Part shown: positions 1 to 34,193 of the stretch, piece by piece
Layout: the number at the start of each line of letters is the position of its first letter
Numbering within the stretch: position 1 is the first letter of the stretch
From: Planctomycetota bacterium
GTDB lineage: Bacteria > Planctomycetota > J058
DNA length: 34,193 bases
Reading direction: 5' to 3'
NCBI GenBank assembly: GCA_020425635.1
Contig: JAGQRJ010000237.1
Location: forward strand, 1-34,193
The notes under the pieces: generated by a model
The model's database searches: none
The model's input: only the letters and a program-made list of their open reading frames with translations
Told to the model about the DNA's origin: nothing
Program-made: the position numbers and the translations under genes

Positions 1-468
1 CAGGCGGCGGGGCAGCGCGTCGTCGCCGCCGCCGCCGCCGCGATCGAGCGCCAGCTGCCCCAGGACGGCTTGCCCGCGGCGTTGGCCGCGGCGCTCGAGC
101 ACCCGCGCTGGGACGACGTCGCCGCGCGTTGCCTCACCTGCGGCAACTGCACCCTCGTGTGCCCCACGTGCTTCTGCACCGACGTCGAGGACACGAGCGA
201 CCTCAGCGGCCAGGTCGCCGAACGCTGGCGCCGCTGGGACACGTGCTTCTCCCTCGACTTCAGCGCGCTGCACGGGGGGAGCGTGCGGGCGTCGGGGCGC
301 TCCCGCTACCGGCAGTGGCTCACGCACAAGCTCTCCACCTGGCACGATCAATTCGGAACCTCGGGCTGCGTGGGCTGCGGGCGCTGCATCGCCTGGTGCC
401 CCGTGGGGATCGACATCACGGTCGAGGCCGCCGAGCTGAGGAAGGACCCTGGGCATGCGCACCCTTGA
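1..468 (+). CDS. hydB: [NiFe]-hydrogenase beta subunit, 4Fe-4S ferredoxin-like (5' partial)
   Basis: The reading frame is open from base 1, so the N-terminus lies outside the window; 155 codons plus the stop are visible. Two ferredoxin-type [4Fe-4S] motifs of the form C-x2-C-x2-C-x3-C are seen: [16 protein letters not shown] and [12 protein letters not shown]. The first carries the CPTCFC extension usual in beta subunits of cytoplasmic sulfhydrogenase-type (group 3b) [NiFe]-hydrogenases. In that family beta relays electrons between the catalytic dimer and the flavin subunit. The order beta, gamma, delta, alpha downstream matches hydBGDA (also called hyhBGSL) of archaeal and bacterial group 3b enzymes, with one extra gene inserted. 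Its stop codon overlaps the next start at 455, implying translational coupling. The family assignment is firm; the substrate (NADP versus NAD) is inferred. Confidence 0.85.
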
Positions 469-922
469 ACAGGAGCTCGAGCAGCTCCCCTTCACCCAGG
501 GCCTGCGCCCTGAGCACCGGGCCTTGATCGCGGGCTGCGCGAAGAACCGCGCGTTCCGCGAGGGGAGCTACGTGTTTCGCACGGGCGACCCGGCGGACAC
601 CTTCTACCTGCTGCGCACGGGCCGGGTGGCGCTCGAGGTCTACGGACCCACCCGTGGGGCGCTCACCGTCCAGACCCTGGGGCCCGGGGACATCCTCGGC
701 TGGTCCTGGCTGTTCGAGCCCTACGTCACCTCCTTCGACGCGCGGGTGGTCTCGGACACGCGCACCGTGGCCTTCGACGGCGCCTGCCTGCGGCGCAAGG
801 CAGAGGAGGACCACGAGCTCGGCTATCAGCTCATGCGCGGCATGGCCCAGGTGTTCACCGACCGGCTCGAGGCCACGCGCATGCAGCTGCTCGACGTCTA
901 CGGCGACCATGCCCAGCGCTGA
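455..922 (+). CDS. Cyclic nucleotide-binding domain protein inside the hydrogenase operon
   Basis: A 155-residue protein made almost entirely of one cyclic-nucleotide-binding (CAP effector-type) beta roll. Visible landmarks are [20 protein letters not shown] near residues 31-50, the GRVALEVYG strand, and [13 protein letters not shown] around residues 75-87. The C-terminal helix (about 110-150) would correspond to the dimer helix of Crp/Fnr proteins, but no helix-turn-helix follows, so it is unlikely to bind DNA itself. Start ATG 455 overlaps the end of hydB by 14 bases and its stop overlaps the start of hydG by 14 bases, so it is translated as an integral operon member. It may be a small regulatory or assembly partner of the hydrogenase that responds to a nucleotide; that role is inference. 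A usable Shine-Dalgarno (AGGAAGG) lies upstream. Confidence 0.8.
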
Positions 923-1745
923 CGGCCAGGCCTGCGCGCTCGTCCCGCGGGCGGCGACGGTCGGTCGCGTGTGGCAGGAGACCCATGACACCTGGTCCCT
1001 GGAGCTCGAAGACACCGACGCCCCGCAGGCGCAGCCCGGGCAGTTCAACATGCTCTACGCCTTTGGCGTGGGCGAGGTGCCGATCTCCTTCTCGGGGGAC
1101 CTCTCGGACCCGACGCGCCCGCTCCACACGATCCGGGCGGTCGGCGCCGTGACCCGCGCCCTGTGCGCGCTGACCCCCGGGAGCAGCCTCGGCGTGCGCG
1201 GGCCCTTCGGCGTCGGCTGGCCGCTCGACGCGGCCCGGGGGGGCGACGTGGTCGTCCTCGCCGGTGGAATCGGGCTCGCGCCCCTGCGGCCCCTGCTCTA
1301 CGCGGCCCTCGCCTCCCGCGGCGACTTCGGGCGCGTGGTCCTGCTCTACGGCAGCCGCACCCCCGCGGACCTGCTCTACCCCGCCGAGCTCGACGCTTGG
1401 CGCGCGGCGTCCGAGCTCGAGGTCTTCGTGACCGTCGACGCCGCGAGCCCCGAGTGGCGGGGCGACGTAGGCGTGGTCACGAACCTCGTGGCCAAGGCGG
1501 GGCTCGACCCCACCCGGACCACGGCCTTCAGCTGCGGACCCGAGATCATGATGACCTTCTGCGCCCGACGCTTGCAGACCCTGGGGGTCCCCGACACGAA
1601 GGTTCACGTCTCGCTCGAGCGCAACATGAAGTGCGCCCTCGGCTGGTGCGGGCGCTGCCAGCTCGGGAGCGAGCTGGTGTGCCGCGACGGCCCGGTCTTG
1701 CCCTTCGCGCAGGCGGCGCCCTTGATGGCGACCCGGGAGCTGTAG
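909..1745 (+). CDS. hydG: [NiFe]-hydrogenase gamma subunit, FAD/NAD(P)-binding reductase
   Basis: A 278-residue ferredoxin-NADP reductase-like protein. The N-terminal beta-barrel binds FAD ([15 protein letters not shown] around residues 74-88). A Rossmann-type nucleotide-binding part follows, with [18 protein letters not shown] (about residues 115-132), [13 protein letters not shown] and the CGPEIMM motif. The C-terminus carries a [2Fe-2S] site, C-x4-C-x2-C-x7-C, in [17 protein letters not shown]. This is the diaphorase-type subunit that exchanges hydride with NAD(P)H in group 3b hydrogenases. ATG 909 was chosen because it overlaps the preceding gene by 14 bases and gives the normal family length; longer in-frame starts upstream would lie inside the CNBD gene. 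The next gene starts one base after the stop codon. Confidence 0.88.
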
Positions 1746-1746
1746 C

Positions 1747-2514
1747 GTGAGCGATCGACCCAAGCTCGCCGTGTGGAAGTTCGCCTCCTGCGACGGTTGC
1801 CAGCTGAGCGTGCTCGACACCGAGGAGCTGCTGCTGCTCGCCGAGCGCGTCGAGATCAGCCACTTCCTCGAGGTCACCCGCGCCGTGGTCGCGGGGCCCT
1901 ACGACATTTCGATCGTCGAGGGCTCGGTGACCACGGCCCACGACGCCGAGCGGATCCGGGAGATCCGCGCGAGCTCGCGCGCGCTGATCACGGTGGGCGC
2001 TTGCGCCACCGCCGGGGGGATCCAGGCCCTGCGGAACTTCGGCGACGTCGAGGAATACCGGCGCGTGGTCTACGCCCGCCCCGACTGGATCGAGACGCTG
2101 GCGACCTCGACCGCGATCGCCGAGCACGTGACGGTCGACTACGAGCTCCGCGGTTGCCCGGTCACCACCCGCCAGCTCGAGGAGGTCCTCGGCGCCTTCC
2201 TCGCTGGCCGGCGGCCGGCGATCCCCGCCTACAGCGCCTGCGTGCCGTGCAAGCGTCAGGGGACCGTGTGCGTGACCGTCGCCCACGGGACCCCGTGCTT
2301 GGGGCCGATCACCCAGGCCGGCTGCGGCACGATCTGCCCGAAGTACACCCGCGGGTGCTACGGCTGCTTCGGGCCGAGCGAGTCGCCCAACACCGCGGCG
2401 CTCGCCGCGCAGGCCCAGGAGCTCGGCGTCGAGCGCCCCGAGCTGGTGCGCTTGCTGCGCAGCTTCAACGCCGACGCCGAGGCCTTCCGCGAGGAGAGCA
2501 AACGCCATGAGTGA
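1747..2514 (+). CDS. hydD: [NiFe]-hydrogenase delta (small) subunit
   Basis: A 255-residue small subunit with GTG start immediately after hydG. The N-terminus has the proximal-cluster motif FASCDGCQL (C15-x2-C18). It is followed by [11 protein letters not shown] (C87) and GCPVTT, which complete the proximal [4Fe-4S] site. A Cys-rich C-terminal half ([36 protein letters not shown]) provides ligands for further clusters, as in three-cluster group 3 small subunits. There is no Tat signal peptide, so the enzyme is cytoplasmic. It passes electrons from the NiFe site to the beta/gamma module. The 8-base overlap with the large-subunit gene suggests coupled, equimolar translation. Confidence 0.92.
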
Positions 2515-3817
2515 GCCAGAGCCCGAGGTCAAGACGATCCACGTCGAGGCCTTGGCCCGGGTCGAGGGCGAAGGCGCCCTGCGCGTGCGCCTGCGGGGCG
2601 ACAAGGTCGAGGACGTGCAGCTCGAGATCTACGAGCCGCCGCGCTTCTTCGAGGCGCTGCTCGCCGGGCGCTCCTGGCTCGAGGCGCCAGACATCACCGC
2701 TCGGATCTGCGGGATCTGCCCCGTCGCGTACCAAATGAGCGCGGTCCACGCGCTGGAGCAGGTCGCGGGGGTCGAGGTCGACGGCCAGCTCGGCGCCCTG
2801 CGCCGCCTGCTCTACTGCGGCGAGTGGATCGAGAGCCACGCGCTGCACGTGTTCATGCTCCACGCGCCGGACTTCTTCGGCTGCGCCGACGCGATCGAGC
2901 TCGCCAAGACCCAGCGCGTGTGGGTCGAGAAGGGGCTGCGGATCCGCCGCGCCGGCAACGCGATCCTCGCCCTCCTCGGTGGCCGCGCGATCCACCCGAT
3001 CAACGTGCGCGTGGGCGGGTTCTACCGCACCCCGACCCGGGCCGAGCTCGAGCCCCTGGTGCCCCAGCTCACGGGGGCGCGCGACGAGGCGCTGGAGTCG
3101 CTCGAGTGGCTGAGCGGGCTCGACTTCCCCGAGGTCGAGGGCGACTGGGAGCTCGTGGCGCTGGTGCACCCGGACGAGTACCCCATGATCCGCGGTCGCC
3201 TGGGGTCGACCCACGGCCTCGACCTCCACGTCGACGACTTCGAGGAGCACCTGATCGAGGCCCACGTCGAGCACTCGACCGCGCTGCATGCGACCCTCGC
3301 CGGGCGCGGGCCCTACCTCACCGGCCCGCTGGCCCGCTTCGCGCTCAACCACGAGCGCCTGGGGCCCCTCGCCGCCGACGCGGCCCGGCGCGCGGGGCTC
3401 CGCGGGCCGACGCGCAACCCCTTCCGCAGCATCCTCGTGCGCATGGTCGAGGTCGTGCAAGCCCTCGACGACGCCCTCGGGGTGATCGCGGGCTACGTCC
3501 AGCCTCCGCGACCGCACCTCGACCCGGCGCCGCGCGCAGGGATCGGACGCGCCGCGACCGAGGCTCCGCGAGGCACCCTGCTCCACCGCTACGAGCTCGA
3601 CGCCGCGGGGACGATCCTCACGGCGCGGATCATGCCCCCGACCTCGCAGAACCAACCCTCGATCGAGGCCGACCTGGTCCGGGTGGTGGAGGCCTTCGCT
3701 GGGGAGCTGGACGACGCGGCCCTGACCTGGCGCTGCGAGCAGGCGGTGCGCAACCACGACCCCTGCATCTCCTGCGCCACGCACTTCCTGAAGCTCGAGC
3801 TCGAGCGCCTCCCGTGA
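2507..3817 (+). CDS. hydA: [NiFe]-hydrogenase alpha (large, catalytic) subunit
   Basis: A 436-residue large subunit. Both pairs of NiFe cysteines are present: the N-terminal L1 motif [13 protein letters not shown] (C68, C71) and the C-terminal L2 motif DPCISCATH (C420, C423, H426). Ten residues follow His426, as expected for a precursor cleaved after that His by a hydrogenase-specific endopeptidase, and a protease gene starts at the stop codon of this one. Length and the cytoplasmic setting fit group 3b bidirectional NADP-linked hydrogenases. These enzymes evolve H2 to dispose of reductant or oxidise it to make NAD(P)H, and some also reduce sulfur. The direction in vivo cannot be read from the sequence. 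Confidence 0.95.
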
Positions 3818-4266
3818 GCCACGCCCTGGTGATCGCCGCCGGCAACGCCGACCGAGGCGACGACGGGGCGGGGCCAGCGGTGGCGGAGCTGCTGCGCTCC
3901 CCAGAGGTCGCCGCTGAGCTGCTCGTGCCCCGGGTGCTCCCCCCGGACCTGCACGCGAGCTGGACCTCGGCGAGCCGCGTGGTGATCGTCGACGCCGTCC
4001 GCTCCGGGGCGAGGCCGGGGACCGTGCACCGCCTCGACGCGCGGGCGGCGCCGCTGCCCGCAGCGCTGCAGAGCCTCTCGACCCACGGGGTGGGCCTCGC
4101 GCGGGCGGTCGAGCTGGCGCGGGTCCTCGACGCGCTCCCCGCGGAGCTCACGGTGTTCGGGATCGAGGCCGAGGCCTGCGAGCTGGGCCAGCCCCTGAGC
4201 CCCGCGGTGGCCCGAGCCGTGCACGAGGTCGCCGACGCCGTCCGCCGTCAGCTGGAGCGCGCCTAG
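3814..4266 (+). CDS. Hydrogenase maturation protease (C-terminal endopeptidase)
   Basis: A 150-residue HycI/HyaD-like protein whose GTG start overlaps the stop of hydA by four bases. The family signature is seen as [11 protein letters not shown] (residues 10-20). D16, D60 (VIVDAVRSG) and H91 (STHGVGL) sit where the HybD-type nickel-sensing ligands are expected, and FGIEAE occurs near residue 122. These proteases recognise nickel in the large-subunit precursor and remove its C-terminal tail, closing the active site. Position directly behind hydA indicates it is the dedicated protease for this enzyme. Confidence 0.88.
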
Positions 4267-4269
4267 CCC

Positions 4270-4545
4270 GTGCACGACCGCTCCTTGACCCTCGGCCTCT
4301 TGCGACAGATCCAGCGCCTCGCCGAGCAGCACGGCGGCGGGCGGGTGCGCGGCGCCACGGTTCGCCTCGGCGCCCTGAGTCAGATCTCCCCCGCGCACTT
4401 CCGCGAGCACTTCGAGCTCGAGTCGGCCGGGTCCTGGGCCGAAGGCGTCGCGCTCACGATCGAGGTCGACGACGACGAGCGCTCACCCCAGGCCCTCGGG
4501 GTGTGGCTGGTGGGGATCGACCTCGAGCAAAGCCAGGGCGGCTGA
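4270..4545 (+). CDS. hypA: HypA-like nickel chaperone lacking the zinc domain
   Basis: A 91-residue protein with GTG start three bases after the protease gene. It begins Met-His-Asp, keeping the N-terminal Met-His needed for Ni binding in HypA. It then follows the HypA fold: helix with LTLGLLRQIQRLAEQ, strand RVRGATVRLGALSQIS, PAHFREHFELESAGSWAEGVALTIE, and a final strand WLVGIDLEQ. The usual zinc loop with two CxxC pairs is missing and replaced by about ten residues (DDDERSPQAL); there is no cysteine at all. HypA is normally about 113-115 residues, so the protein is about 22-24 short, close to the size of the missing loop. Its neighbours make a role in hydrogenase nickel insertion likely, but without zinc the usual structural core is absent. 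Confidence 0.72.
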   Translation: MHDRSLTLGLLRQIQRLAEQHGGGRVRGATVRLGALSQISPAHFREHFELESAGSWAEGVALTIEVDDDERSPQALGVWLVGIDLEQSQGG

Positions 4546-4561
4546 GTCGGAGCTGGGACCC

Positions 4562-4602
4562 AGCCCGCAAAGCTCACCGCGACGTGGTGAGCTTCGCGGG
4601 CT
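4562..4602. terminator. Bidirectional terminator between hypA and hypE
   Basis: A 17-base arm at 4562-4578 pairs with 4586-4602 around a 7-base loop. One A-C mismatch on the plus strand becomes a G-U wobble in the minus-strand transcript. It lies between the convergent hydrogenase and hyp operons and reaches the hypE stop codon. There is no long T-run, as is common for terminators of GC-rich genomes. Confidence 0.7.
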
Positions 4603-5644
4603 AGCAGATCCGCGGGAGTTGCTCGCCGCTGAGCATGTCGAGCAGGCGCGAGCTGCCGAACCCGGTGTCGAGCTCGACGAGCCCAGGGCGGGCCGAGGAG
4701 ACCACGCCGATCGCCGTGGCCCCCGCGCTCACCGGGTGCTTGCGCAGCACCTCGAGCGCGCGCTCGGCCTGAGCCGCGGGGAGGAAGCACACGAAGCGGC
4801 CCTCGTTGGCCACCTGCAGCGGGTCGAGCCCGAGTAGCTCGCAGGCCCCCTGCACGTCTTCTTCGACCGGGATCTGCGCGCCGTCGAGCGCGCAGCCGAG
4901 CCCCGCAGCCTGCGCGACCTCGACCAGCGCGCTCGCCAGCCCCCCGCGAGTCAAGTCGCGCAGGCAGTGGACCTCGAGCCCGGCCTCGAGCAGGGCGAGC
5001 ACCGGGGCGTGGACCGGCGCGCTGTCGCTCTCGATCGTGGTCTCGAACTCCAGGCCCTCGCGCGTCGCCATGATCGCGATCCCGTGGCGCCCGAGGTCGC
5101 CGCTGAGCAGGATCGCGTCGCCGGCGCGCACCGTCTGGGGACCGATCGCGGCGCCGTGCTCGACCACCCCGACCCCCGAGGTCGTGAGGTAGAGCCCGTG
5201 CCCGCGCCCGCGGTCGACGACCTTGGTGTCGCCGGTCACCAGGGCGACCCCTGCCGCCGCGGCCGCCGCGCCCATGGAGGCCACGACCCGGCGCAGGGTG
5301 CTCAGCGGGAGCCCCTCCTCGAGCACGAAGGCCGCGCTCAGCCAGCGCGGGCGCGCGCCGCACATGGCCAGGTCGTTGACCGTGCCGTGCACCGCCAGGC
5401 TGCCGATGTCGCCTCCAGGAAAGATCAGCGGGTCGACCACGTAGGCGTCGGTGCTGAAGGCCAGGCGCGCGCCGCCAGCGCTCAGGAGCGCGCCGTCGTG
5501 GCGCGCCTCGAGCTCGGGCGAGCGCAGCGCGGGGAGGAACAGCTCCTCGAACAGCTGCTGGCTCAGCCGCCCGCCGCCGCCGTGGGCGAGGAGCACGCGC
5601 TCGCTCGAGGCGGGGAGCGGGCAGCTCGCCCCGAGCTCGCTCAC
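4601..5644 (-). CDS. hypE: Hydrogenase maturation factor HypE
   Basis: A 347-residue AIR-synthase-family protein that dehydrates an S-carboxamide on its C-terminal cysteine to thiocyanate, the donor of the cyanide ligands of the NiFe site. The protein ends in the diagnostic Pro-Arg-Ile-Cys. The N-terminus has the Gly-rich [19 protein letters not shown], followed by [19 protein letters not shown] and the ATP-binding [12 protein letters not shown]. The GTG start at 5644 overlaps the hypD stop by four bases and gives the normal length; upstream in-frame sequence is hypD in another frame. Last gene of the hypFCDE operon. Confidence 0.95.
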
Positions 5645-6741
5645 GGGCGCGCTCCCTGGGGCGCCCGGTAGCGGTAGTAGGCCGCGCAGGCCCCCTCCGA
5701 GGAGACCATCGGGGCCCCGAGGGGGGTGGTCGGGGTGCAGCGCGTGCCGAAGGCGGGGCACTCGGCGGGCTTCTTGAGCCCCCGCAAGACCTCGCCGGCT
5801 ATGCACTCGCTCGGCGCAGGCTCGGCCGACTCCACGGCGCCGAAGCGCGCGCAGGCGTCGAAGGCCGCGAACTCGGCGCGCAGCCCGAGGCCGCTCCGCG
5901 GGATCTCACCGACGCCACGCCAACGACGGGGCACGACCTCGAACACCCGCCGCACCAGGTCCTGCGCCGAGCGGTTCCCGCGGGGCTCGACCACCCGCGC
6001 GTACTGGTTCTCGACCTCGGCGCGCCCCTCCTCGAGCTGGCGCAGGCAGAGGTAGATCCCCTGCAGCAGGTCGAGGGGCTCGAAGCCGGTGACCACGATC
6101 GGCACCCGATAGCGCGCCGCGAGGGGCGCGTACTCCTCCGTGCCCATCACCGTGCACACATGCCCCGCCGCGAGGAAGCCCTGCACCCGGTTGTGCTCGC
6201 CGCCCAGGATCGCCTCCATCGCCGGCGGCACGAGGACGTGCGAGACGATCAGCGTGAGGTTTCGGATCCCCCGCGCCTGCGCCTGGAGCACGGCCAGGGC
6301 GTGCGCGGGGGCCGTGGTCTCGAAGCCGACCGCGAAGAACACCACCTCGCGCTCCGGGTGCGCCGCGGCGAGCTCGACCGCGTCGAGGGGCGAGTAGAGC
6401 ACCCGCACGTCGGCGCCGGCGGCCTTGGCCTGGCGCAGGTCACCGCGCGTGCCCGGCACGCGGAGCATGTCGCCGTAGGAGCAGAGGATCACGCCCTCGC
6501 GGCCGGCGACCTCGAGGGCCTGGTCGATCTGGGCGACCGGCGTCACGCACACCGGACAGCCCGGGCCGTGGATCAGCTCGACCTCGGCGGGCAAGAGCGC
6601 GTCGAGGCCGTAGCGCACGATCGAGTGCGTCTGGCCCCCGCACACCTCCATCAAGGTCCAGGGCCGCGTCACCCGCTCCCGGATCGCCTCGACGAAGCGC
6701 TTCGCGGCGACGGGGTCGCGGTATTCGCTGAGGTATTTCAT
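5641..6741 (-). CDS. hypD: Hydrogenase maturation factor HypD
   Basis: A 366-residue iron-sulfur protein that with HypC forms the scaffold on which the Fe(CN)2CO group is built. Conserved HypD motifs are visible: [11 protein letters not shown] (about residues 30-40), [12 protein letters not shown] (about 59-70), [26 protein letters not shown], and the C-terminal cysteines for the [4Fe-4S] cluster. ATG 6741 gives the usual N-terminus [10 protein letters not shown]; it overlaps the hypC stop. It overlaps hypE by four bases at its 3' end. Confidence 0.95.
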
Positions 6742-7001
6742 GGGCCGGGCGCCTCTGGCTGGGTCGCGTCGAGCTCGCCGAGCTCGGCCAGGGTCTCGAA
6801 GACCCTGGCCGCCTCGGCCGCGTCGATCCGCGCGATCGCGAGGCCCACGTGCACGAGCACGAACTCGCCGACCGCTGCCTGGGGGACGCAGGCCAGGCTG
6901 ACCTCGCGCACCACGCCGCCGAAGCGGACCCGCGCGCGTCGCTCGAGCTCGCTCGAGCCCTCGAACACCTCGAGCACCTCGCCTGGAACCGCCAAGCACA
7001 T
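6738..7001 (-). CDS. hypC: Hydrogenase maturation chaperone HypC
   Basis: An 87-residue HypC/HypG-family protein. It begins MCLAVPGEV with the essential Cys2 that binds iron and contacts HypD and the large-subunit precursor. Next comes the beta-barrel part [19 protein letters not shown] and [17 protein letters not shown] very good ribosome-binding site (GGGAGGAG) lies 7-9 bases before the ATG. It begins two bases after hypF and overlaps hypD by four bases. Confidence 0.95.
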
Positions 7002-7003
7002 GC

Positions 7004-9283
7004 TTACTCTCCTCCCAGCGTCCGCGCCGCGCCGAGCAGCTGCCCAAAGGCCAGCCCGCCGTCGTTGGGCGGAACGGCCTGCGGCCAATGAACCTCGAAC
7101 CCGCGCGCCCCGAGCCGGGCTACGGCGCCCTCCAGCAGCAGTCGGTTCTGAAAGCACCCGCCGCCCAAGACGACGGGGAGCTGCTCCCGCTCCGCCACCC
7201 GCAGGATCCCCTCGATCAGCCCGGCGTGGAAGCGCGCCGCCAGGGCACCTGGGGAGCTCCCGCGCGCCAGCTCGCTGAGCAGCTCGCGCAGCGCCTCGTC
7301 CCAGCGCAGCAGCGCCGCGCCAGCGGGCGCTTCCAGGGTGAAGGGGAGGGGGGCTGCGGCCTCCAGGGTCGCCTCGGCCGCGAACTGCAGACGCATGGCC
7401 ACCTCGCCCTCGAAGCTCGCGCGGGCTCCAAGCCCGAGCAGCGCCGCGACCCCGTCGAAGAGCCGGCCCACGCTCGAGGTCCAAGGGCTGCGGACCTCGC
7501 GCGCCAGCATGCGCAGGAGCACCCGCCGCTCGGCCTCGCCGAAGCTCGCCTCGAGCCACCCACGCGGGGGCTCCAGCCCCGCGGCGTGCAGCAGCCCGAG
7601 GGCGCTCCTCCGCGGGTCGCGGGCGGCGGCGTCGCCGCCGGCGAGGCGAAAACGCTGCAGGTGCGCGACCCGTCGAACCGTGCGCGCCTCGACGCGCAAG
7701 AACTCCCCGCCCCACACCGTGCCGTCGTGTCCCCAGCCGGCGCCGTCCCAGGCCACACCGAGGAAGGGGGGCTCGAGTCCGTGCTCGCCCGCCGCTGCCA
7801 GCACGTGCGCCTCGTGGTGTTGGACCCCGATCCGCGGGAGTTCGCCGCTCACGCAGGCTCGAGCGGTGCGGTAGTCGGGGTGCAGGTCGCAGGCGACGGC
7901 CCGGGGCGCGGGTCCGTCCGCGAGCAGCGCGTCGCGGGTGGCGAGGTAGCGGGCCCAGGCCGCGCCGCCGTCGAGGTCTCCCAGGTGCGGGCTGAGGCGC
8001 ACCCCGGCGCTGGAGCTCCGCGCGAGCGTGACCTTCTGCTGGCCGCCGGCGGCCAGCAGCGGGGGGAGCGCGAGGTCCGACCGCAGCGGGCGTGGCACGT
8101 AGCCTCGGGCCCGACGCAGGAGCTGGGTCCTGCCGCACACGACCTGCGCCACCGAGTCGTCGACGGCGTGGGCGATCGGTCGGTCGTGGCGCAGGAGCAG
8201 GTCGACCCCGGGGCCGAGCTGCGCGCGCGCCTCCGCGTCGTCGATCACGATCGGCGCGCCCGAGAGGTTGCCACTCGTGACCACGAGGGGGCCGCCGAAG
8301 TCGTCGAGCAGCAAGGCGTGCAACGCCGTGGTGGGGAGCAGAACCCCGAGGTAGGGGCTGTTCGGCGCGACCTCCGCGCACACGGCGCCGGCCCGTCCGC
8401 GGACGAGCACGATCGGCGCCTCGGGACTCGCGAGCAGGGTCGCCTCCGCCTCCGAGGGGTTGGCCACGGCCCGTGCAGCGGCGAGGTCGGCGACCATGAC
8501 CGCGAGGGGCTTCGCGGGGCGACGCTTCAGCGCCCGCAGGGCACACACGGCCGCCGCGCAGCGGGCGTCGGCGAGGAGCTGGTACCCCCCCAGGCCCTTG
8601 AGCGCGACGCGGCCGCCCTGGGCCAGGACCTCGACCGCGCGGCGCAGGGCGGCGTCGCCCTCGACCTCCAGCCCAGCGGGGTCCTCGGCGATCAGCCGCG
8701 GACCGCACGCGGCGCAGCCGGTCGCCTGGGCGTGGAAGCGCCGGTCCCCGGGGTCTCGATACTCGGCTCGACAGGCTGCGCAGAGCGGGAACCGAGCGAG
8801 GGTGGTGTGCGCCCGATCGTAGGGCGCCCCGGTCGCGATCGAGTAGCGCGGACCGCACTCCGCGCAGGCGACGAAGGGGTAGCGCGCTCGGCGGTCGGTC
8901 GGGTCGCGCGCCTCGGCGAGGCAGGCCGAGCAGGTCGCGAGGTCGGCCTGGAGCGCGGGCTCCGCCCCGGGGCCGCGCTCGCTCGCCTCGATCGCGAACC
9001 CGACCTCCCCGCGTGGAGCGATTTGGGTGCGCGTCAGCCCCAGGAGCGCCGCGCCCCCGGGCAGCGCCTGGGGCAGCTCGCGGAGGAATGCCTCGATCGA
9101 TCCCGGCGGCCCTTCGAGCTCGAGGCGTGCGCCGCTCGCCGTGTTCTGCACCCAGCCCCCCAGCCCGCGGCGGTTGGCGAGGCGATAGACGGCGGGGCGG
9201 AATCCCACCCCCTGCACGGTGCCCGTCACGAGCACCGCTTCACGGACCCGCGCTTCGAATTGGGTAGCCTTGGTGCCCGACAT
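7004..9283 (-). CDS. hypF: Carbamoyltransferase HypF
   Basis: A 759-residue carbamoyltransferase that uses carbamoyl phosphate and ATP to load HypE for cyanide synthesis. The domain order is classical. An acylphosphatase-like domain contains [18 protein letters not shown] near residues 20-36. Two zinc-finger repeats follow ([33 protein letters not shown]), then a YrdC-like nucleotide-binding domain with [13 protein letters not shown] and NLSGAPIV. The C-terminal Kae1-like domain carries [10 protein letters not shown] and [13 protein letters not shown] 9283 was preferred because AGGGA stands at proper spacing; a GTG at 9307 would add eight residues. First gene of the hypFCDE operon. Confidence 0.95.
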
Positions 9284-9323
9284 GAACTCGATCCCTGCAA
9301 ACGCCACGCCCGGCTTTGCGTGG

Positions 9324-9340
9324 CTGGCAACCGATTTGCA
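9324..9340 (+). promoter_or_regulatory. Putative sigma-54 promoter (-24/-12)
   Basis: CTGGCAACCGATTTGCA matches the sigma-54 consensus at 11 of 14 informative positions, with perfect TGGCA and TTGCA blocks and the obligatory ten-base GG-to-GC spacing. Transcription would start near 9351, just ahead of a GGAGG ribosome-binding site at 9352-9356 and the GTG at 9362. An NtrC-family activator with the sigma-54 contact motif is encoded 2.8 kb downstream, so the call fits its setting. Confidence 0.6.
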
Positions 9341-9361
9341 GCTAGCTCCGCGGAGGCGTTC

Positions 9362-10969
9362 GTGACTTCAGAGAGCCTACCCGAGTCGGTCAGCTCCCAG
9401 GAGCTGCTCGCGGCCCTCTCCCAGCCAGGGTTCTATCCGCACCCGGTCCCGGGCGGGGTCGAGGTGATCCAGACCCATATCTCCCTGGTGTTCCTCGCCG
9501 GAGCGCGCGTCTACAAGGTCAAGAAGGCCCTCGACCTCGGATTCCTCGACTACTCGACCCTCGAGCGGCGCCGAGCCTGCTGCGAAGCCGAGGTCACGCT
9601 CAACCGTCGCCTCGCGCCCGAGGTCTACCTCGAGGTCGCGGCGATCACGCGGGAGCCCGCCGGCGGCTTGGCCCTCGCGGGGGCCGGCGAGGTCGTGGAC
9701 TACGCCGTGGTCATGCTTCGCCTGCCTGCCGAGCGGACCTTCAAGGCCCTCGTCGCTCGCGGCGAGCTGACCGCCGAGCACGTGCAGCAGCTCGCCGCGC
9801 TCCTCGCGCGCTTCCACCGGGGCGCGGCGCGAAGCGCCCGAATCGCGGCCTTCGGCGGGTTCGAGGTGGTCGCCGCCAACTGCCGGGAGAACTTCACCCA
9901 GCTCGAGCCCTTCCTCGACGACACGATCCACCCCTCGGTCCACCGTCGCCTCAGGGCGCTGACCGAGGCCGAGCTCGAGGCCCAACGCGCCGCGCTCGCC
10001 GAGCGCGAACGGCAGCAGGCCCCCTGCGACTGCCACGGAGACCTGCGGCTCGAGCACGTCTACGCCCTCGAGCACGAGGGGAGGTCACGCCTGGTGGCGG
10101 TCGACTGCATCGAGTTCAACGAGCGCTTCCGCTACGGCGACCCGGTCGGCGACCTGGCGTTCCCGGTCATGGAGCTCATGCGCGCTGGCCGCGAAGACCT
10201 CGCTCGGCTGCTGGCCGAGGGCTACTTCGCGGCCAGCGAAGACGAGGGGCGCGCGCTCCTCCCGCTCTACGTCGCGTACCGCGCGGTGGTCCGTGGCAAG
10301 GTCCGGAGCTTCATGGCCGCTCAGTCGGGGGTCGAGCCCCAGGCGCGGCGGGCAGCACAAGACCGCGCGCGCGGCCACTTCTTGTTCGCCCTGGGGTTGC
10401 TGGGGCGGGTCGAGCTGCGCCCGTGCCTCGCGCTGGTGGGGGGGCTGCCGGCCAGCGGCAAGTCCACGCTGGCCCGCGGCCTGCACGCCCACGGCTTCGT
10501 GTGGGTGCGCGCGGACGCGGTGCGCAAGGAGCTGGCGGGGCTGGAGGCCTCGGAGTCGGCGAGCGCCGACTTTGGCGCCGGGCTCTACACCCCGGCCTGG
10601 AGCGAACGGACCTACGCCGCGTGCCTGGAGCGCGCGCGCGAGGCCTTGTTCGCAGGGCGGCGGGTCGTCGTCGACGCGTCGTTCTCGCGGGCCGCAGACC
10701 GCGCGCGCTTCCTCGAGGCCTCGCGGCGGTGGGGGGTCGCGCCTCGCCTGCTGCTCTGCGAGGCGCCTCCGGAGGCCGTGCGGTCCCGCATGGCGCGTCG
10801 CGCACAGGAGCCGGGGCCTTCGGACGCCGACTGGAGGGTTTATGAGGGCATGGCAGCGCGCTGGGAACCCCTCACCCCCGACGTCGAGCGGATCACCACC
10901 CGGCTGGACACGCGGCTGGCGCCGGAGGCGACCCTCGAGGCAGCCCTGGCGGCCCTCGCCGCGCGCTGA
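9362..10969 (+). CDS. Bifunctional aminoglycoside-phosphotransferase-like / P-loop kinase protein
   Basis: A 535-residue two-domain protein with GTG start and SD GGAGG. Residues about 35-345 are an APH-like kinase fold: the ATP lysine region VYKVKKALDLGFLDYS (about 50-65), catalytic-loop HGDLRLEH (225-232), and a metal-binding DFG-like VDCIEFNERFRYGDP (247-261). Residues about 355-535 are a small P-loop kinase with GLPASGKST (361-369), an RADAVRKEL segment and VVVDASFS, resembling COG0645. This COG2187+COG0645 arrangement is the one in mycobacterial Rv2004c, a DosR dormancy-regulon protein of unknown substrate. Here it diverges from hypF and has its own sigma-54-type promoter. The substrate is unknown; an antibiotic-resistance role should not be assumed from the family name. 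Confidence 0.85.
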   Translation: MTSESLPESVSSQELLAALSQPGFYPHPVPGGVEVIQTHISLVFLAGARVYKVKKALDLGFLDYSTLERRRACCEAEVTLNRRLAPEVYLEVAAITREPAGGLALAGAGEVVDYAVVMLRLPAERTFKALVARGELTAEHVQQLAALLARFHRGAARSARIAAFGGFEVVAANCRENFTQLEPFLDDTIHPSVHRRLRALTEAELEAQRAALAERERQQAPCDCHGDLRLEHVYALEHEGRSRLVAVDCIEFNERFRYGDPVGDLAFPVMELMRAGREDLARLLAEGYFAASEDEGRALLPLYVAYRAVVRGKVRSFMAAQSGVEPQARRAAQDRARGHFLFALGLLGRVELRPCLALVGGLPASGKSTLARGLHAHGFVWVRADAVRKELAGLEASESASADFGAGLYTPAWSERTYAACLERAREALFAGRRVVVDASFSRAADRARFLEASRRWGVAPRLLLCEAPPEAVRSRMARRAQEPGPSDADWRVYEGMAARWEPLTPDVERITTRLDTRLAPEATLEAALAALAAR

Positions 10970-10990
10970 GGGCTGCGCGAGGCCGCGGGG

Positions 10991-11034
10991 CAGTCGCGGT
11001 GGGGGATCTCCCCCAGTCGCGGGGGAAATCACCC
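10991..11034. repeat. Paired inverted-repeat element, copy 1
   Basis: Two successive 14-bp sites, GGGGGA-TC-TCCCCC (11001-11014) and GGGGGA-AA-TCACCC (11021-11034), start 20 bp apart. A 21-bp stretch (10998-11018) recurs exactly at 15538-15558. CAGTCGCGG occurs ahead of both sites, making a short tandem duplication. The element lies between converging genes and covers the stop codon of the histidine kinase at 11029. It could be a regulator-binding site pair, a terminator hairpin or a small interspersed repeat. Confidence 0.6.
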
Positions 11035-12033
11035 AGCGTCGGGAGGGCGCAGCGGAAGGTGCGCGGTGACGCGCAAGCCGCGTCCGCCCAGCACGCTCAG
11101 ACGCAAGCTCCCCCCGTGGGCCTCTGCGATCCGCTTCGCGACCGGCAAGCCGAGCCCCGCCCCGCGGGGCTTCGTCGTGTAGAAGGGCTCGAGCAGCCGA
11201 GTGAGGTCCGTGGTCGAGAGCACCGGCCCCGCGTGGGTCACCACGACCGCGCATGCGTCCCCCGAGCGCTCGATCTCGACCTCGACCGCTCCTTGACCAG
11301 GGGTCGCCTCGGCTGCGTTCTCGATCAAGGCCTCGAACATGCGCCGCAGCCGAGCCTCGTCTCCGAGCAGCTCGACGTCGTCGCCTCGAACCTGCACTTG
11401 GACCTGGGGAAAGGCCGCCGCGACCGAGGTCAGCAGGGCGCGGAGCGTGACCGGGGCCCGAGCGACCGGGGCCGGAGGGCGGAGGACGAAGGTCAAGGTC
11501 TCGAGGGTCGCGTTGAAGGCGCGCAGGCGCTCGAGGATCTCGCGGGAGATCAACTGCTCCTGGCTGCCAGGGGGCAGCCGATCCGCCACGATCTGGAGCG
11601 CGCCGCCGATCCCTGCGAGCGCGTTCTTGCCTTCGTGGGAGAGGAAGGACGCGATGCTCTGCAGGAGGCGGCCGTGGCGGACCTCCCCGTTGACCAGGCC
11701 GACGTGCACGAAGCGAATCGCCCACTCGAGGACGCGCGGCCCGGCGTCCAGGTCGACGTAGAGGTTCGCCCCCGCGGAGAGGGCCTCCTCCCGCGCGAGC
11801 TCCGCGTCTCCGTGGCCCACCAGGATCAGCGGCAGCGCGCAGCCCGCCTCGCGCGCCCGGCGCACGAACTCCGTTCCCGGCTCGCCGCCGAGGTCCGCGG
11901 CCACGACGACCACCTGGACGTCGCCGTTGGCCATGCGCTCCGCAGCGCGCTCCAGGTCGGGCTCACCCTCGGCGTGCAGCCCCTGCCAACGGCTCCCGAG
12001 GTTCAAGACCTCCGGAGCGGGCTCGATGACCAT
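11029..12033 (-). CDS. Histidine kinase with degenerate receiver-like N-terminus
   Basis: A 334-residue soluble kinase without membrane segments. Residues 1-105 look like a receiver fold (VVVVAADLGGEPG with Asp47, LPLILVGHGD, ALSAGANLYV), but the acidic pair and the conserved Lys are not evident, so it is probably a pseudo-receiver. The H-box is LSHEGKNALAGIGGAL (His133), the N-box LIENAAEATPG (Asn239), and the F/G2 boxes LEPFYTTKPRGAGLGLPVAK (280-299). The usual G1 DxGxG is replaced by HAGPV near 267-271, which is odd for ATP binding. ATG 12033 has an AGGG site upstream and avoids an unlikely 44-residue extension. It is divergent from the NtrC-type regulator at 12155, suggesting they act together. 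Confidence 0.78.
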   Translation of the reverse strand: MVIEPAPEVLNLGSRWQGLHAEGEPDLERAAERMANGDVQVVVVAADLGGEPGTEFVRRAREAGCALPLILVGHGDAELAREEALSAGANLYVDLDAGPRVLEWAIRFVHVGLVNGEVRHGRLLQSIASFLSHEGKNALAGIGGALQIVADRLPPGSQEQLISREILERLRAFNATLETLTFVLRPPAPVARAPVTLRALLTSVAAAFPQVQVQVRGDDVELLGDEARLRRMFEALIENAAEATPGQGAVEVEIERSGDACAVVVTHAGPVLSTTDLTRLLEPFYTTKPRGAGLGLPVAKRIAEAHGGSLRLSVLGGRGLRVTAHLPLRPPDAG

Positions 12034-12126
12034 GACCCTGATTGTTGCCGCCACGACGCCCACTGCCCTCTGGATACTCTCGGTCGAAGGCAAGCACAAG
12101 GGGGGCCAAGACCGCGCCCCGCCCTT

Positions 12127-12132
12127 TACAAT
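12127..12132 (+). promoter_or_regulatory. Possible sigma-70-type -10 element
   Basis: TACAAT matches five of six bases of the -10 consensus and lies 23 bases before the NtrC-type regulator ATG at 12155. No convincing -35 is visible at the right distance, so this is a weak call. Confidence 0.3.
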
Positions 12133-12154
12133 CCCCGGCGAATCGAGCTCGAGC

Positions 12155-13481
<1,327 letters not shown>

Positions 13482-13501
<20 letters not shown>

Positions 13502-15437
13502 GCGAGGCCGCCGGCGCCAAGAGCTCGGTCAGCTTGCTGGCGAGGGCCTCCTCGGAGAACGGCTTCTCGATCGTCGGCGCGCTCGGCTCGATCTTGCCCT
13601 CACTGACCAGGTGGGCGCGGGAGTAGGCCGACATGTAGAGCACCGCGATCTGGGGGCGTTGCTCGCGCACCTCCGCGGCGAGCTCGGGGCCGCTGCGACC
13701 GGGCAGCGAGACGTCGGTCAGGAGCAGGTCGATCGGGCCGGTGCGGCGTTCGCATTCGCGGAGCGCCTCGTCTGGCGAGCGCGTCAGGATCGGGGTGTAG
13801 CCGGCCCGGCGCAGGTAGTGATCGACCGTCAGCAAGACCAGGGGCTCGTCTTCGACCACGAGGACCGTCGCCTCCTGGGCCGGCGGCGGCGCGTTGCTCC
13901 TCGGGGCGGGCAGCGGGCGGCTCGACGGCGTGCCCAGGTGCTGGGGCAGGCACGCGCGGAAGGTCGCGCCCGCTCCCAGCTCGGAGTCGAGCTCGATCCG
14001 GCCGCCCATTTGTCGGACCAGCCCGTGGACGGTCGACAGCCCCAGCCCCGTGCCGTGGCGCTCGGACTTGGTCGTGTAGAAGGGCTCGAAGATCCGCTCG
14101 CGGTCCTCGGCCGCGATCCCCGTCCCGGAGTCCGTGACCTCGATCAGGACTTCCCGCGCCCCCTGGGCGTCCTCGGTGACCCTGCTGCGCAGCAGCAGGC
14201 GCCCGCCGTGGGGCATGGCGTCGCGGGCGTTGACGGCGAGGTTCAAGAGCACCTGCTCGAGCCAGCCTTCGCCCGCGAGCACGCGGGCGAAGGGAGCAAA
14301 GCGCTCGATCACGAGCTCTACGTCCTCGCCGAGGAGACCCCGCAGCAGGCGCTCGACGTTGCCCAGGCTCCCGTCGACCTCCACCGGCTCCAGGTCCTCC
14401 GCGTGAGGCCGGCTGAAGGAGAGCAACTGACCGGCCAGGGAGGTCCCTCGCGCGGCCGCCGTGGCGATCTCCTGCACGTGGACCTGCACGTCGCCGAGGG
14501 CCGCTGCGTCCCCCCGCTGGGCGATCGCCTCGAGGGCCAGGCTGGCGCAGCCCTGGATCCCCATCAGCAGGTTCCTGTATTCGTGGGCGACGCCGCTCGC
14601 CAGCCGGCCCACGGCCTCCAGGCGCTGCAGGTGCTGGACCTCTCGCTCTCGCCGCTCGAGCTGCTCGGCCCGCCGCTCGCGCTCGCTGAGGTCCTGGATC
14701 CACCCGGTGAACACGCGCTGCCCGCCCTTGACCACCGCCTCGCTGATCGCGAGTCGGCAGGGGAACTCGCTCCCGTCCTTGCGGAGCGCGATCGCCTCAC
14801 GCCCTGGGCCTCCAATGATCTTCGCCTCTCCGGTGCGCAGGTAGCGCGCGAGGTAGCCGTCGTGTTCGCTGCGCGGGGGGTCCGGCATCAGCAGGCTCAC
14901 GTTCCGCCCGAGGACGTCGGGCAAGGTGTAGCCGAACATGGCCTGGGCCGCGGGGTTGAAGGCCTCGATCCGCCCCTCCTCGCCGATCACGACCACCGCG
15001 TCGGGCGCCGCGCTGAGCACCGCGCGGAGATGCGCGGCCTCCTGGCTCGCGCGACGCAGGCCTGCCTCTTCTCCCACGCTCTGCAGGCGCGAGTCTCGCA
15101 GCCCGAAGCGGTCGGTCTCCTTGAGCGCGAGGCGCACGAGGACGAGGCGCGCCTCGGGGTCGATCAGCGCTCCGTGCGCGATCACCTGGCGCCGGGCGGG
15201 CGCGGTCTCGAAGGGACACGGCCAGAGCTCGGGCTGCCGCAGCCAGGCCTCGAGGCAGCGGTCGACCGCTCCTGGCTCGCGCGCGAGCAGATCGCTCAGC
15301 AGGAGGCCCACCGCGCTCGGCCGCTCGACGAGCTCCGCGAAAGCCGGGTTTGCGGCCAGGATCACCCCCGCGTCGTCCACCAGGCACGCTGGACCCATGA
15401 GCTGGTCGAACAGGTGCAGGGTGGAGGTCGGGATCAA
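13482..15437 (-). CDS. FixL-like hybrid histidine kinase (PAS-hemePAS-HK-REC)
   Basis: A 651-residue soluble sensor, counted from TTG 15437, which has GAGG five bases upstream; ATG 15398 is an alternative. PAS1 spans about 8-110. PAS2 (about 136-255) is strikingly FixL-like: LLMPDPPRSEHDGYLARYLRTG, IIGG, LRKDGSEFP, and RVFTGWIQDLSERE. In FixL the proximal heme His is in HDGYLxR followed six residues later by an Arg; here H192 and R198 match. The kinase core has VAHEYRNLLMGI (His285), NAVNARDAMP-type N-box (LAVNARDAMP), DSGTGI and GTGLGLSTV. A receiver ends the protein (VVEDEP, LLLTDVSLPG with D575, EKPF). It probably senses oxygen through heme and controls the convergent NtrC-type regulator; both points need experiment. 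Confidence 0.85.
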
Positions 15438-15451
15438 GGGAGCCTCGAGGG

Positions 15452-15515
15452 GGGATCGGCCGGCCTCGATCGCCGGCGTTCCTGGGATCGGCCGGCCTCG
15501 ATCCTGGCATTCCTG
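15452..15515. repeat. Two tandem 32-bp direct repeats
   Basis: A 20-bp sequence beginning GGGATCGGCC at 15452 recurs exactly at 15484, and the following bases are also similar (GGCGTTCCTG versus GGCATTCCTG). The period is 32 bp. It lies just upstream of the FixL-like kinase start, in the region shared with the divergent GGDEF gene. Confidence 0.7.
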
Positions 15516-15537
15516 CCCAGGGACTGCCAGCCAGGCA

Positions 15538-15575
15538 GGTGGGGGATCTCCCCCAGTCTGCAGGATCTTCCCCTC
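15538..15575. repeat. Paired inverted-repeat element, copy 2
   Basis: GGGGGA-TC-TCCCCC at 15541-15554 is a 14-bp inverted repeat with a two-base centre, identical with copy 1 over 21 bp. A related weaker site, AGGATCTTCCCC, follows 20-21 bp later, as in copy 1. The element stands between the divergently transcribed FixL-like kinase and the GGDEF gene, where a regulator-binding site would be expected. Confidence 0.6.
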
Positions 15576-15689
15576 GCGCCTGCGTTTGTGACGAGACGAC
15601 CCAGCAACGGAGCGGGACCTCCTGCCAGCGGGCCCCGACGCCCTCGGTCCGGCCACCGAGTCGGTTGAACTTGTGCGATCGCGTCGGGG

Positions 15690-16907
15690 GTGGCGAATGG
15701 CGAGGCATGTGCTTCCGACCCCGCCGTGACGACCGATACGCACACGGCCTCGTTCGCTGCCTCCGACGATCGAATCCTCCGCGGACGCTTGGTGTCGAGC
15801 CTCGAGGCCCTCGAAGAGCTCGAGGCGACGGGGGAGCTCGACGCAGGAGGGCGCGCGACCGCACGCCGGCTGGCCGATCATCTCGCCGACATCGGTGGGC
15901 TGACCTCCACCGCGGCCGTCGTCGAGGCCGCCCAGCGCCTGCGCTCGGTCTTGCGCCTCGACGCGGTGGCCGTGCCACGCCTCCGTGAACTCTGTCACGC
16001 GGTGCGCGCGGCGGTCGGCGGCGCCACGCTGCAGAAGGACGAGGTCGTGCTGGTGGTCGAAGACGACCCCGGCATGCAGGAGGTCTTGCTCGAGTCGCTG
16101 ACCTCGCCGCGCTGGGAGCTCTTGACCGCAGCGTCGGTGGCGGAGGCCCAGCGCGTGCTCTCCGACCGCGAGGTATCGCTCGTGATCCTCGACCTGCGCC
16201 TGCCCGACGGCGACGGGCGCGACGTGCTGAGCTTCATGCGTCATGACCCGACCCTGCACACGGTCCCGGTGGTCGTGACCAGCGGCTCGGGTGGCCTGCC
16301 GGTGACCGAGGCCCTCGCCCTGGGCGCAGACGGCTACGTCCCCAAGCCGTTCGACCCCCACCTGCTCAAGGCCACGGCCGCCGGGCTGCTCGCCCGGCAC
16401 GCGGAGCGCTCCCGGGAGTCCCGCGTCGACGCGCTCACCGGGCTGCCCAACCGCCTGGCCCTGGAAGAGACGTTCCAGCGCGTGCAGGCTCACGCCCAGC
16501 GCGCGAAGGAGCGCTTCAGCGTCGCGATCCTCGACCTCAACAGCTTCAAGTCGATCAACGACACCCACGGACACTTGACGGGCGACCAGCTGCTGCGGTG
16601 GTTCGCCCGGGTCATGCGCCAGTCGCTGCGCGCGGCGGACTACTTCGCCCGCTGGGGCGGCGACGAGTTCGTCGCGGTGCTCCCCGGGACCCCGGTCACA
16701 GGTGGGGTCACGGTGCTCGAGCACTGCTTGCTCTCGATCGAGTCCGCTCCCTTCATGACCCCCCTCGGCGTGCCGTTGCGCGCTTGTTTCTCGGCGGGGG
16801 TGGTCGAAGTCGGTCCACGCGATACCTTGCAGCAGGTCCTGAGCGAGGCCGACCGGAGGCTCTACCGAATGAAGAGCACCGGTCGCCTCGAGCTCCCCGA
16901 CCTGTGA
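15690..16907 (+). CDS. Response regulator with GGDEF (diguanylate cyclase) output
   Basis: A 405-residue protein from GTG 15690; GTG 15726 is an alternative. Residues 1-110 form a helical region in which RRLADHLADIGGLTSTAAVVEAAQRL (given here in parts: RRLADHLADIGG, then LTSTAAVVEAAQRL) recalls an Hpt domain with His64. A receiver follows (VVEDDPGM, D168 in LVILDLRLPDGDG, VPKPF). The GGDEF domain (about 240-400) has DALTGLPNR, RWGGDEF (323-327) and the inhibitory-site RxxD at 314-317, five residues before it, so cyclic-di-GMP synthesis with product feedback is likely. It is divergent from the FixL-like kinase and 14 bases ahead of the Usp gene, probably one operon. Confidence 0.85.
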   Translation: MANGEACASDPAVTTDTHTASFAASDDRILRGRLVSSLEALEELEATGELDAGGRATARRLADHLADIGGLTSTAAVVEAAQRLRSVLRLDAVAVPRLRELCHAVRAAVGGATLQKDEVVLVVEDDPGMQEVLLESLTSPRWELLTAASVAEAQRVLSDREVSLVILDLRLPDGDGRDVLSFMRHDPTLHTVPVVVTSGSGGLPVTEALALGADGYVPKPFDPHLLKATAAGLLARHAERSRESRVDALTGLPNRLALEETFQRVQAHAQRAKERFSVAILDLNSFKSINDTHGHLTGDQLLRWFARVMRQSLRAADYFARWGGDEFVAVLPGTPVTGGVTVLEHCLLSIESAPFMTPLGVPLRACFSAGVVEVGPRDTLQQVLSEADRRLYRMKSTGRLELPDL

Positions 16908-16921
16908 GACGAAGGAAGCGC

Positions 16922-17776
16922 ATGACCGAGCAGCCAACCCTGGTCCCCCTCGATGGCTCCAGGCTCTCCGAGGCGATCCTCGCCCCGATCCTCCCTCTGC
17001 TTCGCCGCCGCGAGCAGCCCGTGGTCCTGCTGCGGGTCGTCCGTCCGCGGGGCACCGCCGCCGAGCAGTCCGAGGCCCTGGACATCGCCCAGCAGCGCTT
17101 GGACGCCGCGACCGAGGCCCTCGCGGCCAAGGGACTGCGGGTCAGCTCGCGCCTCGAGCGCGGTCAGCCCGCGGACACGATCCTCCGCGTCTCCAAGGAG
17201 GTCGGCGCCGGGCTCGTGGCCATGGCGACCCACGGACGCTCCGGGGCCGAGCGCCTCGTGCGCGGGAGCGTCGCAGAGCGGGTGCTGCGAGAGTGCGGCG
17301 TGCCGCTCTTCTTGGGCAACCCTCTCTCGATGGAGAACAAGGCCGAGGGGGACCTGTTCCAGCGAATCCTCGTGCCCCTCGACGGGTCGACGCTCTCGGA
17401 CCAGATCTTGCCGATCGTGATGGTCCTGGCGCTCGCCTACGGCTCCAAGGTCACGCTCCTGCGCGTGCACCCGATCGTCTACACCGAGGTGCCCTCGCCC
17501 ATGCTCACCGGCGCGCTGTGGGACGAGCAGGCCATGCGCGAGTCCCTCGAGAAGCAGCGTCAGTCCCTGGCCGACGCCGGGGTCGAGGTCGAGGTTCGCG
17601 CGGTCTACGGCGTCGAGGCCGCGGAGATCCTGGCGGCCGCCGACGAGGCCGACCTGGTGGCGATGACCACGCACGGCCGCAGCGGGTTCTCGCGCTGGTG
17701 GTTCGGCTCGGTCGCGGAGTCCGTGGCCCGGCACTGTCCTTGCCCGCTCCTGGTGCGCCGGACCCTCGAGGATTGA
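16922..17776 (+). CDS. Universal stress protein with two UspA domains
   Basis: A 284-residue tandem UspA protein. Domain 1 (about 4-135) begins TLVPLDGSRLSEAIL and ends with the ATP-binding signature MATHGRSGAERLVRGSVAERVL. Domain 2 (about 143-280) begins ILVPLDGSTLSDQIL and has MTTHGRSGFSRWWFGSVAESV. Both keep the G-x2-G-x9-G(S/T) nucleotide motif. The start has a strong AAGGAAG site. Tandem Usp proteins are typical of hypoxia and dormancy regulons in other bacteria; the placement after the GGDEF gene and near the oxygen-sensor genes supports such a role. Confidence 0.93.
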   Translation: MTEQPTLVPLDGSRLSEAILAPILPLLRRREQPVVLLRVVRPRGTAAEQSEALDIAQQRLDAATEALAAKGLRVSSRLERGQPADTILRVSKEVGAGLVAMATHGRSGAERLVRGSVAERVLRECGVPLFLGNPLSMENKAEGDLFQRILVPLDGSTLSDQILPIVMVLALAYGSKVTLLRVHPIVYTEVPSPMLTGALWDEQAMRESLEKQRQSLADAGVEVEVRAVYGVEAAEILAAADEADLVAMTTHGRSGFSRWWFGSVAESVARHCPCPLLVRRTLED

Positions 17777-17786
17777 GCGCGGGGCC

Positions 17787-17815
17787 CTGACCTCACCGAG
17801 CGCGTTCAGTAGAGT
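17787..17815 (+). promoter_or_regulatory. Possible sigma-70-type promoter for the VOC gene
   Basis: CTGACC (17787-17792) and TAGAGT (17810-17815) are separated by 17 bases and each match the -35 and -10 consensus in four positions or so. Transcription would begin near 17822, just before the SD and ATG of the VOC-family gene. Confidence 0.3.
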
Positions 17816-17837
17816 GCGCCGCAGACAGGAGGGTCCC

Positions 17838-18197
17838 ATGATCACCAAGATCGCGTTCGTCAGTCACCGCTCGAAGGACATGGCTGCCGACAGGCGCTTC
17901 TATGGAGAGTTGCTCGGGCTGAAGCTCACCAACGACTTCCAGGGCAAGTGGGTGGAGTTCGACACCCCCGACGGCAAGACCATCGCGATCGAGCAGTTCT
18001 CTCCCGAGGGCTCCCCGCCGACCCTCGCCCTCGAGACCGACGACATCGAGGCCGAGGTCGCCCGGCTCAAGCAGGCCGGCGTCGAGTTCCAGGGCGAGAT
18101 CCTGGACAACAAGGTCTGCAAGATGGCCTTCGCCCGTGACCCGAGCGGCAACCTGCTGATGCTGCACCAGATCGCCCCGGACCGCCTCAAGGGCTGA
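17838..18197 (+). CDS. VOC-family (glyoxalase/bleomycin-resistance fold) protein
   Basis: A 119-residue single VOC protein with a strong GGAGGG ribosome-binding site. It shows the two beta-alpha-beta-beta-beta halves: ITKIAFVSHRSKDMAADRRFY with H10, DGKTIAIEQF with E52, then ALETDDIEAEVARLKQAGV and the closing motif FARDPSGNLLMLHQ with H110. The positions of H10, E52 and H110 allow a metal site. Substrate is unknown; this fold covers glyoxalases, dioxygenases and binding proteins. It follows the Usp gene by 61 bases and may be transcribed separately. Confidence 0.85.
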   Translation: MITKIAFVSHRSKDMAADRRFYGELLGLKLTNDFQGKWVEFDTPDGKTIAIEQFSPEGSPPTLALETDDIEAEVARLKQAGVEFQGEILDNKVCKMAFARDPSGNLLMLHQIAPDRLKG

Positions 18198-18218
18198 GTA
18201 GCCAAACGACGGCGCCTT

Positions 18219-18842
18219 CTAGCGGCCCTCGTGCGCGAGGGCCGCGCCGGCGAGGGCGTCCGCGAGCGGGGAGGACGCGCGGAACGCCGCCAGCTCCTCG
18301 GCCGTGGCGGTCTGCTCGACCGTGTCCAGCTGGGGGTAGACCTCTCGAGCGAGGGTCAGCTTGAAGCAGCGCCGAAAGGCGCGGATCGTCTCGAGGGCCT
18401 GGTCGAGCGGGAGCGGGTTCTTGCCGGGCGCGGCGTCGGGTGCGCCGCGGCCACGCAGCCGAAGCTTTCCGTCTTCGATCGGCATTTCGCCTTCGCCGCC
18501 CCCGCTGCGGAGCTTGAGGCGCTCGACTCCGTCTTTGTCCTTCACGCGCACCGCGCACACCAGCACGCGCTGGCCGACCGCATACGGCGTCCAGCGTACG
18601 GCGCAGGGCCAGTCCTTGAAGCGCAGCACCTCGACGGTCTCCTGCCCCTCGGCCCCGGCGATACGGGTCTCGACCTTGAGCACGAAGGCCTCGTCCCCGA
18701 GCTCGACGATCGTGCCCACCACCACCAGGTCCGAGCTGCCCAGCATGTCGTAGAGGTCGAGGGGCAGATACTTCGCCGCGCAGGGAGAGCTCAGCGAGAG
18801 CAGCGCGAGCAGCGCGAGCACGCCGCGGGAGAGGAACGTCAT
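18219..18842 (-). CDS. Secreted protein of unknown function
   Basis: A 207-residue protein with a clear signal peptide, TFLSRGVLALLALLSLSS-PCAA, likely cleaved after Ala-Ala near residue 23. The mature part has a beta-rich segment around residues 35-100 (SDLVVVGTIVELGDEAFVLKV, QRVLVCAVRVKD) and a helical C-terminus. ATG 18842 has an AGGAGG site; the long open frame upstream lacks one. The DLVVVGTI opening recalls a poorly characterised class of exported beta-barrel proteins, but I do not recognise a family. A hairpin (18222-18245, ten-base stem, TGCG loop) lies in its last codons, also 24 bases beyond the convergent VOC gene. Confidence 0.75.
   Translation of the reverse strand: MTFLSRGVLALLALLSLSSPCAAKYLPLDLYDMLGSSDLVVVGTIVELGDEAFVLKVETRIAGAEGQETVEVLRFKDWPCAVRWTPYAVGQRVLVCAVRVKDKDGVERLKLRSGGGEGEMPIEDGKLRLRGRGAPDAAPGKNPLPLDQALETIRAFRRCFKLTLAREVYPQLDTVEQTATAEELAAFRASSPLADALAGAALAHEGR
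18222..18245. terminator. Possible terminator hairpin at convergent gene ends
   Basis: A perfect ten-base stem (GCGGCCCTCG with CGAGGGCCGC) and a TGCG loop lie 24 bases after the VOC stop and inside the last codons of the opposing gene. There is no T-run, so the call is tentative. Confidence 0.4.
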
Positions 18843-18955
18843 GCAGCCTCCTGGGCTCCAAGGGTAACCCACCCCTGGCCGCCAGGGCTTGGACGCAGCA
18901 CCCGGCGGAGAGGTTCCCGCGCGGCGGCCTCTTCCGGTTGGCCGACCCGCTCTGG

Positions 18956-20869
18956 CTAGGGCGAGCGCGCCGCGCGGAACCCGAGGTTGGTGTAGCGGGC
19001 CTCGGGCAGGTCTCGTCCCCGGTTGGTCGGGCGACAGAGGCGGGCGTTGCTGTTCCAGCTCCCGCCGCGGTTCACCCGCAGGGGCCCGCCGCTCATGGAC
19101 GGCGCGCCGTTGGTCGGGGTCTCTTCGTAGCCCGCGTACACGTCCTGCACCCACTCCAGAATGTTCCCTGCCATGTTCAGACAGCCGAAGGGCGAAGCCC
19201 CGAGCTCGCAGGCGTCGATCGGCGCGGTGTAGGGGAAGCCGTCGTCCCACTCAGCCTTCTGCAGGCCATAGAGCTCGCGCGAGTCCGCGGGCCACTCCCA
19301 GGTGGCGCTGCGGTCGGCGAGGTTCAGCCGGTCGGCGTTGGGCTCGCTGCTTCCCCAAGGCCAAAGCTGGCTCTTGGGCCCGCGCGCGGCGAACTCCCAC
19401 TCGGCTTCGCTCGGCAAGCGCAGCCCCGCCCAGCTGCAATAAGCGGTCGCCTCGATCCAGCTCACGTTGAACACCGGGTGGTCCTCGGCGGCCGTATGGG
19501 CAGCGTCGAGGGTCGGGTCGGGCTCCGCCGCGCCGCTCTGGGCGCAGAATTCGCGGAACTGTCGCCAGCTGATCTCGTGCTTGCCGAGGAAGAACCCGCT
19601 GCTGAGGGTCACCCGGTGCGCGGGGTGTTGATTGAATTCGGGTGCCTCGTCGTCCCCCATGTCGAAGCTCCCTGGCCACACCCACACCAGGATCGAGCCG
19701 TCCTTGGCGTTGGTGTACTCGCCCGCGGCGTCGCCGAACACGAGGCCCTCCGGCAGCGGAAGCGTAGGCCGTCGGGTGGGGTCCAGGGCGCGAAACCACC
19801 GCGGGGCCGTGGCCTCAGGCGCCTCCGGGGGCGGGGGAGGCTCTGCCTCGACGGGGCGCGCCTCGAGGGGGGAGCGCCCTCCGCCTCCGCCGCCGCCTCC
19901 GCCTCCGCCTTCGCCTGCGCCGTCGGCCAGCGAGCCCGACACGACCGCGCCGATCAGGAGCGAGAGGCCCAGGGCGCCGCCGACCGCGGCCGCCAGCCAC
20001 AGCGGCGGCCCCCTGCGCGCGGGCCCGTCGTCGGCCGCCGACTGCAGGCGGCGCAGCTTGCGGCCCAGGGAGGCGACGGAGCTGACCCGGGCCTCGGGGT
20101 CCTTCTCCAGGCAGCGCAGGATCAGCGCCTCGAGGCGTGGGGGCACCCGGACTCGCAGCGACGGCGGCGCTGGGGGGTCGGTCAGGGTGTGCGCGAGCAC
20201 CTCGTGAAAGCTCTCCCCGACGAAGGGTGGGGAGCCGGTCAACGCGGCGTAGAGCACGCTCCCCACCCCGTAGACGTCGGTCCGCTCGGTCGCGGTCTTG
20301 CCCTCGCCGCGCGCTTGCTCCGGCGCCCAGTAGCCCGGCGTGCCCTGCAAGGTGCCGGTCCTGGAGAGCTGGGCCGAGGCCTCCCGCGAGACGTCCTTGG
20401 TGAGGCCGAAGTCGGTCAAGACGTAGCGCCCCTCGGCCGCGCAGAGGACGTTGGCGGGCTTGAGGTCGCGGTGCAGGATCCCCTCGGCGTGGGCGACGCT
20501 CAGCGCCTCGCAGAGCTGCGCTCCGAGCTCGATCGCGTCGGCCGCGGCGAGCGGACCGCGCCGCAAGCGCTCCTCGAGGCTCTCCCCCAACACCCGGCGC
20601 ATGGCGAACCAGGGGACGCCCCCCTCCTCCCCGGCGTCCACGATCTGCACCAGGCCGGGGTGACGCAGCTTTACGAGGGCCTGGATCTCGCGCTTGAAGC
20701 GGCGCAGGAGGTTGGCGTTCAGCGCGCTCGACTCCACCCCGTGGAACACCTTGATCGCCAGCTCGAGCCCCGAGTCTGGGTGGCGAGCGAGGTAGACCGT
20801 CCCCATGCCCCCGCGGCCGAGCTCGCCCAGGGTGGTGTAGCGGCCGAATCGTGGCGCAGCCTGGCTCAC
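18956..20869 (-). CDS. Membrane Ser/Thr protein kinase fused to an FGE-sulfatase (SUMF1-like) domain
   Basis: A 637-residue protein with GTG start. Residues 8-275 are a Hanks-type kinase with P-loop GELGRGGMGTVYLA (15-28), Lys40 (LAIKVF), HRDLKPAN (133-140), DFG (153-155) and the APE-like WAPEQARG. A transmembrane helix spans about 290-312. A linker follows, with eleven consecutive glycines (321-331) and a Pro/Glu-rich stretch. Residues about 395-637 are a formylglycine-generating-enzyme-like domain (GSFDMGDDEAPEFNQHPAHRV is seen as two blocks, 400-409 and 410-420; WEFAARGP; NMAGNILEWVQD; RGGSWNSNARLC). In true FGE two cysteines bind copper; here the first is Ser607 and only Cys612 remains, so the external domain is probably a sensor or acts differently. 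Such fusions are frequent in Planctomycetota and Myxococcota. Confidence 0.9.
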   Translation of the reverse strand: MSQAAPRFGRYTTLGELGRGGMGTVYLARHPDSGLELAIKVFHGVESSALNANLLRRFKREIQALVKLRHPGLVQIVDAGEEGGVPWFAMRRVLGESLEERLRRGPLAAADAIELGAQLCEALSVAHAEGILHRDLKPANVLCAAEGRYVLTDFGLTKDVSREASAQLSRTGTLQGTPGYWAPEQARGEGKTATERTDVYGVGSVLYAALTGSPPFVGESFHEVLAHTLTDPPAPPSLRVRVPPRLEALILRCLEKDPEARVSSVASLGRKLRRLQSAADDGPARRGPPLWLAAAVGGALGLSLLIGAVVSGSLADGAGEGGGGGGGGGGGRSPLEARPVEAEPPPPPEAPEATAPRWFRALDPTRRPTLPLPEGLVFGDAAGEYTNAKDGSILVWVWPGSFDMGDDEAPEFNQHPAHRVTLSSGFFLGKHEISWRQFREFCAQSGAAEPDPTLDAAHTAAEDHPVFNVSWIEATAYCSWAGLRLPSEAEWEFAARGPKSQLWPWGSSEPNADRLNLADRSATWEWPADSRELYGLQKAEWDDGFPYTAPIDACELGASPFGCLNMAGNILEWVQDVYAGYEETPTNGAPSMSGGPLRVNRGGSWNSNARLCRPTNRGRDLPEARYTNLGFRAARSP

Positions 20870-20981
20870 TCCGCGGGCCCTCTGAGACGCCTCACCGTAG
20901 CCCAGGCGGTCTCGACTCGCGAGCTGCGACCCCGGCGGCCACGAGGGAGCGACGCGCGGGCTCGCCGCCCCCGTGGACGGC

Positions 20982-22523
20982 TCAGTGCGCCCAGTCTGGG
21001 ACCACGGCGGGGTCGATCCCCATGGTCACGCCGCAGAGCGCCCAGAACACGACCACGACCAGGAGCACCCCGAGCGCGTTGAACCACAGGCCTGCGCGGA
21101 CCATGGCCTTGATCGGGACCCAGCCCGAGCCGAACACGATCGCCTGCGTCGGGGAGGCGACGGGCATCATGAACGCGCAGCTCGCCGAGAGCGTCGCGGG
21201 GATCATCAGCGCGCGCGGGTCGGTCCCGAGCGCCTTCCCCGCCTCGGCCAGGATCGGGAGGACCATCTCCGTGGTCGCCGTGTTGCTGGTGAGCTCGGTC
21301 AAGCCGGTCAGCACCACGCACACGAGGGAGACCACGACCAGGGGCGAGACGCCTCGCAGCGCGGCCAACCCCCCGCCGACCCAGGCCGAGAGCCCCGACG
21401 CCTTGAACCCCGCGGCCAGCGCGAAGCCGCCGCCGAACAGGAGGAGCATGCCCCAGGGGAGCTCCTGGGTCATGCGCCACTCCATGAGCCGCTCGCCTGG
21501 GCGGTCGGCCGAGGGGAGCACGAAGAGCAGGATCGCCATCAGGACGGCCACGAAGGCGTCGTCGACGTAGCCCGCCTCGAACAGCGGCAGGTGGCTCCAG
21601 CCGGGGACGCTCGCGCCGCCGCGGGTCAACCACAGCAGCGCGGTCGCGCCGAACACGCCGCAGGTCATGACCTCGTCGCGGCGAATCGGCCCCAGGGCCT
21701 TGCGCATTTCGGCGATCACCTCGCGGCCACCGATCAGCCGGTCGTTGGGCAGCCTCGAGGGCACGCGGGTCAGGAGGACCCAGCCCAACGCCAAGAACAC
21801 CGTCGACAGCGGGAGCCCCAGCAGCAACCACTCCGCGAAGGCCGGCGGCGGCGCGTCGGGGAAGAGCGTGGTCAGCACGCGGCTGTAGGAGAGGTTCGGA
21901 GGGGTGCCCACCAGCGTGGCCATGCCCCCGATGTCGGCGGCGTAGGCGATCCCGAGCATGGCGGCCACCCCGAGCGGTTGCACCGCGGCCAGGTCCTCGC
22001 TCCGCTCGCGCACCGCCTGCAGCACCGAGAGCACGATCGGCATCAGCACCATGACGGTGGCCGTGTTCGAGATCCACATCGAGAGGAAGGCCGAGGCGAG
22101 CATGAAGCCCAGCACGACCTGACGCGGGCGATCGCCGACCCGATGAATGATCCAGAGCGCGAGGCGCTTGTGCGCGCCCGAGGCCTGCAGCCCCAACGCG
22201 AGCATGAACCCGCCCAGGAACAGGTAGATCACCGAGGCGCTGTAGTTGGGGGCCACCTCCTTGATCGGCTGGATCCCGAGCAGCGGGAGCAGCACCAGCG
22301 GCAGCAGCGAGGTCACCGGAATCGGGATCGCCTCGGTCACCCACCACACCGCCATCCACACGGCCACCGCGGCCATGCGCCCCACGCCGGGAGCGGCGTC
22401 CGGGCTCGCGAGCGCGATCGAGGCCGCCACCGCCGCGGCCGCCGCGGGTCCTGCCGCCAGCTTGGCGAGCGCGCGTCGGTTCGAGGAGGGAGGGCGATCA
22501 GGCGAGGGGGCGGGCTCGTTCAC
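20982..22523 (-). CDS. DASS/SLC13-family anion transporter
   Basis: A 513-residue polytopic membrane protein with GTG start. Both hallmark SNT substrate and sodium-binding hairpins are visible: WISNTATVMVLMP (SNT 152-154) and ELTSNTATTEMVLPIL in the second half. Other family motifs are WWVTEAIPIPVTSLLPLVL near 60-78 and IGGMATLVGTPPN near 198-210. Members import di- or tricarboxylates (succinate, citrate) or sulfate with sodium; which one is not decidable here. Hydrophobic segments alternate through the whole length, as expected for about 11-12 membrane helices and hairpins. The start lacks a strong ribosome-binding site. Confidence 0.92.
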   Translation of the reverse strand: MNEPAPSPDRPPSSNRRALAKLAAGPAAAAAVAASIALASPDAAPGVGRMAAVAVWMAVWWVTEAIPIPVTSLLPLVLLPLLGIQPIKEVAPNYSASVIYLFLGGFMLALGLQASGAHKRLALWIIHRVGDRPRQVVLGFMLASAFLSMWISNTATVMVLMPIVLSVLQAVRERSEDLAAVQPLGVAAMLGIAYAADIGGMATLVGTPPNLSYSRVLTTLFPDAPPPAFAEWLLLGLPLSTVFLALGWVLLTRVPSRLPNDRLIGGREVIAEMRKALGPIRRDEVMTCGVFGATALLWLTRGGASVPGWSHLPLFEAGYVDDAFVAVLMAILLFVLPSADRPGERLMEWRMTQELPWGMLLLFGGGFALAAGFKASGLSAWVGGGLAALRGVSPLVVVSLVCVVLTGLTELTSNTATTEMVLPILAEAGKALGTDPRALMIPATLSASCAFMMPVASPTQAIVFGSGWVPIKAMVRAGLWFNALGVLLVVVVFWALCGVTMGIDPAVVPDWAH

Positions 22524-22589
22524 GGACGAGGACGATAGCCCGCTGAGGCGCGCGCCGGCAACACGCTCCCGCAGCTCGCCTGCACGACC

Positions 22590-22619
22590 GCACCCGCCGG
22601 CGGAGTCGCCGGCGGGTGC
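22590..22619. terminator. Strong hairpin after the diheme lipoprotein gene
   Basis: A perfect 13-base stem (GCACCCGCCGGCG with CGCCGGCGGGTGC) and a GAGT loop lie 35 bases downstream of the stop of the minus-strand lipoprotein gene and ahead of the transporter gene. No T-run follows, but position and stability suit a terminator. Confidence 0.6.
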
Positions 22620-22653
22620 CAGGATCGGGGTTCAGGAAGGAAGGGTGAGGGGT

Positions 22654-24423
22654 CTACTGGAAGGGCGCGCCCTTCTGGATCCAGTTGAGCAGGGTGTCGT
22701 AGGGCTGGGAGCCCACGTCGAAGACCTTGACCGGGTGTCCGCGCCCGACCGCGCGGCGCAGCAGACTCGAGTTGGCCGGGTCGCCGAGGTTCACCTCGTT
22801 GATCACGGTCTGGTAGTCCCGGGTGTCGTTGGCCAGGCCCGCAGAGAGGCGGAAGTCGTCGTCGTTGGTGTGGCAGCCGGAGCAGCTCGCGATCACGGGC
22901 TTGGCGTCGACGAGGTAGGTCGGGTTCGCCGAGAGCGGGGGCGGGCCCTGGGCCGCGGCGCCGCCGTCGTAGACCGCGCCCCCCGAGATCCACGCCAGCA
23001 CGAGGTCGTAAGTCGCCGAACCGACCGGCCACAGGCCGCCGCCTGCGTGGGCCACCGTGGCCGAGCCCTTCTGCAGCAGGTTCGACGACGCGGGGGCGTT
23101 GACGTCGACCTGGGCGAGGGTGGCCTGGTAGTCGGCCATGTCGTCCGCGAGCCCGGCCGAGAGCGTGTAGCCGGTCTGCATGGTCGAGTGGCACGCGACG
23201 CAGCTCGAGAGCGCGGGCTTGAGGCTGTTGAGGTAGTCGTAGACGCCGTTGGCGGGCGGCGGGGGCGCGGTTCCTGCGCCGGGGGTCGCGCTGCCTGCGG
23301 TCGCCGCCGCGCCGAGGCGCGCCAGGACTAGGGGGCCGCTGGCGTCGCGGGCGCCGATCATGAGGGTCGACGCGTCCTTGGAGAACAGGCTGAAGATCCC
23401 GGTGGTGGGGGGGAGTCCGATCTCGTCGGGCCAGCCGCCGTTGGCGTCGCGGTAGACCAGGCGCCCGCTGGCGAGGCCCGCGTAGAGCGTGGAGTCCTGC
23501 CAGGCCAGGCAGGTGGGGGCGTCCTGGGTGAAGCTGACGAGGGTGTCGAAGCTCAGGCCATCCGCCGTCGAGAGGACGCTGCCCGAGATCGGCGCGCCGC
23601 CCACGAGGTCGAAGGTGGCGACGCTGAACACGAGCAGCTCGGCGCCGCGGGCGTCGGTGACCACGAGCATGTCGGTGACGCTCTGGCTGAAGTTCGGGCC
23701 AGGAGCGGCGCCGGGCACCGCGAGGGCCTCGACCGCCGCGCCGCTCACCTTGCGCAGGCCGACCTGAAGGGACCCCGCGTCGGTGACGCCGACCCAGGTC
23801 GACCCCAGGAAGCCGACCGCCGCGGTGGGCACGCTGCTCCCGAGGTCGGCCGTCGAGGTCGCTTGGCCGGCCGCGTCGAGGGTCCACAGCTCGCCGGCGA
23901 GGCCCGCGCCGCCCAGGAGGGCGACGGGGGCGCCCGCGACGGTCGCCACGTGCAGCTCGTCGAAGGGGGTGTCGTTGACCAGCGTCCAGGTCCCCACGCC
24001 GTTGGCCTCGGTGCGCTGATAGAGGTCGCCCGCGCCGTCCGCGGTGCCGAGGAAGGCCTCGCTGCCGGTGCTCGCCACGCTGGTCGTGGTCGCGCCCAGC
24101 TGGGCCTCTTCGATCGCCTGGCCGCCGACCAGGAGCGCGCGGGAGGCAGAGATCGCGAGCAGGTCGCTGCCGTTTGCGGCGATCGAGAGTCCGTCGATCG
24201 CGTCGTCGGGGTTCGTGCCGGCGGAGACGCTGGTGTAGGAGTAGCTCGCCGCGCGGCTGGGGGCGGGCAGGCTCGAGGCGGTCGCCCCGCCAGCCGTCGA
24301 TCCCGGGGCGGTGCTCGAGCTACGGCCCGAGCCGCCGCCGCAGCCCGAGGCGCTCAGCCCGAGGGACAGGGTCAGGCTCGCGAGGCAGACGCAGCGGAGG
24401 GTGAAGGAGCTGAGCACGTTCAT
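22654..24423 (-). CDS. Propeller lipoprotein with two heme-c (CxxCH) repeat domains
   Basis: A 589-residue exported lipoprotein: hydrophobic signal with lipobox-like SASGC, Cys28 as lipidated residue, then a Ser/Gly/Thr-rich spacer. Residues about 60-390 are repetitive beta-strand sequence suggesting a propeller. The C-terminus has two homologous domains of roughly 90-100 residues. The first has SSCVACHS (CxxCH 408-412); the second has ASCSGCHT (514-518). Each continues with LSAGLA(D/N)D, a DYQ motif, ASSNLLQKG or ANSSLLRRA, and a YD-x-L-(x)2-WI ending. The domains resemble the Planctomycete-type cytochrome c domains, so periplasmic electron transfer is likely. ATG 24423 has AGGA upstream. 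Confidence 0.82.
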   Translation of the reverse strand: MNVLSSFTLRCVCLASLTLSLGLSASGCGGGSGRSSSTAPGSTAGGATASSLPAPSRAASYSYTSVSAGTNPDDAIDGLSIAANGSDLLAISASRALLVGGQAIEEAQLGATTTSVASTGSEAFLGTADGAGDLYQRTEANGVGTWTLVNDTPFDELHVATVAGAPVALLGGAGLAGELWTLDAAGQATSTADLGSSVPTAAVGFLGSTWVGVTDAGSLQVGLRKVSGAAVEALAVPGAAPGPNFSQSVTDMLVVTDARGAELLVFSVATFDLVGGAPISGSVLSTADGLSFDTLVSFTQDAPTCLAWQDSTLYAGLASGRLVYRDANGGWPDEIGLPPTTGIFSLFSKDASTLMIGARDASGPLVLARLGAAATAGSATPGAGTAPPPPANGVYDYLNSLKPALSSCVACHSTMQTGYTLSAGLADDMADYQATLAQVDVNAPASSNLLQKGSATVAHAGGGLWPVGSATYDLVLAWISGGAVYDGGAAAQGPPPLSANPTYLVDAKPVIASCSGCHTNDDDFRLSAGLANDTRDYQTVINEVNLGDPANSSLLRRAVGRGHPVKVFDVGSQPYDTLLNWIQKGAPFQ

Positions 24424-24678
24424 GAATCGATCCTGCGGTTGGGCGCCAGCGGCCGGGGGTGGAGCTGAGCCAGAAGCAGCGCCTCGGCGCGGCATTCGCC
24501 GAGGCGCCACTTCGTGGACAGTTCGGAGCTGGAAGGCGACGCCGAGTCGACCTTCATGGTGAGTGGGTGCGCGCGGGGTTGCGCGTTCGACCCCCCCAGA
24601 TGCAGGAACGCGGGCTCATGTAACAGAGAAAGCGAAATTTCTTTGGGAGCTGCGACCTGGGTCGCAGGGAGCTGACCC
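24424..24678. other. Intergenic region between two lipoprotein genes
   Basis: The 255 bases hold no supportable gene. The segment carries a perfect hairpin next to the upstream gene and presumably the promoter of the diheme lipoprotein gene on the minus strand; no convincing -35/-10 pair was seen. The AT-richer stretch at 24620-24645 stands out from the surrounding GC-rich DNA. Confidence 0.6.
24650..24667 (-). terminator. Hairpin after the second propeller lipoprotein gene
   Basis: CTGCGACC and GGTCGCAG form a perfect eight-base stem with a two-base loop, 11 bases beyond the stop codon. Read on the minus strand it is followed by an AT-richer stretch but not a proper U-run. Confidence 0.4.
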
Positions 24679-26106
24679 TTACTGGAGGGTCACGCGGTCG
24701 AGGGTCGCGCTGACCTCGGGCTTGGCGCGATCCTGGACGGGCACGTCGCCGACGACGGCCAGCACGGTGTCGCCCTTGCCGTCGGGCGCGGGCTTCACGA
24801 CGAAGGCCTCGACCTGGCCTTCGCTCGCGGGGCGCAAGCCGGAGACCTGGGTCACCTGCTTCTGCTCCACGTCGAGCACGTTGACCGCGCTGTCTCCCGC
24901 GTTGGCCGCGAAGACCTTCGTGCCGTCGCTGGAGAGGGCCAGGCCGCGGGTGGAGTTGCGCGTCGAGTCGCTGGGGAGGGTGAAGTCCTCGCGGAAGGTC
25001 AGCGCCTGCAGGTCGAGCGCGTAGAGCCGCGCCTGCTGCAGCGAGCCGACGTAGCCCGAACGCCCGCTGGGCTCGACGACCACCGGCCCGAAGGGGTCGG
25101 GGACCCGTCCGTCGGCGAGGAGCTCGGGGAAGGTGATCGAGGACAGGCGCTTGGCGCTCTGGACGTCGATCACGTCGATTGACGCTCCAGTCTGCCCGAA
25201 GCTGCCGGTGTTGGTGACGAAGAGCAGGCTCCCGAACCGGGTCAGACCGGTGGGGTTGAAGGCGGTGGTGCGGATCAAGGCCCGGGGCTCGAGGCGTTGC
25301 TGCTGGCGATCGAGTCGCAGCGCGAGGACCACGCCTGGGTTGTGGTCGCCCTCGGCGTCGGTGTTCGCTGCGCAGAGGAACACGGTGTCGCCGACGAGGG
25401 TCACGCCGGTCACGTCGGTGAGCAGCAGAGGCCGCTCGCCGACGTCGACGCCCTGACTGTTGCGAGCGCCCGCGGGCCAGGTGGCGCTGAGCGCGCCCAC
25501 GTCGAACCAGGTGACGTCGTCGCTGCTGCGCGCGGTGCTGGGGTCGAAGATCGCCACGCCTTCGAAGCCTGCGCCCTGGGTGGGCAGCAGCGCGAGGTCG
25601 GGCTGCACGAGCTCCAGCGCGCCGAGGCCACGCCCCGCGCCGAGCTGCTCCGGGAAGAGGGAGAAGGCGCGAACGAGCAGAGGGAGCTCGCCCGAGGTGT
25701 CGAGGACCCTGAGCACGCCGTTGGCCTCGACCACGTACATCAACTCGGCTTCTGGTTCGGCGGCGACGTCCGATACGGTCGTGTTGGCACCGAAGTCGAC
25801 GAAGGCGTCTCGGACCGCGGGGACCTTGGGCGCCGACGAGGTGCCGCGGCGGGGGGTCGAGAGGCTGTTGACGCGCTGCGTCGACGCCGGGGAAGCCGAG
25901 CCTGCTTGGAGGCTCGTCAGCTCGTCCGTGGACGTAAGTTGATTGTTCTCAGAGGTCGAAACCCCGGAGCTGAGGGTCGCGGTCGCACCCGCGGCGGCCG
26001 TCCTGGTGGCGGACTGCGCTCCATGGTGCGGCCGTTGGCCGCACCCGAGCATCCCGACTCCCACGATCCCGATCAGGAAGAGCGAACGTGCGTGCTCTGA
26101 ATCCAT
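24679..26106 (-). CDS. Exported beta-propeller lipoprotein (YVTN/lactonase-like)
   Basis: A 475-residue protein with a short signal sequence and probable lipidated Cys22 (GVGMLGC). Residues about 25-90 are a low-complexity Ser/Thr/Ala-rich spacer. The rest contains propeller-like repeats, for example LMYVVEANGVLRVLDTSGEL, SLLFVTNTGSFGQTGASIDV and KVFAANAGDSAVNVLDVEQK, which match the YVTN-type pattern of surface or periplasmic propellers. No heme motif or catalytic residues were recognised. ATG 26106 has GGGAGG three bases before an ATC-ATG pair. The neighbour is another propeller lipoprotein on the same strand, so the two may share a surface role. Confidence 0.8.
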   Translation of the reverse strand: MDSEHARSLFLIGIVGVGMLGCGQRPHHGAQSATRTAAAGATATLSSGVSTSENNQLTSTDELTSLQAGSASPASTQRVNSLSTPRRGTSSAPKVPAVRDAFVDFGANTTVSDVAAEPEAELMYVVEANGVLRVLDTSGELPLLVRAFSLFPEQLGAGRGLGALELVQPDLALLPTQGAGFEGVAIFDPSTARSSDDVTWFDVGALSATWPAGARNSQGVDVGERPLLLTDVTGVTLVGDTVFLCAANTDAEGDHNPGVVLALRLDRQQQRLEPRALIRTTAFNPTGLTRFGSLLFVTNTGSFGQTGASIDVIDVQSAKRLSSITFPELLADGRVPDPFGPVVVEPSGRSGYVGSLQQARLYALDLQALTFREDFTLPSDSTRNSTRGLALSSDGTKVFAANAGDSAVNVLDVEQKQVTQVSGLRPASEGQVEAFVVKPAPDGKGDTVLAVVGDVPVQDRAKPEVSATLDRVTLQ

Positions 26107-26290
26107 GATCCTCCCAAGGCACTGAGAGCAATGGAGGTGCCGGAGGTGTAAAGCCCTGCGTCACGAGTCCGTAAAAGGCGGCTGGAACCGACTCTGTGCA
26201 CTTCGTTCGCGGCCAAGGGTCGAATCGGGGGGGGCGCGAACCGAAAAAACCAGAAGACGGGTGTGATATTCAGGGCCTGGACTCACATAC

Positions 26291-28228
26291 TTGAGCGTGG
26301 AGTGTCCTCCCCTACCTCTGAACCTCGCCCGTGAGTCGGCGATCGGCGACCTCGAGGCCCATGCCCTCGAGTGTTCGCGCTGCGCCGAGCGGCTCGGCGA
26401 CCTCCGGCGGGTGGACCGCGTGCTTCGGGCCGCGGTGGCTTCCCGCGAGGTGGCGCCGCCTTGCCCGCCTCCCGGTGCGCTGCTCGGCACCCTGACCCCC
26501 GCCGCGATCGAGCACCTCTCCGAGTGCGCGGACTGCCGCTACGCCCTGCGCGCCGCGCGGGCCGCCGACGCGGGGGCCGCCCACGGGTGCGTGACCTGGG
26601 ACGCCGCGCTGCTCTACCCGCAGGACACCCAGGGCAGGCAGCGGCTCCAGCGCGCCGAGGCTCACAGCTGGAGCTGCGCGTCGTGCGGAGAAGGGCTCGA
26701 GGCCCTGCGGCTGCGCGAACGCGCCCTGGCCGAGGCCGTGTGCGAGGCGGAGCCACCCACCTCGCGCTGCCCGAGCCCCGAACAGCTCCTCGATTGGCTG
26801 GACCGGCCGCGCGAGGGAGCGCGCCTCGAGCACTTCGTGCGTTGCCGGGAGTGCCGGGAGGACCTCCGCCTGGCCAACGCCGTGGGCCACTCCAGGGGAT
26901 CCGGACGCATGGCGCCGGGCGCTGCGCCCGCGCCCGCGCGCGGGCGCAGCGGTGGCACCTGGACTCAGCGCGCCGTCATGGGGGGGCTCCTGCTCCTGGC
27001 GCTGGGCGCGACCTCGCTCCTGCTGGTCGACGCGGCGCGCAACCAAGACGACGCCCGCGGGACCGGTTCGCAGCCCGACGCCAGCTCCGCCGACGACGTC
27101 TCCCCGACCGGGAGTCGGAGGCGCGACCCTGGGGCGGAGCCGAGGGGGGAGGCTGGCGACGGCCTGGACGCGGGCCGGACGACCCTGAACCCCGACCGAG
27201 GAGCCGGCGGATTGCCCCTGCCCGCGGACCTGACCCGCGCGACGACCGACCGCACTCGGCCTGGACTGGACGACGTGCCGACCAAGCTCCCGCCCCTCGA
27301 GGGCGAGGGTGAGCGCTTCGTGACCGGCAAGAACCCGCTGGACGGCGGCCTGATCAAGGCTCGCGCACAACGGGACCCCCTCGTCCAGGAGGGGGGCCGC
27401 CTCGACGGTCAGGTGCGTCAGGACACCCCCGATGTGGCGACGACGCCCGACGCAGCGCCCCAGACCCTCGTCGTCCTGGCCGCAGACGACGTCGACGTGC
27501 TCACCCCGGGCGCCCTGCAGTGGACGGCGCTCGTCCCGGGGCCGCTCGAAGCCGGATCGCGCCTGCGCACCGCCGACGCCGCGGGCGCCCTCGCCGTCGA
27601 GCAGGCCAGCTTGACCCTCAGCCCCCAGACCAACCTCACCCTGACCGAGGGCCTGGTCCTCAAGACGGGACAGCTCTACGTCGACGGCAACCTCAGCCTC
27701 ACCCACGCCACGTGCGCGGTCGTCGTCGCCGGCCAGGCGTTGTTGCACGGCGTGCCGGGCGAGGTCGCCGTGGCGCTGGTCGCTGGCCAGGCGATCTGCC
27801 GGGACGGCAGCGGGGTCGAGGTTCACCTGCGACCGAGCGAGGTCGTCCATGTCAGCGCCGAAACCGGACTCGGCGCCGTCGAGAGCTTCCCCCCCGAGGA
27901 GGGCACCCCTGGCCCGCCCGAGTGGGTCACCGAGAAGCAAGCCTCCTTGACCCCGACGGGGTCAGCGTCGGGCACCGGCGCGGGCATGGAGGCCGAGACT
28001 CAGACCGGCCACGGCATGGGCAAAGGCGACGACGACCACGACGACAAGGGCATGGGCAAAGGCAAAGGCGACGACGACCACGACGACAAGGGCATGGGCA
28101 AAGGCAAAGGCGACGACGACGACAAGGGCCGAGGCAAAGACGACGACGACGACGACGACGACAAGGGCCGCGGCAAAGGCGACGACGACGACGACGACGA
28201 CAAGGGGAAAGGCGAGGACGACGACTGA
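26291..28228 (+). CDS. Four-module zinc anti-sigma-like membrane protein with FecR-like domain and Asp/Lys tail
   Basis: A 645-residue protein counted from TTG 26291; GTG 26297 is an alternative. The cytoplasmic part contains four H-x3-C-x2-C motifs (H24-C28-C31, H75-C79-C82, H125-C129-C132, H181-C185-C188). Each is preceded by another Cys (5, 58, 100, 160), so each could form a full zinc site like that of ZAS/zf-HC2 anti-sigma domains. One transmembrane helix lies at about 229-247. After a charged, Pro/Asp-rich linker, residues about 390-530 resemble a FecR-type beta domain (VLTPGALQWTALVPG, LRTADAAGALAVEQ, GQLYVDGNLSL). The tail (575-645) is repeats of Gly-Met-Gly-Lys-Gly and Asp runs. The ECF sigma gene follows by 45 bases, so an anti-sigma role is likely. 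Confidence 0.78.
   Translation: MSVECPPLPLNLARESAIGDLEAHALECSRCAERLGDLRRVDRVLRAAVASREVAPPCPPPGALLGTLTPAAIEHLSECADCRYALRAARAADAGAAHGCVTWDAALLYPQDTQGRQRLQRAEAHSWSCASCGEGLEALRLRERALAEAVCEAEPPTSRCPSPEQLLDWLDRPREGARLEHFVRCRECREDLRLANAVGHSRGSGRMAPGAAPAPARGRSGGTWTQRAVMGGLLLLALGATSLLLVDAARNQDDARGTGSQPDASSADDVSPTGSRRRDPGAEPRGEAGDGLDAGRTTLNPDRGAGGLPLPADLTRATTDRTRPGLDDVPTKLPPLEGEGERFVTGKNPLDGGLIKARAQRDPLVQEGGRLDGQVRQDTPDVATTPDAAPQTLVVLAADDVDVLTPGALQWTALVPGPLEAGSRLRTADAAGALAVEQASLTLSPQTNLTLTEGLVLKTGQLYVDGNLSLTHATCAVVVAGQALLHGVPGEVAVALVAGQAICRDGSGVEVHLRPSEVVHVSAETGLGAVESFPPEEGTPGPPEWVTEKQASLTPTGSASGTGAGMEAETQTGHGMGKGDDDHDDKGMGKGKGDDDHDDKGMGKGKGDDDDKGRGKDDDDDDDDKGRGKGDDDDDDDKGKGEDDD
26921..26950. repeat. 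Intragenic 12-bp inverted repeat
   Basis: GCTGCGCCCGCG (26921-26932) and CGCGGGCGCAGC (26939-26950) are perfect complements around six bases. They lie in the part encoding the Ala/Pro/Arg linker just before the membrane helix of the anti-sigma-like protein. In such GC-rich coding DNA it may be coincidence. Confidence 0.5.
28013..28225 (+). repeat. Degenerate tandem coding repeat (Gly-Met-Gly-Lys / Asp-rich)
   Basis: Units of roughly 42-48 bases encode GMGKGKG followed by DDDHDDK. The first units are nearly identical and later ones decay to pure GAC runs. Short GAC and GGCAAA repeats make the array prone to slippage, and the unit lengths are multiples of three so the frame would be kept. Confidence 0.85.
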
Positions 28229-28273
28229 CCCGACTCTGCCGATCCCGAGGGGGGGCCGCACACCACAGATCCC

Positions 28274-28861
28274 GTGAAGACCCGCGCTGAACGGTTCACC
28301 GACGAAAAGAGCCTCGTCGAGGCTCTGATCCGCAACGACGCTGCGGCGTGGGAGGCGTTCGTCCAGCGGTATGAGCCCCTGGTGCTCGGCGTGGCGCGGC
28401 GAACCCTCAACGAATCGGGCGCCAGCGACCCGGACAGCCTGGCCCGCGACGTGACGAACGAGGTGTTCGCGGACCTCCTCGCCGACGATCGCCGCGCCTT
28501 GACCCGCTTCCGGCAGCCCTGGTCGTTCAAGGGTTGGTTGGGGGTCGTCACCGCCCGGCGCGCCCGACGCATGCTGCAGCGCACCTGGCGCCAACCCGAC
28601 CAGGAGCTCCCGGTTGGCGTCTCTGCGGGCGGGCCGTCCCCGGCGTCCGATCTCGGGCGCGTCGAGGAGGTCGAGCACGTGCGACGAAGCCTCGAGGAGC
28701 TCAAGCCGGCGGATCGCTTGGTGCTCCAGCTCTTCTACGAGGGCGGCCACTCCTACAAGGAGATCGCCGAGATGCTCGGGCGCCCGGTCAGCGGCGTGGG
28801 CGTGGTCCTCGCGCGTGCCCGCGAGCGCCTCGGGCGCTTGCTCGAGGCGCGCAGGCGCTGA
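28274..28861 (+). CDS. ECF-family RNA polymerase sigma factor
   Basis: A 195-residue sigma-70-like protein with GTG start. Region 2 covers about 13-105: LIRNDAAAWEAFVQRYEPLV, a DVTNEVFADLL segment corresponding to the core-binding and -10-recognising helices, and FKGWLGVVTARRARRML. Region 4 covers about 130-190: LEELKPADRLVLQLFYEGG and the helix-turn-helix SYKEIAEMLGRPVSGVGVVLARARERL. It lies 45 bases after the zinc anti-sigma-like gene, an inversion of the more common sigma-then-anti-sigma order. No clear ribosome-binding site is visible, so translational coupling or a different start is possible. Confidence 0.88.
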   Translation: MKTRAERFTDEKSLVEALIRNDAAAWEAFVQRYEPLVLGVARRTLNESGASDPDSLARDVTNEVFADLLADDRRALTRFRQPWSFKGWLGVVTARRARRMLQRTWRQPDQELPVGVSAGGPSPASDLGRVEEVEHVRRSLEELKPADRLVLQLFYEGGHSYKEIAEMLGRPVSGVGVVLARARERLGRLLEARRR

Positions 28862-29785
28862 TCAGGCCTGCGGATCGTCCGCGGGGCTGCACACCCGGTT
28901 GCGGCCGGTGTTCTTGGCCCGGTAGAGGGCCGCGTCCGCGGCCTCGAACAGCGCTTCGGGGGAGCTCAAGCCCTGCTTCGTCGCCACGGCCACGCCGAGG
29001 GAGATCGTGACCGGGATCGACCCCCCTGCCACCTCGAAGGCGTGCTCCTCGACCGTGCGCCGCAGGCGCTCGGCGGTGGTCAGGGCGGGCTTGAGCGCCT
29101 GATCGCGGAGCAGGAGCACGAACTCTTCGCCGCCGTAGCGGGCGAAGATGTCTTCCTGGCGAGTCGCGACCTCGATCCGCCGACAGAGCGACTTGAGCAC
29201 CTCGTCGCCCGCGCTGTGCCCGTGGCCGTCGTTGATCCGCTTGAAGTGATCGACGTCGAGCACGATCAGGGCCAGCGGGCAGTCGTGACGAACCGCGAAG
29301 GAGAACTCCGACTTCATGCGGTCGAGGAGGTAGCCCTTGTTGTAGACGCCCGTCAGGGGGTCGCGGACCGCGGAGGAGTAGAGCTCTTGCTGGTAGTTCG
29401 CGGTGAGCGCCGACTGGAAGCGCAGCTCCAGCAAGACGTCGTTGCCGAGCTGGAGCTTGTCGCCGTCGCGCAGCTGATGCGGGTCTTGCCCCAGGGGCTG
29501 GTTGTTGCAGAGCGTGCCGTTGGTGCTCCCCAGGTCGCGCGCGGTCATGGTCCCGTCGCGGGCGAGGGTGACCTCGGCGTGCTTGCGCGAGATCCCGTCG
29601 TCCTGGAAACACACGTCGCACTCGTCACGGGAGCGCCCGAGCACCAAGGCCCCCTCGAAGATCTGGTGCCGATCGCCTCGGTCGATCCCCGCGAGGACGA
29701 TCAGGTAGGGGGACGTTTGCGGGGCGTCGGGGACGAGGTTCTGGCGCCGGGTGGCCAGGGTCTCGCGTTCGGGCGGGAGCGTCAC
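28862..29785 (-). CDS. FHA-domain diguanylate cyclase (GGDEF)
   Basis: A 307-residue cytoplasmic protein. GTG 29785 was chosen because GGTGA lies ahead of it; a TTG at 29821 would add 12 residues. The FHA domain (about 26-122) shows LVLGRSRDECD, ISRKHAEVTL and DLGSTNGTL, the residues that bind phospho-threonine. The GGDEF domain (about 138-300) has VRDPLTGVYNKGYL, GGEEF at 218-222 and the RxxD feedback site at 209-212. It would make cyclic-di-GMP under control of a Thr-phosphorylated partner; the kinase at 18956-20869 is one candidate, by inference only. Its 3' end abuts the sigma-factor gene on the other strand. Confidence 0.9.
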   Translation of the reverse strand: MTLPPERETLATRRQNLVPDAPQTSPYLIVLAGIDRGDRHQIFEGALVLGRSRDECDVCFQDDGISRKHAEVTLARDGTMTARDLGSTNGTLCNNQPLGQDPHQLRDGDKLQLGNDVLLELRFQSALTANYQQELYSSAVRDPLTGVYNKGYLLDRMKSEFSFAVRHDCPLALIVLDVDHFKRINDGHGHSAGDEVLKSLCRRIEVATRQEDIFARYGGEEFVLLLRDQALKPALTTAERLRRTVEEHAFEVAGGSIPVTISLGVAVATKQGLSSPEALFEAADAALYRAKNTGRNRVCSPADDPQA

Positions 29786-29930
29786 AGGTTCACCGTAGCG
29801 CCGACAGGGGTCGGTCGGCAAGTCGAGGCACCTTTCGCCCGCAGGCAGAGCTGGCTTGGCTGTGTAAGCCTCGGGGCAGGGTGCGAACGCGACGGGCTCC
29901 TGCCCAGGAGAACGCAGGGTCGCGGCGAAC

Positions 29931-31511
29931 TCAGCGCGCCCAGACCGGGATCGGTCGCCCGAGGCTCCGGTCTGGGTCGGCCGCGCGGTTGACGAGGCCG
30001 TTGAGGCCGCGGCGGTAGTCGGTGACCTGGCTCTTGGCTTGGCGGGTCGCCTGGCGGTCTCCGAGGGCGATTCCGTGAATGTGCGGGTCGAAGGGGTCGT
30101 GGCCGCGACCCCGACTCCAGGCGGCGAACCCGGCCTGGCGCAGCGACTGAACCATGTGATCGACCGTCGTCCGCGACATGCCTCGGGTCCGCACGTCGAT
30201 CGCGCCGCCGCCGTCGTGGGTCCCGCCGCTCGCGGCCACGGTGCGGTTGTAGCTGCCCTGCACGAGCTGGAAGGCGAAGCCCTCGTGGCGGTATTTTTGG
30301 CGCATGATCACTTTGGCCCGGTCGAGCAGCTCCTTCGTGCGCCGGTTCAGCTGAACGCTGCCATAGGGCCCTGCGACCCGCACGCGGGTGTAGTCGGCCT
30401 TGGGCGCCTTGCGACTGAACTCCGCGAGCCGCTGCGCGACCCGGTCTCCCCGGCGCTTCTCCTCGACGAGGGCGGTCCAGGTGGGGCCGTTGACCACGCC
30501 GTTCGCTCGCAGGCCGTGGTCGCGCTGGAGGGCCTTCACGGCGCGCTCGGTGACCGGCCCGAAGTCGCCGTCGAGGGGGCCGGGGGCGTAGCCACCGCGG
30601 CGCAAGTAGCGTTGGACGCGCAGCACGTGAGGTCCCGAGTCGCCGGAGCGCAGGCCCTTGGTGACCGCGACCTTCCCGGTGGCGTCTTCTCCCTTGGCGG
30701 CCTGACGCAGCTCGCGCCAGGTCGCCGCGTTGGCGACGCCGTTGACGCTGAGGAAGCGCGAGCGCTGAAAGCCGCGCACCTTGGCAGCGGTCAGCGAGCC
30801 GAAGGTCCCATGGCTCGTGCGCGACCAGAACCCCCGGGCGCGGAGCAGGTCTTGCAGCGCGACCACGGCGGGCCCCTTGTCGCCCTGACGGAGGACCGGG
30901 TCGCCCGCGGGGGCGGGCGCGGGGGGCGGCGGGGTCGCGTTCGCGTAGCTGCGAACCAGGCTCAGGAAGTGGTCCCAGCGCCAGTGCCTGCCAGGGTCGG
31001 TGTGCCGGCTCGCGCCGCCGAACGCGCCGCGCGTGTTCGGGTCGGGGACCTCGGAGTGACCGATGATGTGACGGCGGTCGATCGGGATCGTGTAGCGCTC
31101 GCAGAGGTAGGCCACGAGGCGCGCCGAGGCTCGATACTGCGCCGCGGTCGTGTCGGCGCGCGCCGTGAAGCCGCCGTGCTCGATCCCGATCGAGCGCTGG
31201 TTGACCTCCCAGTTGCCCGCGTGCCAGGCGATGTCGTGGTTGGCCACGCTCTGGTAGATCGTGCCGTCCTTCTGCACGTCGTAGTGGGCGCTCGCGTTCG
31301 CGCGTGGACTCTGGAACCACCCCGAGGCGTTCTCGCCCTCGGCCTTGTGGATCACGATCGTGTTCACGAAGCTCCGCTTCGCTGGGGTGAAGTTGCTGCT
31401 GTGGGCGGGGCGCTGCTTGATCGCGGGTCGATCGACCGCGGAGGCCGGAGCCGCGGCGCAGATCGTCGCGGCAAAGGTCGCCGCGACACAGGCGTAGAGC
31501 CGTGTTGCCAT
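29931..31511 (-). CDS. Secreted peptidoglycan amidase with two PG-binding domains and an M15-like peptidase domain
   Basis: A 526-residue exported protein. The signal peptide ends near APASA-VDR (about residue 25). Residues about 48-190 are an N-acetylmuramoyl-L-alanine amidase (Amidase_2 type): VIHKAEG with H55, SAHYDV, IGIEHGG, IIGHSEV, and RHTDPG with H170 and D172 as zinc ligands. Two peptidoglycan-binding domains follow (about 205-270 and 287-350; QGDKGPAVVALQDLLRARGF, RVQRYLRRGGY). Residues about 390-490 look like an M15/VanY-type zinc peptidase, with GGTHDGGGAIDVR (H432, D439) and PHIHG (H479). A protein able to cut both the glycan-peptide bond and the peptide stem is implied. A small hairpin at 29897-29910 may end its transcript. 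Confidence 0.88.
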   Translation of the reverse strand: MATRLYACVAATFAATICAAAPASAVDRPAIKQRPAHSSNFTPAKRSFVNTIVIHKAEGENASGWFQSPRANASAHYDVQKDGTIYQSVANHDIAWHAGNWEVNQRSIGIEHGGFTARADTTAAQYRASARLVAYLCERYTIPIDRRHIIGHSEVPDPNTRGAFGGASRHTDPGRHWRWDHFLSLVRSYANATPPPPAPAPAGDPVLRQGDKGPAVVALQDLLRARGFWSRTSHGTFGSLTAAKVRGFQRSRFLSVNGVANAATWRELRQAAKGEDATGKVAVTKGLRSGDSGPHVLRVQRYLRRGGYAPGPLDGDFGPVTERAVKALQRDHGLRANGVVNGPTWTALVEEKRRGDRVAQRLAEFSRKAPKADYTRVRVAGPYGSVQLNRRTKELLDRAKVIMRQKYRHEGFAFQLVQGSYNRTVAASGGTHDGGGAIDVRTRGMSRTTVDHMVQSLRQAGFAAWSRGRGHDPFDPHIHGIALGDRQATRQAKSQVTDYRRGLNGLVNRAADPDRSLGRPIPVWAR

Positions 31512-31891
31512 GGTGAGTCTGCTTTCTCGGGGAGGGGAGAGGTGCTGGACCCCGTGCAACGCGGGGGCCAGAGCGGTCACGCTCCCTAACTGGTGGCGTC
31601 GTGAGACCCGCGCCCCCGAGCGGCCTCCGCAGGGCGCCAAGTACTCAGTTCAGCTCCCTTTCTTGGGGACCTCGACCCGGGACGCAGCGTGCGCCTGCCG
31701 CGCGTCTCCGCTTCCGCGCTGCAGCAGCCGTCCCCGCACCCTCGGAGACCACTCGCTTTGCAGCGACCTCCCTCCATTGCAGACTCGCTCGCGCTGCCAC
31801 CGCTGGGGTGCACCGATCGCCCAGCGCCTCAGGCGTTCGGGTTGTCCGGGTCCAGGCTCGCTGCCAGCATGCACGCACGAAGCGAGGTCGC
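31512..31891. other. Divergent intergenic region without a recognised gene
   Basis: These 380 bases separate the amidase gene (minus) and a small membrane-protein gene (plus). Open frames present here have no family resemblance and atypical composition, and look like shadows. Promoters for both genes must lie here, but no convincing -35/-10 or sigma-54 pair was identified. Confidence 0.55.
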
Positions 31892-32404
31892 ATGCAGAAG
31901 GTTCGAGGGCTCCTGACCCTGGTCTTGGTGCTGGGAGGGGTGGGCTACTTCCTCTACTCCCAGAGCGGAGAGAAGGCCTTCAACGGCTACATCCTCCAGG
32001 CGCGTCCCTGGCTGGAGAAGAGCGACGCCACCCTCAACCAGTTCGCGGCGTGGCTCAAGCGCTCGGAGATCGTCGACGAGAGCGCCCCCAACGGAGCCGA
32101 GCAGAAGGCCGTGCTCGAGGCAGACCTCGCCCCGATCGTCGAAGCCTACCGCGGAGTCGTGCAAGGCCTGCACGCCATCCCCTGCGAGGACCCCGAGATC
32201 AAGCCCATGAAGGCACAGCTCGACCTCTACGGGAGCAAGCGTCTGGAGTTCCTCGAGCAGTTCCAGGCCTGGGTCCTCGACCCGGAGGGGCAGTCCCCGC
32301 CAGACCAGCAGCTGGTCGCAGCGTCGGACGGGGGGCTCGTCGAGTTCCAGCGCTTGAGGGCGGCCTACTTCACGAAATACAACCTGCACGAAGAGACGAA
32401 GTAG
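31892..32404 (+). CDS. Small membrane-anchored protein of unknown function
   Basis: A 170-residue protein with one N-terminal membrane helix or uncleaved signal (VRGLLTLVLVLGGVGYFLY, about 4-22) and a helical, charged, probably periplasmic remainder. A GAGG site stands five bases before ATG 31892. The soluble part includes a run of helices (WLEKSDATLNQFAAWLKRSE, EADLAPIVEAYRGVVQGL, YGSKRLEFLEQFQAWVL) with a single Cys near residue 97. I do not recognise a family. It might be a small coiled-coil-type periplasmic partner, but nothing in the neighbours settles its job. Confidence 0.72.
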   Translation: MQKVRGLLTLVLVLGGVGYFLYSQSGEKAFNGYILQARPWLEKSDATLNQFAAWLKRSEIVDESAPNGAEQKAVLEADLAPIVEAYRGVVQGLHAIPCEDPEIKPMKAQLDLYGSKRLEFLEQFQAWVLDPEGQSPPDQQLVAASDGGLVEFQRLRAAYFTKYNLHEETK

Positions 32405-32528
32405 CCAAGCCACGGCCGGCCCCGCAGCTCAGCGCATGAGGTCGACCCTCAACAGGGCGCCGGGAGCGCCGAGCCTCGGTCCGCGGAGGCGCTCTGGCAC
32501 GCGACCCGCGAGCGGGTAGGGTTCCTCC

Positions 32529-34193
32529 GTGACCGCAAACCTCGGCGAAGCTTACGACGCACGCTACTTCCAGAGCTACACCGGACGACTGCCCTACACC
32601 CGCGAGCGGCCCGAGTGGCTGCAGCTGTTCGGTCACCTCGCCGACTTGGTCGTGGAGCGCGTGGCGCCGCAGCGCGCGCTCGACGTCGGCTGCGCCATGG
32701 GCTTCCTGGTCGAGAGCTTGCGCGACCGGGGGGTGGAGGCCTTCGGGGTCGACGCCTCGGCCTACGCCCTGAGCCAGGTGCGCGAAGACCTGCGGCCGTA
32801 CTGTTGGCAGGCCGACGCGGCGCGGCTCGAGACCGACGAGGCCTACGACCTGGTGGCGTGCGTCGAGGTCCTCGAACACCTGGACGAGCGCAGCGCGCTC
32901 GCGGCGCTCGAGCGCCTGACCCGGCTCGCCCCCCGCGTGCTCTTCTCGTCGTCACCCGACGACCACGACGAGGCGACCCACGTCAACGTGCGGCCGATCG
33001 ACTACTGGGTCGACGCCTTCGCCGCGCGGGGGTTTCGCCCCGTGCACGGCGTCGACCTCTCGTCCTTCGCGCCTCAGGCCATGCTCTTCGAGCGCGGGTC
33101 GCCGACCAAGGGCGCGCGCGACCTCTACGTCGGCTGGATCGAACGCGGCGTCGAGCTGCACCGCCTGCGCGCCGAGGCCGCGCGCGCACACGAGGAGCTG
33201 ACCGAGGCCAAGACGGAAGCGCGTGAGCTGCGAGCCGAGCTCGGAGCGATCGTGCGCTCCGACGGGTGGAAGCTGGCCGAGGCGCTGCGCGGTGGAAAGG
33301 AGCGCTTGCTGCCCAGCGGAACCCGTCGCCAGCACGCCTTCGTCGCTGCGCGTGAGCTCGCGCTGCGCGCGCTGCGCGGGCGCGCGCCGGAGCACGACGA
33401 GGCAGGCGTCGCCGAACCCCAACCCCAGGCTCCGGCGCCCACGCGGGAGGCCTTCGCGGCACCCTTCTTGCGCGGGCAAGGCCTGGAGATCGGGGCCTTG
33501 CACTATCCGCTCCCCGTGCCGGCGGGGGTCGAGGTCAGCTACGTAGACCGGCTCACCCGCGAGGAGCTCCTCCAACGCTACCCCGAGCTCGACCCCCGAC
33601 GCGTCGCTGCGCCGTCTCGGATCGACGACGGGTTCACCCTACGCACGGTCCCGGACGGCTCGCAGGACTTCGTGATCGACAACCACGTGCTCGAGCACGC
33701 TCCCCACACCCTCGAGACCCTCGCCGCGTGGTCACGGGTCCTGCGCCCTGGGGGACACCTCCTGCTCGCCGTGCCGATCGCGGCCCAGTGCTTCGACCGG
33801 CGGCGGCCGTTGACGCTGCTCGAGCACTTCCTCAGGGACCAGCGCTTGCTCGACGCAGGCGACGCCGAGGCCCTCGAGGTCCGCGCCCTGGCACACTACC
33901 GCGAGTGGGTGCGGCTCTCCGAGCCCGAGGTGCTCGGTGAGCGCGGAGCAGCTCGCCCGACCCGCACGCCCGCCCAGGTCGAGGCGCGCGCGCGCCAGCT
34001 GCTCGCGGAGGGCGAGGAGATCCACTTCCACACCTTCTCCGCGGAGTCCCTCGCCGAGCTGCTCGAGCACGTGTGTCGGCACGTCGATCCGAGCCTGGAG
34101 CTGCTCGCGCTGGAGGCCGCCGGCATCGAGGCCCTCGCTGCGCTGCGCAAGCTGCCCCAGCACCAGGGCCCCGGCGAGTTGGATCGCGGGCAG
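32529..34193 (+). CDS. Protein with two SAM-dependent methyltransferase domains (3' partial)
   Basis: The frame is open from GTG 32529 through the end of the window (555 codons), so the C-terminus is missing. Domain 1 (about 1-210) is a class I methyltransferase with the SAM motif ALDVGCAMGFLVESL (about residues 52-66), VDAS, and a CVEVLEHLDE post-motif. A helical, probably coiled-coil linker follows (ELHRLRAEAARAHEELTEAK). Domain 2 (about 310-535) starts LEIGALHYPLPVP and has DFVIDNHVLEHAPHTLETL, VLRPGGHLLLAVPI and IHFHTFSAESLAELL. The second type occurs in loci for surface-glycan synthesis, often fused to glycosyltransferases, so a role in lipopolysaccharide or exopolysaccharide modification is likely but inferred. 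Confidence 0.85.
   Translation, partial: MTANLGEAYDARYFQSYTGRLPYTRERPEWLQLFGHLADLVVERVAPQRALDVGCAMGFLVESLRDRGVEAFGVDASAYALSQVREDLRPYCWQADAARLETDEAYDLVACVEVLEHLDERSALAALERLTRLAPRVLFSSSPDDHDEATHVNVRPIDYWVDAFAARGFRPVHGVDLSSFAPQAMLFERGSPTKGARDLYVGWIERGVELHRLRAEAARAHEELTEAKTEARELRAELGAIVRSDGWKLAEALRGGKERLLPSGTRRQHAFVAARELALRALRGRAPEHDEAGVAEPQPQAPAPTREAFAAPFLRGQGLEIGALHYPLPVPAGVEVSYVDRLTREELLQRYPELDPRRVAAPSRIDDGFTLRTVPDGSQDFVIDNHVLEHAPHTLETLAAWSRVLRPGGHLLLAVPIAAQCFDRRRPLTLLEHFLRDQRLLDAGDAEALEVRALAHYREWVRLSEPEVLGERGAARPTRTPAQVEARARQLLAEGEEIHFHTFSAESLAELLEHVCRHVDPSLELLALEAAGIEALAALRKLPQHQGPGELDRGQ

Follow-up and report, generated by a model that had tools for sequence, protein, structure and literature searches.

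In the 34,193-nucleotide contig of an uncultured Planctomycetota bacterium analyzed here (the window), a forward-strand gene probably encodes a single-pass membrane anti-σ factor for the ECF σ factor encoded downstream, with a cytoplasmic part formed by an end-to-end duplication of a two-module zinc unit. Judged against profiles of homologs, the four zinc modules of the protein are two copies of an ~100-residue A-B unit that its relatives carry once. In this unit we propose that A is a CHCC ZAS three-helix core and B a second, zf-HC2-like module.

In the open reading frame (26291-28228, +; 645 aa from TTG), H-x3-C-x2-C is matched exactly at four places, and each of the four has a cysteine before it (C5, C58, C100, and C160), the C-to-H spacings being 19, 17, 25, and 21 in modules 1 to 4. 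Within residues 1-190, 12 of the 13 cysteines belong to the four CHCC sets, the remaining one being C151. The GC content per codon position (0.79/0.60/0.89 across 26291-26930) is consistent with the coding frame. A chance origin of the motifs is ruled out by shuffling: among 200,000 shuffles of residues 1-210, 195,878 contained no motif, 4,084 contained one, and 38 contained two, while three or four never occurred. The count of four exact motifs with preceding cysteines made in an earlier sequence-only reading is thus borne out. The same reading took the upstream cysteine as an additional feature, and this does not hold. ZAS proteins complete H-x3-C-x2-C with a Cys or His ligand located 23-26 residues before it (PMC4960319), so that this cysteine is the ordinary fourth ligand of a standard CHCC site, as also in RsiW (PMC5358783), and an extra site is rejected. 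The translation start is likely GTG 26297 (ME-C-P...), 6 nt inside the first listed start, TTG 26291, because a GTG codon is aligned there in the close homologs L027, L028, and L029 and because an element common to five compared loci sits 33-36 nt before the start. In L065 and L066 the GTG codon lies a few residues earlier.

Table 1. Features of the anti-σ/σ locus in window coordinates; residues follow the TTG numbering
Feature	Position	Strand	Details
Candidate cis element TGATATTCAGGGCC, window copy of the TGATACATCGAGG-like element	26264..26277	+	33 nt before the GTG start
Predicted anti-σ protein	26297..28228	+	(A-B)-(A-B) zinc modules, TM helix, linker, divergent FecR-like domain, Asp/Gly/Lys tail
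Unit 1: A-type module 1 with B-type module 2	26297..26566	+	C5/H24/C28/C31, C58/H75/C79/C82
Unit 2: A-type module 3 with B-type module 4	26579..26887	+	C100/H125/C129/C132, C160/H181/C185/C188
H-x3-C-x2-C motifs			H24ALECSRC31, H75LSECADC82, H125SWSCASC132, H181FVRCREC188
Single transmembrane helix	26972..27034	+	about residues 228-248; Kyte-Doolittle peak 2.28, residue 228
Putative divergent FecR-like beta domain	27458..27880	+	profile-profile comparison with FecR-type domains (four matched): E 1.4e-4, probability 52%
Low-complexity tail	27971..28225	+	Asp/Gly/Lys, 32 Asp in 85 residues, repeat of period ~36 nt
ECF σ factor gene	28274..28861	+	45 bp downstream of anti-σ; TIGR02937 sigma70-ECF 1.3e-19; Sigma70_r4_2 1.3e-12

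The arrangement of the modules as A-B-A-B follows from hidden Markov models (HMMs) of the first (A) and second (B) modules of 12 homologs, built with the window left out, by which modules 1 and 3 are A-type and modules 2 and 4 B-type. The A model scored modules 1 and 3 at 31.6 and 27.8 bits and modules 4 and 2 at 13.8 and 11.9 bits, and the B model scored modules 4 and 2 at 40.8 and 18.2 bits and modules 1 and 3 at 7.2 and 6.8 bits. An A model made from close homologs only gave modules 1 and 3 37.8/34.9, compared with 10.7/2.4 for the other two. Four equivalent modules are therefore rejected. The description of zinc anti-σ-type modules in one membrane protein, given in the sequence-only reading, stands, given the ZAS profile matches presented below and the ligands invariant across 14 units, with the correction that the four are two A-B copies. 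Each half of the protein aligns to the entire two-module stretch of homologs. The unit profile matches the protein twice (1.6e-29 for unit 1 and 2.2e-39 for unit 2), and a unit HMM made without the window sequence scored 46.7 bits for unit 1 and 62.1 bits for unit 2. The ligand positions C4, H23, C27, C30, C57, H74, C78, and C81 do not vary among 14 units drawn from several families of this phylum, a constancy that is in part due to selection, as some of the units came from a profile search.

The two units are 37% identical. Unit 2 retains an LxPQ stretch that is present in close homologs and missing from unit 1, and the C-to-H spacings of unit 1, 19 and 17, are shortened relative to the 20-24 of close homologs. 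For the A module, the spacing is 22-25 in most homologs, 25 in module 3, and 19 in module 1. By these comparisons unit 2 is the copy nearer the homolog consensus and unit 1 is diverged. A tree of the units was poorly resolved, the two window units grouping at 62/70.

Comparison of the unit profile with PDB sequences places it among known ZAS anti-σ factors, with matches to DdvA (7e-4), RslA (0.0031), and RsiW (0.015). The fourth match, a CHAT-domain protein (0.016), covers a stretch that is aligned exactly as in DdvA. The zinc ligands of RsiW are C3 and H30/C34/C37 (PMC5358783), and these line up with the ligands of the unit profile. The protein shares with RsrA, RsiW, RslA, and DdvA the arrangement C-x(n)-H-x3-C-x2-C, in which the last three ligands would lie across the helix 2/3 junction, and with CHCC ZAS anti-σ factors the adjacent ECF σ gene, the transmembrane segment being as in RsiW. 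The ZAS ligand pattern occurs four times; the spacing of 25 in module 3 is within the published 23-26, while those of 21, 19, and 17 are shorter. Two further ZAS/ASDI attributes, homology to known ZAS proteins and an adjacent ECF σ gene, are present as well. However, whereas RsrA, RsiW, RslA, and DdvA have one zinc set, the window protein has four, and, unlike in CHCC ZAS factors, every A module is followed by a B module. For reference, the class I anti-σ domain consists of a three-helix bundle plus helix 4, with helix 1 on σ4 and helix 4 on σ2 (PMC7406223). A Pfam search with the window protein returned no family at E 1, zf-HC2 included, and the TIGR03988 RsrA model gave only 0.087, under its cut-off. 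Literature searches for tandem ZAS, two zinc-finger anti-σ factors, and planctomycete zf-HC2 yielded no description of tandem ZAS units.

C terminal to the zinc units, the hydrophobic segment peaks at residues 228-246, and R217, R219, and R227 on the N side of this helix suggest that the zinc units are cytoplasmic. A low-confidence structural model places a helix nearby, at residues 234-253, and beta strands at residues 434-531, in the FecR-like region. Assignment of this domain as FecR-like is weak: Pfam did not detect FecR (PF04773) in the window protein, while its FecR match is clear in the related loci L070, L074, and L193. Tails occupy the same place in the close homologs L027, L065, and L066, where they are Gly/Asn/Gln-rich. 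AlphaFold modeling, for which the input alignments were shallow because they were made from related loci only, gave a mean pLDDT of 62 and a pTM of 0.36 for residues 1-212. In this low-confidence model each HxxxCxxC is located at a helix-helix junction, and a PDB fold search with it returned no match. An in-frame read-through fusion of anti-σ and σ was modeled at a mean pLDDT of 48 and a pTM of 0.29. Both models are too poor for zinc geometry and σ contacts.

The anti-σ and σ reading frames are in one frame, with a single TGA stop between them. A homologous σ gene adjoins the A-B gene in L027, L065, L066, L067, L068, L070, L075, and L193; past the σ gene, no shared genomic neighbors were found among the compared loci. 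In the window, two convergent genes follow, encoding an FHA and GGDEF diguanylate cyclase (28862-29821, -) and an N-acetylmuramoyl-L-alanine amidase with two peptidoglycan-binding domains (29931-31640, -), neither conserved beside homologs. The TGATACATCGAGG-like element is present upstream of L027, L028, L029, L065, and L066, with a score that was not reached in any of 40 shuffled sets. Across the four genomes searched, the 15-mer GGTGATACATCGAGG has just two exact copies, each immediately upstream of an A-B gene; a copy with one mismatch accompanies a third A-B gene. The window copy is diverged and is a candidate promoter or other cis element. This common element before A-B genes suggests autoregulation by the σ factor. 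A similar stretch, GGTGATAC, is found on the other strand ~100 nt upstream in L066, before a divergent reading frame. Searches for σ70-type promoters and terminators found none, and a plasmid search gave no match.

The single A-B unit, with a TM helix, a FecR-type domain where detectable, and an ECF σ gene alongside, recurs both within the family and in other Planctomycetota. The same-genome paralog (G000:C166) and the homologs in sister genera have two motifs, not four. Like the window protein, L027, L028, L065/L105 (isolate ACE_NR_PLAN1), L066/L106 (isolate ACE_PLA31), and L067/L108 (isolate OFTM393) combine A-B with a TM segment, a divergent FecR-like domain, and a downstream ECF σ gene, several also having a low-complexity tail; in contrast to its two units, they contain one. 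Of the close relatives that have a name, all but one are Planctomycetota MAGs, the exception being labeled only "uncultured bacterium." Among 392 planctomycete genomes sampled, the four-module profile had two full-length matches, a lower bound because few candidates were scored per genome: the window protein and G279:C306 (L193/L199), from family f78 of the same phylum. The latter is likewise A-B-A-B with a TM segment, an adjacent ECF σ gene, and FecR by Pfam (3.5e-12). However, its σ gene lies upstream, overlapping the anti-σ start, and the protein is extended by an additional C-terminal region. Identity between its two units is 44%, and the family members G304 and G200 carry one unit, so that it apparently arose by an independent duplication in a distant family. 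The step to A-B-A-B thus appears to have been taken at least twice in Planctomycetota.

Several loci depart from these arrangements. L031 (G000:C736, 3-869 -), in the same genome as the window, has three type-B-like zinc modules and ends at the contig edge, and L186 (G164:C247, 484-2157 -) has three zf-HC2 modules (Pfam 7.1e-16), a weak FecR match, and a σ gene directly upstream. L070 (G008:C423, 2429-4846 -) is an A-B anti-σ that also contains FecR and, at its C terminus, a glycogen-binding domain (AMPK1_CBM, 8.8e-10), which may point to a carbohydrate signal. In L072 (G012:C113, 3590-5314 +) a weak σ match (residues 20-158, E 6e-4) and, after it, two zinc modules share one reading frame, a possible σ/anti-σ fusion; Pfam found nothing in it. 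The σ match of L029 (G005:C41, 3485-4590 -) is split across two frames, by an assembly frameshift or in a broken gene.

In the reading we favor, the membrane anti-σ with a duplicated A-B unit, unit 2 would be the main σ-binding site, given its higher score (62 vs 47 bits), its retained LxPQ, and its membrane-proximal position, as in relatives. The zinc sites would chiefly stabilize the fold. The FecR-like domain, outside the membrane, would receive the signal upon which σ is freed, and freed σ may then activate its own operon via the shared upstream element. Diverged unit 1 would most likely serve as an extra grip or as a second, altered binding site; two equal σ sites are not implied, since LxPQ is gone from unit 1. 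A reading in which each A-B unit binds its own σ, either two cognate molecules or one cognate and one encoded beside the C166 paralog, implies 2:1 stoichiometry and steeper or cross-wired release, and we hold it to be a tentative possibility. All eight ligands are kept in both units, relatives pair one unit with one adjacent σ, and the same-genome paralog is an A-B gene with its own σ, 48% identical to the window σ; moreover, window unit 1 is most identical to the paralog unit (38%). However, only one σ gene adjoins the window gene, and the lost LxPQ and short spacings of unit 1 are expected if its partner surface was changed or lost. It is somewhat doubtful that one chain holds two ECF σ factors, possibly its own and the paralogous one, such that one signal would release both together.

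Two other explanations seem improbable. If the four CHCC sites oxidized in turn, the second idea of the sequence-only reading, σ would be released in stages, and RsrA provides a precedent in that its oxidative release needs the N-terminal zinc-coordinating cysteine (PMC4960319), a ligand that is present at all four sites. Its presence is insufficient, however, since RsiW is likewise CHCC and not redox-regulated (PMC5358783), and zinc may be structural in membrane-bound zinc-motif anti-σ factors (PMC7406223); the conserved TM and FecR-like part points instead to an extracytoplasmic signal. We also consider it quite unlikely that unit 1 is a functionless, decaying duplicate, still present simply because the lineage acquired it recently. 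The double unit was found in no other genome of the family, and of the two copies unit 1 has diverged more, but the units have diverged widely and unit 1 still keeps all eight ligands, some of which neutral decay should have lost.

A group of divergent planctomycete anti-σ factors thus escapes Pfam. Anti-σ factors are usually treated as having one σ-binding domain per σ, and the recurrent A-B unit, apparently doubled in two distant planctomycete families, would offer natural material on how such domains are stacked for avidity, stoichiometry, or cross-regulation.
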